A stretch of DNA of 64,000 nt. Origin: Streptosporangium sp. NBC_01755. Its GTDB lineage: Bacteria; Actinomycetota; Actinomycetes; Streptosporangiales; Streptosporangiaceae. The DNA lies in contig NZ_CP109131.1 in assembly GCF_035917995.1 (NCBI RefSeq), positions 5,084,001-5,148,000 of the forward strand, in the 5' to 3' direction. Within the stretch, counting starts at the first letter, position 1; the number at the start of each line of letters is the position of its first letter. The position numbers and the translations under genes are program-made. The notes below the pieces were generated by a model. That model worked only from the letters and a program-made list of their open reading frames with translations, was not told where the DNA came from and did no database searches. Positions 1 through 64,000 of this stretch are shown piece by piece.

Positions 1-1604
1 ACGCGATCAAGACCGGCAAGAGCAACCCGGTGCGGCTGGCGCGGGGCCTGCGCGGGGCGGCCAAGCCCGCCAAACGCCCGACCGCTCCCAAGCGCCAGCC
101 GGTGCCGCGCAAGAGCGGTGACAAGGCGCCGGTGCCCGGGGCGTCCTTCCAGGCCACCAGCTCGGTCAGAACCGTCGGCGGCAGGTCGGTCAAGCTCAAG
201 CCGTTCCGCGTCCCGACCGGGCCGAACACCCGCCCGCACCTGACCGCCGCCGTGATCTCCTCACCGCACGGCGAGGCACTGCTGCGCTACGAGTGGCGCC
301 AGAGCACCGGCTTCACGCCGAAGGACTTCGCCCGGGTGCTGGCGGCAGAGGTCCCGCACCTGCTGCTGGTCGAGTCGGTGACCGAGGGGCCGTGGGCGCA
401 GGAGCTGCGCCGGCCGGGGCAGGGGCTGCGCGCCCTGCTGTCCTGGTGCGGGGAGCGGGGCATCCGCACGGTCTTCTGGCACACCGGGGGCGAGGCGGCC
501 GACTTCACCGCCGCGGCCAGGCTGTTCGAGCACGTCGTGACCGCGCTGCCCAAGTCCGTGAGGGCCTGGGGCGCCGCGCTGGCGGCCCAGGAGCCCGAGC
601 CGGGCCGCCGGGCGCCCTCACTGGGAATCCTGCCCTTCGCCATCCAGCCGCGTGTGCACAACCCGCTGCCACTGGTCGGGGATCGGTTCGAGCGGGTGCT
701 CTCGCTGGAGGAGCTGCTCCCCGGGCATCTGTCGTATCCGGACGTGCTCACCTCCTACCGCTGGCCCGTCGCGGTCGACTGCCCGCCGGGCACGGAGCCC
801 TGGCGGATGGCCGAGCTGGCCGCCTGTGGAACCTCCATCGGCACCGATCCCGACCCGCGCCGGGCTCACCTGGCGCTCCGCCAGGCGTACGCCTCGGGCA
901 CGATGACCAACAAGGTCGACGACCTGCTGGAGGCGATCGGCCTGCCCAGCGGCCGGGCCACCCTGAACATCTCGGTGATCATGATCGACCGGGGCGACCT
1001 GGAGCACACGCTGGCCCAGATCGCGCCGCAGAAGGGAGTCGTCCAGCTGGTGCTGCTGTCGGACGTTCCCGACGCCGCGGCGCGGGCCCGCGCCGCGCTG
1101 CCCGAACAGGTGCACGTCACGGTACGCCGCCCCGACCCCGGACTCACCACGGGCGGCATGCTCAACCGCGCCCTCGACCTGTGCCAGGGCGACCTGGTGG
1201 CGGTCATGGACGCCCGTGACCGGTACGGAGAGCACTACCTGACCGATCTCAGCCGGGCGTTCCTGTTCACGAGCGCCGACATCGTCGGCAAGGCGGCCTA
1301 CTACGCCCACCTGCGCGACGTCGCGGCGACGGTGTTGCGCCAGCCCTCGGCGGAGTACTCCTACCTCCCCGATGTCGCGGGTGCCACCCTGCTGGCCCGC
1401 CGCACGGTGCTGCGCGGCATCGGCTTCGCCGACGTCTCGGAGAACTGGGCCGAGGTGCTGATGCGCCAGTGCCGTGCGGACGGGATCAAGGTCTTCTCCG
1501 CCGACCGCTTCGGCTACGTCTGCCTCCGTGACCGCGACCGCTGGCTGCTCGGCTCGGCCCAGCTCGTCGACTACGGCCCGGCCGACCCGCACGCCCTGAT
1601 CTGA
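1..1604 (+). CDS. CgeB-like/GT2 glycosyltransferase, 5' end outside window
   Basis: The reading frame is open from base 3, ahead of the GTG at base 30, so the true start probably lies before the window and this is the 3' part of the gene. After a basic, low-complexity stretch, an N-terminal Rossmann-like part (about residues 70-190 from the GTG, with GIRTVFWHTGG) resembles the CgeB-like domain. The C-terminal third (ISVIMIDRG, then GDLVAVMDARDRYGEHYL) has the GT2 nucleotide-sugar fold layout, with D-A-R-D where the DxD motif normally sits. It is probably a cytoplasmic transferase for a wall glycopolymer. It is related in layout to the two DDDDW-type transferases further along (9247-11169, 13635-14774). 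Family assignment is fairly secure; substrate unknown. Confidence 0.7.
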   Translation, partial: AIKTGKSNPVRLARGLRGAAKPAKRPTAPKRQPVPRKSGDKAPVPGASFQATSSVRTVGGRSVKLKPFRVPTGPNTRPHLTAAVISSPHGEALLRYEWRQSTGFTPKDFARVLAAEVPHLLLVESVTEGPWAQELRRPGQGLRALLSWCGERGIRTVFWHTGGEAADFTAAARLFEHVVTALPKSVRAWGAALAAQEPEPGRRAPSLGILPFAIQPRVHNPLPLVGDRFERVLSLEELLPGHLSYPDVLTSYRWPVAVDCPPGTEPWRMAELAACGTSIGTDPDPRRAHLALRQAYASGTMTNKVDDLLEAIGLPSGRATLNISVIMIDRGDLEHTLAQIAPQKGVVQLVLLSDVPDAAARARAALPEQVHVTVRRPDPGLTTGGMLNRALDLCQGDLVAVMDARDRYGEHYLTDLSRAFLFTSADIVGKAAYYAHLRDVAATVLRQPSAEYSYLPDVAGATLLARRTVLRGIGFADVSENWAEVLMRQCRADGIKVFSADRFGYVCLRDRDRWLLGSAQLVDYGPADPHALI

Positions 1605-1630
1605 CCGTCGTACATCCTCGGTCCGCCTGG

Positions 1631-1752
1631 TCAGGGCGCGGCAAGGGCCAGGGAAGGGTGCGGGAGAGCGCGGCAAGGGGCCGGTCAGGGCCTGGGAAGG
1701 GCCAGGTAGCGGCAAGGGCCAGGGAAGGGCCAGGCAAGGGCCAGGCAAGGGT
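1631..1752 (+). repeat. G-rich degenerate tandem repeat
   Basis: Spacer between the glycosyltransferase and nrtL. Variants of AAGGGCCAGG recur about ten times, giving closely spaced GGG runs on the plus strand compatible with G-quadruplex formation (not tested). It is followed by three near-copies of the 11-mer GGGATCTGCAC from 1803. No ORF or tRNA is seen here. Confidence 0.7.
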
Positions 1753-1847
1753 CCGGAGTCGGGCCCCGGCCCTGCGGCGGCGGGAGCCGGGGCCGTCCGG
1801 GCGGGATCTGCACGGGATCTGCACGGGATCTGTGGGCGGCGGACGGC

Positions 1848-1853
1848 TAGGCT
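1848..1853 (+). promoter_or_regulatory. -10 element of nrtL (leaderless)
   Basis: TAGGCT lies six bases before the nrtL ATG and there is no Shine-Dalgarno sequence, so transcription would begin at or near the start codon. The -35 region is weak. Confidence 0.45.
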
Positions 1854-1859
1854 GCCGGG

Positions 1860-2516
1860 ATGACGCCCGGCGCGCTCGGCGAGGTCCTCGGCCTGCCGCC
1901 GATCCCCAGGGGGACGTGGGCCGAGGAGGCGATCTACGTCTCCCCGGCCGCGCTGCGCCGGGGAGAGGCCCCCGAACAGATGGCCGGGTGGCTCCGCGCG
2001 CTGCCGGGGATCGCGGCCGTCCGGGTCCTGGCCGGTGGCTTCCTGGAGATCGCGGTGTCCGTGCCCGGCGAGCTCGTCACGGAGATCGGCGCGCGCGTCC
2101 CGCCCGTCACGGGCACATCCCCGTGGGCCGACCTCCCCAGGACGTGGGCCAACCCCGGATTCGTCGTCAGGTACGCGCACGCGCGGGCGGTCGCCGTGCA
2201 GCGCTGGGCGGTGGAACTGGGCGTCGGCGGGGCCTTCAGGCCCGAGCTGCTCGACGGCCGCAGGGACAGGGCGGTGCTCAGGTCGCTGGCCGAGGTGCCC
2301 GGCAGGCGGGTGAGCCGGGATCCCGGGTGGGCCGCCTACGCCGAGCACCTGGCCCTGGCCTACCACGACGCCTTCGAGGGAGCCGCCGCGCTTCCCGTCG
2401 GTGACGAGGAGCCGTCGGAGCTGCACGCCGCCCGCGTGCGCCTGGCGCGGGCCGTACGTGACGTGCTGGCCGAGGCGCTGGCCGTGCTTGGTGAGACAGC
2501 CCCCGACAGATTGTGA
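1860..2516 (+). CDS. nrtL: ArgS-related anticodon-binding protein NrtL (DALR domain)
   Basis: A 218-residue protein matching the C-terminal, tRNA-contacting part of arginyl-tRNA synthetase, with no catalytic domain (no HIGH/KMSKS motifs). Recognisable parts are an N-terminal segment with PEQMAGWLRALPG, the FVVRYAHARA segment and the helical DALR bundle with HLALAYHDAFE and VRDVLAEALAVLGE. Such stand-alone proteins are known just upstream of lysA in actinobacteria under the name NrtL, and lysA follows here after one gene. The role is not established from sequence; tRNA-Arg binding or sensing is the obvious inference. The ATG start follows a -10-like TAGGCT and lacks a ribosome site. Confidence 0.8.
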   Translation: MTPGALGEVLGLPPIPRGTWAEEAIYVSPAALRRGEAPEQMAGWLRALPGIAAVRVLAGGFLEIAVSVPGELVTEIGARVPPVTGTSPWADLPRTWANPGFVVRYAHARAVAVQRWAVELGVGGAFRPELLDGRRDRAVLRSLAEVPGRRVSRDPGWAAYAEHLALAYHDAFEGAAALPVGDEEPSELHAARVRLARAVRDVLAEALAVLGETAPDRL

Positions 2517-2559
2517 TAGACCCTCTCAAAGAAGATCAAAGGGATCAGGGGAGAGGCGA

Positions 2560-3372
2560 ATGGGCGGTCCCCGCGACTGGGAGGCGTACGAGCCGCGCCG
2601 CCCCGGGATGATCCGGCGGGTGCTGCCGACCCTGCTCGCCTTCGCGGTGATCTCCGGTGGGCTCGTCTACCTCGGCGACGATCTGCGTGAACTCCTCGGA
2701 ACCGCGCCAGGCTCGCCCCGTTCGGTCGCGGCGAAGCACCGCCTCTACGAGGAGACGGGGCCGATCGACGCCCGCTGCGGCACACTCCCGCGAAACCTCG
2801 ACGCCGACGCCCGCGCGTCGCTGAAGGCCCTCTCCGGGTGCCTGGACCGGATGTGGGCGGTCACCCTGGCGAAGGCGGGCATCGACTACGCGGCGCCGGA
2901 GGAGGTGCGGCTGATCGCCGCCTCCGAGGAGGCCGCCTGCGGGATCGACGACTACGACTGGGCCGGGGTCTACTGTCCCGACTCCCACGTCGTCAACGTG
3001 CTGGTCGAGGACGAGCGGGTCTTCCCGATGATGTTCACGCTCGCGCACGAGTACGCCCACCACGTTCAGGAGGTCAGCGGGATCGCCGACCAGGGCGGTT
3101 CCGAGGCCTTCGACGAGGCGTGGTCGCGGCGGCTCGAACTCCAGGCGGACTGCCTGGCGGCGGCGACGCTGCGCATCGCCGCGCCACGCCGGCTGAAGAG
3201 CCTGCGCGGCTTCGCCGGGCGCGATTCCGGCGCCGAGGACGATACGGAGGCGGCCTACCGGCAGTCGCACGGCTCGGGCGCCAGCAGAGCCGAGTGGATG
3301 CGGCACGGCCAGGAGGGCGGCACGGTGGCGGCCTGCAACACCTGGGGCGCTCCCGCCGAGCAGGTCTCCTGA
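2560..3372 (+). CDS. Membrane-anchored neutral zinc metallopeptidase (YpfJ-like)
   Basis: A 270-residue protein with one N-terminal membrane segment (VLPTLLAFAVISGGLVYLG) that would place the peptidase domain outside the membrane. The zinc-binding HExxH motif is HEYAHH starting at H163, with the downstream ELQADC helix around residue 193 probably supplying the third ligand, as in the neutral zinc metallopeptidase family. Several cysteines (CGTLP, CGIDD, YCPD, ADC, AACN) could form disulfides. The ATG at 2560 is preceded by GGGGAGAGG; upstream in-frame codons overlap the end of nrtL and are rejected. Substrate unknown. Confidence 0.8.
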   Translation: MGGPRDWEAYEPRRPGMIRRVLPTLLAFAVISGGLVYLGDDLRELLGTAPGSPRSVAAKHRLYEETGPIDARCGTLPRNLDADARASLKALSGCLDRMWAVTLAKAGIDYAAPEEVRLIAASEEAACGIDDYDWAGVYCPDSHVVNVLVEDERVFPMMFTLAHEYAHHVQEVSGIADQGGSEAFDEAWSRRLELQADCLAAATLRIAAPRRLKSLRGFAGRDSGAEDDTEAAYRQSHGSGASRAEWMRHGQEGGTVAACNTWGAPAEQVS

Positions 3373-3499
3373 AGATCAGATCGCGGTGCGACATTAAAAT
3401 ATGTCGCGAAAGTGGTCAATAACGTAAAAAATTCGCGTATTCGAGGGTGGCCGCGTCTCGATAGGTGGGCAATCGTCTCAGGGGGATCACCGGGTCCGA

Positions 3500-3505
3500 T
3501 AGCCT
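3500..3505 (+). promoter_or_regulatory. -10 element of lysA (leaderless)
   Basis: TAGCCT lies seven bases before the lysA GTG, with no Shine-Dalgarno sequence between. The 140 bases upstream (3373-3512) are unusually AT-rich for this genome. Inference from sequence only. Confidence 0.45.
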
Positions 3506-3512
3506 CGATCGG

Positions 3513-4895
3513 GTGAGTCGATTCGCCCATCCCGCCGGTGACCGGCATGCCGAAGTGCTGCCCGAGGAGCGCCCTCCGCACGCACCCGCCGACCTGAACA
3601 CGCTCGACCCGACCATCTGGCCGCGAACGTCGAGCCGCGCCGACGGCTCGATCACGGTCGGCGGCGTGGACGTCAGGGACCTGGTCGCCGAGCACGGCAC
3701 CCCGCTCTACGTGGTGGACGAGGAGGATTTCCGCTCCCGTTGCCGCGACTACGCGAGCGCCTTCTCCGGGGGCGAGGTCCATTACGCCGGCAAGGCGTTC
3801 CTGTGCCGCGAGGTCGCCCGCTGGATCATGCAGGAGGGCCTCGGCCTCGACGTGTGCAGCGCCGGCGAGCTCGCCGTCGCGCTCAGCGTCGGGTTCCCGC
3901 CCGAGCGGATCACCATGCACGGCAACAACAAGTCGCTCGCCGAGCTGGAGAGGGCCGTCGAGACCGGTGTCGGGCACATCGTGGCCGACTCCTTCGAGGA
4001 GATCGCCCGCCTGGGCTTCCTCGCCGACAAGCACGGCAGGCGCCCTCGGGTGATGATCCGGGTCACCGTGGGTGTCGAGGCCCACACCCACGAGTTCATC
4101 GCGACGGCCCACGACGACCAGAAGTTCGGCTTCTCGCTGAGCTCCGGCGCGGCGGCCGAGGCGGCCAGGCGGATCCTCGCCCTGCCCCAGCTGGAGCTCG
4201 TCGGCCTGCACTCCCACATCGGCTCCCAGATCACCGACACAGCCGGGTTCGAGGTGGCCGCGGCACGTCTGGCCAAGCTCCTGGTGCAGATCAAGGACGA
4301 GCACGACGTCGTGCTGCCCGAGCTCGACCTCGGCGGCGGCTACGGCATCCCGTACGTCGACGGTGACACGGCACCCGACGTCAAGGAGATCGCCGACAGC
4401 CTTCGGGAGATCGTCAGCAAGGTGGCCAGGGGCGCCGGCCTGCCGGTGCCCAAGCTCACCGTCGAACCGGGCAGGGCCATCGCCGGACGCGCGGGGGTGA
4501 CGCTCTACGAGGTCGGCACGATCAAGGACGTCGAGGGGCTGCGCACCTACGTCAGCGTCGACGGCGGCATGAGCGACAACCTCCGCACCGCCCTCTACGG
4601 GGCCGAATACACCGCGCGCCTGGCCTCCAGGGAGAGCGCCGCCGAGCCGATGCTCTCCCGTATGGTCGGCAAGCACTGCGAGAGCGGCGACATCGTCGTG
4701 CGGGACCTGTGGCTCCCCGCCGACCTGGCCACCGGCGACCTGATCGCCGTCGCGGGCACCGGCGCCTACTGCCGCTCGCTCGTCAACAACTACAACTACC
4801 TCCCCAAGCCCGCCGTGGTCGCGGTCAAGGACGGGGTGTCCCGCGTGATCGTCCGTCGGGAGACCGAGGACGACCTGCTGAGAGGACAGCTGTGA
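3513..4895 (+). CDS. lysA: Diaminopimelate decarboxylase
   Basis: PLP-dependent enzyme converting meso-diaminopimelate to L-lysine, the last step of lysine synthesis. The protein has 460 residues, normal for actinobacteria. The PLP lysine is K94 in HYAGKAFLC; other family signatures are [13 protein letters not shown], the glycine loop [11 protein letters not shown], and VEPGRAIAG, with [11 protein letters not shown] and [11 protein letters not shown] near the C-terminus. The GTG at 3513 (protein beginning [18 protein letters not shown]) is preferred because it matches the usual start of actinobacterial homologues; an upstream codon at 3465 would add 16 unconserved residues. hom follows after 60 bases and is probably cotranscribed, joining the lysine and threonine branches of the aspartate pathway. 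Confidence 0.95.
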
Positions 4896-4955
4896 AACGA
4901 CCAGGAGCGGCCGAGAAACCCGTGCGTGGCGTGGGCGAGAGGGGAGCGTGATCGT

Positions 4956-6248
4956 ATGGCGCTGAAAGTCGCGCTTCTGGGATGCGGAGTCGTCGGCTCC
5001 CAGGTGGTCAGGCTCCTGCACGAGCAGGCCGACGACCTCGCCGCCCGTATCGGGGCACCGCTGGAGCTGGCCGGGGTCGCCGTGCGGCGCCTGGGCCGCA
5101 GGCGGGACGCCGACGTGGACCCCGCCCTGCTCACCACCGACGCCGAGGCCCTGGTCGCCCGAGACGACATCGACATCGTCATCGAGGTGATCGGTGGAAT
5201 CGAGCCGGCCAGGGCGCTCATCCTGGCCGCGCTGAACAGCGGCAAGTCCGTCGTCACGGCCAACAAGGCGCTGCTCGCCGAGGACGGCGCGACGATCCAC
5301 GCCGCGGCCAGGGCCGGCAACGCCGACCTCTACTTCGAGGCGGCCGTCGCGGGTGCGATCCCGCTGGTCCGCCCGCTGCGCGAGTCGCTCGCCGGGGATC
5401 ACGTCCATCGCGTGCTCGGCATCGTCAACGGCACCACCAACTACATCCTCGACAAGATGGACTCCAGTGGAGCCTCGTTCTCCGACGCGCTGGGGGAGGC
5501 CCAGGCGCTGGGCTACGCCGAGGCGGACCCCACCGCCGACGTGGAGGGTTTCGACGCCGCGGCCAAGGCCGCGATCCTCGCCGGGATCGCCTTCCACAGC
5601 CGGGTGACGGCCGCCGACGTGCACCGCGAGGGCATCACCGAGATCACCGCGACGGACGTGGCCAGCGCGAAGGCGATGGGCTACGTCATCAAGCTGCTGG
5701 CGATCTGTGCCCGCTCGGAGGACGGCAGGTCGTTCGGCGTACGGGTCCATCCGGCCATGATCCCCAGGACGCACCCGCTGGCGGGGGTCCGCGAGGCGTA
5801 CAACGCGGTGTTCGTCGAGGCGCGGTCCGCCGGTCAGCTCATGTTCTACGGCGCGGGCGCCGGCGGCGCACCGACCGCGAGCGCGGTGCTGGGCGACATC
5901 GTGGCGGTGGCCCGCAACGTGCTGGCGGGCACCCGGGGCCCGGAGGAGTCCACCTACGCGGACCTGACCGTGCACCCGATGGGCGAGACCGTCACGCGCT
6001 ACCACGTCTCGCTGGACGTCGCCGACAAGCCCGGTGTGCTCGCCCGGGTCGCCGACATGTTCGCCAAGCAGGACGTCTCCATCCAGACCGTTCGTCAGGA
6101 GGGGCACGGCGCGGACGCCCAGCTCGTGCTGGTCACCCACCGGGCCGGCGACGCCGCGCTCTCGGCCACCATCGAGGGCCTGCGCGAGCTGGACATCGTC
6201 CGCGACGTGGTGAGCGTCATGCGGGTGGAGGGCGAGGAGACTCCGTAG
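4956..6248 (+). CDS. hom: Homoserine dehydrogenase
   Basis: Reduces aspartate semialdehyde to homoserine, the branch point to threonine and methionine. A 430-residue protein. The N-terminal Rossmann domain has VALLGCGVVGSQV near residue 5, followed by TANKALLAEDG and the catalytic domain (GTTNYILDKM, YAEADPTADVEGFDAAAK). A C-terminal ACT domain (YHVSLDVADKPGVLARVADMF) begins near residue 350 and is the expected threonine feedback site. The ATG at 4956 follows GAGAGGGGAG. A large perfect hairpin (6313-6370) ends the lysA-hom unit. thrC and thrB, commonly next to hom, are here 12 kb away behind glycosyltransferase genes. Confidence 0.95.
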   Translation: MALKVALLGCGVVGSQVVRLLHEQADDLAARIGAPLELAGVAVRRLGRRRDADVDPALLTTDAEALVARDDIDIVIEVIGGIEPARALILAALNSGKSVVTANKALLAEDGATIHAAARAGNADLYFEAAVAGAIPLVRPLRESLAGDHVHRVLGIVNGTTNYILDKMDSSGASFSDALGEAQALGYAEADPTADVEGFDAAAKAAILAGIAFHSRVTAADVHREGITEITATDVASAKAMGYVIKLLAICARSEDGRSFGVRVHPAMIPRTHPLAGVREAYNAVFVEARSAGQLMFYGAGAGGAPTASAVLGDIVAVARNVLAGTRGPEESTYADLTVHPMGETVTRYHVSLDVADKPGVLARVADMFAKQDVSIQTVRQEGHGADAQLVLVTHRAGDAALSATIEGLRELDIVRDVVSVMRVEGEETP

Positions 6249-6312
6249 CGCGGTGACCGCCGCTCCGGCCGGGTGAACCTTCCCGGCACACGCCCCCGGG
6301 ACTTCGATGATC

Positions 6313-6370
6313 GGCACCGCCCGGTGAGTCTGCCGCAAAGCTCTTTGCGGCAGACTCACCGGGCGGTGCC
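6313..6370 (+). terminator. Perfect 28-bp inverted repeat after hom
   Basis: Arms 6313-6340 and 6343-6370 are exact reverse complements separated by two bases (CT). There is no T-run, typical of strong actinobacterial hairpin terminators. It lies 64 bases after the hom stop and before the AT-rich promoter region of the deacetylase gene. Confidence 0.85.
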
Positions 6371-6486
6371 ATGCCGGGTCGGTATCGGGTTCCTGGGGAT
6401 TTGATAACGGATAATTCGGTGGTCTCTATAGGCTTATATGGTGTTTTTTTACGCTTTATTTGCTATTCCGGGAAGGAGAGCCCACC

Positions 6487-7293
6487 GTGAAGATCTTTCG
6501 TCGGGTGGCTGTGTTCTCCACGGCGCTGGCCATCGCGATGGCGCCGGGACCGGTCGCTCACGCGAAGACCGCGAAACCCTCGAAGAAGGCCGGGACCGTC
6601 GTCTCGCTCACCTTCGACGACGGTGACTCCACACACCTGGCCGTGGCCCGCATGCTGGAGAGACACGGCATGCGTGGAACGTTCTACGTCAACACCGACA
6701 CCATCGGCGGCGAGCTCAAGCTGACCCGGCGCCGGCTCGCCGCGATAGCCGAGAAGGGCCACGAGATCGGCGGTCACACGCTGACCCACGTCCGCCTCAC
6801 CGAGCTGACCCGGAGCGAGCAGGAGGGGCAGATCTGCGACGACCGCTCCAGGCTGGTGGCGTGGGGGTACCGGCCGGCCACCCTCGCCTACCCGTTCGGC
6901 GCGGTCGACGCCGACGCCAAGGCGGTGGCGAGGCGGTGCGGCTACGACGCGGCCCGCTCGGTCGGAGGGCTCAGGGAGTGGGGGTGCCCCGGCTGCCCGG
7001 CGAGCGAGACCATGCGCCCGAGGGACCGCTACGAGATCCGCACGCCCGGCTCCGTCCGTGAGGACACCCTGCTGCGACACATGAAACAGCAGGTCCTCAA
7101 CGCGGAGAAGGGCGGTGGCGGCCTGGTTCCGCTGGTGTTCCATCGCGTCTGCGACCGCTGCGGGCTCTACTCGGTGGCTCCCGAACGCCTGAACGGGTTC
7201 CTCGACTGGCTGGCGGCCCGCAAGTCCCGCGGCACCGTCGTGAAGACACTGCAAAGCGCCGTCGGCGCCCGCTACCGCCCCCTGCCCGGCTGA
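6487..7293 (+). CDS. Secreted polysaccharide deacetylase (NodB domain)
   Basis: A 268-residue carbohydrate esterase-4 type protein. It starts with a signal peptide (basic MKIFRR, hydrophobic VAVFSTALAIAMAP, likely cleavage after AHA), so it acts outside the membrane on an N- or O-acetylated polysaccharide. Motif 1 is TFDDGD (residues 42-47) with the catalytic and metal aspartates, motif 2 is H-x3-H at H97/H101, and LAYPFG follows as motif 3. Two CxxC-like pairs (CPGC, CDRC) are present. The GTG at 6487 lies after GGAAGGAG. The gene converges with the glycosyltransferase genes that follow, and a surface polysaccharide is the likely substrate (inference). Confidence 0.85.
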   Translation: MKIFRRVAVFSTALAIAMAPGPVAHAKTAKPSKKAGTVVSLTFDDGDSTHLAVARMLERHGMRGTFYVNTDTIGGELKLTRRRLAAIAEKGHEIGGHTLTHVRLTELTRSEQEGQICDDRSRLVAWGYRPATLAYPFGAVDADAKAVARRCGYDAARSVGGLREWGCPGCPASETMRPRDRYEIRTPGSVREDTLLRHMKQQVLNAEKGGGGLVPLVFHRVCDRCGLYSVAPERLNGFLDWLAARKSRGTVVKTLQSAVGARYRPLPG

Positions 7294-7365
7294 GCGGCGA
7301 CCCGGGCGCGGTCAGGACCCCTCGGATCCGCGGAGGGCCGGGCAGGAGGACCGGGCCGGAGGGTC

Positions 7366-7445
7366 GTCGCCCGGCATCGGCGCGGGGTGGGCCGTCGCCC
7401 GGAAACGGCGCGGGGTGGGCCGTCGCCCGGAAACGGCACGGGTGA
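7366..7445. repeat. 28-bp tandem repeat, about 2.8 copies
   Basis: Units begin at 7366, 7394 and 7422 and are nearly identical (the core contains GTCGCCCGGAAACGGCGCGG). It lies in the spacer between convergent genes. Confidence 0.8.
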
Positions 7446-7451
7446 GGGCGG

Positions 7452-9188
7452 TCAGGAGCCCCCGGTGAGCCTGCGGAGGCCGCGGGCGGCGCGGCCGAGC
7501 AGGGAACGCTGCCGGGCCTGGCGCAGGGCGACCGCCTCCAGGCGGCGCTGCTCGGCCTTCTCCTTCCACCTGACGGTGTCGCGGTGGCCCTTGGCGGCCA
7601 CGGCACGCAACTCCTTGAGCTCGGCCTTGAGCTTGGCGACCTGCCGCTGGGCCCGCTCGGCCTCCCGCGCGCGCGACTCGGCCGCCGCGCGCCAGCGCAC
7701 GGCCTCCCGGTTGCGGTTCGTGGCCCAGTAGGGGTAGGCGCGCGCCGCCGGCCGCAGCCGCCAGGACTCCGCGTCCAGCCAGGTCGCGCCGTGCAGGTCG
7801 GCGATCACGTCGTCGAGCGACTCGCCCTCGCGGGCCACGCGCCCAGCCCTCGCGACGGAGGAGGTCCGCTCCAGACGGGCGGCCAGGACTCCGGACTCGT
7901 CCTCGTCCAGCGCCACGAGCAGCAGGCCCTCGTCGTCCTGCTCCGCCCGCTCGACCAGCATGGCCACGGACTCCGTCCCCGGTACCCATCCGGCCGGGCA
8001 GACGAGCCGGAACGGCGCGGGCGCCGAGGTCACCGGGACCCGCTCGGCGAAGGAGACACGGCCGTCGTGGGCGTACTGGCCGCGCAGCAGCCGCAGGTCG
8101 AGCAGCGGGTCGTCCAGCGGGGCGCGACGCTCGCCTTCCAGTGACGCCCACGGCCCGGTCAGGGTGACGTGCACGTCGGGCAGGCTGCCGGCCAGTGCCC
8201 CGTCGACGCTCGCCCTGACATCCTCGAAACAGGCGCCTTGGGCATCCACCACCACGTCGACGTAGGGGACCAGCCACTGCCGGCCCGCGTCGGTGCGCAG
8301 ATGGCGCCGGTAGGGGACCCGGTCGGCGATGAACGGGTCGTTGTGCCGCCTGACGTCCGCGGGCCTGCGCATGGCGGTCGTCGTGCCCAGGTGCCAGCTC
8401 AGCGCCTCGGCGTCAGGGACGAACACCGCGCCCGTCTGGGTGAGCCGGTAGCCGAGCTCGGTGTCCTCGCCGAGCGTCAGGGAGGTGTCCAGCCCTCCGG
8501 CCTCCCTCAGCAGGGCGGCCGGCAGCGAGACCGTCGCGCCCACGTGGACGCGGTGCAGCAGCGAGCTGGGCGCGTCGCGGAAGCCGCGGTGGGCGGTGAC
8601 GAGCTCGCCGATCCAGTCGTGCCCGTGCTCGGGGTCCTCGGTGAAGAGGGAGTCCGCCCTGTCCTTGGAAACGGCGATCTGGACCTCGGCGGGGGTGGGC
8701 GGGGTGCCCGCCAGGGGGGTGAAGCGCAGCGTCCCCAGCACCACCAGGTAGCCGGCCAGGTGGTGCCAGCGCATGTGCGCCTCGACGTGCTCCCGGTAGG
8801 AGACGATGTCGGCGTCCATCCGGTGGATCACCTCGCCGTCCGCGACGGCGGTGCCGGCCTCCAGGGCCCAGGCGATGCCCCGGCGGCCGGGGGTGCCGAC
8901 GACGATCCGGGTGTGCTCGGGAGCGATCTCGGGGAGCCGGAGCGGGGGCGCGCTGCCGTCGTCCACGACGATCACCTCAAGGAGGTGCGTGGGATAGGTC
9001 TGCGCGGCGAGCGCGGCCAGCGTGAGATCGAGCCGGTCCTGCCCTCCCCTGGCGGGGATCACCACGCTCACCGGCAGGTGCGGTTCCCACGCGCCGAGGA
9101 CGGGCGCCGGCAGCACCCCGTAGTCGTTTCCGGGAATCCGCGGCGCGGCGGCCTGGACCGGAACCCGCGGCGGGTACGGCGCGTTCAC
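7452..9188 (-). CDS. GT2 glycosyltransferase, 'NDY' class, coiled-coil tail (copy 1)
   Basis: A 578-residue protein. After the class signature IPGNDYGVLPAPVLGAW comes a GT2 domain: VSVVIPARGG, VVDDGS near residue 76, the metal-binding DAD in HRMDADIV, and GEDTELGYRL as the catalytic-base region. A second domain of about 200 residues (PYVDVVVDAQGACFEDVRASVD, DPLLDLRLLRGQYAHDGRVSF) is shared with the other three copies and is not a family I can name. The tail is a charged coiled coil (AKLKAELKELRA) ending in SLLGRAARGLRRL. It lies 58 bases downstream of the next glycosyltransferase in the same minus-strand run. Family secure, donor and acceptor unknown. Confidence 0.75.
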   Translation of the reverse strand: MNAPYPPRVPVQAAAPRIPGNDYGVLPAPVLGAWEPHLPVSVVIPARGGQDRLDLTLAALAAQTYPTHLLEVIVVDDGSAPPLRLPEIAPEHTRIVVGTPGRRGIAWALEAGTAVADGEVIHRMDADIVSYREHVEAHMRWHHLAGYLVVLGTLRFTPLAGTPPTPAEVQIAVSKDRADSLFTEDPEHGHDWIGELVTAHRGFRDAPSSLLHRVHVGATVSLPAALLREAGGLDTSLTLGEDTELGYRLTQTGAVFVPDAEALSWHLGTTTAMRRPADVRRHNDPFIADRVPYRRHLRTDAGRQWLVPYVDVVVDAQGACFEDVRASVDGALAGSLPDVHVTLTGPWASLEGERRAPLDDPLLDLRLLRGQYAHDGRVSFAERVPVTSAPAPFRLVCPAGWVPGTESVAMLVERAEQDDEGLLLVALDEDESGVLAARLERTSSVARAGRVAREGESLDDVIADLHGATWLDAESWRLRPAARAYPYWATNRNREAVRWRAAAESRAREAERAQRQVAKLKAELKELRAVAAKGHRDTVRWKEKAEQRRLEAVALRQARQRSLLGRAARGLRRLTGGS

Positions 9189-9246
9189 GGTCTCTCCGGC
9201 AGAGGCCTGCGGCGGGTACGGTGCCTCCCGAGGGGGTGCGGCGCGT

Positions 9247-11169
9247 TCACGGCGCCTCCGGGGGGAGTTCCATGAGCGCGCTCGGCCGGAAGCCGCGCCA
9301 CTGGCGCTTGTTGCGTCGCAGGAACGTGCCGATCGGCTCGCGCCAGGTGTGGTCGGCGACGTTGCCGCGCCGCAGGATGTAACCCAGGCCCTGGGTGCGG
9401 TAGATCTGCCCGCCGGCGGCCTGCACGGCGTGCTGGAACTGGGCGTCGATCGTGCCGGGCAGGGGACGGAAGCCGCCCACGGCCTCGAAGGCGGAGCGTT
9501 CGGCGAAGATGGTCCCTCCGGCGATGAAGTTGGTGATCTGCTCGGTGACCTGCTCTCGGTGGACGGTCACCCCGATCGAGGCGAGGTAGACGAACTCCGG
9601 GACCATGCCCACCACCTGGGCCCCCGAGTAGGAGTGGGCCAGCAGCAGGTCGGAGACGAAGTCGGGCCCGTACCAGTCGTCGTCGTCCATCTTCAGCAGG
9701 AACGATCCCGACGCCCTGGCCGCGGCCTCGTTCAGCACGGCCCCGAACACGGCCTCCCCGCCCGCCTCGAACACGGTGACCGGCCGCTCGAAGGAGGCCA
9801 GCGCCTCGGCCACGCCGGGATGCGTCGCCGGGATGCCGTGCAGGGCGAGGATCACCTCGAACTCGGCGCCGCGCTGCCTGGACAGCTGCTCCAGCGCGAA
9901 GCCCACCATCTCCGGGCGGCGGGTGGCGAGCAGCACCGACACCGGCGGAGAGGGCGCCGCGGGGGCGCCGAGCTGTTCCCAGCGGGCGCGGACGCCGTGG
10001 GTGCGCAGCGCCTCGCGGCGCAGCCGGATGCTGTGCTCCTCGCGCTCCAGGTCGTCCTTGAGCGCGGTCTCGCCGACCGAGGTGATCAGAGCGGCCAGCT
10101 CGGGGCCGAGGGCGCCCGCCCAGCGCGGCACGGCCTCACAGACCAGCGGTACCCCGGCCGCGGCCAGCCCCGTGACGACCCGCAGCGCGGCCACCGGGCC
10201 GCTGTGGCCGCGCCGCCAGTCCACCCGTACCCCTCTGACCTGCCTGATCCGGTTGACGTCCACGTCCGTGACGGCGCCGGAGGCTCCGAAGGCGGTGAGG
10301 ATCCCGCCCCCGCAGGTGATCGCCCAGCGGTCGGATTCCACGGACAGGTCGGCCATACCGAGGGACGGAACGGTGACGAAGCCCATGGGGTTGACCGAGC
10401 GGTCGTCGACCGGGGGGATGGTCCGGGGTTCCGACAGGTCGCCGAGGCCGGCCTGGAGGATCCTGCCACCGCCGGGGCGGCCGAGCCGCTCCCAGCTCAT
10501 CAGCTCGGCGACCGGGCGGTCCGCCGGGTTCTCGCCGCCGGACCAGGGGGGCGGCTCCTCGCCGACCGCACGCACGACCAGGTCGGCGCCACGGGCGCCG
10601 AACCTGTCGGGGACCGGTCCCGTCGGGGAGGACGGGGCCGCGTTGGGGTCGCCGGGACGCCAGTGGACCGCTCCGGGGCCGGCCAGACCGGCGACGGGTG
10701 CGGCGACGGCGTCCATCCGGTGTCCCGCGAACGCCCTGGCGGTCGCGGCGAGCGTCCGCCCGGCGGGTGCCGGTTTGGAAAACCGCGCCTCGATCACCCA
10801 GGCGGGCTGCTCCGGCTGGTGGACACGGAGTTCGACGAGCGACCGCCAGCGGTGGGCGGGGGTGGGCGAAGGCACCGGCGCGGTGTACCAGTGCGGTGTC
10901 TCCTCCACCGCGACGACCACCCGCGTGGCCATGGCCAGCAGTGACTGCAGGCTCGCGGCCCTGCGGAGGTCGGTCGGCGTGCGGGCGAGCACCAGGATCT
11001 CCGCGGCGCCCTCCTCTGCGCGAGGGATGCCGTCGAGGTCGCCGTCGAGGTCCATCGCCCCGTACGACTCCAGCTCGCCGAGTGCCTCGAAGCCCGCGCA
11101 GTAGACGAGGACGCGCCGCTTGCCGTTCCGCTCCCTGGCGGTGCGTACAAGATCGATCAGAGGGGACAT
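9247..11169 (-). CDS. GT2 glycosyltransferase, 'DDDDW' class, with long N-terminal domain
   Basis: A 640-residue protein. The C-terminal 270 residues are a GT2 domain: PVSVLLATRRPEMV, an unusual acidic metal motif KMDDDDWYGPDFVSDLL, and AGGTIFAERSAFEAVGGF. The N-terminal 350 residues include a Rossmann-like start (RRVLVYCAGFEALG) that I cannot assign. The middle segment (LRVVTGLAAAGVPL) and the GT domain match the smaller protein at 13635-14774. The start is fixed by a TGATG overlap with the stop of the upstream gene; the same frame runs on upstream only as antisense of that gene. Probably cotranscribed with its 'NDY' partner, suggesting that the two classes act in sequence (inference). Confidence 0.7.
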   Translation of the reverse strand: MSPLIDLVRTARERNGKRRVLVYCAGFEALGELESYGAMDLDGDLDGIPRAEEGAAEILVLARTPTDLRRAASLQSLLAMATRVVVAVEETPHWYTAPVPSPTPAHRWRSLVELRVHQPEQPAWVIEARFSKPAPAGRTLAATARAFAGHRMDAVAAPVAGLAGPGAVHWRPGDPNAAPSSPTGPVPDRFGARGADLVVRAVGEEPPPWSGGENPADRPVAELMSWERLGRPGGGRILQAGLGDLSEPRTIPPVDDRSVNPMGFVTVPSLGMADLSVESDRWAITCGGGILTAFGASGAVTDVDVNRIRQVRGVRVDWRRGHSGPVAALRVVTGLAAAGVPLVCEAVPRWAGALGPELAALITSVGETALKDDLEREEHSIRLRREALRTHGVRARWEQLGAPAAPSPPVSVLLATRRPEMVGFALEQLSRQRGAEFEVILALHGIPATHPGVAEALASFERPVTVFEAGGEAVFGAVLNEAAARASGSFLLKMDDDDWYGPDFVSDLLLAHSYSGAQVVGMVPEFVYLASIGVTVHREQVTEQITNFIAGGTIFAERSAFEAVGGFRPLPGTIDAQFQHAVQAAGGQIYRTQGLGYILRRGNVADHTWREPIGTFLRRNKRQWRGFRPSALMELPPEAP

Positions 11170-12953
11170 CAGCCGCTCTTCCCGCGAGGCGTGGCCGTCC
11201 GCCGCCTGGCCGTCGAGATGATCCCGCCCAGGGGACCGCGCCGCCGCTCCTCCCGCAGGCGCCCGGCCTCCTCCCGCAGGCGCCCGGCCTCCTCCCGCAG
11301 GCGCCCGGCCTCCTCCCGCAGGCGCTCGGTTTCGGCGCGGAGGCTTTCCACCTCGCCCCGCAGCCGTTCCGCCTCGCGCTTCCACCTGGTGCCCTCGGCC
11401 CGCCACTTCGCGGGGTCCCCGGCGACGGGCTCCGCCTCCCCGGCGGTCGTCACGCCGAACTCGGCGGCGCTCACCCACAGGGAGCCGAACAGCTCGTGGA
11501 CGACACCGTCGATGTCGATGTCGATGTCGATGTCGATGTCGATGTCGCTGTCGATGTCGTCGCCGGTGTCACTGCCGATGTCACCGTCGGGGGCGTCTCC
11601 GGTCACCAGTGCGGCCCTGGCGAAGGCGGCGGTGCGTTCGAACCTGGCCGCCCTGACCCCGGTGGCCCCCTCGTCGAGCACAGCGCTCAGCAGCCCGTAC
11701 CCCTCGCGCTCGGCGAGTTCGACCAGCTCGGCCAGGCTGCCGGCACCGAGCGCCCACCCGGCGGGGAAGGTGAGGCGGAACGGCGCGGGTGCCGAGCCCG
11801 AGGGCGCCTCCTCGGCGAAGGAGACGCGTGGCTCGTGGACGTACAGGTTGTGCACCAGGCGCAGATCGAGCAGCGGCTCGTCGAGGGAGGAGTGGCGTCC
11901 GGCGGGGAGCCGCGCCCAGGGCCCGACCACGGTGACGGCGACGTCGACGAGGGTGCCCGCGAGCGCGGCGTCCACGCTCACCCGCACGTCCTCGTAGCAG
12001 GCGCCGCGGGCGTCGACGACGACGTGCACGTACGGCACCAGCCAGTTCCTACGCGGGTGGGTGCGCAGCCAGCGCAGATCGGGGATGAGGTCGGGCAGCA
12101 CCGACCAGTTGTGCCGGTGCACCTCCTTCTCCCTGAGCATGACCGTGGACGGGCCGAGGTGCCAGCCTCGGGCCTGCGGGTCGGGGATGAAGACCGCGCC
12201 CGCCTGCGCGAGGCGGAAGCCGAGATCGGTGTCCTCGCCCATGTTCAGCGTGGTGTTCACGCCGCCGACGGAGCGGAGCAGCGCCACGGGGACCGACGTG
12301 CTGGCCCCCGAGTGGAGCCGGTAGGCCCCGGCGCCCGCGTCCCGCAGCCACCGGGTCTCCTCCAGCACGGTCGCCCGCCACCCGTGCGGCGCGGACTCGT
12401 CGAACAGCTTCTCCGCGTCCCCGGACTCCACGGCCGAGAGGACCTCCCCGGCGCGGGGCCCGGCCCCGTCGGGGGTGAAGCGGACGTCGCCCATCACGAC
12501 GGCGTAGCGGACGAGGTGGTGCCAGCGCATGTGCGCCTCGACGTGCTCCCGGTTGAGGATCATGTCGGAGTCGACCCAGTGCAGGACGTCGCCGCCCGCC
12601 GCGGCGGCACCGGTCTGGCGGGCCCAGCCCCGTCCCCAGCGGCCTTCCGGCACCCGGACGAGGCGGGTATCGGCCGGGGTGATCTCGGGGACGCGCAGCG
12701 GCGGGTCGCTGCCGTCGTCGACGACGACCACTTCCATCAGGTGCGCGGGGTAGGTCTGCGCGGCGAGGGAGGCGAGCGTGCGGTCCAGCGCCTCCTGGCA
12801 GTCGTGCGCCGGGATCACCACGCTCACCCCGAGCCTGGGTTCCCATCGGCCCAGGTCGGGCGGGAGCAGTGACCCGTAGTCGTTCTGCCTGACCCCGGCG
12901 CGCGGGACGCCGGTCCGGGCGGCCTGGCCGTCGCCGTGCCCGGCCCCGCTCAC
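11169..12953 (-). CDS. GT2 glycosyltransferase, 'NDY' class, coiled-coil tail (copy 2)
   Basis: A 594-residue paralogue of the proteins at 7452, 14771 and 16564: QNDYGSLLPPDLGRW, VSVVIPAHDCQE, VVDDGS, the metal-binding DSD in HWVDSDMIL, GEDTDLGFRL, then the shared second domain (PYVHVVVDARGACYEDVRVSVD). Two in-gene repeats are notable: an Asp-Ile run from a hexanucleotide repeat, and perfect heptads REEAGRL in the C-terminal coiled coil from a 21-bp repeat. The GTG start overlaps the TGA of the membrane coiled-coil gene by four bases (GTGA), and the stop overlaps the next glycosyltransferase, so translation of all three is probably coupled. Confidence 0.75.
   Translation of the reverse strand: MSGAGHGDGQAARTGVPRAGVRQNDYGSLLPPDLGRWEPRLGVSVVIPAHDCQEALDRTLASLAAQTYPAHLMEVVVVDDGSDPPLRVPEITPADTRLVRVPEGRWGRGWARQTGAAAAGGDVLHWVDSDMILNREHVEAHMRWHHLVRYAVVMGDVRFTPDGAGPRAGEVLSAVESGDAEKLFDESAPHGWRATVLEETRWLRDAGAGAYRLHSGASTSVPVALLRSVGGVNTTLNMGEDTDLGFRLAQAGAVFIPDPQARGWHLGPSTVMLREKEVHRHNWSVLPDLIPDLRWLRTHPRRNWLVPYVHVVVDARGACYEDVRVSVDAALAGTLVDVAVTVVGPWARLPAGRHSSLDEPLLDLRLVHNLYVHEPRVSFAEEAPSGSAPAPFRLTFPAGWALGAGSLAELVELAEREGYGLLSAVLDEGATGVRAARFERTAAFARAALVTGDAPDGDIGSDTGDDIDSDIDIDIDIDIDIDGVVHELFGSLWVSAAEFGVTTAGEAEPVAGDPAKWRAEGTRWKREAERLRGEVESLRAETERLREEAGRLREEAGRLREEAGRLREERRRGPLGGIISTARRRTATPRGKSG
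11247..11330 (-). repeat. 21-bp minisatellite coding REEAGRL heptads
   Basis: Units begin at 11247, 11268, 11289 and 11310 (the last slightly diverged). Each adds exactly one coiled-coil heptad to the glycosyltransferase tail, so unit gain or loss would lengthen or shorten the coil without a frameshift. Confidence 0.9.
11508..11558 (-). repeat. Hexanucleotide microsatellite (Asp-Ile run)
   Basis: About eight copies of TCGATG with one variant (TCGCTG) on the plus strand, coding alternating Asp and Ile/Ser in the glycosyltransferase between its second domain and coiled coil. In-frame expansion preserves the reading frame. Confidence 0.9.
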
Positions 12954-13423
12954 GCCTCTCCCTCCGGGGCGGCCCTTTCGGTCCTGGCCTCCACCGCGGC
13001 CAGGCGCGGCAGCAGGTCGTGGACCATCTCCTCCATCTCCTGGCGCTGCGGTATGGAGACCAGCCGGTCCTCGCCCAGGGAGACCAGGATCGCCTGCAGG
13101 TCCTCGTCCCGCTTGTGCTCGTGCTTCCTGAGCAGTTCGACGATCTCGTCCAGTCGCCGGTCCAGCCGCTCGGTCGCGGCCTTAACCGTGGTCATCTCCG
13201 CTTCGTAGCGCTTGATGCGGTTGTCGATCCGCAGGGCCTTGCCGTCGACCCTGCGCACTGTCGCGATCGCCGGCATCTGGACGGCGAACACCGTCGCGAT
13301 CGCGCCGAGCACGATGGCCGCCGTGACCGAGATGACATCGGTGCCCGCGAGCAGCGCCAGCGCGATCAGAACCACCGGACCGATGGTCGCCGCCAGAAGC
13401 GTCAGTTTTCGGGGCGTGGGCAT
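12950..13423 (-). CDS. Small membrane protein with cytoplasmic coiled coil
   Basis: A 157-residue protein of no recognised family. Two hydrophobic helices (about residues 8-25 and 30-50: TIGPVVLIALALLAG and ITAAIVLGAIATVFAV-like stretches) are followed by a long, highly charged helix predicted to form a coiled coil (about 60-150: IKRYEAEMTTVKAATERLDRRLDEI). It is the first gene of the three-gene minus-strand glycosyltransferase run, with a four-base overlap to the next gene. A membrane scaffold pairing with the coiled-coil tails of the neighbouring glycosyltransferases is an attractive but unproven idea. Confidence 0.65.
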   Translation of the reverse strand: MPTPRKLTLLAATIGPVVLIALALLAGTDVISVTAAIVLGAIATVFAVQMPAIATVRRVDGKALRIDNRIKRYEAEMTTVKAATERLDRRLDEIVELLRKHEHKRDEDLQAILVSLGEDRLVSIPQRQEMEEMVHDLLPRLAAVEARTERAAPEGEA

Positions 13424-13622
13424 CCGCGCTTACCTTCCGTGCCGCTCTGTCGTTACCTGTCATTGAGGGGGGATAAATGAGGCTATCTGCTCTTCAAGTG
13501 CGAATACGTCGATGAATAGGAAATTCCAAGGTTCCTGTGACCTGTGTGACAGTTGTGAATGATTGAAGGTGATCACATAAGCCAAGTGGGAAGTGCAGTG
13601 AGAAGGGATCTTCCTGCCTCGC

Positions 13623-13628
13623 TATCCT
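13623..13628 (+). promoter_or_regulatory. -10 element of the 13635 gene (leaderless)
   Basis: TATCCT ends six bases before the GTG start codon and no Shine-Dalgarno sequence is present. It lies in an AT-rich divergent spacer (13424-13634) that must also hold the promoter for the minus-strand run. Confidence 0.45.
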
Positions 13629-13634
13629 TCGGTC

Positions 13635-14774
13635 GTGCCCGCTCAGCCGATCTCCCTCTCCCCGCCCTTTCTCACCACACCGGCGGGTTTCCTGCGCTCG
13701 GCGGCAGGGGAGACGGCCGAGCTGTCCTGGACGGGTGAGGGCTGGCTGGCGGCCGGCTCGCCGCTCGGTGACCGGCCGGACACCGAGGAGATCACCCGCC
13801 TGCGCCCGCTGCGGGGACTGGCCGTCCGGTGGCCCGCCTCCGAGGTGCCCCTCGGCGCGGTCACCGGCCTGGCCGCGGCCGGGGTGCCGCTGTACGCCGC
13901 AGTCTCGCCGGGCTGGGTGGACCCCGAACTGGCCCGCCTGCTCGCGGCCTGGGCGCCGGAGGAGGACGACGGCGGAGGTCTCCGGTCGGTGACCGCACTG
14001 CGCAGGGAGGAGCACAGCGTGCGGCTACGCCGCCACGGGCTCCGAGACCAGGCCGGGACGGGCCGGACGGAGACGGCACCGCCCACGGTCAGCGTCGTGA
14101 TGTCCAGCATGCGGCCGCACCTGCTGGGCTCCGCGCTCGGCCAGATCGCCGGGCAGCGCCGGGTGCGGGTCGAGGTCCTGCTGGGCCTGCACGGGGTCCC
14201 CGCCGCACACGAGGATGTCCGGCGGGCGCTGCGTGAGTGCGCCCTGCCCGTCACGGTGGTCGAGGCCGGAGAGGAGACCCCCTTCGGGGAGGTGCTCAAC
14301 CTGGCCGCGTCCAGGGCGGGCGGCGACTATCTCACCAAGTGGGACGACGACGACTGGTACGGCCCCGAGCACCTGGCCGACCTGCTGCTCGCCCGCTCCT
14401 ACGCCGGAGCGGACATCGTCGGCACCGCGGCCGAGTTCTTCTATCTGGAGCCGCTGAACACCACGGTCCGCCGTACCGACTACATCAGCGAGACCTGGTC
14501 CGAGCACGTCGCCGGAGGCACGATCCTGCTTCCCGGGGACACCTTCAGAGACGCGGGAGGCTTCCCCCCGCTGTCCCGGGGGGTCGACGCCGGGCTGCTG
14601 AAGGCCGCGCACGCCGCGGGGGCACGCGTCTACCGCACCCACGGCCTGGGCTACGTGCTGCGGCGCTCGGTCGGCGCCGAGCACACCTGGCGGCTCTCCC
14701 TCGCCCACTTCCTGCGCGTCGCGTCGAACCAGTGGCATGGCTTCCGCCCGAGCCTGATCCTGGAAGCACGATGA
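13635..14774 (+). CDS. GT2 glycosyltransferase, 'DDDDW' class, short form
   Basis: A 379-residue protein equivalent to the C-terminal 60 percent of the 9247-11169 product. It has the shared LRGLAVRW and VTGLAAAGVPL segment (about residues 60-90), then a GT2 domain with VSVVMSSMRPHLLG, the acidic motif KWDDDDWYGPEHLADLL and AGGTILLPGDTFRDAGGF. It lacks the long N-terminal extension of its paralogue. The GTG start is placed by the -10-like hexamer just upstream and by the absence of better codons. The stop overlaps the next gene by four bases (ATGA), so the two glycosyltransferases are translationally coupled, mirroring the class pairing on the minus strand. Confidence 0.75.
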   Translation: MPAQPISLSPPFLTTPAGFLRSAAGETAELSWTGEGWLAAGSPLGDRPDTEEITRLRPLRGLAVRWPASEVPLGAVTGLAAAGVPLYAAVSPGWVDPELARLLAAWAPEEDDGGGLRSVTALRREEHSVRLRRHGLRDQAGTGRTETAPPTVSVVMSSMRPHLLGSALGQIAGQRRVRVEVLLGLHGVPAAHEDVRRALRECALPVTVVEAGEETPFGEVLNLAASRAGGDYLTKWDDDDWYGPEHLADLLLARSYAGADIVGTAAEFFYLEPLNTTVRRTDYISETWSEHVAGGTILLPGDTFRDAGGFPPLSRGVDAGLLKAAHAAGARVYRTHGLGYVLRRSVGAEHTWRLSLAHFLRVASNQWHGFRPSLILEAR

Positions 14775-16519
14775 CGGCGCGGATCGCCGGTAACGACTAC
14801 CGGAGCCTCACACCGCCCGCCCTGGGCGCCTGGACGCCCTCGCTCCGGGTGAGCATCGTCGTTCCCGCCTATGGTGACCAGGAGAAACTCGACCTGACAC
14901 TCGCGGGGCTGGCCGTGCAGACCTACCCGGCCGCGCTGATCGAGGTCATCGTGGTCGACAACGGCAGCAGCCCGCCGCTGCGCCTGCCCGAACTCCGCCC
15001 GGAGGGCACCAGCCTGATCATCTGCCCGGTCCCCGGTCGAGCCCACGCCCGCAACGCGGGTCTGTCGGCCGCCACCGGTGACGTGATCCACTGGCTCGAC
15101 TCCGACGTGGTCCTCGACCGCAGGTCGGTCGAGGCGCACATGCGCTGGCACCACGAAGCCCCGTACCTGGCGGTCACCGGTTACCTGCGTTTCACTCCGG
15201 CCCGGTTGCCCGCCCCCGAGGCGGTGGCCGCCGCCGACGACCTGGCCAGGCTCTTCGAGCCCGCGGAGCCGCACGCCTGGCTGGTCGACCTCGTCGAGCG
15301 CACCGACGGCCTCACCGCCAACCCGCGCCGCGCGTTCAGCCTGCACGTCGGTGGCGCGACATCGGTCAACGCCGCGCTGCTCGCCGCCGCCGGGCCGATG
15401 GACACCGACCTGATCCTCGGCCAGGACACCGAGATGGGCTACCGGCTCGCCCAGGCGGGCGCCGTCTTTGTCCCCGAGCCGCTGTCGCGCGCCTTCCACC
15501 TGGGCCCGACCATGCGCATGCGCGGCAAGGCCCCGATCGACCGGGTCAGCCACGCGTTCGTGGCCGACCGGATCCCCGCCTACCGCTGGCTCCGCTCCCA
15601 TCCGAGCAGGCAGTGGAAGGTGCCGTACGTGGAGGTGGTCGTCGAGCCCGGGGGGAGGACGGGGCAGGAAGATCCCGGATACTCCTACGACGAGGTCCGC
15701 GCCACGGTCGACGCCGTCCTCGCGGGCACCGTGCCCGACGTCGCGGTCACCCTCACCGGCCCGTGGAAGCGCATCGGGGCCGAGGGGCGCGCTCCCCTGA
15801 AGGATCCCGACCTGGATCTGGTGCTGATCCGCGGCCACTACGCCCACGAGCCCAGGGTCCGCTTCGCCGACGAGGACCCCGCCACCCAAGCTCCATCCGA
15901 AGCCTCCCCGCGGTCGAGCTCGGCCGGCCTGGCGGTTCCCTACCGGCTCAGGCTGCCCGCCGGGTGGGTGCCCGGCGACGACACTCTGGCCCGCCTGCTC
16001 GACCTGGCCGGGGACGACGGCTACGGCCTGGTCTCGGTGCTGCTGGCCGAGGGGGGAGCGGAGGGGGGACAGGACGGTGCGGCCGACAGGCTCGGAGCGG
16101 GCCCGGAGCGGGTGATCGTCGCGGCACGGCTGGAGCGTACCGCCGCGTTCGCGCGCGCCGCGATCGTGCTGGAGGAGGGAGAGGACCTCGACGACGCCGT
16201 GGAGGACACCTTCGGCGTGATCTGGGTGGACGGCGAGACCTACGGCTTCGCGTCCGAGGCCCGCCACATCAGCGGCCGCCGCGGCGCCCACCGGGCCAGG
16301 ATCGAGGCCGAGGCCGAGGTGGCCCGCCTCACCAGGGAGACCGAGCGGCTCCGCGGCCAGGTGACCAGATGGCGTGACGAGGCGGGCCGCTGGCGCAGGA
16401 GCGCGGTCGAGCTGCGGCGCGAGGTCGGCACCCTGCGCAGGGAACTGGCCGCCGCCAGGAAGGTCGTCCAGTACGGGCTGCTGTCCTCGGTCAAACGGGC
16501 CATCACCCGCCGCCGCTGA
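14771..16519 (+). CDS. GT2 glycosyltransferase, 'NDY' class, coiled-coil tail (copy 3)
   Basis: A 582-residue paralogue of the 7452, 11169 and 16564 products. Order of parts: GNDYRSLTPPALGAW; GT2 domain with VSIVVPAYGDQEKL, VVDNGSS, the metal motif DSD in HWLDSDVVL, and GQDTEMGYRL; second shared domain (VPYVEVVVEPGG, DPDLDLVLIRGHYAHEPRVRF); and a C-terminal coiled coil (ARIEAEAEVARLTRETERLRG) ending GLLSSVKRAITRRR. Note GQD in place of the GED seen in the other copies. The ATG at 14771 overlaps the upstream TGA; an open frame continuing upstream is only an out-of-frame reading of the previous gene. It converges with the next gene across a 44-base spacer holding the palindrome AACCGCGCGGTT (16552-16563). 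Confidence 0.75.
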   Translation: MTARIAGNDYRSLTPPALGAWTPSLRVSIVVPAYGDQEKLDLTLAGLAVQTYPAALIEVIVVDNGSSPPLRLPELRPEGTSLIICPVPGRAHARNAGLSAATGDVIHWLDSDVVLDRRSVEAHMRWHHEAPYLAVTGYLRFTPARLPAPEAVAAADDLARLFEPAEPHAWLVDLVERTDGLTANPRRAFSLHVGGATSVNAALLAAAGPMDTDLILGQDTEMGYRLAQAGAVFVPEPLSRAFHLGPTMRMRGKAPIDRVSHAFVADRIPAYRWLRSHPSRQWKVPYVEVVVEPGGRTGQEDPGYSYDEVRATVDAVLAGTVPDVAVTLTGPWKRIGAEGRAPLKDPDLDLVLIRGHYAHEPRVRFADEDPATQAPSEASPRSSSAGLAVPYRLRLPAGWVPGDDTLARLLDLAGDDGYGLVSVLLAEGGAEGGQDGAADRLGAGPERVIVAARLERTAAFARAAIVLEEGEDLDDAVEDTFGVIWVDGETYGFASEARHISGRRGAHRARIEAEAEVARLTRETERLRGQVTRWRDEAGRWRRSAVELRREVGTLRRELAAARKVVQYGLLSSVKRAITRRR

Positions 16520-16563
16520 CCACTGCCGCCCCCTCCGGCCTGACCGGCGGGAACCGCGCGGTT

Positions 16564-18135
16564 TCAGCTCCTGAGGACGGTACGGAGCCTGCCGAGGAGG
16601 GACACGAGCCCGCCCTGGACCTGGCGCCGCTGGACCTGCCCCGCCGCGGGCGGCGCGGATTCCCGCTCCGGAGCCGGGGCCGGAACCCGCTCCTGGGCCG
16701 AGGCGGCGGCCTGGGCGGCGGTCGAGGCCGTGGGCGCCGTCTCGACCGGCCAGAACTCCGGCCGGTCGCCGCGCCGCACACCGTGGGTGGTCATGATCGA
16801 GGCGGCGACGGCGGCGACATCGTCCGCGCCGAGCAGCCTCGCCCGGCCCAGCGCCTCGGTCCGCTCCAGCGTCGCCTCGCCGTCGCCACCGAGATCGACG
16901 ACGAGCATGCCGGAACGGTCGTCCTGCATGGCGCCGATCATCCGCTCCAGGGAGTCATGTCCCAGCGGGACCGAGACCGGACCCGTGTAGCGGAACGGGA
17001 TCGGGGCGGGGGTGCCGGAGACCTCGTCGGCGAACCGCACCCGCTCGTCGTGCGCGAAGTGCTCGCGCAGCAGTCGCAGGTCGAACAGGGGATCGTCCAG
17101 CACCGGCCGGCGGTCCGCGGACAGCTTCGACCAGGGAGCGACCAGGGTGACGACCACGTCGCCGAGCGACCCGTCGAGCGCCGCGCCCACCGCCTCGCGC
17201 ACCTGTCCTCCCGGCTCGTCGACGTGGAGCACCACCTCCACGTACGGAACCAGCCAGTGGCGGCCCCGGTCCTTACGCAGGTCGCGGCGGAGCGGCACCC
17301 GGTGGGCCAGGTAGGGGGCGACGATCTGTACCGCCCGCTGCCGGTTGCGGCGCTGGGCGGGAAGTCCCAGGTGTACGGCCTGTGCCGTCATGTCGGGGAT
17401 GAAGACCACGCCGTGCGCGGCCAGCCGGTAGGCGAACTCGGTGTCCTCGCCCCGCAGCACCTCCGTGTCCACTCCGTCCACAGCCCGGAAGATCTCGCGC
17501 CGCATGGACACCGTCGGCCCCGTGCACACGTGGTAGGGGTTACGGCTGGCCCGCAGGCCGTTGGTCCGGGAGATCGTCTGCTCGGTGGAGCTGGGCAGGG
17601 CGCTCGCCAGGTCGAAGACGGACTCCAGCCGGCCCGCCAGCACGCCGTCGTGCACCTGGGCCGCGGTCAGCGACGGTTCCTCGATGAACCTCTTCGCGCC
17701 GATCGTGACCAGGTAACCGGCCAGATGGTGCCATCGGGCCAGCGCCTCGATGTGCTCGCGGCAGACGACCATGTCGGCGTCGAGGCGCTGGATGATCCGC
17801 CCGTCGGCGAGGGCGGCGCCGGTGTTCACCGCGTGGGCGATGCCCCAGCCCGAGGTGCCGGTGGTCACGATCCTGGTGCTCCGCGGGACGATCTCCGGCA
17901 GCCGCAGCGGAGATTCGCTGCCGTCGTCGACCACGATCACCTCCATGAGGTGGTCCGGGTAGGTCTGCGCCGCCAGGGAGGCAAGGGTCAGATCGAGCCT
18001 GTGCTGCCCGCCACGGGCCGGGATGATCACGCTGACCGAGAGTTCCGGATCCCACGCGCCGAGCGCGGGCGGATCCAGGGGGGAGTAGTCGTTGTGCCGG
18101 ATCGGTGGCAGGTCCGCCGCCGTGCCGCCCGTCAT
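16564..18135 (-). CDS. GT2 glycosyltransferase, 'NDY' class, low-complexity tail (copy 4)
   Basis: A 523-residue paralogue: HNDYSPLDPPALGAW, VSVIIPARGGQHRL, VVDDGSES, metal motif DAD in QRLDADMVV, GEDTEFAYRL and the shared second domain (VPYVEVVLHVDEPGG, DPLFDLRLLREHFAHDERVRF). In place of a coiled coil it has an Ala/Pro/Glu-rich tail but keeps the short basic ending SLLGRLRTVLRS. The ATG at 18135 follows AAGGGG about ten bases upstream; an alternative ATG at 18171 adds 12 residues without a clear ribosome site. It faces away from thrC; the 235-base spacer (18136-18370) would hold both promoters. Confidence 0.72.
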   Translation of the reverse strand: MTGGTAADLPPIRHNDYSPLDPPALGAWDPELSVSVIIPARGGQHRLDLTLASLAAQTYPDHLMEVIVVDDGSESPLRLPEIVPRSTRIVTTGTSGWGIAHAVNTGAALADGRIIQRLDADMVVCREHIEALARWHHLAGYLVTIGAKRFIEEPSLTAAQVHDGVLAGRLESVFDLASALPSSTEQTISRTNGLRASRNPYHVCTGPTVSMRREIFRAVDGVDTEVLRGEDTEFAYRLAAHGVVFIPDMTAQAVHLGLPAQRRNRQRAVQIVAPYLAHRVPLRRDLRKDRGRHWLVPYVEVVLHVDEPGGQVREAVGAALDGSLGDVVVTLVAPWSKLSADRRPVLDDPLFDLRLLREHFAHDERVRFADEVSGTPAPIPFRYTGPVSVPLGHDSLERMIGAMQDDRSGMLVVDLGGDGEATLERTEALGRARLLGADDVAAVAASIMTTHGVRRGDRPEFWPVETAPTASTAAQAAASAQERVPAPAPERESAPPAAGQVQRRQVQGGLVSLLGRLRTVLRS

Positions 18136-18370
18136 GATGTGGCACCCCTTGTCTGGTTCGTTGCCTGTCATGTGTCTGGCCTGTCGCTTGTCAAGGCCTG
18201 TCAAGCTCCGCAGACCATACCGGCCCATTCTTAGGGTTTCCTGTAGGCAGGACGCCCCAGGTGTCCATTCGGTGGACAGTGCATCCCAAGGTCGAACAGG
18301 TTGCCCGTAGACTCTTTTCAACACCGCAGGTAGCACGCGCACGGATTGGCCGCGCGCGGGAGGAGCAATC

Positions 18371-19429
18371 ATGACCAGGGCGTGGCGTGGCCTCATCGAG
18401 GAGTACCGTGACCGACTTCCGGTGACCACGGCGACGCCCGTCGTCACGCTCCTGGAGGGCGGCACCCCGCTCGTTCCGGCGAACCGGGTGTCGGCGCTGA
18501 CCGGCTGCGAGGTCTACCTGAAGGTCGAGGGCCTCAACCCGACCGGAAGTTTCAAGGACCGTGGCATGACCATGGCCATCAGCAAGGCCGTCGAAGACGG
18601 GGCGAAGGCGGTCATCTGCGCCTCCACCGGCAACACCAGCGCCTCCGCCGCCGCCTACGCGGTCCGCGCGGGCCTGACCTGCGCCGTTCTGGTGCCCCGC
18701 GGCAAGATCGCGATGGGCAAGCTGGCTCAGGCACTGGTCCACGGGGCCCGGCTGCTCCAGGTCGAGGGCTCCTTCGACGACTGCCTGGAGATGACCAGGA
18801 AGCTCTCGGAGAACTACCCGATCGCGCTGGTCAACTCGGTGAACCCGTTCCGGCTCCAGGGCCAGAAGACCGCCGCCTTCGAGATCGTCGACGCGCTCGG
18901 GGACGCTCCCGACATCCACTGCATCCCGGTCGGCAACGCGGGCAACATCTCGGCGTACTGGATGGGTTACACCGAGTACGCGGGCGACGGCGTCGCGACG
19001 AGGACGCCCCGCATGTTCGGCTTCCAGGCCAGCGGCGCCGCGCCGATCGTCAACGGTGCGCCGGTTACCCACCCGCACACGATCGCCACCGCGATCCGCA
19101 TCGGCAACCCCGCCTCGTGGCAGCTCGCCGAGGCCGCCCGCGACGAGTCCGGCGGCGTCATCCAGGCCGTCACCGACCGTCAGATCGCCGCCGCGTACAA
19201 GCTGCTCGCCCAGGAGGAGGGCGTGTTCGTCGAACTTGCCTCCGCCGCCAGCGTGGCGGGCCTCCTCCAGGCCCACAGCCAGGGTCTGGTCGAGCCCGGG
19301 CAACGCATCGTGTGCACGGTGACCGGAAACGGCCTCAAGGACCCCGACTGGGCCATCTCGGGCGCTCCCACCCCGGTGACGATCCCGATCGACGCGCACG
19401 CCGCGGCCGTCGCCCTCGAACTCGCCTAG
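18371..19429 (+). CDS. thrC: Threonine synthase
   Basis: PLP enzyme converting O-phosphohomoserine to threonine. It has 352 residues, typical of the short bacterial form. The PLP lysine is K62 in [25 protein letters not shown] binds the substrate phosphate, and the glycine loop is [12 protein letters not shown]. The ATG start follows GGGAGGAGC. A -10-like TAGACT about 58 bases upstream (near 18309) may be the promoter. thrB follows 267 bases later; that spacer shows no supported gene. Confidence 0.95.
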
Positions 19430-19696
19430 GCTCCATCCCGCGGGTCTTGCCGTGGCGAGGATCGGTCAGGCGCTGCCGCACAAGGCGGGGGCCATGGGCG
19501 TGCCGCGGTGACCGGCGACAACGCGGAGAGGCACCGCCTGACTGCGGTGGGCAGAAGATCCGAGGGGCGGGGCCCGGTGAACCTGGCACGCCGCGACCGT
19601 CCCGGCGTCGCGGGCAGACACCCCGTAGCGCCGGGCAGATAGGAGAAGCGACTTGTCCGCCATGGCCACGCCATCGAGCCGTGCCCCGGGAGATCT

Positions 19697-20674
19697 ATGA
19701 CCAGCGGTAAGGTGACCGTCCAGGTCCCCGCGACATCGGCGAACCTCGGCCCGGGGTTCGACACGCTGGGGCTGGCCCTCGGCCTCCACGACGAGGTCGA
19801 GGCCGAGCTGTTCGAGCCCTCGGAGGGCTCCGGCTCCCGGAGCGTCGTCATCGAGGTCGAGGGGGAGGGCGCCGGCGAGCTTGACGCGGGCGAGGGGCAC
19901 CTCATCGTCGCCACGATGCGCGCGACCTTCGACAGGATGGGGCTTGGGCAGCCGTCCGGGATCCGGTTGCGCTGTCTCAACCGCATCCCGCACGCCCGCG
20001 GTCTCGGGTCGTCCTCCGCGGCGATCTGCGCCGGCATCCTCGCCGCCCGCGCGCTGGCCGCGGCCCCGTACCCGGACGGCTCCGTCCCCGCCCCCCCGCA
20101 GAGGGCGCGACCCGAGCTCACCGACGACGAGGTCTTCGCGCTGGCCACCGAGATCGAGGGCCATCCCGACAACGTGGCGCCGTGCCTGGCAGGCGGGCTC
20201 ACCATCGCGTGGACGGACGGAACGGGCGCGCCGTACCTGGTTCGGCTGCTCCCGCACTCCGACGTCAGGCCCGTGGTCCTCGTCCCCGGATACCGGCTGT
20301 CCACCGAGGTCGCCCGAGGGCTGCTGCCCAAGGAGGTCCCGCACGCCGATGCGGCCGCGAACGCGGGGCGGGCCGCGCTGCTGGTCGCGGCGTTGACGGC
20401 CAGACCGGAGCCGGAACTTTTGCTGGCCGCCACCGAGGACCGACTCCACCAGGACTACCGCGCGCCCGCGATGCCACTCACCGCCGATCTGGTACGGCGG
20501 CTGCGCGGGGCGGGCGTCGCCGCGGTCGTTTCGGGGGCGGGGCCCACGGTTCTTGCGTTTTCCACGGCGAATACGCAGGATTTGATCGCAGCAGAAGTGG
20601 GTAATGACTGGCACATCCAGCCACTGGATGTCGAAACCCGGGGTGCCCGCGTTGTTTCTGTTGAGACACGCTGA
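19697..20674 (+). CDS. thrB: Homoserine kinase
   Basis: GHMP-family kinase phosphorylating homoserine with ATP, giving the substrate of ThrC. It has 325 residues. Motif 1 is VPATSANLGPGFDTLGLAL at the N-terminus, the ATP-binding loop is ARGLGSSSAAICAG near residue 100, and GAGPTVLAF near the C-terminus is motif 3. EIEGHPDNVAPCLAGG is the family substrate-binding segment. The ATG start follows GGGAG. It is separated from thrC by 267 bases, so it may have its own promoter, and it is followed by the long rho leader. Confidence 0.95.
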   Translation: MTSGKVTVQVPATSANLGPGFDTLGLALGLHDEVEAELFEPSEGSGSRSVVIEVEGEGAGELDAGEGHLIVATMRATFDRMGLGQPSGIRLRCLNRIPHARGLGSSSAAICAGILAARALAAAPYPDGSVPAPPQRARPELTDDEVFALATEIEGHPDNVAPCLAGGLTIAWTDGTGAPYLVRLLPHSDVRPVVLVPGYRLSTEVARGLLPKEVPHADAAANAGRAALLVAALTARPEPELLLAATEDRLHQDYRAPAMPLTADLVRRLRGAGVAAVVSGAGPTVLAFSTANTQDLIAAEVGNDWHIQPLDVETRGARVVSVETR

Positions 20675-21141
20675 CATCTCTTCGACCTTCAGGGAATAGC
20701 TGTGTGCGCTGGTGATGTTAGGCTGATAGCCGCACCAGGTGCCCCGCGTTGGGTGCGTGCTTGTCAGCCACACATCGCTGCATCGTGTCTCACTCCGTGA
20801 GGCGTGAGCGCCGCAGTGGCCTCCCCGAATCCGTCGCCTCCGAATGCTCCACATTCGGCTGGGGCAGCGAAGAGGCGGCGTTTTAGGGGACATGCGCGTT
20901 CGATCTACCTCGACATCTGGTTGCCGGTAGCAATCCGGGGGGGTGTCCTCCAAGTCCCACCGTCGGCGATTCTCGATGGTGACGGCCTGGACCAGCCCTT
21001 CTCCGACAGTGGCGGCGGCCCTCCATGGGCCGTCGAGGATCGCAACGTGCAACCCGACCCGGTCTGTCCCACCGGGTCGATCGCACCACCGGGACGATTG
21101 GCTGATCATGGCCACGCCCGACCCCTGGGAAGGACCCATTA
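20675..21141 (+). promoter_or_regulatory. Long rho leader with three hairpins
   Basis: 467 bases between thrB and rho. Hairpins visible by eye: 20789-20801 (CTCAC/GTGAG), 20840-20858 (CCGAATG/CATTCGG, 5-base loop) and 21055-21079 (CGACCCGGT/ACCGGGTCG, 7-base loop, ending 62 bases before the start codon). A 112-codon frame runs 20804-21142 and its TAG overlaps the rho GTG; its reality is doubtful. Rho genes commonly have long autoregulated leaders, so attenuation is a reasonable inference. Confidence 0.5.
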
Positions 21142-23217
21142 GTGAGCGACACCACCGAACTCCTCTCCGACGTCACCGGCACGGCGCCGGCGTCCGGCGA
21201 CACCCCCACCCGCCCAGCGGCCAAGCCGCGCCGTCGCTCCGGCACCGGCCTGTCCGCCATGGTGCTGCCCGAGCTGCAGGCCATGGCCTCCGGGCTGGGC
21301 ATCAGCGGGACCGGGCGGATGCGCAAGAGCCAGCTCATCGCGGCCATCCAGGAGAAGCAGGGCGTCTCCACCGAGAGTGCCCAGGCTTCCGTCACCGTCA
21401 AGGAGACTCCGGCCGCAGCCGTCCCCGCACCCGCAGCCGAGCCGGCCGTCGAGCGTCCGGCGCGCACCCGCAGGGAACGTTCCCGCCCCGTCGTGGCCGC
21501 CGAGCCCGTCGTGGAGCAGGCGCCCCCCGCTCCCGAGCCCGTGGCCGCCGTCGTCGCGCCCGAGCCCGTCGTGGAGCAGCAGACCATCGACGCCGCCCCG
21601 GCCGAGGGCCGTGGCGAGCGTGGTGAGAGCCGTCGCGAGCGTGGCGAGCGCCGCGGCCGTGGCGAGCGCGGCGAGCGCACCAATGACCGCCGCGAGCGTG
21701 GCGACCAGCGTGCCGACAACCGCGGCGACGGCCGCACCGACTCCCGCGCCGCCGACGCCGGTCAGAGCCGTGGCGAGCGGATCAACGACCGCGGCGACCG
21801 CGTCACTGACCGTGGTGAGCGCGGTGACCGTGTCACTGACCGTGGTGAGCGCGGTGACCGTGTCACTGACCGTGGTGAGCGCGGTGACCGTGTCACTGAC
21901 CGTGGTGAGCGCGGCGACCGTGGTGACCGCGGCCCGCAGAACCGGGGGCCGCAGGACCGCACCGACCAGCACGGTGTGGGCGACGACGACGACCGTCGCG
22001 GCCGTCGCGGCCGGTTCCGCGAGCGTAACCGCCGTGGCCGCGACCGCTTCGACAGCAACGAGCCCGTGGTGGGCGACGACGACGTCCTGATCCCGATCGC
22101 CGGAATCCTCGACATCCTCGACAACTACGCGTTCGTCAGGACCAGCGGTTATCTGCCGGGTTCCAACGACGTCTATGTCTCGCTGGCCCAGATCCGCCGC
22201 AACGGCCTGCGCAAGGGCGACGTCGTCACCGGTGCCGTCCGCCAGCCCCGCGACGGCGAGCGCCGTGAGAAGTTCAACGCGCTCGTCCGTCTGGACACGG
22301 TCAACGGCATGGACCCGGAGCAGGCGCGGCAGCGCCCCGATTTCAATAAGCTCGTCCCGCTCTACCCGCAGGAGCGCCTGCGCCTGGAGACCGAGCCGAA
22401 CATCCTGACCACCCGGATCATCGACATGGTGGCGCCGATCGGCAAGGGCCAGCGTGGTCTCATCGTCTCCCCGCCCAAGGCGGGCAAGACGATGGTGCTT
22501 CAGGCGATCGCCAACGCGATCACTCACAACAACCCCGAGTGCCACCTGATGGTCGTCCTGGTGGACGAGCGTCCGGAAGAGGTCACCGACATGCAGCGGT
22601 CGGTGAAGGGCGAGGTCATCCACTCGACCTTCGACCGCCCGGCCGAGGACCACACCACGGTCGCGGAGCTCGCCATCGAGCGCGCCAAGCGCCTGGTGGA
22701 GCTGGGCCACGACGTGGTCGTGCTGCTCGACTCGATCACCCGTCTGGGTCGCGCCTACAACCTGGCGGCCCCGGCGTCCGGCCGCATCCTGTCCGGTGGT
22801 GTCGACTCCACCGCGCTCTACCCGCCGAAGCGTTTCTTCGGCGCCGCCCGCAACATCGAGAACGGCGGCTCGCTGACGATCCTCGCCACCGCGCTGGTCG
22901 AGACCGGTTCCAAGATGGACGAGGTCATCTTCGAGGAGTTCAAGGGCACGGGCAACCTGGAGCTCAAGCTCAACCGGCAACTTGCCGACAAGCGGATCTT
23001 CCCCGCGGTGGACGTCGACGCGTCCGGCACCCGCAAGGAGGAGATCCTCATGGGCAAGGACGAGCTCCAGATCATCTGGAAGCTCCGCCGCGTGCTGCAC
23101 GCCCTTGACATGCAGCAGGCTCTCGAACTTCTCCTGGAGAAGATGAGAGAGACCAAGTCCAACGCGGAGTTCCTGCTCCAGGTGCAGAAGACGACCGTCA
23201 GCTCTGAGCGCGACTGA
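21142..23217 (+). CDS. rho: Transcription termination factor Rho (long actinobacterial form)
   Basis: Hexameric RNA-dependent ATPase that ends transcription at Rho-dependent sites. It has 691 residues against about 420 in E. coli. The Rho_N helical domain ([24 protein letters not shown] in part) is at about 35-80. An Arg/Asp/Gly/Glu-rich, disordered insert typical of high-GC Gram-positives occupies about 95-310, followed by the cold-shock-like RNA-binding domain ([20 protein letters not shown]) and the motor domain with Walker A PPKAGKTM (444-451), Walker [11 protein letters not shown] and the R-loop [15 protein letters not shown]. The insert contains a 30-bp tandem repeat. The GTG start follows GGGAAGGAC. 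A 12-bp hairpin terminator follows the gene. Confidence 0.95.
21795..21914 (+). repeat. 30-bp tandem repeat coding [10 protein letters not shown]
   Basis: About four copies within the Rho insert, the inner ones identical at the DNA level, adding ten charged residues each. Near-perfect identity suggests recent expansion. Confidence 0.9.
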
Positions 23218-23234
23218 CCGCTCACCGCACGTGG

Positions 23235-23263
23235 AACGCCCCGGCCACTCAGGCCGGGGCGTT
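23235..23263 (+). terminator. Rho gene terminator hairpin
   Basis: AACGCCCCGGCC and GGCCGGGGCGTT (12-bp perfect stem) around the loop ACTCA, 17 bases after the rho stop. Confidence 0.85.
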
Positions 23264-23349
23264 CGGCGTTTCCAAAGCGCTTGTCCGACCCCGGACTTCG
23301 GGATATCCCTACTTCAGGACGCCTTTTCGCGGGCGACAGGGGGAGGCGC

Positions 23350-24669
23350 ATGACTGCCGAGACAGTGCTGAGCACGCCTGTGGTCAGGAAACCGCTCCGG
23401 CGGCGTGTGCCCTTCGGGCCGAACGGCCCCCTCGGCATGTTCGTCGACCCGATGACCTGGCGGGCCGTTCCCTACCTGTTGGTGAGCCTGTTCCACGGCC
23501 TCGCCTGGTTCGCGCTGCTCGCCTCGGTGATCCCGCTCTCCCTGGTGCTGGTGATCGTGTGGATCGGGCTGCCGCTCCTCGCCCTGACCATGCTGGCCTG
23601 GCGGGGGGTGGCGATGCTGGAGCGCCGCCTCCTCCGGCTGGCCTTCGGCGTCGACATCCCCAACCCCTACCGGCCGTCCGAGGGCGACAACCTGTTCCTG
23701 CGCTGGAAGGACATGTTCGTCGACCCCGCCACCTGGAAGGATCTGCTCTACCTGCTGTTGCTGCTGCCGATCGGGATCGGGGAGTTCACGGTATCGGTGG
23801 TCCTGTGGACGCTCGGGCTCGGCCTGACCGTGGCGCCACTGCCACTGCTGCTGGTGGGGGAGCCGATGACACCCATCGGCCCGCTGCCGATCGACAGCGG
23901 GCCGAAGGCGCTGCTGTGCACCCTGATCGGGGTCGGATTCCTCCTCGCGGCCCTGTACGCGACCCGGGGGATGGCCTGGCTGCACGGCCTGCTCGGCACC
24001 GCCCTGCTGGGCGCGGGGGAGAAGAACCGGCTGGCGGCCCGCGCCGCGCACCTGCGGGCCAGTCGGGCCCGTGGGGTGGACGCGGCCGAGGCCGAGCGGC
24101 GCAGGATCGAGCGTGATCTGCACGACGGTGCCCAGCAGCGGCTACTGTCCGTGGCCATGGACCTGGGCCGGGCCCAGGCCAAGCTGGACTCCGACCCGGA
24201 GGCGGCCCGGGAGCTCCTCGACCAGGCGCACCGGGGTACCAAGGCCGCCATCGCCGAGCTGCGCGATCTCGCCAGGGGCATCCATCCGGCGATCCTCACC
24301 GACAGGGGACTGAGCGCCGCCCTGTCGTCGCTCGCCGCGCGCGCGCCCGTGCGGGTGGACCTGGCGGTGGAGGTCTCGCATCGTCCCCCGCCCGCGGTGG
24401 AGAGCATCGCGTACTTCGTCGTGGCCGAATGCCTGACCAACCTGGCCAAGCACTCCGAGGCCACCGAGGCGTTCATCCGGGTCAGCCGTCAGGAGCAGCG
24501 TGTGATCGTTGAGGTCTACGACAACGGGGTCGGCGCCGCGGTGCCACAGCCCGGAGGCGGTCTCGCCGGGCTGGCCGACCGGGCGGCGACCATCGACGGC
24601 ACCCTGAGCGTCGACAGCCCGCTCGGCGGCCCCACGACGATCAGGGCCGAGTTGCCCTGTGAATGGTGA
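23350..24669 (+). CDS. Two-component sensor histidine kinase (HisKA_3 type)
   Basis: A 439-residue NarL/LuxR-partner kinase. The N-terminal 230 residues carry at least four hydrophobic segments (LASVIPLSLVLVIVWIGLPLL, LLYLLLLLPIGIGEF and others) in the arrangement of the actinobacterial membrane sensor module duplicated around 'MFVDP-TW'. The phosphoacceptor is H258 in ERRRIERDLHDGAQQR. The HATPase_c domain follows (AECLTNLAKHSEA as N-box, DNGVG as G1 box). No large extracellular domain is seen, so it probably senses a membrane or envelope state. The ATG at 23350 follows GGGGGAGG. The response regulator gene starts 12 bases after its stop. Confidence 0.9.
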   Translation: MTAETVLSTPVVRKPLRRRVPFGPNGPLGMFVDPMTWRAVPYLLVSLFHGLAWFALLASVIPLSLVLVIVWIGLPLLALTMLAWRGVAMLERRLLRLAFGVDIPNPYRPSEGDNLFLRWKDMFVDPATWKDLLYLLLLLPIGIGEFTVSVVLWTLGLGLTVAPLPLLLVGEPMTPIGPLPIDSGPKALLCTLIGVGFLLAALYATRGMAWLHGLLGTALLGAGEKNRLAARAAHLRASRARGVDAAEAERRRIERDLHDGAQQRLLSVAMDLGRAQAKLDSDPEAARELLDQAHRGTKAAIAELRDLARGIHPAILTDRGLSAALSSLAARAPVRVDLAVEVSHRPPPAVESIAYFVVAECLTNLAKHSEATEAFIRVSRQEQRVIVEVYDNGVGAAVPQPGGGLAGLADRAATIDGTLSVDSPLGGPTTIRAELPCEW

Positions 24670-24681
24670 GGGCTCGAACAC

Positions 24682-25326
24682 ATGCGGGTGGTGATCGCCG
24701 AGGACTCGGTGTTGTTGCGCGAAGGGCTGGCCAGGCTGCTGGCCGACGGGGGGATCGAGACCGTCGGGGTCGTGGGCGACGGCCCAGGGCTGGTGGCCGC
24801 GGTCATCGAGCACGATCCGGACCTGGCGGTCGTCGACGTCCGGATGCCGCCGACACACACCGACGAGGGACTGCGCGCCGCACTGGAGGCCAGGAGCCGG
24901 AGGCCGGGGCTGCCGATCCTCGTGCTGTCGCAGTACGTCGAGGAGCAGTACGCCACCGAGTTGATCGGCGGCGGCGCCGCAGCGGTCGGCTACCTGCTCA
25001 AGGAGCGGATAGCGGACGTGGCCGAGTTCCTCGACGCGGTGCGCCGGGTGGCGGCCGGGGGGACGGTCATCGATCCGGAGGTGATCGGGCAGCTGCTGAG
25101 CCGCCGGCGCAGGGGAGATCCCCTGGAGTCCCTGACCGCGAGGGAGGGCGAGGTTCTGGCCCTGATGGCGGAGGGCCGTTCCAACACCGCGGTCGCCGGG
25201 CGCATGCTCGTCACCGAGGGCGCCGTGGAGAAACACATCTCCAGTATCTTCGGCAAGCTCGGCCTGGAACCGGCCACCGACGACCACCGCCGGGTTCTCG
25301 CCGTGCTCGCGTATCTGGGCAGGTGA
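24682..25326 (+). CDS. Response regulator, NarL/LuxR family
   Basis: A 214-residue partner of the adjacent kinase. The receiver domain (1-120) has acidic residues ED near position 8, phosphoacceptor D52 in VVDVRMPP and the lysine of YLLKERIAD. The C-terminal LuxR-type helix-turn-helix is LTAREGEVLALMAEGRSN... followed by VEKHISSIFGKLGL. The gene begins 12 bases after the kinase stop, so the two are cotranscribed. Target genes cannot be read from sequence. Confidence 0.92.
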   Translation: MRVVIAEDSVLLREGLARLLADGGIETVGVVGDGPGLVAAVIEHDPDLAVVDVRMPPTHTDEGLRAALEARSRRPGLPILVLSQYVEEQYATELIGGGAAAVGYLLKERIADVAEFLDAVRRVAAGGTVIDPEVIGQLLSRRRRGDPLESLTAREGEVLALMAEGRSNTAVAGRMLVTEGAVEKHISSIFGKLGLEPATDDHRRVLAVLAYLGR

Positions 25327-25531
25327 CCGCCCGCCGCCCCGGTCCCGTGGGGGAGGCGGATGCCGGGGAATGTCTTGTGGCCTGGGATGGTTGAAGGATC
25401 TGGCACACTGGTAGCCGAACCGCAGCGGTTCCGGTTCCCGCCCGCGCGCACCTTGGTGTGCCAGCGCGCAAGCCTCAGCGGCGAGAGACAGTGGCGACCC
25501 GGCGACCGCGTTTTGGAGAGGAAAAGACGAC

Positions 25532-25750
25532 ATGAAGCCCGACATCCACCCGGAGTACATCGCCACTCAGGTGACGTGCACCTGTGGTAACTCCTTCACC
25601 ACCCGCAGCACCGCGAAGAACGGCGTGATCCACGCCGACGTGTGCTCCGCCTGCCACCCCTTCTACACGGGCAAGCAGAAGATCCTGGACACCGGCGGCC
25701 GGGTGGCGCGCTTCGAGAAGCGCTTCGGCAAGAAGTCCACGGGCCAGTAG
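25532..25750 (+). CDS. rpmE: Ribosomal protein L31, zinc-binding form
   Basis: A 72-residue large-subunit protein bridging to the small subunit. It is the Cys-containing (zinc) form: C16, C18, C37 and C40 in TCTCGNSF and [12 protein letters not shown]. Actinobacteria often carry a second, Cys-free form under Zur control; none is in this window. The ATG follows GGAGAGG. The 205-base spacer upstream has a TTGAAG-like hexamer near 25391 that could be the -35 of a promoter. Confidence 0.95.
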
Positions 25751-25858
25751 CCCCCATCCCGACGCCGGCTCGGAACAACCTCCTGCGGAGGGGGTGCCCG
25801 GGTCGGCGTTCGTGGTGATGAGGCAGGCTTGTAAAGGGCTTTCAAGGAAGGACGCACG

Positions 25859-26911
25859 GTGAACCTCGACGAGCTGCTCAGTGAGTACGCCGAGCTGGAA
25901 CTCAAGCTCGCCGACCCCTCCGTGCACGCCGACCAGAAGCAGGCACGCACCTTCGGCAGGCGCTACGCCGAGCTGACCCCGATCGTCAACACCTACCGCG
26001 AGCTCGAAGGCGTCCAGGCCGACCTCGGGACGGCGAGGGAGCTTGCAGCGGAGGACGAGGCGTTCGCGGAGGAGGCCAAGGAGCTCGAAGCGCGCGTTCC
26101 CGAGCTGGAGGAGAAGCTCAGGAACCTGCTCGTCCCGCGTGATCCCAACGATGACAAGGACATCATCATGGAGATCAAGGCGGGCGAGGGCGGTGAGGAG
26201 TCCGCCCTGTTCGCCGGAGACCTCCTGCGGATGTATCTGCGGTATGCCGAGCGGATCGGCTGGAAGACCGAGCTCATCGACGCCACCCACTCCGACCTCG
26301 GCGGCTACAAGGACGTCACGATCGCCCTGAAGGCCAGGGGCGACGAGGGCGTCTGGTCGAGGCTCAAGTTCGAGGGCGGTGTGCACCGCGTCCAGCGGGT
26401 GCCGGTCACCGAGTCCCAGGGGCGCATCCACACCAGCGCAGCCGGGGTGCTCGTCTACCCGGAGGCCGAGGACGTGGACGTCCAGGTCGACCCGAACGAC
26501 CTCCGCATCGACGTCTACCGCTCCAGCGGTCCCGGTGGTCAGAGTGTCAACACCACCGACTCGGCCGTGCGGATCACGCACATCCCGACCGGAGTGGTCG
26601 CCTCCTGCCAGAACGAGAAGAGCCAGCTCCAGAACAAGGAGTCGGCCATGCGCATCCTGCGGGCCCGCCTGCAGGCGATCGCCGAGGAGGAGGCCAACGC
26701 CGCCGCCATGGCCGAGCGCAAGTCCCAGATCCGCACCGTCGACCGCTCCGAGCGCATCCGCACCTACAACTTCCCCGAGAACCGCATCTCCGATCACCGC
26801 GTCGGTTTCAAGGCCTACAACCTCGACCAGGTGCTCGACGGGGATCTCACCGCCGTCATCCAATCCCTGCTCAACGCTGAGATGGCGGAGAAGCTCGCCA
26901 ACCATTCATAG
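25859..26911 (+). CDS. prfA: Peptide chain release factor 1
   Basis: Recognises UAA/UAG stop codons and triggers peptide release. It has 350 residues. The GGQ motif is at 226-228 ([10 protein letters not shown]), and RF1 identity is shown by the PVT anticodon tripeptide in [16 protein letters not shown] rather than the SPF of RF2. The GTG start follows AAGGAAGG. The glutamine of GGQ is the substrate of PrmC, coded eight bases downstream. Confidence 0.97.
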
Positions 26912-26919
26912 AACGCGCC

Positions 26920-27774
26920 ATGACCTTTCTGCTGGACGAGATCGCCCTCGCCACCGCTCGGCTCGCTGAGGCAGGTGTGCCGTCGCCGCGCACCGACGCC
27001 GAGGAGATCGCCGCATGTGTGCACGGTGTACGGCGCAGTGAGTTGCACACCGTGAAGGACTCCGACTTCGACGCCCTGTTCTGGGAGGGCGTCTCCCGCA
27101 GGGAGTCCCGCGAGCCGCTCCAGCACATCACCGGGCGGGCCTACTTCCGCTACCTGTCCCTGGAGGTCGGGCCCGGGGTGTTCGTGCCACGTCCGGAGAC
27201 CGAGATCGTGGTGGGCTGGGCGATCGACCGGCTGCGGGAGATGGACGTCGCCTCGCCGGTGGTCGTGGATCTCGGCACCGGGTCCGGTGCCATCGCGCTG
27301 TCCATCGCCCAGGAGGTCGCGCTGGCCACCGTGCACGCGGTCGAGGTCGACCCGGACGCCTACGGCTGGGCCAAGCGCAACATCATCGAGCACGGCCAGG
27401 GCCGCGTCCACCTGCACCCGGAGGATCTGGCCGACGCCCTCTCCGAGCTGGACGGCCAGGTCGACCTGGTGGTCTCCAACCCGCCCTACATCCCGCCCGG
27501 CGCGATCCCCCGTGACCCCGAGGTCCGCGACTACGACCCGCACCGCGCGCTGTACGGGTCGGGCAGCGACGGCCTCGACGAGGTCAGGGCCGTCGAAAGG
27601 ACCGCCAGGCGCCTGCTGCGTCCCGGTGGCTTCGTCGCCGTGGAGCACGCCGATCAGCAGGGCACCCCGGTCTATCTGATCTTCTCTGAGGAGAACGGCT
27701 GGCGCGATGTCCGCAGCCGCCAGGATCTGACGCGCAGGGACCGCTTCGTCACCGCCCGCTTCGGCCGGGAATAG
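26920..27774 (+). CDS. prmC: Release-factor glutamine N5-methyltransferase
   Basis: SAM-dependent enzyme methylating the GGQ glutamine of release factors. It has 284 residues, with an N-terminal helical domain recognising the factor, SAM motif I VVDLGTGSGAIALSIA and the amide-binding NPPY at 187-190 (VVSNPPYIPP). The gene is eight bases behind prfA and the ATG lacks a clear Shine-Dalgarno sequence, so coupling to prfA is likely. The downstream spacer has the repeat-like GAGTGAGCGTAGCGAGTGA (about 27838-27856), a sequence type scattered between genes in related genomes. Confidence 0.95.
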   Translation: MTFLLDEIALATARLAEAGVPSPRTDAEEIAACVHGVRRSELHTVKDSDFDALFWEGVSRRESREPLQHITGRAYFRYLSLEVGPGVFVPRPETEIVVGWAIDRLREMDVASPVVVDLGTGSGAIALSIAQEVALATVHAVEVDPDAYGWAKRNIIEHGQGRVHLHPEDLADALSELDGQVDLVVSNPPYIPPGAIPRDPEVRDYDPHRALYGSGSDGLDEVRAVERTARRLLRPGGFVAVEHADQQGTPVYLIFSEENGWRDVRSRQDLTRRDRFVTARFGRE

Positions 27775-27871
27775 GATGCACGCCGTGAGCGAGGGATCTT
27801 GGCCGTCGGCGATGTGCCGGTGGGCGAGGAGGCACGCGAGTGAGCGTAGCGAGTGATCTCCAGGAGGCAAA

Positions 27872-28555
27872 GTGAGCCGACGTTTTGACTGCATCGACGC
27901 CGAGCAGCGAGCAGCGGGCCTGGTAGAGGCCGCGTCCGCCGTACGGCGGGGTGAGCTGGTGGTGCTGCCGACCGACACCGTCTACGGCATCGGCGCCGAC
28001 GCCTTCACGCCCGCCGCGGTCTCCGCCCTGCTGGAGGCCAAGGGGCGCGGCCGTGACATGCCGGTGCCCGTGCTGGTCGGGACCGTCCGGGCGGCCAACG
28101 CCCTGGTGGAGAATCTCGGTCCTTACGGCCAGGATCTCGTCGACGCCTTCTGGCCGGGGCCGCTCACGCTGATCTGCCGCGCGAACCGGTCGCTCTCCTG
28201 GGACCTGGGGGACGCCAAGGGCACCGTCGCCATCCGGATGCCGCTGCACGCGGTCGCCCTCGACCTGCTCAAGGAGACCGGCCCGATGGCCGTCTCCAGT
28301 GCCAACCGCTCCGGTGCCCCCGCAGCGACCGGCGCCGCCGACGCGGAGAAGCAGCTAGGCGACTCGGTGTCGGTCTATCTCGACGCCGGACCGTGTGAGA
28401 GCGGCACTCCTTCGACGATCCTGGATCTGACCACCGCGGTGCCCAGGTTGCTGCGGCGCGGGGCGATCACGGTGGAGAAGCTGCGCGGTGTGATCGGCTA
28501 CGTCGCCACCGACGAAGGTCCCGAGCCTGACGGTGGCACAGAGTCCGGCGAGTGA
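27872..28555 (+). CDS. L-threonylcarbamoyladenylate synthase (t6A tRNA modification)
   Basis: TsaC/Sua5/YrdC family enzyme making threonylcarbamoyl-AMP from threonine, bicarbonate and ATP for the t6A37 modification of ANN-decoding tRNAs. It has 227 residues. Recognisable parts are VLPTDTVYGIGADAF, LLEAKGRG (KxR), FWPGPLTLI and the C-terminal SSANRSG and PSTILDLT segments. It lacks the extra Sua5 domain, so it is the TsaC-like short form with a small tail. The GTG start follows CCAGGAGGC. It lies in the conserved prfA-prmC-sua5 order. Confidence 0.93.
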   Translation: MSRRFDCIDAEQRAAGLVEAASAVRRGELVVLPTDTVYGIGADAFTPAAVSALLEAKGRGRDMPVPVLVGTVRAANALVENLGPYGQDLVDAFWPGPLTLICRANRSLSWDLGDAKGTVAIRMPLHAVALDLLKETGPMAVSSANRSGAPAATGAADAEKQLGDSVSVYLDAGPCESGTPSTILDLTTAVPRLLRRGAITVEKLRGVIGYVATDEGPEPDGGTESGE

Positions 28556-28683
28556 ATGTGGACCCGGGTGTTCCCGTCCTGCTCGACAAGATCGGGCACT
28601 ATCCGCTCCACCACGGTGCGGCCGGCGTTGTGCGGACGCTGGAACGGCTCGGGGTCGCTGTGCACGTCCACTCCGGGACGTGA
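28552..28683 (+). pseudogene. Remnant of an ATP-grasp-type gene (N-terminus only)
   Basis: A 43-codon frame beginning at a GTG that overlaps the previous TGA by four bases and ending at TGA 28681. The residues VDPGVPVLLDKIGHYPLHHG and GVVRTLERLGVAVHV resemble, as I recall, the first 40 residues of actinobacterial ATP-grasp carboxylate-amine ligases (a 'PLHHG...VRSLGRLGVPVYAV' start), but the rest of such a protein (about 400 residues) is absent. The preserved start overlap with the upstream gene suggests a former operon member lost by deletion. Identification rests on pattern memory only. Confidence 0.4.
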
Positions 28684-28811
28684 TCCTCGGCGGGTTCACG
28701 GGGCTGGCGTGGCGTGGCCCATGTCCATGATCCATGCCATCTGATTATCACCGTGACGTGAGGCCGTCTCCCCGGTACCTTGAGGTGGGCCGACACTTCT
28801 GGGAGACGTCC

Positions 28812-31097
28812 ATGGGCAAGTTCGAAGGAATGGACCCCAAGCTGGTCCGCGACCTGCTGTCCGAGGTACGGCGGGCGGCTGATCAGATGCGGAACGCCGA
28901 GGGCAAGGTCACCCAGCTGATGAGCGGGGCCGGCCTGTCCTCGCAGTCGACCCACAGGCCCGTCCAGATCGCCGACGCGTGCGACGTGATGGTCCGTGAC
29001 GTCTCCGCTCGTGTGGCGTTGCTGGAGAAGAAGATCAACCAGAACGTGACGGCACCTCCCGCCGAGCCGAGGGCCGGGGACACGAAGCCTGACAGCGGTT
29101 CGGCGGGCGACGGCGCGAAGCCCGAGACCGGTGCGGCGGGCGATGACGCGAAGCCCGAGACCCCGAAGGCCGACGGTCTCAAACCGGCGGTCGGAGCGGA
29201 CGACAAGCCCCGTGTCGGTGATCAGTCCGCCGAGAGCACACAGCGTGACGATCCGAAGGACTCGCCCAAGCCCGAGACGGGTTCGAAGGGTGACGTGGCC
29301 AAGCCCGAGACCCCGAAGGCCGACGAGGCCAAGCCCGAGACCGGTTCGAAGGGCGACGAGACCTCCCCACGGGACGGTTCGAAGGAGACGCCGAAGCCGG
29401 AGACGTCCGGAGCCGACGAGCGGAAGCCGGAAACGGGTTCGAAGGGTGACGAGACCTCCCCACGCGGGGAGGACACCCCCAAGGAGAGCGTCAAGCCGGT
29501 TGACACCGCACCACGCGAGGCTCCGAAGCCGGATGCCATGCCGGAGGCGCCGAGAGCCGACGACACGCCACGTGAGGCCCCGAAGGCTGATCCCACGCCT
29601 GTGCCGGAGGCTCCGAAGCCGGATGCCATGCCGGAGGCGCCGAGAGCCGACGACACGCCACGTGAGGCCCCGAAGGCTGATCCCACGCCTGTGCCGGAGG
29701 CTCCGAAGCCGGATGCCATGCCGGAGGCGCCGAGAGCCGACGACACGCCACGTGAGGCCCCGAAGGCTGATCCCACGCCGGAGGCGCCCAGGGCTGAGGG
29801 GGCGCGGCCGGAGACGCCGAAGGTCGAGGATTTGAAACCCGCGGTTCCGGGGCCCGGTGAGGGGCCTCAGGACGGAGGGCGGCCGGTTGACGGCGTGCCA
29901 CGCGAGACGCCCGTCCCTGAGGCTCCCAGCCCGGATGCCGCCCCCGTGCCGGAGGTGCCGCAGGGGGATTCCACACCCGCGCCGGAGACGCCCAGAAGCG
30001 ATGACGCGCGGCCGGAGATCGTCAATGTGAACGACACGATGCCGGGTGGGGAGGATTCCGACGCCAAGGGTGACTCCGGTTCCAAGGGCGATGAGACGAC
30101 GCCGCGTGGGGATGGCTCCGTGGGTGACACGCCGGTGAACGATCCCGACGCCAAGGGTGACTCCGGTTCCAAGGGCGATGAGCGCTCGCCCAGGCAGGAG
30201 AGCGGCACGTCCGGCAACGACATCCTCGACAGTTCCAAGAAGGACCATCCCGACGACATCGACCAGAGCGGCGATCACAGGGCCAGGGTCGTGGAGGTCG
30301 ACGGCGTGCAGGTGCTCCAGATCCCGCTCGACTCGCCCACGGCGGCCGAGGTCGACGAGCTGCTGAAGAACATCGAGGACATCCCGCCGCTGGAGATGCC
30401 GGGGGTCGACAACGTCTCCGCCACGGCGGGGCAGCCAGGCTGGGTCGAGCCGCATGGCCCGCTCGATTCGGCCAAGCCCGACTATCCGCTCCTCGACACC
30501 GCGGGACCGACCACCGACCAGACCGTCCAGCCGCCGGGCACGGGTGGTGACGCCACTCCCCAGCCCGCGGGCACGGCCTCCGGTGAGGCGGCCGTTCGGC
30601 CGCCGGCCACGACCTCCGCTGAGCCCGCCGTCCAGACGGCGGGTACGACGACCTCCGGTGAGGCGGCCTCGCAGCCCGCTGTGGCGCCGCGAGGAGACGT
30701 CGGGATGCCATCCATCGGCGACGCGGTCTTCAGCGAGGCGCGAGGGGCGGAGGATGCCGCCGGGGGCGCGGGGCAGGCGGCGGGGGTGGCTCCCGGGGGT
30801 GTGGCCGCCCCACCGGATGGGGGTCCGGATGAGGGCTCGGTCGCCCGGTGGGCGGGCGACGGCAGCGACGTCGTCACCGCGGAGGCGGGTCCCCTCGATC
30901 TGGACGCCCTCAGAACGCTCGCCGACAACGCCAGGGAGATCGAACCGCTGGAGATGCCCGGCGTGCAGGTGCCGGATGGGGAGACCTGGGGCAAGGGAGC
31001 CTGGGCGCCCATGGACATCGGGCCCGACGGGCCGGCGGGCGACGTGGAGCCGGGAAATCCGCTGCGGCCGATCCCGCCCCCCGGAGGCGGGCAGTGA
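28812..31097 (+). CDS. Type VII-secretion-like helical protein with repeat-rich tail
   Basis: A 761-residue protein. The first 80 residues (MGKFEGMDPKLVRDLLSEV, then ADQMRNAEGKVTQLMSGAGL and ARVALLEKKINQN) form a helical unit reminiscent of WXG100/ESX-type N-termini. Residues about 85-480 are a Pro/Lys/Asp/Glu/Thr-rich, presumably disordered stretch with KPETGSKGDE-like repeats and an exact 90-bp tandem repeat. The C-terminal part carries two related segments: DIPPLEMPGV...GWVEPHGPLD and EIEPLEMPGV...GAWAPMDIGPDGP. No signal peptide or membrane helix. The ATG at 28812 follows GGGAGACG. The next gene codes a small WXG-like protein; export as a pair is an inference. Function unknown. Confidence 0.6.
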   Translation: MGKFEGMDPKLVRDLLSEVRRAADQMRNAEGKVTQLMSGAGLSSQSTHRPVQIADACDVMVRDVSARVALLEKKINQNVTAPPAEPRAGDTKPDSGSAGDGAKPETGAAGDDAKPETPKADGLKPAVGADDKPRVGDQSAESTQRDDPKDSPKPETGSKGDVAKPETPKADEAKPETGSKGDETSPRDGSKETPKPETSGADERKPETGSKGDETSPRGEDTPKESVKPVDTAPREAPKPDAMPEAPRADDTPREAPKADPTPVPEAPKPDAMPEAPRADDTPREAPKADPTPVPEAPKPDAMPEAPRADDTPREAPKADPTPEAPRAEGARPETPKVEDLKPAVPGPGEGPQDGGRPVDGVPRETPVPEAPSPDAAPVPEVPQGDSTPAPETPRSDDARPEIVNVNDTMPGGEDSDAKGDSGSKGDETTPRGDGSVGDTPVNDPDAKGDSGSKGDERSPRQESGTSGNDILDSSKKDHPDDIDQSGDHRARVVEVDGVQVLQIPLDSPTAAEVDELLKNIEDIPPLEMPGVDNVSATAGQPGWVEPHGPLDSAKPDYPLLDTAGPTTDQTVQPPGTGGDATPQPAGTASGEAAVRPPATTSAEPAVQTAGTTTSGEAASQPAVAPRGDVGMPSIGDAVFSEARGAEDAAGGAGQAAGVAPGGVAAPPDGGPDEGSVARWAGDGSDVVTAEAGPLDLDALRTLADNAREIEPLEMPGVQVPDGETWGKGAWAPMDIGPDGPAGDVEPGNPLRPIPPPGGGQ
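29521..29779 (+). repeat. 90-bp exact tandem repeat inside the type VII-like gene
   Basis: Units start at 29521, 29611 and 29701 (third incomplete). Each codes 30 residues of the pattern PKPDAMPEAPRADDTPREAP plus KADPTPVPEA. The copies appear identical at DNA level, implying recent duplication. Confidence 0.95.
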
Positions 31098-31139
31098 GCG
31101 GGGTGCAAGGACCGTGTCAGCGAGGGTGAGGAGCCTGTG

Positions 31140-31520
31140 ATGTTCGTGGATCCACCCGCACCGCAGCCGCTGCAGCCGGGGGAGACCCCACCGGCCTCGG
31201 CCGGCAGCGGGCTGCCGTCCTCGGACGCCGCCACGGCGTGGGAGTTCAACCCCGACTACCAGCGGCTGGTCATGATGTGGAGGCAGGTGCTTCCCGAGCT
31301 TGACACGCTGGCCGCCAGTCTGGACAAGGCCTACCAGCTCGCCAGGAGCAGGGACGTCTGGGACGCCCCGGTCTCCGGCCGCTACGTCGAGGACATGACG
31401 GAGTGGCGCACCCGTCTCGGCCTCTACCGGCAGGCGATCCTGACCTCGATCAGCGACCAGGCGGCCGACACGCCGAGATGGGTGCCCGTGGGCGCCGGGG
31501 CTCCGCATGCCTTCTCCTGA
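31140..31520 (+). CDS. Small helical WXG-like protein, partner of preceding gene
   Basis: A 126-residue protein with a Pro-rich start, then two predicted helices (NPDYQRLVMMWRQVLPELDTL and GRYVEDMTEWRTRLGLYRQA) joined by RDVWDAPVSG, where a W-x-x-P/G turn sits as the WxG turn does in ESX proteins. No signal peptide or membrane segment. GGTGAGGAG precedes an ATG at 31140; the GTG at 31137 is an alternative. It lies 42 bases after the long repeat protein. I do not recognise a named family; a type VII secretion association is inferred from helix-turn-helix length and context only. Confidence 0.55.
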   Translation: MFVDPPAPQPLQPGETPPASAGSGLPSSDAATAWEFNPDYQRLVMMWRQVLPELDTLAASLDKAYQLARSRDVWDAPVSGRYVEDMTEWRTRLGLYRQAILTSISDQAADTPRWVPVGAGAPHAFS

Positions 31521-31764
31521 CGTCCTTCCCGGCTCAAACCCACCGGTCGGCTCCTTCGGCGCGAGGTTCGCGGGCCGGGCGGTCTTCCAAGCCTCCCTGG
31601 GTGGTCTTCCAAGTCTCCCCGCGCGGACGACGACCAGGGGGCTTTCCCGGGGCGTTCGTTCCGTACGGCGACACGCCTTTCCGCGGCGACAGCTCCCTGA
31701 CCTGGGATAACCGGGGCGGCCGGGCTTACAGTGGGGGTGAGTTGTCATCTTCGGGATGTGAGCC

Positions 31765-33030
31765 ATGGGCGCAGAGCCGTACTACGGGCCAGATTTCGGC
31801 CTCCTGCAGCGCGAGGACCCCGAGATCGCACGTGTACTCCTCGACGAACTCGACAGGCTCCGCGGAGGCGTCCAACTGATCGCGAGCGAGAATTTCGCCT
31901 CGCCTGCCGTGCTCGCCGCGCTCGGCTCGACGCTCACCAACAAGTACGCGGAGGGCTACCCCGGCAGGCGCTACTACGCCGGATGCGAGGTCGTCGACCG
32001 GGCCGAGCAGCTTGCGATCGACCGGGCCAAGCGGTTGTTCGGCGCCGATCACGTCAACGTGCAGCCCCATTCCGGCGCCTCGGCGAATCTGGCGGCCTAC
32101 GCGGCGCTGCTCCAGCCGGGCGACACGGCGCTGGCGATGGCGCTGTCGCACGGCGGCCACCTCACGCACGGCTCCAAGGTCAACTTCTCCGGCCGCTGGT
32201 TCGACGTCGTGGCGTACGGCGTGCGCAGGGACACCGAACTGATCGACTATGACGAGGTCAGGGAGCTGGCGTTGCGACATCAGCCCAAAATGATCATATG
32301 TGGTGCCACCGCCTATCCCCGGGAGATCGACTTCGCGGCCTTCCGGGGGATCGCCGACGAGGTGGGTGCCTGGCTGCTCGCCGATGTCGCGCACACCATC
32401 GGCCTGATGGCCGGGCATGCCCTGCCGTCCGCCGTGCCGTACGCGGATGTGGTGACCTTCACCACGCACAAGGCGCTGCGCGGCCCGAGGGGTGGCGGGA
32501 TCATGTGCACGCGGGAGCTGGCCGCCAGGATCGACCGCGCGGTCTTCCCTTTCGTGCAGGGCGGCCCGCTCATGCACGCGGTGGCAGCCAAGGCCGTGGC
32601 GTTCGGCGAGGCGTTGCGCCCGGAGTTCGCGCTGTACGCGCGGCAGGTGGTGGCCAACGCCCAGGTGCTGACGGACGCCCTGGCCGCCGAGGGGATGCGG
32701 CCCGTCTCCGGGGGCACCGACAGCCATCTGGCACTGATCGACCTGCGTGACGTCGGGGTCTCCGGCGCGGTGGCCGAGCAGCGGTGTGGCGCGGCCGGGA
32801 TCACGCTGAACCGCAACGCGATCCCCTACGACCCGGAGCCGCCCACGGTGACGTCCGGGATCCGGGTCGGCACCCCCTGCGTCACGACCCAGGGGATGGG
32901 GCCCGAGGAGATGAAGGCGGTGGCCTCGATGGTGGCACAGGCCATCCGCAACCCCGACACAGTGGGTGAAATACGGGAGCGCGTCGCGGTGCTGACGAGG
33001 CTCCATCAGATATATCCCAGCGAACTATGA
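31765..33030 (+). CDS. glyA: Serine hydroxymethyltransferase
   Basis: PLP enzyme interconverting serine and glycine with tetrahydrofolate, the main source of one-carbon units. It has 421 residues. The PLP lysine is K236 in [12 protein letters not shown]; other signatures are [38 protein letters not shown] and [12 protein letters not shown]. The ATG at 31765 has a weak GGGATG ribosome site. The upstream 244-base spacer contains two near-copies of GGTCTTCCAAG (from about 31582 and 31603) and no glycine-riboswitch pattern that I could recognise. Confidence 0.95.
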
Positions 33031-33087
33031 GTTGTTCTGTGTCGTTTTCCGGTCACAGGTGGCCGGACTATCCGCGAAACTGGTTCC

Positions 33088-34476
33088 GTGCGCGAATACC
33101 TACTCATGGCGCTCGTCGCGGCCGCGGTGACATACCTGCTGGTCCCGCTGGTCCGCGTTTTCGCCGTCCGTATCGGTGCCATGCCCGAGGTCCGCGACCG
33201 TGACGTGCACACCACGCCAACGCCCAGACTCGGTGGCCTGGCGATGTACGGCGGTCTCGTCGCCGGCCTGCTGATCGCCGGCGAGTTGCCCTACGCCGGG
33301 GGCAAGCTGGCGGCCGAGGGTGAGGGCAAGACCGTGATCGCGCTGATCGCCGCAGGCGGTCTGATCACGCTGACCGGCTTTCTGGACGACTGGCTGGGCA
33401 TGGACGCCCTCGTCAAGCTCGCCGGGCAGATCGGCGCGGCGGGTGTGCTCGTCGCCTTCGGCGTCAGCCTGCCGTGGCTCCCGCTGCCCACGGCGCTGGG
33501 CGGGCAGACCATCCTCGACTCGACGCTGAGCCCGCTGATCACGATCCTGATCGTGGTCGTCATGATCAACGCGGTCAACTTCGTCGACGGGCTCGACGGG
33601 CTGGCCGCCGGGATCGTGGGCATCGCCGCGATGGCCACGTGGACGTACTCGGTGGCCCTGTCGAAGGACTACGGCAACACCAGCATCAACGCGACGGCGG
33701 TCATCGCCTCGGTGCTCATCGGGATCTGCCTGGGCTTCCTGCCGCACAACTTCCACCCGGCGAAGATCTTCATGGGTGACACGGGGGCGATGCTGATCGG
33801 CCTGGTCCTCGCCTCCACGATGATTCTGGTGACGCCGCTCGACTCCAGCAGCATCAACCGCTTCCCCGTCATCCTCCCCCTGCTCGTGCCGGTCGCGATC
33901 CTGGTGCTTCCGCTGCTCGACCTGATCATGGCGGTGGTCCGGCGCACGTCCAACGGCCTGTCGCCGTTCGCGCCCGACCGAGGGCATCTCCACCACCGCC
34001 TGCTGGACATCGGCCACTCGCACCGTCGTAGCGTCATGATCATGTATGCGTGGACCTTCCTGTTCGCCTTCGCGGTCGTGGCACTGTCCATCGAGGGTGT
34101 CCCGCTCATCCTGTTCCCGCTGACCGTGCTGCTCGCCATCGGCGTGCTGGTGATGATGGCGCTGCCCCGCTGGCGGGCCCGCCGCGACGTCGGCGGGTCC
34201 GGGGGGCCGGCAGGCCCGGCCGGCACCGCCGGGCCTGCCGGCCCCTCGGCTCCCACGGGATCCAGCGACCCCGCCGAGGTGCCGGGGCGGCAGGTGTGGC
34301 CGAGCGAGCCGCCGGCCCGGGTCCGGCCGCACCCCTACCCGTCGGAGACGCAGGGGCCCCGTCCGGTCGCCGCCGACGACGACGACGGTGACGACACCGC
34401 CACGCTGTCGGCGCTGCCCGACCTGTCACTCACCGCTCCCCGGCAAGGTTTCTCAAACCCTGAGACGCGGAGCTGA
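33088..34476 (+). CDS. Undecaprenyl-phosphate GlcNAc-1-phosphate transferase family (WecA/Rfe-like)
   Basis: Polytopic membrane enzyme moving a sugar-1-phosphate from a UDP-sugar to undecaprenyl or decaprenyl phosphate, the first step of wall glycopolymer or linker synthesis. It has 462 residues and about eleven hydrophobic segments. Family motifs are TPRLGG, the aspartate pair FLDDWLG, the catalytic NFVDGLDGLAAG, IFMGDTGAM and the histidine motif RGHLHHRLL. The C-terminal 100 residues are a cytoplasmic Pro/Gly/Asp-rich tail of low complexity, longer than usual. Location directly before the atp operon is conserved in actinobacteria (rfe, Rv1302 in Mycobacterium). It may supply lipid carriers to the glycosyltransferases of this window (inference). 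Confidence 0.9.
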   Translation: MREYLLMALVAAAVTYLLVPLVRVFAVRIGAMPEVRDRDVHTTPTPRLGGLAMYGGLVAGLLIAGELPYAGGKLAAEGEGKTVIALIAAGGLITLTGFLDDWLGMDALVKLAGQIGAAGVLVAFGVSLPWLPLPTALGGQTILDSTLSPLITILIVVVMINAVNFVDGLDGLAAGIVGIAAMATWTYSVALSKDYGNTSINATAVIASVLIGICLGFLPHNFHPAKIFMGDTGAMLIGLVLASTMILVTPLDSSSINRFPVILPLLVPVAILVLPLLDLIMAVVRRTSNGLSPFAPDRGHLHHRLLDIGHSHRRSVMIMYAWTFLFAFAVVALSIEGVPLILFPLTVLLAIGVLVMMALPRWRARRDVGGSGGPAGPAGTAGPAGPSAPTGSSDPAEVPGRQVWPSEPPARVRPHPYPSETQGPRPVAADDDDGDDTATLSALPDLSLTAPRQGFSNPETRS

Positions 34477-34628
34477 GCCGCCCGCGTCAGCCCTTTGATC
34501 GTTTACTTGAAACGGCAGGTAAAGGCGCTCTTCCATGAGCTTGTGATAGCTTTCACTAACGGGTCCATGGTTTAGCTGGATCTGCGAGGTAGCAATCGCT
34601 CGCTTGATAACAGTCACTGGGAGTGCCG

Positions 34629-35054
34629 ATGCAGGCCAACGACGTGCGCGTCCTCAAAGGGGCCGTGATACCCACCGCCGCCGCGGGCGCGGTCGTCATC
34701 CTCGCGGCGGCTCTGCTCTCCGGGGCCAAGGGCGCTCTGGGGGCCGTGATCGGCCTCCTGGTGGTGGCGGTCTTCTTCACGGTCAGTCTGGTCGCGGTCT
34801 CCTCCGCGAGCCGGGTCTCTCCCGTTGTGATGATGGTCACCGCGATCGTCGGCTACGCGGTGAAGGTCCTGATCATCATGGCGCTCCTGAAGATGTTCGA
34901 GAGCGCCACGGCGTTCGAGTCGCGCGCCTTCGGCTGGTCGACGATAATCTGCACCGTCGTCTGGACGGCCGGCGAGATGTGGGGCTTCGTGAAAACGAAG
35001 ATGCTCTACGTTGACCCGGGTGCCGCGGTTCCCGGACAGGGCGGCCCCCGATGA
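34629..35054 (+). CDS. AtpI-like membrane protein before the ATP synthase operon
   Basis: A 141-residue protein with four hydrophobic helices (AVVILAAALLSG, LLVVAVFFTVSLVAVSS, VVMMVTAIVGYAVKVLIIM, STIICTVVWTAGEMW). Its position between the rfe-like gene and atpB matches the poorly characterised atpI-type gene found there in actinobacteria (Rv1303 position). A chaperone-like role in c-ring assembly is known for AtpI proteins in general and is only inferred here. The ATG at 34629 has GGGAG five bases upstream; a GTG at 34623 overlaps that ribosome site and is rejected. Confidence 0.7.
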   Translation: MQANDVRVLKGAVIPTAAAGAVVILAAALLSGAKGALGAVIGLLVVAVFFTVSLVAVSSASRVSPVVMMVTAIVGYAVKVLIIMALLKMFESATAFESRAFGWSTIICTVVWTAGEMWGFVKTKMLYVDPGAAVPGQGGPR

Positions 35055-35085
35055 GGCGTATCATGACCGGGCTACGGGACCCGAT

Positions 35086-35115
35086 ATGACTAGTCATCTC
35101 CCCGGCTGCTATTGT
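35086..35115 (+). promoter_or_regulatory. Candidate atp operon promoter with palindrome
   Basis: A -10-like TATTGT (35110-35115) lies ten bases before ATG 35126. The exact 12-bp palindrome ATGACTAGTCAT (35086-35097) sits at the -35 position and could be an operator. Confidence 0.4.
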
Positions 35116-35125
35116 CATGCCCGCA

Positions 35126-35341
35126 ATGAGCGAACAAGAACGCAGGCCCGAGAGCGATGGCCGCGACTTCGCCAACGCCGCCTGGTCGGTTCCCAGTTAC
35201 ATTCTCTCCGGGATCATCCTTTACGGCGGCGGCGGTTGGTTGCTGAGCCGTTGGACTGGCGTGGCCGTGTTCACACCGATCGGAGTGATCGTCGGTGCCG
35301 TTCTCGCCATCTACCTGGTCTACCGGAAATACGGTCGCTGA
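35126..35341 (+). CDS. AtpZ/AtpI-family small membrane protein
   Basis: A 71-residue protein with two hydrophobic helices (YILSGIILYGGGGWLLSRW and FTPIGVIVGAVLAIYLVY), the layout and glycine-rich first helix of the AtpZ/AtpI family found at the head of atp operons. Such proteins are linked to magnesium handling or c-ring assembly. There is no Shine-Dalgarno sequence; an upstream -10-like hexamer makes a leaderless start at ATG 35126 (or ATG 35117) plausible. atpB follows after 67 bases. Confidence 0.7.
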   Translation: MSEQERRPESDGRDFANAAWSVPSYILSGIILYGGGGWLLSRWTGVAVFTPIGVIVGAVLAIYLVYRKYGR

Positions 35342-35408
35342 CCTCGCGCGGCGGTCGCTTCGCTGAGGAAGCAATCTTGATCCACTACCACGTTGAAGGG
35401 AACGCCGC

Positions 35409-36197
35409 GTGAAGGCGCTGACGGTCCTCGCCGCCGACGAGTTCAAGGCCCCAGGGCTTGAGCTGTTCGATTTCCCCCCGATCATTGCCGGCGTCACCTG
35501 GTTCACCAAGCCGGTGCTGCTCGCCCTGCTGAGCTCGCTTGTGGTCGTGGCCTTCTGCTGGTCGGCCTTCGCCAACCCGAAGCTGGTGCCCCGGGGCATC
35601 CAGAACATCGGTGAGATGGGCTACATGTTCGTCCGCGACCAGGTCGCCCGCCCCTTCCTGGGTAAGGACGCCGACCGCTGGATGGGCCTGCTGCTGAGCC
35701 TGTTCTTCCTGGTCTGGGTCTGGAACCTGATGGGTGTCGTCCCCTTCCTGCAGTTCCCGATCGCCTCGCACATCGCCTTCCCGATCGTCCTGGCGATCAG
35801 CGTCTACGCGCTGAAGATCTACCTGGGCATGAAGCACCAGGGAGCGGTCGGCTACTTCAAGAACATGATGTTCCCCCCGGGGCTGCCCAAGCCGATCTAC
35901 GTGCTGCTCGCGCCGATCGAGTTCCTCTCGACCATGATCGTGGCGCCGTTCACCCACGCCGTGCGACTCTTCGCCAACATGTTCGCGGGCCACATCATCC
36001 TGGCCTTCTTCAGTGCCGTCGGTTTCTGGTTCCTCTTCGAGAAGCTCACGCCGCTCGGCGCCCCGGTCGGTGTGGTCGGCGTCATCATGACGATCGCGAT
36101 GACCGGGTTCGAGATGTTCATCCAGTTCCTCCAGGCCTTCCTGTTCGCGCTGCTCGCCGCGATGTACATCGGCAACTCCCTGCACGCCGAGCACTAA
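35409..36197 (+). CDS. atpB: ATP synthase subunit a
   Basis: Membrane proton-channel subunit of Fo, 262 residues, about six helices. The essential arginine lies in FTHAVRLFANMFAGHI. The GTG start follows GAAGGGA. First structural gene of the operon atpBEFHAGDC, all present here in the standard order on one strand. Confidence 0.97.
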   Translation: MKALTVLAADEFKAPGLELFDFPPIIAGVTWFTKPVLLALLSSLVVVAFCWSAFANPKLVPRGIQNIGEMGYMFVRDQVARPFLGKDADRWMGLLLSLFFLVWVWNLMGVVPFLQFPIASHIAFPIVLAISVYALKIYLGMKHQGAVGYFKNMMFPPGLPKPIYVLLAPIEFLSTMIVAPFTHAVRLFANMFAGHIILAFFSAVGFWFLFEKLTPLGAPVGVVGVIMTIAMTGFEMFIQFLQAFLFALLAAMYIGNSLHAEH

Positions 36198-36225
36198 GAC
36201 TCTTTTCTCCAGTTCAGACCGGTGA

Positions 36226-36486
<261 letters not shown>

Positions 36487-36502
36487 TCGAAAACACCTCT
36501 GA

Positions 36503-37065
<563 letters not shown>

Positions 37066-37066
<1 letters not shown>

Positions 37067-37875
37067 TGAGAGGTCTGAGCAGGGCTTCGCTGGCCGAGGT
37101 CGAAGAGCGCTTCAACGCCGTCGCGGGAAGCGCCGACCTCGGCACGCTGGCCGACGAGCTCTTCTCGGTCGCCGACCTGTTCGACCGTGAGCACGGGCTC
37201 CGCCGCAACCTCTCCGACCCCGCCCGGCCCGCGGCCCAGAAGGCGCAGGTCGTACGGGTGCTGCTGGAGGGCAAGATCAGCGATGCCGCACTGGAGACGG
37301 TCGTCGCGGCCGTGTCCGCACGGTGGGCCCGATCCGGCGACCTGGCCGACGCCCTTGAGCGTCTCGGCGTCATCGCCGCCTCCGCGGAGGCCGAGGCGCA
37401 GAGCAGGCTTGACGACGTCGAGGACGAGCTGTTCAGGTTCGGGCGTATCGTCGCCTCGAACCTGCAACTGCACCGGACTCTGACCTCCTCGGCGGCACCG
37501 GAGCAGGCCAAGCGGGAGCTGCTGGGCTCCCTCCTCGCCGCCAAGGTCGCCCCCACCACTCTCCGCCTGATCACGCAGCTCGTGGTACATCCGCGAGGAC
37601 GTAGTCTGGACAGTGGGCTGGAGGAATTCGGCAGGCTGGTCGCCGCCCAGCGGCAGCGCCTCGTCGCGGTGGTGCGCAGCGCCATCGTGCTCTCAGAGGA
37701 GCAGAAGCAGCGTCTCGCCACGTGGCTGCGCACCTCGTACGGCCGCGACGTTCATCTGAACGTCGAGGTGGATCCGCGGGTGCTGGGAGGGTTCTCGGTG
37801 CACATCGGGGACGATCTCATCGACACCACCATCGCGGGACGAATCGAAGAAGTCCGCCGCCGGTTGGCCGGCTAG
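37066..37875 (+). CDS. atpH: ATP synthase subunit delta
   Basis: Links the peripheral stalk to the F1 head. At 269 residues it is longer than the E. coli subunit (177) because of an N-terminal helical part, as usual in actinobacteria; it is not fused to a b-type membrane helix as in mycobacteria. The C-terminal signature VEVDPRVLGGFSVHIGDDLID is clear. Confidence 0.95.
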
Positions 37876-37898
37876 GCGAATAGGGAGACTGAAGAGAG

Positions 37899-39548
37899 AT
37901 GGCGGAGCTTACGATCCGGCCGGACGAGATCCGGGACGCCCTTGAGCGCTTCGTCCAGGCGTACGAGCCGGAAGGCGCCGCGCGTGAGGAGATCGGGACC
38001 GTCGTCGACTGCGGCGACGGTATCGCCCATGTCTCCGGCCTTCCCTCGGCGATGGCGAACGAGCTGCTTGAGTTCGAGGACGGCACGCGTGGCCTGGCAC
38101 TGAACCTGGACGTCCGGGAGATCGGTGTCGTTGTTCTGGGCGACTTCAGCAAGATTGAGGAGGGCCAGTCGGTCCGCCGGACGGGCGAGGTCCTGTCCGT
38201 GCCGGTCGGCGACGGCTTCCTCGGCCGAGTGGTCGACCCGCTGGGCATCCCGCTGGACGGCAAGGGTGCCATCGAGTCCGAGGGCGTTCGTCCCCTTGAG
38301 GTTCAGGCGCCTTCCGTCGTGCAGCGCCAGCCGGTGAAGGAGCCCCTCGCCACCGGCATCAAGGCGATCGACGCGATGACCGCGATCGGCCGTGGCCAGC
38401 GCCAGCTGATCATCGGTGACCGTGGCACCGGCAAGACCGCGATCGCCGTGGACACCATCCTCAACCAGCGGGAGAACTGGCTCTCCGGCGACCCCGACAA
38501 GCAGGTCCGCTGCGTCTACGTCGCGGTCGGCCAGAAGGGTTCCACGATCGCCCAGGTCAAGGCTCGCCTTGAGGAGGCGGGCGCGTTGGAGTACACCACC
38601 ATCGTCGCCTCTCCGGCGTCCGACCCGGCCGGTTACAAGTACCTCGCCCCCTACACCGGTTCGGCCATCGGCCAGCACTGGATGTACCAGGGCAAGCACG
38701 TTCTCATTGTCTTCGACGACCTGACCAAGCAGGCCGACGCCTACCGCGCGGTCTCCCTGCTGCTCCGTCGCCCGCCGGGCCGTGAGGCCTACCCCGGTGA
38801 CGTCTTCTACCTGCACTCCCGCCTCCTGGAGCGTTGCGCGAAGCTGTCGAAGGAGATGGGTTCCGGCTCGATGACCGGTCTGCCGATCATCGAGACGAAG
38901 GGCAACGACGTCTCGGCGTTCATCCCGACCAACGTCATCTCCATCACCGACGGCCAGGTCTTCCTGGAGACGGACCTGTTCAACGCCGGTGTCCGTCCCG
39001 CCATCAACGTCGGTGTCTCGGTTTCCCGAGTCGGCGGCTCGGCCCAGACCAAGGCGATGAAGTCGGTCGCCGGCACGCTGCGCCTGTCGCTCTCCCAGTA
39101 CCGTGACCTGGAGGCCTTCGCCTCCTTCGCCTCCGACCTGGACGCGGCCTCCAAGGCTCAGCTGGAGCGCGGTCAGCGCCTGGTCGAGCTGCTCAAGCAG
39201 CCGCAGTACAGCCCCTTCCCGGTCGAGCACGAGGTCGTCTCGATCTGGGCCGGCACCACCGGTGAGCTCGACGAGGTCCCGGTCGAGGACATCCGCCGCT
39301 TCGAGGCGGACTTCCTTGACTACATCGGTCGAGAGAGGAAGGGCATCTTCGACAGCATCCGCGAGACCAAGGCCCTGTCCGAGGACACGGTCACCGCTCT
39401 CAAGGACGCCGTCACCGCGTTCAAGAAGACCTTCGAGACCTCCGCGGGCGAGCTGCTGGTCAACGAGGAGCCGATCGAGGCGCTCGGCGCCGAAGCGGTC
39501 GGCCAGGAAAAGATCACCAAGCGCGTCCGTCCGGCTGAGAAGAAGTAG
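37899..39548 (+). CDS. atpA: ATP synthase subunit alpha
   Basis: Non-catalytic nucleotide-binding subunit of F1, 549 residues. P-loop GDRGTGKT at 173-180, arginine-finger region [16 protein letters not shown] and [20 protein letters not shown] are intact. A C-terminal Lys/Glu-rich extension is somewhat longer than in E. coli. RBS GAAGAGAG. Confidence 0.97.
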
Positions 39549-39551
39549 CCG

Positions 39552-41880
<2,329 letters not shown>

Positions 41881-41948
41881 TCGCCTTCGGTGCCGGTGCG
41901 GTCATGCGGCCGTACCGGCGCCTGGTTCGATAAGGAACTGGAGAGAAA

Positions 41949-42365
41949 GTGGCGAAGCTGCGAGTAGGCGTCGTCTCCCCGGAGCGGGAGATCTGGTCCG
42001 GCGAGGCCGACATGGTGATTGCCAAGACCGTCGACGGCGAGATCGGTATCATGCCTAAACACGCACCCGTGCTCGGCGTTCTCGTCGAGGGCGGGCTGCT
42101 GAAGATCAAGCGAGGTGGCGAGGCCGACCTCGTCGCCGCCGTCCACGGAGGATTCCTCTCGGTGGCCGACGACGAGGTGTCGATCCTGGCCGAGATCGCC
42201 GAGCTTGGTTCCGAGATCGATGTCGCCCGAGCCAAGAGTGCGCTGGAGCGGGCTCAGGCCTCGGTCGAGGCCGGCATGGAGGACGCGGACGCGGCGGCAG
42301 AGGCGGCCGCCGAGGCCAAGCGTGCCAGGGCCCGGCTGCGCGCGGCCGGAGAAGAAGTCGGATAA
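41949..42365 (+). CDS. atpC: ATP synthase subunit epsilon
   Basis: Rotor subunit with inhibitory C-terminal helices, 138 residues: N-terminal beta-sandwich (VGVVSPEREIWSGEADMV, GIMPKHAPVLGVL) and an Ala/Glu-rich helical hairpin. GTG start after GGAGAGA. Last atp gene. Confidence 0.95.
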   Translation: MAKLRVGVVSPEREIWSGEADMVIAKTVDGEIGIMPKHAPVLGVLVEGGLLKIKRGGEADLVAAVHGGFLSVADDEVSILAEIAELGSEIDVARAKSALERAQASVEAGMEDADAAAEAAAEAKRARARLRAAGEEVG

Positions 42366-42409
42366 ATTCGGCTTCTTAACGGTAAGGGCTTGTTGGGGGG
42401 CGGGCAGAC

Positions 42410-42823
42410 ATGGTAGTGCTGGACGTACTCATCGTGGTGGGGCTGCTCGTCGCCCTCCTGGCACTCCGGGTGCTCATCCTGACCCGCTTCCGAGGATCGG
42501 TGCTGTGTTGCCTGCGCCCCATGTCGAGGGAGCGGGGGTGGCGGGTCGGGGTGGCCCGCTACGCCGACGGCCACCTCAACTGGATCCCGCTCATAGGTCT
42601 GCTTCCAAGGCCGCGCCACGTTATCGTGAGGCGCGGCCTTGTCGTTTCCGGTCGTCGTAGGGTCGGCTCCGGTGAGTTCTTCGGGTTCATCGAGGGCGTG
42701 ACGGCGCTTGAGTGCCGCAACGGGCAGAGCGCCTTCGAACTCGCCATGGGATACCGCGCACTGACCGGTTTCGTGGCCTGGCTGGAGTCCGCTCCGCCCA
42801 GCGCCCATCTCGACGTCGCCTGA
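42410..42823 (+). CDS. DUF2550 family membrane protein
   Basis: A 137-residue protein with one N-terminal membrane helix (LDVLIVVGLLVALLALRVLI) and a small soluble domain (SVLCCLRPMSRERGWRVGVARY, GSGEFFGFIEGVTALEC). Its place immediately after atpC is conserved in actinobacteria (Rv1312 position). Function is not established. The start ATG lies 44 bases after the atpC stop, so it is probably in the atp transcript. Confidence 0.85.
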   Translation: MVVLDVLIVVGLLVALLALRVLILTRFRGSVLCCLRPMSRERGWRVGVARYADGHLNWIPLIGLLPRPRHVIVRRGLVVSGRRRVGSGEFFGFIEGVTALECRNGQSAFELAMGYRALTGFVAWLESAPPSAHLDVA

Positions 42824-42842
42824 TCTCCCGCGCCGTCCTACC

Positions 42843-42920
42843 GGACGGCGGGCCCCTCAGCGGGTGCCCGGGCTTCCAGAGGACGGCGGGCCCCTCAGCG
42901 GGTGCCGCCGGGCTTCCAGA
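42843..42920. repeat. Tandem duplication of the adenosyltransferase gene's 3' end
   Basis: Copies 42843-42880 and 42881-42920 differ only by a two-base indel. The second contains the last codons and stop of the minus-strand adenosyltransferase; the first is an extra, untranslated copy. Confidence 0.85.
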
Positions 42921-43485
42921 GGATCTCGTCGCCGCCGGCGGCCACCCGGCAGAGGATGAACATCAGGTCGCTCAGCCGGTTGAGGTACTTCGCGGTCAGC
43001 GGATTGACGTCGTCGTGGGCCTCAAGCGCCGACCAGACGGTCCGCTCGGCCCGCCGGACCACGGTCCTGGCGACGTGCAGCCAGGCCACCGCGGGGGTGC
43101 CGCCGGGCAGGATGAAGCTGCGCAGCGGCTTGAGGCGCTCGTTGAACTCGTCGCAGCGTCCCTCAAGCCACTCGATGTAGGAGGGCTCGACCCGCAGTGG
43201 CGGGAACTCGGGGTTCTCCGTGATCGGGGTGCAGAGGTCGGCTCCGACGTCGAACAGCTCGTTCTGGATCCGGGCGAGAACGGCGGTGACGTCCGCCTCC
43301 AGGGAACCCGTGGCCAGTGCCACGCCGATCGCCGCGTTGGCCTCCTCGACGTCCGCGTAGGCGGCCAGGCGCGGGTCGGTCTTACGGGTGCGGCTCATGT
43401 CGCCGAGCGCGGTCGTGCCGTCGTCCCCGGTACGGGTGTAGATCTTGGAGAGCACCACCGGGTTGTCTCTGTCAGCTCGCGTCAT
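42895..43485 (-). CDS. ATP:cob(I)alamin adenosyltransferase, PduO type
   Basis: Transfers the adenosyl group of ATP to cob(I)alamin to make coenzyme B12. It has 196 residues in a five-helix bundle. ATP-binding N-terminus KIYTRTGDDGTTALGDMSR, and the helix with AWLHVARTVVRRAER near residue 130 carries the conserved R-x-x-ER signature. The same neighbourhood (after DUF2550, before a protease or metabolic genes) is seen in other actinobacteria. The cofactor it makes is needed by the mutase at the end of this window and is guarded by MeaB. Confidence 0.92.
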   Translation of the reverse strand: MTRADRDNPVVLSKIYTRTGDDGTTALGDMSRTRKTDPRLAAYADVEEANAAIGVALATGSLEADVTAVLARIQNELFDVGADLCTPITENPEFPPLRVEPSYIEWLEGRCDEFNERLKPLRSFILPGGTPAVAWLHVARTVVRRAERTVWSALEAHDDVNPLTAKYLNRLSDLMFILCRVAAGGDEILWKPGGTR

Positions 43486-43539
43486 GCCGTCCAGCCTATC
43501 GGTGCGAAAATTGCCCCCGATTTACCTGATAGTGGACAA

Positions 43540-43545
43540 TATGAT
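43540..43545 (+). promoter_or_regulatory. -10 element of the Tricorn gene (leaderless)
   Basis: TATGAT, close to the -10 consensus, ends six bases before ATG 43552; no Shine-Dalgarno sequence lies between. The divergent adenosyltransferase starts only 66 bases away, so both promoters share this spacer. Confidence 0.55.
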
Positions 43546-43551
43546 TTGTCA

Positions 43552-46500
43552 ATGGTTTCTGGTTTCTACCTGCGATTCCCCCACATCTCCCACGAGACGC
43601 TGACGTTCGTCGCGGACGACGACGTCTGGATGGCTCCGGCGGACGGCGGCCGGGCGTGGCGCCTCTCCGCCGACCGGGCCCCCGCGAGCCATCCCCGTCT
43701 CTCGCCCGACGGCACCAGGGTCGCCTGGACCAGCGTTCGCGACGGCGCCCCCGAGATCTACCTGGCGGATCTGGACTCCGGGTCCGCCGAGCGGCTGACC
43801 TACTGGGGTGACGCGCGGACGCGCACGCGCGGCTGGACACCGGAGGGGGAGATCCTCGCGATCAGCGCGACCGGCCAGCCGTTCATCTGGCAGACCTGGG
43901 CCTACGCGCTCGGAGACGGAGCCGTCGAGCGGTTGCCGTACGGTCCGATCAACGACCTGTCGGTCACGGGTGAGGCGGTGGCACTGCTCGCCGGGGGGCT
44001 GCCCCGCGATCCGGCGGTCTGGAAGCGCTACCGAGGCGGTACGGCGGGTCGCCTGTGGGTGCGGCGTGGCGAGGGGGACTTCACCCGGCTCCTGGCCGAC
44101 CTGAACGGCCACCTGGCCGGCCCGATGCTCGTCGGCGGGCGGCTCGCCTTCCTCTCCGACCACGAGGGCGTCGGCAACCTCTACTCCTGCGAGCCGGACG
44201 GCACCGGCTTGCGCCGTCACACCGACCACGAGGCCTTCTACGCCAGGCACGCCACCACCGACGGAAGGCGGATCGTCTACCAGAACGCCGGTGATCTCTA
44301 CCTACTGGACGATCTTGACGCCGAGGCCCGCAAGCTCGACGTCACGCTCGGCTCCCCGCTGCGGGGACGGCAGCCCTACCAGGTCAACGCGGGCAGGCGG
44401 CTGCACGACCTGGCCGTGGACGCGACCGGGCGGGCCAGTGCGGTGGAGGTCCAGGGGACGGTGCACTGGGTGACCCACCGGGACGGACCGGCGCGGCAGC
44501 TCAGTGACGGCCTGTCGGCGGGGCGGCCCCGCGTCCTCGGTGACGACCGGGTGGTGTGGGTCTTCGACGACGGTGCGACACAGGGGCTGGAGATCGTTCC
44601 CACCGGGGGCGGGGAGAGCCGCAGGATCGCCGAGGGCAGGCTGGGAGAGGTCGGCGACCTGGCGGTCGCGCCGGACGGGAACACGATCGCGGTGAGCGCC
44701 AGGGACGGGCGGCTGCTCCTGGTCGACGTGGCCTCCGGCGAGGTCGTGGAGCTGGCGAGGGCCGACGGCGAGGTGCACGGCCTCGCCTGGTCGCCGGATT
44801 CCGGCTGGCTGGCCTGGTCGCACCCGGACGGCCCGCAACTGCGCAGGATCAGGCTGGCCAGGGTGGCGGACCGGGTCATGACCGATGTCACGGACGGCAG
44901 GTTCTTGGACACCTCGCCCGCCTTCGCGGGTGACTACCTGGCGTTCCTGTCTCGGCGTGGTTTCGACCCGATCTATGACGCGCACTCCTTCGACATGTCC
45001 TTCCCTCTCGGTTACCGGCCCTATCTGGTGCCGCTGGCCGCGTCCACGCCGTCCCCGTTCGCGCCCAGCGCCGCGGGGCGGCCCATCGCCGACTCCGGTG
45101 ACGACGACAAGCGGGACGAGGCCGCGATCACCGTGGACCTGGACGGCATCGCCGCCAGGGTCGTGCGGGTGCCGGTGCCCGAGGGGCGCTATTCGGACCT
45201 GCGGGCGGTCAAGGGCGGGTTCGTCTGGCTGCGCGAGCCACTGGCGGGGGAGCTCGGCGAGGACAGGGACGAGGTGGGAGGCGAGGCGCCCCGGGCGGCG
45301 CTGGACCGCTACGACCTGGACAAGCGCAAGTGGGAGGAGGTGGTCGACAAACTCGACTGGTATCGGGTGAGCGGTGACGGCACGCAGCTCGTCGTCAGTG
45401 ACAAGGGCACGCTCACGGTCCGGCCGGCCAGTGGCAAGGCGGGCGCCAAGAACGGCGACGAGGCGACCGTCGACCTGTCCAGGATCCGGATCACCGGCGA
45501 CCCTCGGGCCCTGCGGCGTCACGCCTACGCTCAGGCGGGCCGCCGGATGCGCGCCGACTTCTGGGTCGAGGACATGGCCGACGTCGAGTGGGAGGCAGTG
45601 CTGGAGGAGTACCTGCCGCTGGTGGACCGCGTCGCCACCGCCGACGACTTCGCCGATCTGCTCTGGGAGGTCGTGGGGGAGCTGGGCAGCTCGCACGCCT
45701 ATGTCGACGCGGCCGGTTGGGGTTACCCGGCCTCGGAGCCGGTCGGCCTGCTCGGCGCCGATCTCTCCAGGGGGGCCGACGGCCGCTGGCAGGTGGAGAC
45801 GGTGCTGCCCGCCGAGTCCTCCGACGTGCACGCCCGCTCGCCGCTGGCCGGGCCTGGGGCGACGGTCATGGAGGGAGAGACGCTGCTCGCGGTCGACGGC
45901 CGCCCGGTGCCGCCGCAGGGTCCGGCCAGGCTGCTGGTCGGCGCCGCGGACAAGCCGGTCGAGCTGACCCTGGGTGGTGGCCGGAGGGTGGTCGTCACGC
46001 CGCTCGGTGACGACAGGCGCCTGCGCTACCAGCACTGGGTGGCCGGGCGCCGGGCGCGGGTCAGGGAGCTCGGCGATGGCCGCCTCGGCTACCTGCACAT
46101 CCCGGACATGGTGGCCGAGGGGTGGGCGCAGTTCCACCGCGACCTGCGCAGGGAGATGACCTTCGAGGGGCTCGTGGTGGACGTGCGGGGGAATCGAGGC
46201 GGTCACACCTCCGAGCTGGTCATCGAGAGGCTGATCCGCCGGGTCATCGGCTGGGACCTGCCCAGGGGTATGACGTCGATCACCTATCCCGAGGACGCGC
46301 CGCGCGGACCGCTGGTCGCGATCACCAACCAGAACGCCGGATCCGACGGCGACATCGTCACCGCGGCCTTCAAGATCTACAAGCTCGGGCCGGTGGTGGG
46401 CACCCGCACCTGGGGTGGCGTCATCGGCATCGAGGGCGGCCACCGGCTGGTCGACGGGTCGCACATCACCGTGCCCAGGTACTCCTTCTGGTTCGAGGAA

Positions 46501-46707
46501 TTCGGCTGGGGGGTGGAGAACTACGGCGTCGATCCGGATGTCGAGATCGACATCACCCCCGACGACTGGGCGGCCGGCAGGGATCCGCAGGTCGAGGAGG
46601 CGGTACGGCTCGCGCTGGCCGCGCTGGACGAGCGTCCGGCGGCGACCCCGCCCGACGCCTCCACCCGGCCGTCCCGTCGCCGCCCCGCGCTGCCACCCCG
46701 CCCATAG
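43552..46707 (+). CDS. Tricorn-type serine protease
   Basis: A 1051-residue cytosolic protease that trims peptides left by the proteasome or other ATP-dependent proteases. The N-terminal half (to about 650) shows beta-propeller repeats (SPDGTRVAWTSVRDG, APDGNTIAVSARDG), followed by the C1, PDZ and C2 domains. Catalytic residues align in spacing with Thermoplasma Tricorn: S714-H715 (GSSHAYVD), nucleophile S931 with D932 (NAGSDGDIV), and E989 (GVENYG). There is no signal peptide. The start at ATG 43552 is set by the conserved FYLRFPHISHETLTFV start and the adjacent -10; the frame upstream runs through the adenosyltransferase antisense. A Pro/Arg-rich C-terminus follows. Confidence 0.9.
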   Translation: MVSGFYLRFPHISHETLTFVADDDVWMAPADGGRAWRLSADRAPASHPRLSPDGTRVAWTSVRDGAPEIYLADLDSGSAERLTYWGDARTRTRGWTPEGEILAISATGQPFIWQTWAYALGDGAVERLPYGPINDLSVTGEAVALLAGGLPRDPAVWKRYRGGTAGRLWVRRGEGDFTRLLADLNGHLAGPMLVGGRLAFLSDHEGVGNLYSCEPDGTGLRRHTDHEAFYARHATTDGRRIVYQNAGDLYLLDDLDAEARKLDVTLGSPLRGRQPYQVNAGRRLHDLAVDATGRASAVEVQGTVHWVTHRDGPARQLSDGLSAGRPRVLGDDRVVWVFDDGATQGLEIVPTGGGESRRIAEGRLGEVGDLAVAPDGNTIAVSARDGRLLLVDVASGEVVELARADGEVHGLAWSPDSGWLAWSHPDGPQLRRIRLARVADRVMTDVTDGRFLDTSPAFAGDYLAFLSRRGFDPIYDAHSFDMSFPLGYRPYLVPLAASTPSPFAPSAAGRPIADSGDDDKRDEAAITVDLDGIAARVVRVPVPEGRYSDLRAVKGGFVWLREPLAGELGEDRDEVGGEAPRAALDRYDLDKRKWEEVVDKLDWYRVSGDGTQLVVSDKGTLTVRPASGKAGAKNGDEATVDLSRIRITGDPRALRRHAYAQAGRRMRADFWVEDMADVEWEAVLEEYLPLVDRVATADDFADLLWEVVGELGSSHAYVDAAGWGYPASEPVGLLGADLSRGADGRWQVETVLPAESSDVHARSPLAGPGATVMEGETLLAVDGRPVPPQGPARLLVGAADKPVELTLGGGRRVVVTPLGDDRRLRYQHWVAGRRARVRELGDGRLGYLHIPDMVAEGWAQFHRDLRREMTFEGLVVDVRGNRGGHTSELVIERLIRRVIGWDLPRGMTSITYPEDAPRGPLVAITNQNAGSDGDIVTAAFKIYKLGPVVGTRTWGGVIGIEGGHRLVDGSHITVPRYSFWFEEFGWGVENYGVDPDVEIDITPDDWAAGRDPQVEEAVRLALAALDERPAATPPDASTRPSRRRPALPPRP

Positions 46708-46720
46708 GCGACAGGCGTGA

Positions 46721-46747
46721 CCAACCGGATCATCGCCATCCGGTTGG
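46721..46747 (+). terminator. Tricorn gene terminator hairpin
   Basis: CCAACCGGAT and ATCCGGTTGG (10-bp perfect stem, 7-base loop) 13 bases after the Tricorn stop. Confidence 0.8.
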
Positions 46748-46811
46748 CTCAGGGAAAAGGTTGGCTTTGGGCCGCGTTTTATCCGTTCATTCGGGCAAGG
46801 GGTTCTCATGT

Positions 46812-46861
46812 GTGTAAGAAGGGTGAATTCGGAAGCGGGGGAGGTTCACGGCTTCTTACAC
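46812..46861 (+). promoter_or_regulatory. Long-range hairpin upstream of the STAS gene
   Basis: GTGTAAGAAG (46812-46821) pairs exactly with CTTCTTACAC (46852-46861); inside, TGAA and TTCA also pair. It is AT-richer than its surroundings and lies about 100 bases before the STAS gene, too far from the Tricorn gene to be its main terminator. Confidence 0.5.
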
Positions 46862-46964
46862 GCTGTGCCATCATATGGATGCGGTGCGTGATCGACTGGC
46901 TGCGGTGACGCACCGCCGTTGTGCCCGGCCACGTCTACTCCGTGGCCAGGTGTGAGGGGGAGGT

Positions 46965-47282
46965 ATGCGCGTCCCTGGTAACCCCCAGGCCCAGGTGGTC
47001 GCTGTCGGGAACCGTCTTGATGTGGGAACCGTCACCGGAGTACGCCCGCGGCTGCACGAGGCGGTCGACTCCGGGCGCGGCGACCTGATCGTGGATCTTT
47101 CCAAGCTGGAAATGATCGACGCCACCGGGCTGGGGGTGTTGGTGGGTACGCATCGCCGCGCTGTGGGTGCGGAACGCCGCCTTGTTCTCAGGGGAGTGCC
47201 ACCGAGGATCATGCGGGTGCTGGCGGTGACCCGGCTCAACCGGGTCCTCACCGTCGAACTCCCCGTGGCCACGGTGGCCTGA
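46965..47282 (+). CDS. STAS-domain anti-sigma factor antagonist
   Basis: A 105-residue single-domain protein of the SpoIIAA/RsbV type. The phosphorylation-loop motif is LEMIDATGLGVLVG; threonine replaces the usual serine as the phosphorylatable residue. It would bind an RsbW-type kinase or anti-sigma factor in a stress or development switch; no such partner is in the window. The ATG follows GTGAGGGGGAGG. A STAS gene near nucS is also found in Streptomyces. Confidence 0.88.
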   Translation: MRVPGNPQAQVVAVGNRLDVGTVTGVRPRLHEAVDSGRGDLIVDLSKLEMIDATGLGVLVGTHRRAVGAERRLVLRGVPPRIMRVLAVTRLNRVLTVELPVATVA

Positions 47283-47399
47283 TCCGGCCGCCCGTCGAAG
47301 TGCGGGATGACGTCGGTGCCGCCGGAACATATCGGAGGACGGGTCGGCTGAGGCCCGTCCTCGCCCATGCCTTGTCGATTTCGTGCCGAGGTGATCCGG

Positions 47400-48005
47400 T
47401 TACGCGGTGAATAACCGGTAGAAGAAGTGAACGGCAGTGCTGATCATGCTCTCGGTCGAGGGCGGGTCGTCGGCCAGCACCCACTCGATGAGCAGCTCCT
47501 GGATCGCCCCGATCATGCCCAGTGCGAGCAGATGCCGGTTGGCCTTGACCGCTTCCGGCAGGTCTGCGACGTTCAGCTCGATCATGTCGGTGAAGGCCGT
47601 GACGGCCAGCTGCCGTGAGCTGACGAGGCAGTCACCGGCCCTGCGCACCTCCAGGTGCATGATCCTGGCGCGACGCCTGTCTTCGGTGACGAAGTTGATG
47701 TATCCGGAGATTCCCGCCTCAACTCGGGTGGTCAGAGTGTCGGTGGCCTGCTCTATGGACTTCGCCACCGACTGCAGCGTCTCGTGCACGCACCGGTCGT
47801 GCACGGCCCGCATCAACTCGTTGCGCCCGGAGAAGCACTCGTAGAAGGCGCGGTTGGAGATACGTGCCGCGGCGCACAACCTCTCGATCGTGGTTTCGGG
47901 GAATCCGATATCGGAGTAAAGGATGTACGCCGCGGAGATCAGACGTTCCCGGCGTTCCGCCAGTCGCTCCTCCGCTGACATTCCACGATACGGCCGTCCG
48001 TTCAT
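47400..48005 (-). CDS. TetR-family transcriptional regulator
   Basis: A 201-residue protein: N-terminal helix-turn-helix (RLISAAYILYSDIGFPETTIERLCAAARISNRAFYECF in part, about 20-60) and an unrelated ligand-binding C-terminal half. The ATG at 48005 follows CAGGGG. Tandem operator-like repeats lie 57-116 bases upstream, consistent with autoregulation. It converges with the STAS gene. Ligand and targets unknown. Confidence 0.9.
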   Translation of the reverse strand: MNGRPYRGMSAEERLAERRERLISAAYILYSDIGFPETTIERLCAAARISNRAFYECFSGRNELMRAVHDRCVHETLQSVAKSIEQATDTLTTRVEAGISGYINFVTEDRRRARIMHLEVRRAGDCLVSSRQLAVTAFTDMIELNVADLPEAVKANRHLLALGMIGAIQELLIEWVLADDPPSTESMISTAVHFFYRLFTA

Positions 48006-48061
48006 GTCAAACCCCTGAGAGTCGGTGTGGGGTTGACGGATAATCGCTTTGTCACTTCCAC

Positions 48062-48121
48062 CTCATGGTTCTAGCCCCCAGAATCAACCATCTCATGGTT
48101 CTAGCCCCCAGAATTAACCAT
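48062..48121. promoter_or_regulatory. Two tandem 30-bp operator-like units upstream of tetR
   Basis: Units 48062-48091 and 48092-48121 differ by one base. Each contains ATGGTT...AACCAT as an inverted pair around a CCCCC core. The position upstream of the TetR start suggests binding sites for it. A further symmetric site, GACTAGTC, lies at 48199-48206. Confidence 0.6.
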
Positions 48122-49067
48122 TATGGGTGCAAGATCCTTTTTGTGGAAGGGGCATTGTGCTATTACCTGCGTTGCCCATGCGGGAAGGTGACAAGTCTGA
48201 CTAGTCGGTCAAGTTCCTTCTAGCTGCGGGTGAATGAGGGGGACCTGCCGCGACCCGAGCACCCTGTGCGCGTTCCTGGCGGCCCAGTCGGAGGTGCGCT
48301 GTCCGGTCGCCGCGGTCAAGGTCGTCTACTCTGTGCCGTGACGGGTGCCCCGGAAGGCGAAACGCCGCTCGGGTGCCCCGGATTTCTCGTGCGGGTCCGC
48401 CGCCGGTTCGCCGCGGGTCGGTTGACGGGCCGCGGCCCGCGAGGCCCCGGCGGGTGAACCCGCGCCGCCGTGCCTATCTACACCAGGCTGCCCTCCCGGC
48501 GCTTATGCAGAGGCCCGAGGTCCGGGCTTTGTTTCGCAGGGAGAGGCTGTCCCATTCACAGAATTTCGTTGTCGAACCGTCTCTGTGCTCGATGTATCCG
48601 GATCGGCCTCCCGCCTCCACGCGGTATCCCCTGGAGTTCGGCGAGTGGAATCCGCTGCACCCCCTGAGCAACGCCCCGACGTTGTTATCGGATCTGTAGA
48701 ATATGTACCGTACGGATCTGCTTGTCTGCCGACAGTCCAGCGCGTTCTCCCGGGCGGTCGATGCGGTTGTCGGGGCGAAAGTGAATCCGGTCGGCGTGAC
48801 CATGGCACGAGTGCGGTGGTGGCCTTTCTCCAGTTTTTCATGTGTCTCACTTCTACTGGTGCGGCACGGAGAGTATGGACTGTGATGCCGTGCGCTACCT
48901 GTTCTCGACGCCGGAAATCACGTCTCCGGATGAGGCCTGAGGGCAATACCGTTTAACGGCATGCTGCAAGAGCTCGAAGATGGGAATTCCGGTGGCGGGC
49001 CGGGCCTCGGCGGCGGTGGGAAACCGCGCCCGGCCCGTAGCCTGGCACGCTCGACCCGTAAGCCCCG
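48122..49067. other. Gene-poor region between tetR and nucS
   Basis: About 950 bases with no frame that I can support. Short frames exist on both strands but lack ribosome sites, high-GC codon pattern and recognisable motifs, and composition is more mixed than in neighbouring genes. It may be decayed coding DNA or hold small RNAs; nothing specific is seen apart from the GACTAGTC site. Confidence 0.6.
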
Positions 49068-49727
49068 CTAGAACAGGGTGTCGTTGCGCTCGATGCCGCG
49101 TAGCTCGTCGTAGTCGAGGGTCACGCAGCGGATCCCGCGGTCCTGGGCCAGCGTCTTGGCCTGCGGCGCGATGCTCTGGGCGGCCAGGATGCCGGTCACG
49201 GGGGCGAGCAGGGGGTCGCGGTTCATCAACTCCAGGTAGCGGGTGAGCTGCTCCACGGCGTCGATGCCGGCGCGGCGCTTGAGCTCCACGGCCACGGAGG
49301 CGCCCGTTTGGTCGCGGCAGAGGATGTCCACCGGGCCGATGGCCGTCATGTACTCGCGGCGGACGAGCGTCCAGCCCGCACCCAGGGTGGTGATGTGCTC
49401 GGCGAGCAGCTCCTGTAGGTGGGCCTCGACGCCGTCCTTGATGAGCCCGGGGTCCACGCCCAGCTCATGGCTGGTGTCGTGGATGATCTCCTCCATGGTG
49501 AGGACGAGCTTCTCGCCGGTCTTGCCGTGGGTCACCGTCCAGGTGCCCTCCTCCTCGCGGAGCCTGCACGGCGGGTTCATCCAGTTCAGCGGTTTGAAAG
49601 CCCGGTCGTCGGCGTGGATGGAGACGCTGCTGTCGGCCTTGATGAGGATGAGCCGAGGCGCCATCGGAAGATGGGCGGTGAGCTTTCCGACGTAATCCAC
49701 GCTGCACCGCGCGATGACCAGACGCAT
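49068..49727 (-). CDS. nucS: Mismatch-specific endonuclease NucS
   Basis: A 219-residue endonuclease that cuts both strands at mismatches in the non-canonical mismatch-repair system of actinobacteria, which lack MutS/MutL. The protein begins [20 protein letters not shown] and has the N-terminal DNA-binding domain, then the catalytic PD-(D/E)xK-like core: GPVDILCRD followed by [21 protein letters not shown]. The C-terminus ends GIERNDTLF, resembling the clamp-binding tail of the family. Length matches mycobacterial NucS. No strong ribosome site. Confidence 0.93.
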
Positions 49728-49793
49728 TACCGAAGACTATCGGCCTGACGGTGCCCCGATCCCCGTGATCCGGCCACGGCGGTCTCCATCGCA

Positions 49794-49850
49794 CCGCCCG
49801 TGACCGTACGCGTGAGCCGGTGGGCGGCTCACGCGTACGGTCACGGGCGG
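49794..49850 (-). terminator. Perfect 26-bp inverted repeat ending the ABC operon
   Basis: Arms 49794-49819 and 49825-49850 are exact reverse complements around a 5-base loop. It lies 22 bases past the stop of the minus-strand ABC permease gene. The flank repeats GGGCGGTCAC twice more (to about 49866). Confidence 0.85.
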
Positions 49851-49872
49851 TCACGGGCGGTCACGGGTGCGG

Positions 49873-51027
49873 TCAGCGGACCACCTCGGAGAGTTTGACG
49901 CGGGCGCCGGTACGCAGGACCGCGCGCTGGTAGATGCGCGCACCGAGCAGGAGCGTGCCCACCGTGGCCAGCAACATCAGGACCGCCGCCACCACGATCT
50001 CCCAGGCGAGCACCTCGCCCCCGGCCATCCGGACCGGCATGACCATCGAGGAGAACGGCGGCACCAGCGACAGGATCCTGGCCACCGCGCTGCCCGGCTG
50101 GACCGCCGCGAAGTAGGCCACCACGTAGGTGATCATCATGAGCATCGTCATCGGTGTCAGGACGCTGTTCGCCTCCTCCTGCCTGGAGACCAGCGACCCG
50201 AGCGCCGCCGCCAGGGCGGCGAAGAACGCGTAGCCGAGGATGAACCAGAACAGGGTGCTGATCACGATGCCCGTCATGCCCGGAGGCAGGTCGGCCGCGA
50301 AGCCGGTCGCCGCCGCCGCGCCGAGACCGGCCACGATGATCACGACGAGGTTGGCCAGCGCGAGGGCGCCCAGCCCGACGATCTTGCCGCCGAGCAGCTG
50401 CCAGGGGCGGATCGAGGTCAGCAGGATCTCCACGATCCGGCTGCCCTTCTCCTCGATCACCCCCATGGCGACGTACATGGAGGAGTAGATGATCAGGAAG
50501 AACAGGGCCATGACCAGCAGGGACGCGATGCCCACCCGCACGCCCGCGTAGCGGGCGTCGGCGCCGACCGAGACCGTCTCCAGGGGGGTGACCCGCATCG
50601 CCTGGGCCACCTTGGCCGGGTCCAGGCCCGCGTCGGCCAGTTGCCGCTGGGTCTGGGCGGCCCGGTGCGCATTCTCCAGCAGCAGGCCCAGCTCGCGGTC
50701 GACCTCGCCGTCGGCGAGCAGCCTGCGGCCGTCCACCACCGCGGCGTCCACATCGCCCGCGTTGACCGCGCCGCTCGCGGCGGCCTCGTCGGGGAACTCC
50801 CTGACGGTGATCGTCACGTCCTTGGCCGTGCCGGTCAGAGCCGGTCGCAGCACCTGCGACTGCGCTCCGACGAGCCCCACCGTGTAGGAGTCGGGCCCGG
50901 AGAAGAGTTTGGGCAGGAACGCGAGCGCGGCGACCAGCACGGCGCTCACCACCAGCCCGATGACGAACGCCTTCGTACGGCCGCGCGTGATGATCTCCCG
51001 CCGTGCGACCAGCCACAGCCCGCTCAC
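49873..51027 (-). CDS. ABC-2 type permease (NatB-like)
   Basis: A 384-residue membrane half of an exporter. An N-terminal helix (FVIGLVVSAVLVAALAFL) is followed by an extracytoplasmic region of about 120 residues, then five or six helices (LLVMALFFLIIYSSMYVAMG, LANLVVIIVAGLGAAAA, ISTLFWFILGYAFFAALAAA). The segment EEKGSRIVEILLTSIRPWQLLGGKI is typical of the NatB family. The GTG start overlaps the ATPase gene's TGA by four bases. Sodium or drug export is the family theme; the substrate is not readable. Confidence 0.85.
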   Translation of the reverse strand: MSGLWLVARREIITRGRTKAFVIGLVVSAVLVAALAFLPKLFSGPDSYTVGLVGAQSQVLRPALTGTAKDVTITVREFPDEAAASGAVNAGDVDAAVVDGRRLLADGEVDRELGLLLENAHRAAQTQRQLADAGLDPAKVAQAMRVTPLETVSVGADARYAGVRVGIASLLVMALFFLIIYSSMYVAMGVIEEKGSRIVEILLTSIRPWQLLGGKIVGLGALALANLVVIIVAGLGAAAATGFAADLPPGMTGIVISTLFWFILGYAFFAALAAALGSLVSRQEEANSVLTPMTMLMMITYVVAYFAAVQPGSAVARILSLVPPFSSMVMPVRMAGGEVLAWEIVVAAVLMLLATVGTLLLGARIYQRAVLRTGARVKLSEVVR

Positions 51028-51902
51028 GCGACCGCCTCCCTGAAGATCTCGGTGAGTGTGGGCCGCTGCCAGCCGAAGTGCTCGACCTTTCCGGCCTTGA
51101 CCGCGAGGTGCAGGATCTCCTGGCCGTCGCCGTCCACGCCCGCGACGAGGACCTCGTCGCCCGTCTCGACGACCTCCCCCGGCAGGGACGCGGCCCAGCC
51201 GGGGGAGGCGTCCCTGACGATCACTCTGAGCCGGCCGCGTCCCTCCCGGTCGCGCAGGCTCTCGACCGTGCCGCTGGCCACCACGCGGCCCGCGGAGATG
51301 ATGCCGACCGAGTGGCAGAGCCGCTCGACGAGGTCCAGCTGGTGGCTGGAGAAGAGCACGGGCACGCCCGCTTCGCACCGCGCGGCGAGCACCTCGGCCA
51401 GAGCGTCGACGGCGAGCGGGTCGAGCCCGGAGAAGGGCTCGTCCAGCACGAGCACCTCGGGGTCGTGCACCAGCGCCACCGCGAGCTGCACGCGCTGCTG
51501 GTTGCCCAGGGAGAGCGCGTCCACCGTGTCGTTCGCGCGTTCGGTGAGTGCGAGCTGTTCGAGCAGGTCGCCGGTGGCCTTCCTCGTCCCGCTCGCGGTC
51601 AGGCCGCTGAGCCTGCCGAAGTACTCGACCTGCTCGGCGACCTTCATCTTCTGGTAGAGGCCGCGCTCTTCGGGCATGTAACCGAACCGGCGCCGGTCCT
51701 CGAACGTCAGAGGCCGGCCGTCGCGGAGCACCGAGCCCGAGTCGGCGGTCAGCACGCCCATCAGGATGCGCATCGTGGTGGTCTTGCCCGCGCCGTTGGC
51801 TCCGACGAAACCAAACATCTCGCCGGGTTTCACGGAGAACGTCACCCCGCTCAGGGCGGTCTTGTCGCCGTATCGTTTGTGCAGGTCGGCTATCTCGATC
51901 AT
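51024..51902 (-). CDS. ABC transporter ATP-binding protein (NatA-like)
   Basis: A 292-residue ATPase. Walker A GANGAGKT (34-41), signature LSLGNQQRVQLAVAL, Walker B VLVLDEPFSGLD and the switch histidine in LFSSHQLD are intact. The C-terminal 80 residues form the extra domain common in exporters of this type. The signature has LSLGNQQ rather than LSGGQ, as in NatA relatives. The ATG overlaps the upstream regulator's stop (ATGA). Confidence 0.92.
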   Translation of the reverse strand: MIEIADLHKRYGDKTALSGVTFSVKPGEMFGFVGANGAGKTTTMRILMGVLTADSGSVLRDGRPLTFEDRRRFGYMPEERGLYQKMKVAEQVEYFGRLSGLTASGTRKATGDLLEQLALTERANDTVDALSLGNQQRVQLAVALVHDPEVLVLDEPFSGLDPLAVDALAEVLAARCEAGVPVLFSSHQLDLVERLCHSVGIISAGRVVASGTVESLRDREGRGRLRVIVRDASPGWAASLPGEVVETGDEVLVAGVDGDGQEILHLAVKAGKVEHFGWQRPTLTEIFREAVA

Positions 51903-52252
51903 GGGGGAGATCCTTCGGTAAGGCGCCTCAGCACGGAGACGTAGTCGTGGAACGCCTGGCGGCCCTCGTCGGTGAGAGCCAGCCAGGTGCGTGGGCGCTT
52001 ACCCACGAAGGCCTTCTCCACGCGCACGTAGCCGGCCTCTTCCAGGGTGATGACATGCTTGGAGAGCAGGGAGTCGCTGACCTCGATCGTGTCGCGCAGG
52101 AAGCGGAACTCCGCCCTGTCGGTGGCCGCCAGGGCGGCCATGATCGACAGTCGGACGGGTGCGTGGATGACGTCGTCGAGGTCGTGCCGGGGGTGCGAGC
52201 CCGTACCATCCCCGGCACGACTCGTCTCTCCGGCTCCGTTCCTGCCGCTCAC
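51899..52252 (-). CDS. Winged-helix transcriptional regulator of the ABC operon
   Basis: A 117-residue DNA-binding protein: ATDRAEFRFLRDTIEVSDSLLSKHVITLEEAGYVRV is the winged helix, with a wing at KRPRTWLALTDEGRQAF. It has the length and form of the small MarR/ArsR-like regulators coded with ABC-2 exporters. Four-base overlaps on both sides (GTGA upstream, ATGA downstream) place it inside the operon. The palindrome at 52717-52728 in the operon promoter is its likely operator. Confidence 0.85.
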   Translation of the reverse strand: MSGRNGAGETSRAGDGTGSHPRHDLDDVIHAPVRLSIMAALAATDRAEFRFLRDTIEVSDSLLSKHVITLEEAGYVRVEKAFVGKRPRTWLALTDEGRQAFHDYVSVLRRLTEGSPP

Positions 52253-52689
52253 CGCTCCGCCCGCAGCACGCGCCATGCCGCGTAGAAGGGCGGGATGCTC
52301 GCACAGGCCGCCAGCGTGACCAGCGTCGCGATCCAGCCGCCGTCCGGGTCGTCGGGGCGGAAGAACGTCCCGAACACGAACACGGCCAGGAAGGCGACGA
52401 AGTAGGTGACCGTCACCGGCCCGGTGAATTTGTTGACCCAGGTGACCTCGCGGTCCTGGACCCGCATGCGGCCGAGGTGCCAGGCGAACACGAAGGTCAG
52501 GACGATCCACGCCACCCCGGCCGTGGCCCGGGACCAGCCAGGGCCGAGATACATGATCGGCCAGTACGCGATCGTGCCCAGGCCGAGGAGCGCGTAGAGC
52601 AGGCCGGCGACACGCGCCGGCCGCCGGGGGCGCCGGTCGACCTCGCCGATCTGCCGCAGAGCCTCCTCCGGCGTCAGGTCGTCTCCCAT
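52249..52689 (-). CDS. Four-helix membrane protein, first gene of the ABC operon
   Basis: A 146-residue protein with a short cytoplasmic start (GDDLTPEEALRQIGEVDRR) and four hydrophobic helices (GLLYALLGLGTIAYWPIMY, ATAGVAWIVLTFVFAWHLG, VTYFVAFLAVFVFGTFF, IATLVTLAACASIPPFYAAW). Such proteins often accompany a winged-helix regulator and may be a membrane co-sensor; the function is unknown. The ATG at 52689 has a strong GAGGAGGAGG ribosome site; an upstream ATG at 52707 is less likely. Confidence 0.75.
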   Translation of the reverse strand: MGDDLTPEEALRQIGEVDRRPRRPARVAGLLYALLGLGTIAYWPIMYLGPGWSRATAGVAWIVLTFVFAWHLGRMRVQDREVTWVNKFTGPVTVTYFVAFLAVFVFGTFFRPDDPDGGWIATLVTLAACASIPPFYAAWRVLRAER

Positions 52690-52715
52690 GCCTCCTCCTC
52701 TGTTCATGTACTCAA

Positions 52716-52744
52716 ATAGTAATTACTACTCAACTTCCATTCAA
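52716..52744 (-). promoter_or_regulatory. ABC operon promoter with operator palindrome
   Basis: On the minus strand: -35 TTGAAT (52739-52744), exactly 17 bases, -10 TACTAT (52716-52721). The exact 12-bp palindrome TAGTAATTACTA (52717-52728) overlaps the -10, as expected for a repressor site. The whole block is AT-rich, in sharp contrast to its surroundings. Confidence 0.7.
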
Positions 52745-52875
52745 GTACTTTCTTTCCCCTCCCGCGGTGCATGCCCGGCTTTTGGGTAGCCGATCCCTCT
52801 CTGGGAGACTGTTGCGGTTCGAGGACGGGCGGTTTGTCGTGCGGAGCGGGATCCGCAGGCAGGGTGGGGAGAGCG

Positions 52876-53160
52876 ATGACGGGCAGTTTTGAGACGGTCG
52901 GCGTGGCCGGCCTCGGCACTATGGGCGCCGGGATCGCCGAGTGCTTCGCCCGTGCCGGGATCGCTGTGATCGGGGTGGAGGCCGGTCCTGAGACGTTGAC
53001 GCGAGGCCGGGGCCATCTGGAGGACTCCACGGGCCGCGCGGTCGCGAAGTGCGCGAAGTATGCGAAGTATGCGAAGTGCCGCGAACCGTTCCTCGCGCCC
53101 GTACCGCTGCCGGGGCAGCTCGTCGCGGCGGGGGTCCGGAGCCTCCGAGACCTGCCGTGA
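52876..53160 (+). pseudogene. Truncated 3-hydroxyacyl-CoA dehydrogenase
   Basis: A good ribosome site (GGTGGGGAGAG) leads to ATG 52876 and 40-50 residues that are clearly the NAD-binding start of 3-hydroxybutyryl/3-hydroxyacyl-CoA dehydrogenases (VGVAGLGTMGAGIAECFARAG, IGVEAGPETLTRG). The similarity then ends in four 9-bp repeats (53044-53079), and the remaining codons to TGA 53160 match nothing I know. The full enzyme has about 290-590 residues, so most was deleted. The stop still overlaps the next gene by four bases. A homologue is known in the same place in Streptomyces. Confidence 0.7.
53044..53079 (+). repeat. 9-bp tandem repeat at the pseudogene breakpoint
   Basis: Four units of GCGAAGTRY (GCGAAGTGC/GCGAAGTAT), sitting exactly where dehydrogenase similarity stops. 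Confidence 0.85.
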
Positions 53161-53477
53161 GCCCCCGCAGGGCCCGTCGGGCCGACCCGTTCGACCGCGG
53201 CGGCAACCGGGGGTCGGCTCGTCCCGTCGGCGGATCCGTGCCAGGTGCCGACCAGACGGAAGAGTGGCCCGACGGAGACTGGCAGGTACGCCGGGTCACC
53301 GGTGGCGCGGCGGACAAGGTCTACCGCTGCCCCGGCTGCGACCAGGAGATCAGGCCGGGCCTGCCGCACCTGGTCAGCTGGCCCGCCTGGCAGGGCGGCG
53401 AGCAGGAACGCAGGCACTGGCACACCGCGTGCTGGCGCAACCGGGTCAGGCGCGGTCCTGGCAGAAGCAGATACTGA
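53157..53477 (+). CDS. Small zinc-finger-like conserved actinobacterial protein
   Basis: A 106-residue protein with a basic, disordered start and a compact C-terminal part: VYRCPGCDQEIRPGLPHLVSW ... RRHWHTACW. The CxxC, H and HxxxC spacing suggests a treble-clef or zinc-ribbon site. Streptomyces carries a similar protein here, usually labelled 'ATP/GTP-binding' without an obvious nucleotide motif. The GTG at 53157 overlaps the pseudogene stop, so the gene was once translationally coupled to the dehydrogenase. Function unknown. Confidence 0.7.
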   Translation: MSPRRARRADPFDRGGNRGSARPVGGSVPGADQTEEWPDGDWQVRRVTGGAADKVYRCPGCDQEIRPGLPHLVSWPAWQGGEQERRHWHTACWRNRVRRGPGRSRY

Positions 53478-53511
53478 CCGGCGTGAATCGCCGGTCGTGG
53501 TGAGGAGAGAC

Positions 53512-54225
53512 ATGGAGATCCGGGCCTCTACGGTGCTGCCCGCGCGCAGGGAGCCGATCGAGCTGCACACCGGTGACGGGCTGACGCTCGTCGGCGAGCT
53601 GGCCCTTCCCGCCGACCGGCCTCCGGCGGCCACACTGGTCTGCCTGCATCCGCTGCCCACCCACGGCGGCATGATGGACAGCCACGTCTACAAGAAGGCG
53701 GCGAACCGGTTGCCCGCCCTCGCCGACCTGGCCGTGCTGCGGTTCAACACGCGCGGCACCACCTCCGAGCGGGGAACATCCCAGGGCGCCTTCGGCAAGG
53801 GGGAGGACGAGCGCCTGGACGTCGCCGCGGCCCTGGAGTACGCCGACTTCCACGACCTGCCCCGGGTCTGGCTGCTCGGCTGGTCCTTCGGTACCGAACT
53901 GGCGCTCAAGTGGGGCCGCGACCCGCTGGTGGAGGGGGCGATCCTCCTCTCCCCGCCGCTGCACAGGGCTACCGACGCAGACCTCGACGGGTGGGCGGAG
54001 TTCGGGCGGCCGCTGACCGCGCTGGTTCCGGAGTTCGACGACTACCTCCGCCCCGAGCAGGCCCGCGAGCGCTTCGCCAGGGTGCCCCAGGCCGAGGTCG
54101 TCGGGGTGGACGACGCCAAGCACCTGTGGGTCGGCGAGCCGTACGTGCGGATCGTCCTCAACGAGATCGTCCTGCGGGTCAATCCGGCCGCCCACCCCCT
54201 CCCCACCGAGGTCGCCGACTCGTAG
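53512..54225 (+). CDS. Alpha/beta hydrolase
   Basis: A 237-residue serine hydrolase-fold protein. VCLHPLPTHGGMMDSHVY forms the oxyanion region, nucleophile elbow is GWSFGTELAL, and the likely histidine is in VVGVDDAKHLWVGE. NTRGTTSERG is also typical of this dienelactone-hydrolase-like group. The ATG follows GTGAGGAGAG. It lies 34 bases after the zinc-finger gene. Substrate unknown. Confidence 0.82.
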   Translation: MEIRASTVLPARREPIELHTGDGLTLVGELALPADRPPAATLVCLHPLPTHGGMMDSHVYKKAANRLPALADLAVLRFNTRGTTSERGTSQGAFGKGEDERLDVAAALEYADFHDLPRVWLLGWSFGTELALKWGRDPLVEGAILLSPPLHRATDADLDGWAEFGRPLTALVPEFDDYLRPEQARERFARVPQAEVVGVDDAKHLWVGEPYVRIVLNEIVLRVNPAAHPLPTEVADS

Positions 54226-54305
54226 GCACCCGTCCGGTTCGGACCCGTCCGGTTCGGACCCGTCCCGGAAGCCTCGTCGCCGTATCGCCGGTCGGGTCCC
54301 GTTCG

Positions 54306-54335
54306 TTGACCTCGGAGTTACCGCAACGTCATAAA
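54306..54335 (+). promoter_or_regulatory. Promoter of the second alpha/beta hydrolase
   Basis: TTGACC (54306-54311), 17-18 bases, then TCATAAA (54329-54335). Transcription would begin at about 54341, the GTG start codon itself. The preceding spacer has two-and-a-half copies of ACCCGTCCGGTTCGG (54229-54270). Confidence 0.5.
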
Positions 54336-54340
54336 CGGTT

Positions 54341-55180
54341 GTGGAAGCGGGGGTGCCAGATGGGGGCTCCGGGAATACGGTGGACGGCGTGCAGTTGTAC
54401 ACGCGATCGGCTGGAGAGGGGCTTCCGGTCGTCCTCCTTCACGCGTTCCCCCTGTCGTCGGCCATGTGGCTGGCCCAGCGCGAGGGCCTGGCCGCGGTCT
54501 GCAAGGTCATCACTCCCGACCTGCGCGGCTTCGGTGGCTCGCTGCTGGGCGGGGACGATCCCTCCCTCGACGTGATGGCCGACGACGTCGTGCGCCTGCT
54601 GGACAGCGAGGGCGTCGACCGCGCGGTCGTCGGCGGCCTGTCCATGGGCGGCTACGTGACGATGGCCCTGTGCCGCCGCCACCCCGACCGGCTGCTGGGG
54701 GTGATCCTCGCCGACACGAAGGCGGGCGCCGACCCGCAGGCCGCGAGATCCAACCGCGAGCGGATCGCCGCCGCGGTGCTTCGGGAGGGCACGTCCGTCC
54801 TGCTGAAGGAGCTGCTGCCGGGGCTGGTCGGGCAGACCACGGTGCGGAGCAGGGCGATGGTGTTCGGCCGGGTACGGGGGCTGGTCCAGTCGGCTCCGCC
54901 GACGGCCGCGGCCTGGGCGCAACGGGCCATGGCCGCCCGTCCCGACTCCTTCGACACGCTGCGGGCGATCAAGACACCCGTCCTGGTGATCGTGGGCGAG
55001 GAGGACGAGATCACCCCGCCGGCGGAAGCGGGCGCGATGGTCGAGGCGGTGCCCGACGGGCGGCTGGCCGTCATCGAGAAGGCCGGCCACCTCAGCGCGA
55101 TCGAGCAGCCCGAGGCGTTCAACCGGGCGGTGTCGGACTTCATTGCCGAGCTTGCCGGGGGATCACCACCTCGCGGATGA
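54341..55180 (+). CDS. Alpha/beta hydrolase (second)
   Basis: A 279-residue protein of the epoxide-hydrolase/haloperoxidase-like group: VVLLHAFPLSSAMW (oxyanion loop), DLRGFGGS, nucleophile elbow GGLSMGGYVT, acid in VIVGEEDEITPP and histidine EKAGHLSAIEQP. The GTG at 54341 coincides with a predicted transcription start; GTG 54380, giving VDGVQLYTRSAGEG, is a credible alternative because homologues begin about there. Its 3' end overlaps the remnant of a convergent transporter gene by 41 bases. Confidence 0.8.
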   Translation: MEAGVPDGGSGNTVDGVQLYTRSAGEGLPVVLLHAFPLSSAMWLAQREGLAAVCKVITPDLRGFGGSLLGGDDPSLDVMADDVVRLLDSEGVDRAVVGGLSMGGYVTMALCRRHPDRLLGVILADTKAGADPQAARSNRERIAAAVLREGTSVLLKELLPGLVGQTTVRSRAMVFGRVRGLVQSAPPTAAAWAQRAMAARPDSFDTLRAIKTPVLVIVGEEDEITPPAEAGAMVEAVPDGRLAVIEKAGHLSAIEQPEAFNRAVSDFIAELAGGSPPRG

Positions 55181-55660
55181 GCAGGGCGATCGCCGCGTCC
55201 ACCGCACCGCCCGTCAGCGCACCGCCCGTCAGCGCGGCGGTGACGGTGCGGGAATGCCCGTCAGCGCGGCGGTGACGGTGCGGGAATGCCCGTCAGCGCG
55301 GCGGTGACGGTGCGGGAATGCCCGTCAGCGCGGCGGTGACGGTGCGGGAATGCCCGTCAGCGCGGCGGTGACGGTGCGGGAATGCCCGTCAGCGCGGCGG
55401 TGACGGTGCGGGAATGCCCGTCAGCGCGGCGGTGACGGTGCGGGAATGCCCGTCAGCGCGGCGGTGACGGTGCGGGAATGCCCGTCAGCGCGGCGGTGAC
55501 GGTGCGGGAATGCCCGTCAGCGCGGCGGTGACGGTGCGGGAATGCCCGTCAGCGCGCCGCCGAACAGCGTGGCGATGACGGTGACCGCCGGGGTCACGTC
55601 CACCGAGTGCCTCATCACCCGGGGATGGATCAGGTAGTTCTCGACGTACGGGACACCGGC
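55140..55660 (-). pseudogene. AI-2E family transporter remnant split by a minisatellite
   Basis: Two pieces of the C-terminus of an AI-2E/PerM-type transporter are readable on the minus strand. The first, about 55650 to 55550, reads YVENYLIHPRVMRHSVDVTP and VTVIATLFGGALTGI. The second, 55223 to the TGA at 55140, reads GGAVDAAIALLIREVVIPRQ followed by ARQ. Between them lie ten 32-bp repeats that shift frame and introduce stops. The N-terminal 200-300 residues are absent upstream. The sequence is therefore a doubly damaged gene. Family recognition comes from the VENYLIHPRVM and DVTPAVTVIA signatures. Confidence 0.7.
55224..55556. repeat. 32-bp tandem minisatellite, 10 full copies
   Basis: Identical 32-bp units begin every 32 bases from 55224 to 55512, with a partial unit at 55544-55556; the core includes GCCCGTCAGCGCGGCGGTGA. 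There are no spacers, so it is not a CRISPR. The unit derives from the transporter's own codons for GALTGIP. 32 is not a multiple of three, so each copy changes frame. Confidence 0.97.
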
Positions 55661-55882
55661 GGGTGCTGCGCGCGGATCGGGCCCCCGGAGGGCGGGACCG
55701 GCTCCTGACTCGGGGCGGGAGCCCCAGGGTCGTCGGACACCGGTGACGCTTCGGGGACGACCGCTCCTGACTGTGGGTAAGGGGGTAGGTAAGCGGGGCG
55801 GTAGACGGGAAGAAAGCCTGGTGACCGTGAAGGTCGCCAGGCTCTCGACAGCCGTCGTCAACGCCCCGGAGTCAGCGGCTGC

Positions 55883-57163
55883 CTATTCCTGCCACCACTC
55901 CGCGTCGTCGTCCTTCTCCGCTCTGGCGGGAGTCGGAACCGGCTTCTCGGCGCCGTTGGTGGCGGCGGGGATGGCCGGCTTCGGCGGGGCCGCGGCGATC
56001 GCGGGCTCCGGGTCGGCGGCCGGGAGCGGCGCGCCACCGAGCAGCTGGCGCAGCTGGGCGAGGTGGCTGGTGATGCTGTCGCGCTGGCGGGTCAGTTCGT
56101 CGACCTGGCGCTGGGCGACGGAGCGGCTCCGCTCGGACTCCGACTTGGCCTCGGAGACGATGGACTCGGCGCTCGACTTGGCCTCGGACACGACCTGGTC
56201 GGCGTTCTTACGCGCGTTGGCCAGCAGCTGCTTGGCGTGCGTGTCGGCCTCACGGCGGGTCTGCTCGGCCTGCTGGGTGGCCTTGGTGGCGCGCTGCTCG
56301 GCGGTGGCCGCACGCTGCTCGGCCTCGGCGACCAGCTTCTGGGTGGCGGCCTGCGCCGTGGCGTGGCGCTCGGCCTCCTGGCGCTCGGCCTCCTCGCGCC
56401 GGGCGGCGAGCTGGATCTCGAACTCCGCCTCGTCCTGGGCCCGCTTGGCCTCGGACTCCTCAAGCACCCGCTGGGCCTGGGCGCGCATCTCGTCGGCCTG
56501 GCGCTTGGCGGTGGTGAGGACCTCATCGCGCTCACGCTTGGTCGAGGCGCGCAGCTGGGCCACCTCGCGCTCGGTGGTGGTGCGCAGCTTGGCGATCTCG
56601 CGCTCGGCGTCGGCGCGCTTCTCGGCCACCTCGTGGTCGGCGGTGGCCCGCAGCTTGGAGACCTCGCGCTCGGTGGTGGCGGTCAGCTCGTCGGCCTCGC
56701 GGCGGGCGGTCGAGCGGATCTCCTCGGCCTCGCGCTCCGCGGTGGTGCGCATCTCGTCGACCTCGCGGGTGGCGAGGGCGCGCTTCTCCGCGGCCTCGTT
56801 CTCAGCGGCGGCGCGCAGGTCGGCGGCCTCGACCTTGGACGCCGCCTTGATCTCGTTCGCCTCGGACCTGGCTGCCTGGACCAGTTCGGTGGCCTGCTCC
56901 TCCGCCAGGCGGAGCAGTTGCTCGATCCGGGCGCCGAGGCCGGAGTAGGTCGGACGCTCCTGCTCCTGAAGCTGGCGTTGGGAGTCGGACAGATCCCGCT
57001 GCAGGCCCTGAACCTGCTCACGGGACTGCCGAAGCTCACCGTCGATTTGCTTCAGATGGTCGTGGACCTGGTGCCGGTCATAGCCACGGAGCACCACGTC
57101 GAATTCCCGAGCGGGGGCGTCTTCAAAGAAATTGTTGAGCTGGGCGTCGATGTCGGACTGCAT
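55883..57163 (-). CDS. FilP/Scy-type coiled-coil protein with DivIVA-like start
   Basis: A 426-residue protein. The N-terminal DivIVA-like segment is FDVVLRGYDRHQVHDHLKQI; after a helix comes PTYSGLGARIEQLLRLAEEQA, which closely matches Streptomyces FilP, then about 300 residues of Ala/Glu/Arg coiled coil, QRDSITSHLAQLRQLLGG, and a Pro-rich tail. FilP and Scy organise the hyphal tip and an intermediate-filament-like network, and are coded beside the methylmalonyl-CoA epimerase in Streptomyces, as here. Only one such gene exists here, with a length between FilP and Scy. ATG 57163 is chosen by the conserved start; ATG 57223 is an alternative. Confidence 0.82.
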   Translation of the reverse strand: MQSDIDAQLNNFFEDAPAREFDVVLRGYDRHQVHDHLKQIDGELRQSREQVQGLQRDLSDSQRQLQEQERPTYSGLGARIEQLLRLAEEQATELVQAARSEANEIKAASKVEAADLRAAAENEAAEKRALATREVDEMRTTAEREAEEIRSTARREADELTATTEREVSKLRATADHEVAEKRADAEREIAKLRTTTEREVAQLRASTKRERDEVLTTAKRQADEMRAQAQRVLEESEAKRAQDEAEFEIQLAARREEAERQEAERHATAQAATQKLVAEAEQRAATAEQRATKATQQAEQTRREADTHAKQLLANARKNADQVVSEAKSSAESIVSEAKSESERSRSVAQRQVDELTRQRDSITSHLAQLRQLLGGAPLPAADPEPAIAAAPPKPAIPAATNGAEKPVPTPARAEKDDDAEWWQE

Positions 57164-57321
57164 GGAGGCTCGATCCTGGGTTGTCGAGACGGCTACACGG
57201 GCCGGACGGGGGGTTTCAGGCATCCGAAGCGGGAGCCGGGGCGGGATCCACGTCCGGTGGTACGCCAGCGTACTCCGCCGTTGCCGAGTTGGCGGTCTCG
57301 TCCGACTTTATGCGCGACTTG

Positions 57322-57783
57322 TTACGTATCAGCGTTTCTTGCATTCGACATGGTCCCAGCTTGCCTTTCCGGAGCCTGGACGAGTTCGGTAAGCATTCCG
57401 CCCACGTCTTTGGGGTGAAGAAAGGCGATGGACGAACCCATGGAGCCGTGGCGCGGCCGTTCGTCGAGCAACCGGATTCCCCTGCCACCGATCGTCTCCA
57501 GGGTCTGCACGACATCCGGAACGCCGAAGGCGACATGATGAACGCCTTCCCCGCGCTTCGCGAGAAATTTGCCGACCGGCGTGTCGGGGGCGAGCGGTTC
57601 GAGGAGCTGGATGTAAGACCCACCGCCCTCACCGTCGGCGATGTGCAGCATCGCCTCCTTCACCCCCTGCTCGGCGTTCACCTCGCGGGCCACCACCGTA
57701 AGTTCGAAAGTCTGTTCGAAAAAAGAGATCTTCTCTTCAAGGTTGTGACAGGCGATTCCCACATGGTCGATGCGCATGAACAT
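57322..57783 (-). CDS. mce: Methylmalonyl-CoA epimerase
   Basis: Interconverts the R and S forms of methylmalonyl-CoA, feeding a B12-dependent mutase. It has 153 residues of the glyoxalase/VOC fold: [20 protein letters not shown] (metal histidine), [31 protein letters not shown] and the glutamate region [16 protein letters not shown]. The ATG at 57783 follows GGAGG at eight bases; ATG 57777 is possible. It is divergent from the thiolase gene. Confidence 0.92.
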
Positions 57784-57868
57784 AGGGCCATCCTCCTTCA
57801 AGGTCACCAAGGTACTCACGGGTATGGTTGCAAAGTCGTTCCAAGCTCTGTCAGGGAGGCCCCCTGTT

Positions 57869-59056
57869 ATGTCCGTTTCCGTCATCGTCGCCGGGGCTCG
57901 AACCCCCATCGGCCGCCTGCTCGGCTCGCTGTCCGGCCTGTCGGCCGTCGAGCTGGGCGGCATCGCCATCAAAGCCGCGTTGGAGCGTTCCGGCGTCGCT
58001 CCGGAGGCGGTGCAGTACGTGATCATGGGACAGGTGCTCCAGGCGGGGGCAGGTCAGATGCCCTCCCGCCAGGCCGCCGTCGCCGCGGGCATCCCGATGA
58101 CCGTGCCGTCCCTGACGATCAACAAGGTCTGCCTCTCCGGCCTGGACGCCATCGCCCTGGCCGACCAGCTCATCCGGGCAGGTGAGTTCGACATCGTGGT
58201 CGCGGGCGGCATGGAGTCCATGTCGAACGCCCCGCACCTGCTGCCCGGCCTGCGCAAGGGAGTGAAGTACGGCGCCGCCGGCATCATCGACTCGATGGCC
58301 TTCGACGGCCTCACCGACGCCTACGACCAGGTGGCCATGGGCGAGTCCACCGAGCGGCACAACGCGCGCTTCGGCCTGACCCGCCAGGAGCAGGACGAGT
58401 ACTCCGCCCGCTCCCACGCGCTCGCCGCCGCCGGGATCAAGAACGGGACCTTCGACGACGAGATCGTGCCGGTGGCGATCCCGCAGCGCAAGGGCGAGCC
58501 TACGGTCCTCTCCGCCGACGAGGGCGTGCGCGGGGACACCACGGCCGAGGCCCTGTCGCGGCTGCGACCGGCGTTCGCGAAGGACGGCACGATCACCGCC
58601 GGGTCCGCCTCGCAGATCTCCGACGGCGCCTGCGCCGTCGTCGTGATGTCCAAGGCCAAGGCCGAGGAGCTCGGCCTTGACTGGCTGGCTGAGATCGGCG
58701 CCCACGGCAACGTCGCCGGGCCCGACAACTCGCTCCAGTCCCAGCCGGCCAACGCGATCAAGCATGCCCTCGGCAAGCAGGGGCTCGTCGCCGGTGACCT
58801 CGACCTGCTGGAGATCAATGAGGCCTTCGCCCAGGTGGTCCTCCAGTCGGTCAAGGAGCTGGACGTTCCCCTCGACAAAGTCAACGTCAACGGCGGCGGC
58901 ATCGCGGTCGGCCACCCGATCGGCGCCTCCGGCGCCCGCATCGTCCTCGCCCTCGCCCACGAGCTCAGGCGCAGGGGCGGCGGCCTCGGCGCGGCCGGCC
59001 TCTGCGGCGGCGGCGGGCAGGGTGACGCTCTGATCATCCGCATTCCATCGGCATGA
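57869..59056 (+). CDS. Acetyl-CoA C-acetyltransferase (thiolase)
   Basis: Condenses or cleaves acetoacetyl-CoA. It has 395 residues. The nucleophilic cysteine is C88 in [10 protein letters not shown], the histidine is in [15 protein letters not shown] and the second cysteine in [11 protein letters not shown]. The ATG follows GGGAGG. The stop overlaps meaB (ATGA). The same thiolase-MeaB pair is known in Streptomyces; it links C4 units with the acyl-CoA mutase pathway. Confidence 0.93.
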
Positions 59057-59997
59057 CCTCGGAGGTCTCCGACCTGGTCGCGACGGTCAGGGAAGGCCGG
59101 CCCCGGGCCGTGGCCCGGTTGATCTCCATGGTCGAGAACGGTTCCCCCGGGCTCAGGGAGATCACCGAGCTGCTCTGCGCCGACCGGCCGCACCGGGCCC
59201 GGATCATCGGCCTCACCGGCCCTCCCGGTGTCGGCAAGTCGACTTCCACCGGGATGCTGGTCCACGCGTTCCGCGGGCGGGACATGAGGGTAGGCGTGCT
59301 CGCCGTCGACCCTTCCTCACCGTTCACCGGCGGGGCGCTGCTGGGCGACCGGGTCCGGATGCAGGACCACGCCACCGATCCGGACGTGTTCATCAGGTCG
59401 ATGGCGAGCCGGGGGCACCTGGGCGGGCTGTCGTGGGCCGCGCCCCAGGCGCTGCGCGTCCTGGAAGCGGCCGGTTGCGAGGTCATCCTCGTCGAGACCG
59501 TCGGTGTCGGCCAGGCGGAGGTCGACATCGCCTCGCTGGCCGACACCACGGTCGTGCTGCTCGCCCCGGGGATGGGCGACGGCATCCAGGCGGCCAAGGC
59601 GGGCATCCTGGAGATCGCCGACGTGTTCGTGGTGAACAAGGCCGACCGCGAGGACGTCCAGGCCACGATTCGCGAGCTCCGCAACATGATCGCCCTGGTC
59701 GAGCGGCCATGGAGGCCGCCGATCGTGCCGACCGTGGCGATTCGGGGGGAAGGGGGCGAGGAGGTGGTCGCGGCCCTCGACGGCCACCTGACCTATTTGG
59801 AGGAGTCGGGAGAGCTCGCCCGCCGCCGCCACGCCAGGGCCAGGGACGAGATCGAGGCGATCGCCCTCACCGCCCTGCGCTCCCGCTTCGCCCACCTGCA
59901 CGGAGACCGGCGCCTCGACGCCCTCGCCACCCGCGTCCTGGACGCGGAACTCGACCCCTACACCGCGGCGGACGAGCTTCTGACGGCCGTGGGCTGA
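59053..59997 (+). CDS. meaB: MeaB-type GTPase chaperone of B12-dependent mutase
   Basis: G3E-family GTPase (ArgK/MeaB) that gates cofactor loading and protects AdoCbl mutases. It has 314 residues. P-loop [11 protein letters not shown] (about 54-64), [20 protein letters not shown] (switch I), [11 protein letters not shown] (switch II, Walker B) and NKADRED (base recognition) are intact. Start overlaps the thiolase stop by four bases. The mutase gene itself begins 3.2 kb downstream. Confidence 0.94.
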
Positions 59998-60100
59998 TCC
60001 CACTCCTGCCCGCGCCGCCGCCCGGGGCCGCACCGGACCCGACGGCCGCACCGGACCCGACGGCCGCGCCGGTCACGAAGGGCCGGCACGCGGTGAACGG

Positions 60101-60778
60101 TCAGGTCTCGTCGGCGAACTTGACGGTGACCTTCTCGAAGCCGAGGCCTTTCAGTATGCCCTCAAGCATGATCTTGGTGTTCTGGTCGGCGCGGTTGCGC
60201 AGATCACTGGCCTGAGCGGCTTCGGCGATCTTCTTCTCGGCCAGCACGTAGAGCTCCTGCTGGTCGGAGGGGGAGGAGGACAGGAAATCCTCGACCCGGT
60301 CCAGCAGGCCGCGCTGCTGGGCGTAGACGTAGGAGCGCTTGTTGTCGAGGTTCGGCTTCTCCAACTGGGCGCGGGGCAGCCTGACCGTGACCTCGGTGCG
60401 GTCCCCGGAGACCGTCAGCCCGCCGTTGCCGATGCCGCCGAAGTCGACGTAGGCGTCGACGCCACCGGCACCGACGAAGAGCGTCCGGCTGCCCTTGACC
60501 GCGTCGGGCAGGAAGGCGGCGTCCTTCTCCAGGTCGACCACGACCTGAAAGTTGCCGGTGGCGGCCTCGAAACGGCTGAGGTTGTGAATGGACTCCAGCA
60601 GCACGGGCTGGCTGCGGTCGATCGTGGCCTCACCGAACGGGTTCAACCACGACCAGGTCACGCGAGCGCCCACGACGAGGAGGACCATGACGACGAGCAG
60701 TCCGGCGAGGAAACGCCGGCGACGCCTGCGAGGCGCCGCCGGGGGGGCCTCGGGCGGAGCTTCTTGGGAGGCTTTCAC
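60101..60778 (-). CDS. DUF4230 membrane-anchored protein
   Basis: A 225-residue protein with a basic cytoplasmic start (AAPRRRRRRFLAG), one membrane helix (LLVVMVLLVVGARVTWSWL) and an extracytoplasmic domain with VLLESIHNLSRFEAATGNFQVVVDLEKD, the DUF4230 signature. The function of the family is unknown. The GTG start follows GGAAGGAGAG. It converges with meaB; the spacer has an 18-bp direct repeat (GGCCGCACCGGACCCGAC, about 60033-60070). Confidence 0.82.
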   Translation of the reverse strand: MKASQEAPPEAPPAAPRRRRRRFLAGLLVVMVLLVVGARVTWSWLNPFGEATIDRSQPVLLESIHNLSRFEAATGNFQVVVDLEKDAAFLPDAVKGSRTLFVGAGGVDAYVDFGGIGNGGLTVSGDRTEVTVRLPRAQLEKPNLDNKRSYVYAQQRGLLDRVEDFLSSSPSDQQELYVLAEKKIAEAAQASDLRNRADQNTKIMLEGILKGLGFEKVTVKFADET

Positions 60779-60833
60779 GAAGCTCTCCTTCCCCGGGGGG
60801 CGACCTTCTCACGCCGAGCCTATGCCGATCTTG

Positions 60834-62258
60834 TCAGCCCCGTGGCGACGGCGGCGTGCCGCCTTCGGCGAAGGGGAGGCGCCACGGGGCGGGCGAGCTG
60901 CCCGCCCCGGGCGGTGGCGGGCTGCCGGGTGCCTGGGGGGCGGGGCCTGACCTGGGCTCGGGCCCGGTCGAGGTGCCACCCGCACCCTGCCCCGGGAGGC
61001 CGTACTGCCCTGTCTGGGCGGTCTGCTCGGACTGGCCCCCGAAGTGAGTGCTTTGTAACCGGCAGCCGGTGAAGTCCATGTAGTAGAGCCGGAGCCAGTC
61101 GCGTCGCTGGACGTCTGTGAGCCCCGAGAACCACGCCGCGGCGTATCGGTGCTCCGCGAGCGGCCCACCGGGAAGCGGCTCGCCCCGCAGCCACGCGGCC
61201 ACGATGTCGCGGTAGCCCGCCGCCGGAGTGGCGTCGCACCGCGCGGCCAGGCCGTCGACGAACTCGTCGGCCGCCTTCTCGGCGAACCCCGTGGCCAGAT
61301 CGTCCACGTGGATCGAGATCACGCCCGCGGAGGGGGCGGCAGCGTCACGCCTGGGGTGCTGCTCCACCCGGGAGAACTCCCCGGGGGTCCCGGCCAGCCG
61401 GGAGGCGATCTTGATGAACTCCGAGCCCAGATCGGGTAGTCCGGCGCGCATCCCCGGGTGCACGCAGACCATGATCGGCCATTCCTGGCAGCTGTAGACG
61501 ATCTGCTGGGCCGAGACCGGCTGCTCCTCGGTGAACAGGCGGGCCATGCCGGTCCCCGCCGCCAGCACCGCGATCAGCGCGGCGGCCAGCACCAGCGCCT
61601 GGCGTGTCACGACCGCGGCCCAGCCGAGTAGGAGAGCCGCGCTGATCCCCACCAGCCAGAGCGTCTGGTCTGTGAACGCCGCCGCGTTCAGCCCCTGAAA
61701 CGGGTCGTACGGCTCCCGGGTGGCGGGGGCGAGCCGGTCACCCCAGGTCGGGCCGTGGCACAGCCAGGTGAACAGGCTGTAGCAGCCGAGCCCGGCCAGG
61801 ACCGGCGTGATCGTCCACGGCATCAGCCAGCCGGTGACCCAGCCGATGACGACGTACAGTGCCAGCCCGGCCACGCCCATCACCAGGCCGCTGGGCAGCA
61901 GCCGCCCGGCCTGCTCGGTGATCATGGTTCTGACCGCCAGGACCATGACGGTGGCGGTGAACGCGCCTCCCGTCACCACCAGGATCGCCAGCGGCGCACG
62001 CACCGCCTGCCACGGGGTCAGCGATCGGCCGCCCGTTCCACGCCGCCTGCGCACCGCCACCCACGCGGCGAACGCGGCCGCCACCGGGCCGGTCAACCGG
62101 AGCGAGCCGATCACCGCGACGACGATGTTCTCCCACGCGCTGACACCGGGAACCAGGACGCTCCACGCCGCGACCACCCCGAGCACGAGCAGGATGGCGA
62201 CCGCCATCAACCCACTCTGCTGGAGTTCCTCGCGTGAAACGCCCCTGTGCTCACGCAC
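60834..62258 (-). CDS. Polytopic membrane protein with C-terminal soluble domain
   Basis: A 474-residue protein with seven or eight hydrophobic segments in the first 260 residues (MAVAILLVLGVVAAWSVLV, GVAGLALYVVIGWVTGWLM, LVGISAALLLGWAAVV). They are followed by an outside-facing domain of about 150 residues beginning YSCQEWPIMVCVHPGM, and a Pro/Gly-rich end. The C-x..-PxVCVHP pattern recalls a poorly characterised group of actinobacterial membrane proteins often coded with ABC exporters or peptides; I cannot name it with confidence. The GTG at 62258 overlaps a 29-codon ORF; ATG 62207 is the alternative start. Confidence 0.65.
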   Translation of the reverse strand: MREHRGVSREELQQSGLMAVAILLVLGVVAAWSVLVPGVSAWENIVVAVIGSLRLTGPVAAAFAAWVAVRRRRGTGGRSLTPWQAVRAPLAILVVTGGAFTATVMVLAVRTMITEQAGRLLPSGLVMGVAGLALYVVIGWVTGWLMPWTITPVLAGLGCYSLFTWLCHGPTWGDRLAPATREPYDPFQGLNAAAFTDQTLWLVGISAALLLGWAAVVTRQALVLAAALIAVLAAGTGMARLFTEEQPVSAQQIVYSCQEWPIMVCVHPGMRAGLPDLGSEFIKIASRLAGTPGEFSRVEQHPRRDAAAPSAGVISIHVDDLATGFAEKAADEFVDGLAARCDATPAAGYRDIVAAWLRGEPLPGGPLAEHRYAAAWFSGLTDVQRRDWLRLYYMDFTGCRLQSTHFGGQSEQTAQTGQYGLPGQGAGGTSTGPEPRSGPAPQAPGSPPPPGAGSSPAPWRLPFAEGGTPPSPRG

Positions 62259-62340
62259 CGGTGGGCGTGGTGAGAACCCACGCCGAGCCGGTGTAGCCGA
62301 AGTGCGTCCGGCGTTCGAACGCCGTCAAGTTGTCGTTCAT
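62251..62340 (-). CDS. 29-residue ORF overlapping the membrane protein gene
   Basis: A strong GGGGGGTG ribosome site lies about seven bases before ATG (62340). The peptide MNDNLTAFERRTHFGYTGSA plus WVLTTPTGA ends at TGA 62251, eight bases into the next gene. Signal for translation is better than that of the membrane gene itself. It could be a small functional peptide or a leader that couples translation; no known family. Confidence 0.45.
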   Translation of the reverse strand: MNDNLTAFERRTHFGYTGSAWVLTTPTGA

Positions 62341-62561
62341 CAAGCACCCCCCGTGCCGTGAATGTGCGGATGCCGGTCCCCTCGGCACCGGTCCGGCTCG
62401 CGTCCCCCGCAGGCCGGACTGAGTCAGCGTGGCCACTTGGCCACGGCCTCACCATTCGATGTGGGAACCATAACGGAGCGTGACGTTTGGCGTCCGGGTT
62501 CTTGGTGAAGCCATCAGTCTGGTGACTCTACGTATATGGGCGAACCGGGATGAGGTCGCGC

Positions 62562-62567
62562 TACCGT
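62562..62567 (+). promoter_or_regulatory. -10 element of the MarR gene (leaderless)
   Basis: TACCGT ends six bases before GTG 62574; no Shine-Dalgarno sequence is present. Confidence 0.4.
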
Positions 62568-62573
62568 AGCCCT

Positions 62574-63080
62574 GTGGTTACAGGTCGGCTGAATCTCCCG
62601 TTTGACCCCATCGAACGTGCCGCGGAGACGTGGCGCGTTCACTTCGGGCCCTCCTCGGCCATGGCCGCCGTCACATCGATCATGAGAGCGCATCAGATCC
62701 TGCTGTCGCAACTGGACACGCTGCTCAAACCGCATGACTTGACCTTCGCCCGGTACGAGGCCCTGGTGCTGCTGACCTTCAGCAGGACTGGAGCGCTGCC
62801 GCTTTCCAGGATCGGTGAGCGTCTGATGGTCCATCCCACGAGCGTGACCAACACCGTGAGCCGCCTGGAACGTGCCGGTCTGGTACGCCGCATGCCCAAC
62901 CCCCAGGACGGCCGGGGGGTGCTCGCCGAGATCACCGACCGGGGCCGGGAGGTCGCCCGCGGGGCGACCGCCGACCTGATGGAGGCCGACTTCGCCATGC
63001 CCATGTACGGCGAGGAGGACCTGGAGCAGATGTTCGGCCTCCTCAGAACCCTCCGCGTCGCCGCCGGCGATTTCCAGTAA
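62574..63080 (+). CDS. MarR-family transcriptional regulator
   Basis: A 168-residue regulator: dimerisation helix (AAETWRVHFGPSSAMAAVTS), then winged helix LSRIGERLMVHPTSVTNTVSRLERAGLVRR and wing MPNPQDGRGVLAEITDRG. A MarR gene of this type is coded near the isobutyryl-CoA mutase large-subunit gene in Streptomyces as well, making control of the acyl-CoA mutase next door likely. The GTG at 62574 is chosen because of the -10 hexamer just upstream; the open frame before it is unsupported. Confidence 0.88.
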   Translation: MVTGRLNLPFDPIERAAETWRVHFGPSSAMAAVTSIMRAHQILLSQLDTLLKPHDLTFARYEALVLLTFSRTGALPLSRIGERLMVHPTSVTNTVSRLERAGLVRRMPNPQDGRGVLAEITDRGREVARGATADLMEADFAMPMYGEEDLEQMFGLLRTLRVAAGDFQ

Positions 63081-63193
63081 GTGCTGATGGCGAGTTGTGC
63101 GGCCTCACGTCGGCCAAGAATTAGTAGGGCGTCCTAGTATTTGAGGGAGGCCACAAGCCGGGTGTGAGCCGCTGCCGTACAAGGGGGTTGGCC

Positions 63194-64000
63194 ATGGACG
63201 CCGAGCAGGTCGAGGCGGGGCGTGCGCGCTGGCAGGCGCGGTTCGACAGGGCTCGCAGGCGTGAGTCCGAGTTCCGCACCCTGTCGGGGCTCGACGTCGA
63301 GCCGGTCTACGGGCCAGGTGGCGGTGACCCGCGCATGGAGCGCATCGGCTGGCCGGGGGAGTATCCCTTCACCCGCGGTCTGCATCCCACCGGCTACCGG
63401 GGCAAGACATGGACCATCCGGCAGTTCGCCGGGTTCGGCAACGCACGGCAGACCAACGAGCGCTACAAGATGATCCTCGCCGCCGGCGGCGACGGGTTGA
63501 GCGTGGCCTTCGACATGCCGACGCTGATGGGCCGCGACTCCGACGACCCGCGCTCGCTCGGCGAGGTCGGCCACTGCGGCGTGGCGATCGACTCCGCGCT
63601 GGACATGGATCTGCTCTTCGATGGAATCCCGCTCGGCGAGATCACCACCTCGATGACGATCAGCGGTCCGGCCGTCCCGATCTTCTGCATGTACGTCGTG
63701 GCCGCCGAGCGGCAGGGGGTGCCGGCCGCCGACCTCAACGGCACCCTGCAGACCGACATCTTCAAGGAGTACATAGCGCAGAAGGAGTGGCTGTTCGCCC
63801 CCGAGCCGCACCTGCGGCTGATCGGCGACCTGATGGAGTTCTGTGCGGCGGACGTCCCCGCGTACAAGCCGCTCAGCGTCTCCGGCTACCACATCCGCGA
63901 GGCCGGGTCCACGGCCGCCCAGGAGCTGGCCTTCACCTTGGCCGACGGGTTCGGCTACGTGGAGCTCGGCCTGTCGCGCGGCCTGGACGTCGACGTCTTC
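63194..64000 (+). CDS. Acyl-CoA mutase large subunit, isobutyryl-CoA mutase type (3' end outside window)
   Basis: The first 269 residues of an AdoCbl-dependent mutase substrate-binding (TIM-barrel) subunit; the gene continues past the window. The start [16 protein letters not shown] and [27 protein letters not shown] are diagnostic. Two specificity positions point to isobutyryl-CoA rather than methylmalonyl-CoA mutase: F78 in TIRQFAGF (Tyr in methylmalonyl mutases) and Q196 in EYIAQKEW (Arg there). The B12-binding domain would be a separate small subunit, not in the window. The ATG at 63194 follows AAGGGGG. Neighbours meaB, mce and MarR fit. Confidence 0.9.

Follow-up and report, generated by a model that had tools for sequence, protein, structure and literature searches.

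An exact 32-bp array between two convergent genes

A short interval between two convergent genes of Streptosporangium sp. NBC_01755 holds ten identical copies of a 32-bp unit, and this array is most likely a young minisatellite that grew by slippage inside the pseudogene of an AI-2E transporter. It was found in a stretch of 64,000 nucleotides, here called the window, of a genome that consists of one contig of 8,149,094 bases with 99.47% completeness. The array spans positions 55224 to 55556 (no strand assigned), with ten exact units (55224-55543; copy number as given by the assembly) followed by 13 bp of an eleventh (55544-55556). Tandem Repeats Finder (TRF) returned a period of 32, 10.4 copies, 100% match, no indels and a score of 666. 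Searching the window with the unit pattern and allowing up to three mismatches gave ten matches, all of them exact and all within 55224-55543, and none in 100 dinucleotide shuffles. The units are arranged head-to-tail and abut directly, with no spacers between them. The ten identical units claimed in the initial annotation are thus exact and contiguous by both methods, the partial eleventh being an addition, and its observation that 32 is not divisible by three is correct. A 15-bp tandem duplication of 2.2 copies (GALTG GALTG; 55203-55235, no strand assigned, from TRF) lies at the edge of the array and overlaps its end.

When 345 genomes of the order were searched with up to three mismatches allowed, the window's own was the one genome to contain the unit (1 of 60 in a smaller set), and the same threshold disclosed no second site in that genome beyond the ten array copies. 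The 1.264 Mb of this genome that were examined hold 82 exact arrays with a period of 10-100, and this one leads them in copy number with ten. TRF analysis of 80 neighbour loci (728,675 bases) yielded five arrays with a period of at least 15, at least four copies and 90% match, the maximum being 7.6 copies.

On its upstream side the transporter remnant is bordered by the gene for a DivIVA-domain protein (55883-57223, minus strand; PF05103, E 7.8e-10), and its convergent neighbour is an alpha/beta hydrolase gene (54341-55180, plus strand; PF00561, E 8.6e-26) whose stop codon lies at 55178-55180. The gap of about 700 bp between these two genes in the window contains no complete gene. Comparison with a plasmid collection produced matches to seven records, a chromosome-sized Nonomuraea (through the DivIVA-domain gene) and six Streptomyces (short hydrolase matches). 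Direct repeats of about 30 bp might in principle represent a dispersed mobile repeat of the REP kind, the remnant of a CRISPR array, or plasmid iterons; we consider this extremely improbable. The CRISPR assignment was rejected on the absence of unique spacers between abutting units, and the REP-like one on the single genomic location at up to three mismatches. Furthermore, the DivIVA-domain and hydrolase genes are neither cas nor plasmid replication genes, and the local gene seems to have supplied part of the unit (see below).

Remnant of an AI-2E transporter gene

Translated in the gene sense (minus strand), the DNA reads VENYLIHPRVMRHSVDVTPAVTVIATLFGGALTG before the array and GGAVDAAIALLIREVVIPRQAR after it. 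The first piece (55544-55645, minus strand) comprises 34 codons (VENYLIHP...GGALTG), its last 13 bases being the partial eleventh unit, and shows 84-92% DNA identity to the genes that congeners carry at the same place. Submitted as 38 amino acids, it matched the Pfam family PF01594 (AI-2E_transport) over profile positions 269-303 of 327, with E = 3.5e-5 and 23.6 bits, a score below the Pfam cut-off of 34.3. The C-terminal piece ending GGAVDAAIALLIREVVIPRQAR (55140-55223, minus strand) was identified by sequence comparison with relatives; its 22 recognisable amino acids alone gave no Pfam hit. Where this piece ends, it runs into the last codons of the hydrolase gene on the other strand, and a similar tail-to-tail overlap is present at L011, a related locus with an intact homologue of 459 amino acids (PF01594, E = 8.2e-60). 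Both pieces align to the L011 protein. By sequence and position the remnant is homologous to an AI-2E gene, the Pfam match being below cut-off. The origin proposed for the two pieces, an AI-2E transporter gene, agrees with this match, with the L011 alignment and with the congener DNA identity; that the array separates two C-terminal pieces of the transporter follows from the same alignment.

The two flanking pieces correspond to the C-terminal end of the PF01594 family; unlike its members, the window copy lacks a core of about 365 codons and is a pseudogene, not a transporter. A full-length permease with its transmembrane core is not present, the sequence retaining a leader fragment and the last part of the PF01594 profile. 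The fragment, a probable remnant of the Pro/Ala-rich leader at about 55700-55780 (minus strand), was recognised by alignment with L011 and with a second related locus, L036. It covers some 30 codons, is non-membrane, and in the window copy its frame (reading PEASPVSDDP in L011) differs from that of the tail. The gene had been described as having lost its N-terminus, and this needs adjustment: the transmembrane core is gone, and the leader codons still seem to be there.

The 34-codon tail was compared with 12 Streptosporangium loci hand-picked from those with an intact gene. Its pN/pS was 1.14 against L036 and 1.32 against L011, and 0.16 was obtained from pooled pairs of the 12 intact relatives. 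Against the other ten of the twelve the ratio ranged from 0.28 to 0.76, synonymous changes accumulating there. Relative to the three closest relatives, the tail has undergone six to seven nonsynonymous and two to three synonymous changes (two synonymous against L036 and L011). These numbers are small, but they agree with a tail that evolves like a pseudogene under relaxed constraint.

Eighty related loci were collected through their DivIVA-domain neighbour. An intact AI-2E gene follows the DivIVA-domain gene in 46 of them (42 with the hydrolase also in view, four without), and in one it is split into two frames. At 25 loci, Streptosporangium amethystogenes included, protein search detected no AI-2E gene ahead of a hydrolase that is itself visible; neither gene is shown at the remaining eight. 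The S. amethystogenes remnant was missed by protein search and is detectable only by DNA comparison. The AI-2E gene at this position thus seems to be absent repeatedly within the family. The locus with the gene in two frames belongs to Nonomuraea sp. MG754425 and may represent a decaying copy or a sequencing error. Two further AI-2E relatives, 28-30% identical to the L011 gene, are encoded elsewhere in the window's genome. One of them, a distant relative at G000:C1:891235-892464, has two TGA stops in the matched frame; it may be another pseudogene, or the alignment may overrun the end of the gene.

Reading frames and the order of events

Each of the six frames of the array contains three to four stops. 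No frame is open across the array on either strand, the longest open stretch in any frame being 31 codons, and a coding role for the array was rejected on this basis. Copy numbers from 0 to 30 (31 in total) were modelled. All those from 1 to 30 close the tail frame after 42 codons, because one whole unit already carries a stop, and zero copies alone leave the tail open; the core is missing whatever the copy number. The suggestion that certain copy numbers might restore the frame consequently finds no support among those modelled, save for the array-free state. A frame switch, as in phase-variable (contingency) genes, was likewise dismissed, since copy numbers 1-30 never reopen the tail and the core is absent anyway.

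S. amethystogenes (locus L029) is the nearest relative found, with a DivIVA-domain protein 98% identical to that of the window. It carries no array, and the transporter core missing from the window is missing here too. In this species an interval of 243 bp separates the two neighbour genes; it consists, in order, of the DivIVA end, part of the intergenic stretch, CCCGCCGATGTCCCGTACG, a few disturbed bases and the terminal part of the transporter gene. At the matching place the window has CCCGCCGGTGTCCCGTACG, adjoining VENYLIHP, and intact L011 has more than 1 kb of transporter core where the other two have the junction. The junction-side sequence common to S. amethystogenes and the window reads CCCGCCG(A/G)TGTCCCGTACG. 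Counted by eye, 18 of the 19 nt beside the core-deletion junction (55645-55663, minus strand) are identical between the two; when the comparison is extended beyond these 19 nt, about 28 of 35 are. A short-word search of the junction stretch against five intact relatives gave weak matches among those listed, the best (E 0.03) lying upstream of the DivIVA-domain gene. As judged from the sequences, a single core deletion was probably inherited by both species; two independent deletions are conceivable.

Loss of the core is read as older than the array because S. amethystogenes, free of the array, has the same core gap and junction sequence, because leader and tail are out of frame with each other, and because constraint on the tail is relaxed. 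The same three lines of evidence speak against the view, taken in the initial annotation, that the gene had been killed by expansion of the repeat. One feature of the comparison tempers the argument. S. amethystogenes has its own deletion over the array site (63 nt relative to L011, counted by eye), so that an older array could have been lost there. With that site deleted, support for the order in which the core went first and the array came later is drawn from the junction sequence common to both species, from the mismatch between the frames and from the sameness of the units.

The opposite order, in which a working gene was broken by the array and lost its core only later, appears unlikely to us. 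It draws on the model in which removing the array (copy number 0) leaves the tail uninterrupted, so that the array did break the tail frame, and on the loss of the array's place from S. amethystogenes, which therefore provides no direct array-free site. It has to contend with an array-free relative that lacks the same core and has the same junction-side sequence, with a tail whose open frame differs from that of the leader, and with the decay of the tail sequence itself. In a separate observation, the S. amethystogenes remnant (L029 5493-5502) has AGTTCTCGAC where the window has the reverse complement GTCGAGAACT, a difference possibly due to a 10-nt inversion or template switch.

Origin and age of the repeat unit

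The array is situated at the GAL-x-G motif of the transporter gene. In L011 the motif has the form GGGGCGCTGATGGGC-ATCGTC-GGCGCGCTGCTGGCC, with an imperfect repeat built in, and in the window every unit has copies of GCGCTGACGGGC at its two edges. Within the unit, the 18 nt ACCGTCACCGCCGCGCTG agree at 17 of 18 positions with the upstream part of the motif in L011 and L036, and at 16 of 18 with the window's own flank. A 17/18 match was reached by none of 2000 mononucleotide shuffles of the 220-nt target, a count that is flattering in that the 18-nt part was picked after the resemblance had been seen. The initial annotation had derived the unit from the codons for GALTGIP. In favour of this are the site at GAL-x-G and the 18 of 32 bases that match two intact relatives at 17 of 18 positions. 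Taken whole, the unit has the look of a composite that slippage put together locally before it was multiplied.

In the two flanking genes, 11 of 180 and 19 of 236 four-fold sites differ from S. amethystogenes. A single lineage should thus have accumulated about 11 substitutions per 320 bp after the two species separated (half of approximately 7%). The ten units are identical despite these expected changes; hence, the array is younger than the split from S. amethystogenes or has recently been homogenised. The recent birth previously claimed for it accords with this estimate.

These data suggest a scheme for the formation of the array. The common ancestor with S. amethystogenes would have lost most of the AI-2E gene, leaving an out-of-frame leader and the C-terminal tail, as the junction sequence implies. 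With selection lifted, the tail would have gathered the amino-acid changes seen in its few codons, along with small rearrangements. At the GAL-x-G motif, the short direct copies of GCGCTGACGGGC could then have allowed strand mispairing during replication, whereby a composite 32-nt segment, including the 18 nt that match the upstream part of the gene (17/18), was duplicated and eventually amplified to ten copies. Amplification might have proceeded by further slippage or by unequal exchange. We infer slippage as the route by which the array grew. Selection presumably did not remove the array, since the convergent intergenic stretch around it is dead.

A hairpin in one strand of the unit, judging from its predicted energy, may have aided amplification. 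One strand of a single unit folds with -10.4 kcal/mol, which 3 of 200 shuffles equalled; the other strand folds in an ordinary manner (45 of 200 shuffles as good, z -0.78). For three units, 0 of 200 and 7 of 200 shuffles fold as well on the two strands, in a test where shuffling also destroys the repeat. Each unit contains a 6-bp inverted repeat, CCGTCA-N9-TGACGG. An array with such features could function as DNA or RNA, either as an operator-like inverted repeat present ten times that binds or titrates a protein, or as a structural element between convergent genes. We regard this as very improbable. The inverted repeat, the strand that folds better than 197 of 200 shuffles and a copy number unsurpassed among the 82 exact arrays speak for it. 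Against it, a search at up to three mismatches found the unit neither in the other 344 genomes of the order nor elsewhere in its own, which gives no indication of a conserved site or a dispersed operator; the array lies in a pseudogene, and folding of the other strand of a single unit is unexceptional.

Comparison with known repeat classes

Bacterial minisatellites are defined by head-to-tail units of about 10-100 bp with high identity, and the array conforms to this description. It resembles the VNTR loci used in MLVA typing in the arrangement and identity of its units (period 32, 10.4 copies, 100%), and differs from them in that what preceded the array can be assigned to a segment of a named gene. 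Such loci also vary in copy number between strains; the genomes searched contained a single strain of this species, and S. amethystogenes has no array. The array is, then, a new example of a well-known class of feature, one whose origin is unusually easy to read. Minisatellites have been treated as one class of variable segment, with slippage during replication between short repeats invoked for part of such segments, and the palindromic units or REP elements of E. coli are given as 30-37 bp (PMC2884548). The 32-bp unit is similar to REP elements in length and in its potential for a small (predicted) hairpin; the differences are that the array occupies one genomic location and that some of the unit seems to come from the gene around it. 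No publication on the locus was present among the matches listed, at the level of titles and the start of abstracts, and the single match listed for 'Streptosporangium' with 'tandem repeat' was off topic.

Taken by itself the locus is an ordinary but clean case. The sequence reveals where a bacterial minisatellite arose, what probably supplied much of its unit and how old it can be at most. It also illustrates that frame-breaking units can grow where selection has already ceased.

Minisatellites across the genome

Exact arrays (period 10-100, at least two copies, at least 40 nt) were counted in 60 stretches of 20 kb (1.2 Mb) of the window's genome, an uneven sample with 25 of the 60 stretches in the first 2 Mb. 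There were 75 such arrays (62.5 per Mb), of which 33 had at least three copies (27.5 per Mb), and 20 of the 60 stretches had none. Four congeners (G003, G008, G004 and G015) were sampled at 0.4 Mb each; G008 is S. amethystogenes, a draft of 230 contigs sampled on five, and the other three are in one or two contigs. They yielded 10, 4, 13 and 8 exact arrays, respectively (21.9 per Mb pooled), with 2, 3, 2 and 1 having at least three copies (5.0 per Mb pooled). The ratios between the window's genome and the four congeners are 2.9 for all exact arrays (p = 7e-8) and 5.5 for those with at least three copies (p = 9e-7). By TRF (at least 95% match, no indels, at least three copies, period of at least 10) the counts were 32 against 2, 4, 1 and 5, corresponding to 26.7 per Mb here and a pooled 7.5 per Mb in the congeners, a ratio of 3.6. 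In the 80 mixed neighbour loci the densities were 16.5 and 9.6 per Mb for the two classes of exact arrays and 4.1 per Mb by TRF, so that for exact arrays the contrast with these loci is smaller.

Periods divisible by three account for 53 of the 75 exact arrays in the window's genome (p = 4e-11), for 7 of 10, 4 of 4, 11 of 13 and 7 of 8 in the congeners, and for 5 of 12 in the mixed loci. The excess in the window's genome argues that its arrays are real and have been filtered by selection in genes; the congeners lean the same way, the mixed loci less so. It bears in turn on whether the 32-bp array, or its copy number, is an assembly artefact. Exact arrays of 320 bp are readily miscounted in assemblies, and the copy number does rest on one. 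We nonetheless hold an artefact to be improbable, given a genome in one contig at the completeness cited above, a period bias in 60 other stretches that looks like selection acting on real arrays and is not what an assembler would generate, and a unit and flanks that provide a coherent derivation from the gene.

With the threshold lowered to 30 nt, 7 of 11 arrays in the window have an orthologous site in S. amethystogenes. Those at 29517, 49838 and 54228 are shorter there (by 1.93, 1.90 and 0.93 units), those at 21802 and 60026 are longer (by 1.2 and 1.67 units), the one at 56364 is equal, and the seventh is the 32-bp array, whose site is deleted. Because differences go both ways, growth has not been one-sided. 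Among the sampled arrays, taken from stretches that are not syntenic with S. amethystogenes, a site-by-site comparison found 2 orthologous sites out of 81, and 0 of 4 in the reverse direction. A search for a motif shared by the array units of the window's genome revealed modest hexamer excesses only. To our knowledge, most actinobacteria lack MutSL-type mismatch repair. Loss of NucS, of the exonuclease VII large subunit or of RuvC was considered as a cause of the excess and rejected: each family scores above its cut-off in all 16 Streptosporangium genomes searched, and in the window's own genome the matched stretch is free of stops.

The excess of minisatellites is a clue to a possible burst in this species and falls short of proving a mutator state. 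In a wider reading, tentative and on balance doubtful, tandem duplication would recently have surged across the whole genome in this lineage, with the 32-bp array as its most conspicuous outcome. A mutator state for 10-100 bp slippage, arising by some route other than loss of NucS, exonuclease VII or RuvC, would have turned many single-copy segments into exact minisatellites; these would persist in coding sequence if their period is divisible by three and grow longest where the gene was already dead. If the excess is confirmed, the species would offer a natural model for the control of slippage of 10-100 bp units in actinobacteria.

Longer repeats were also encountered. A 90-bp exact repeat of 2.9 copies occupies 29517-29779 of the window, and the corresponding S. 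amethystogenes site is about two units shorter. Large tandem repeats were seen in another stretch of the window's genome (L121, 3946-5270; 480-bp units, 2.8 copies) and in congener G003 (L180, 12715-14088; 345-bp units, 3.9 copies).
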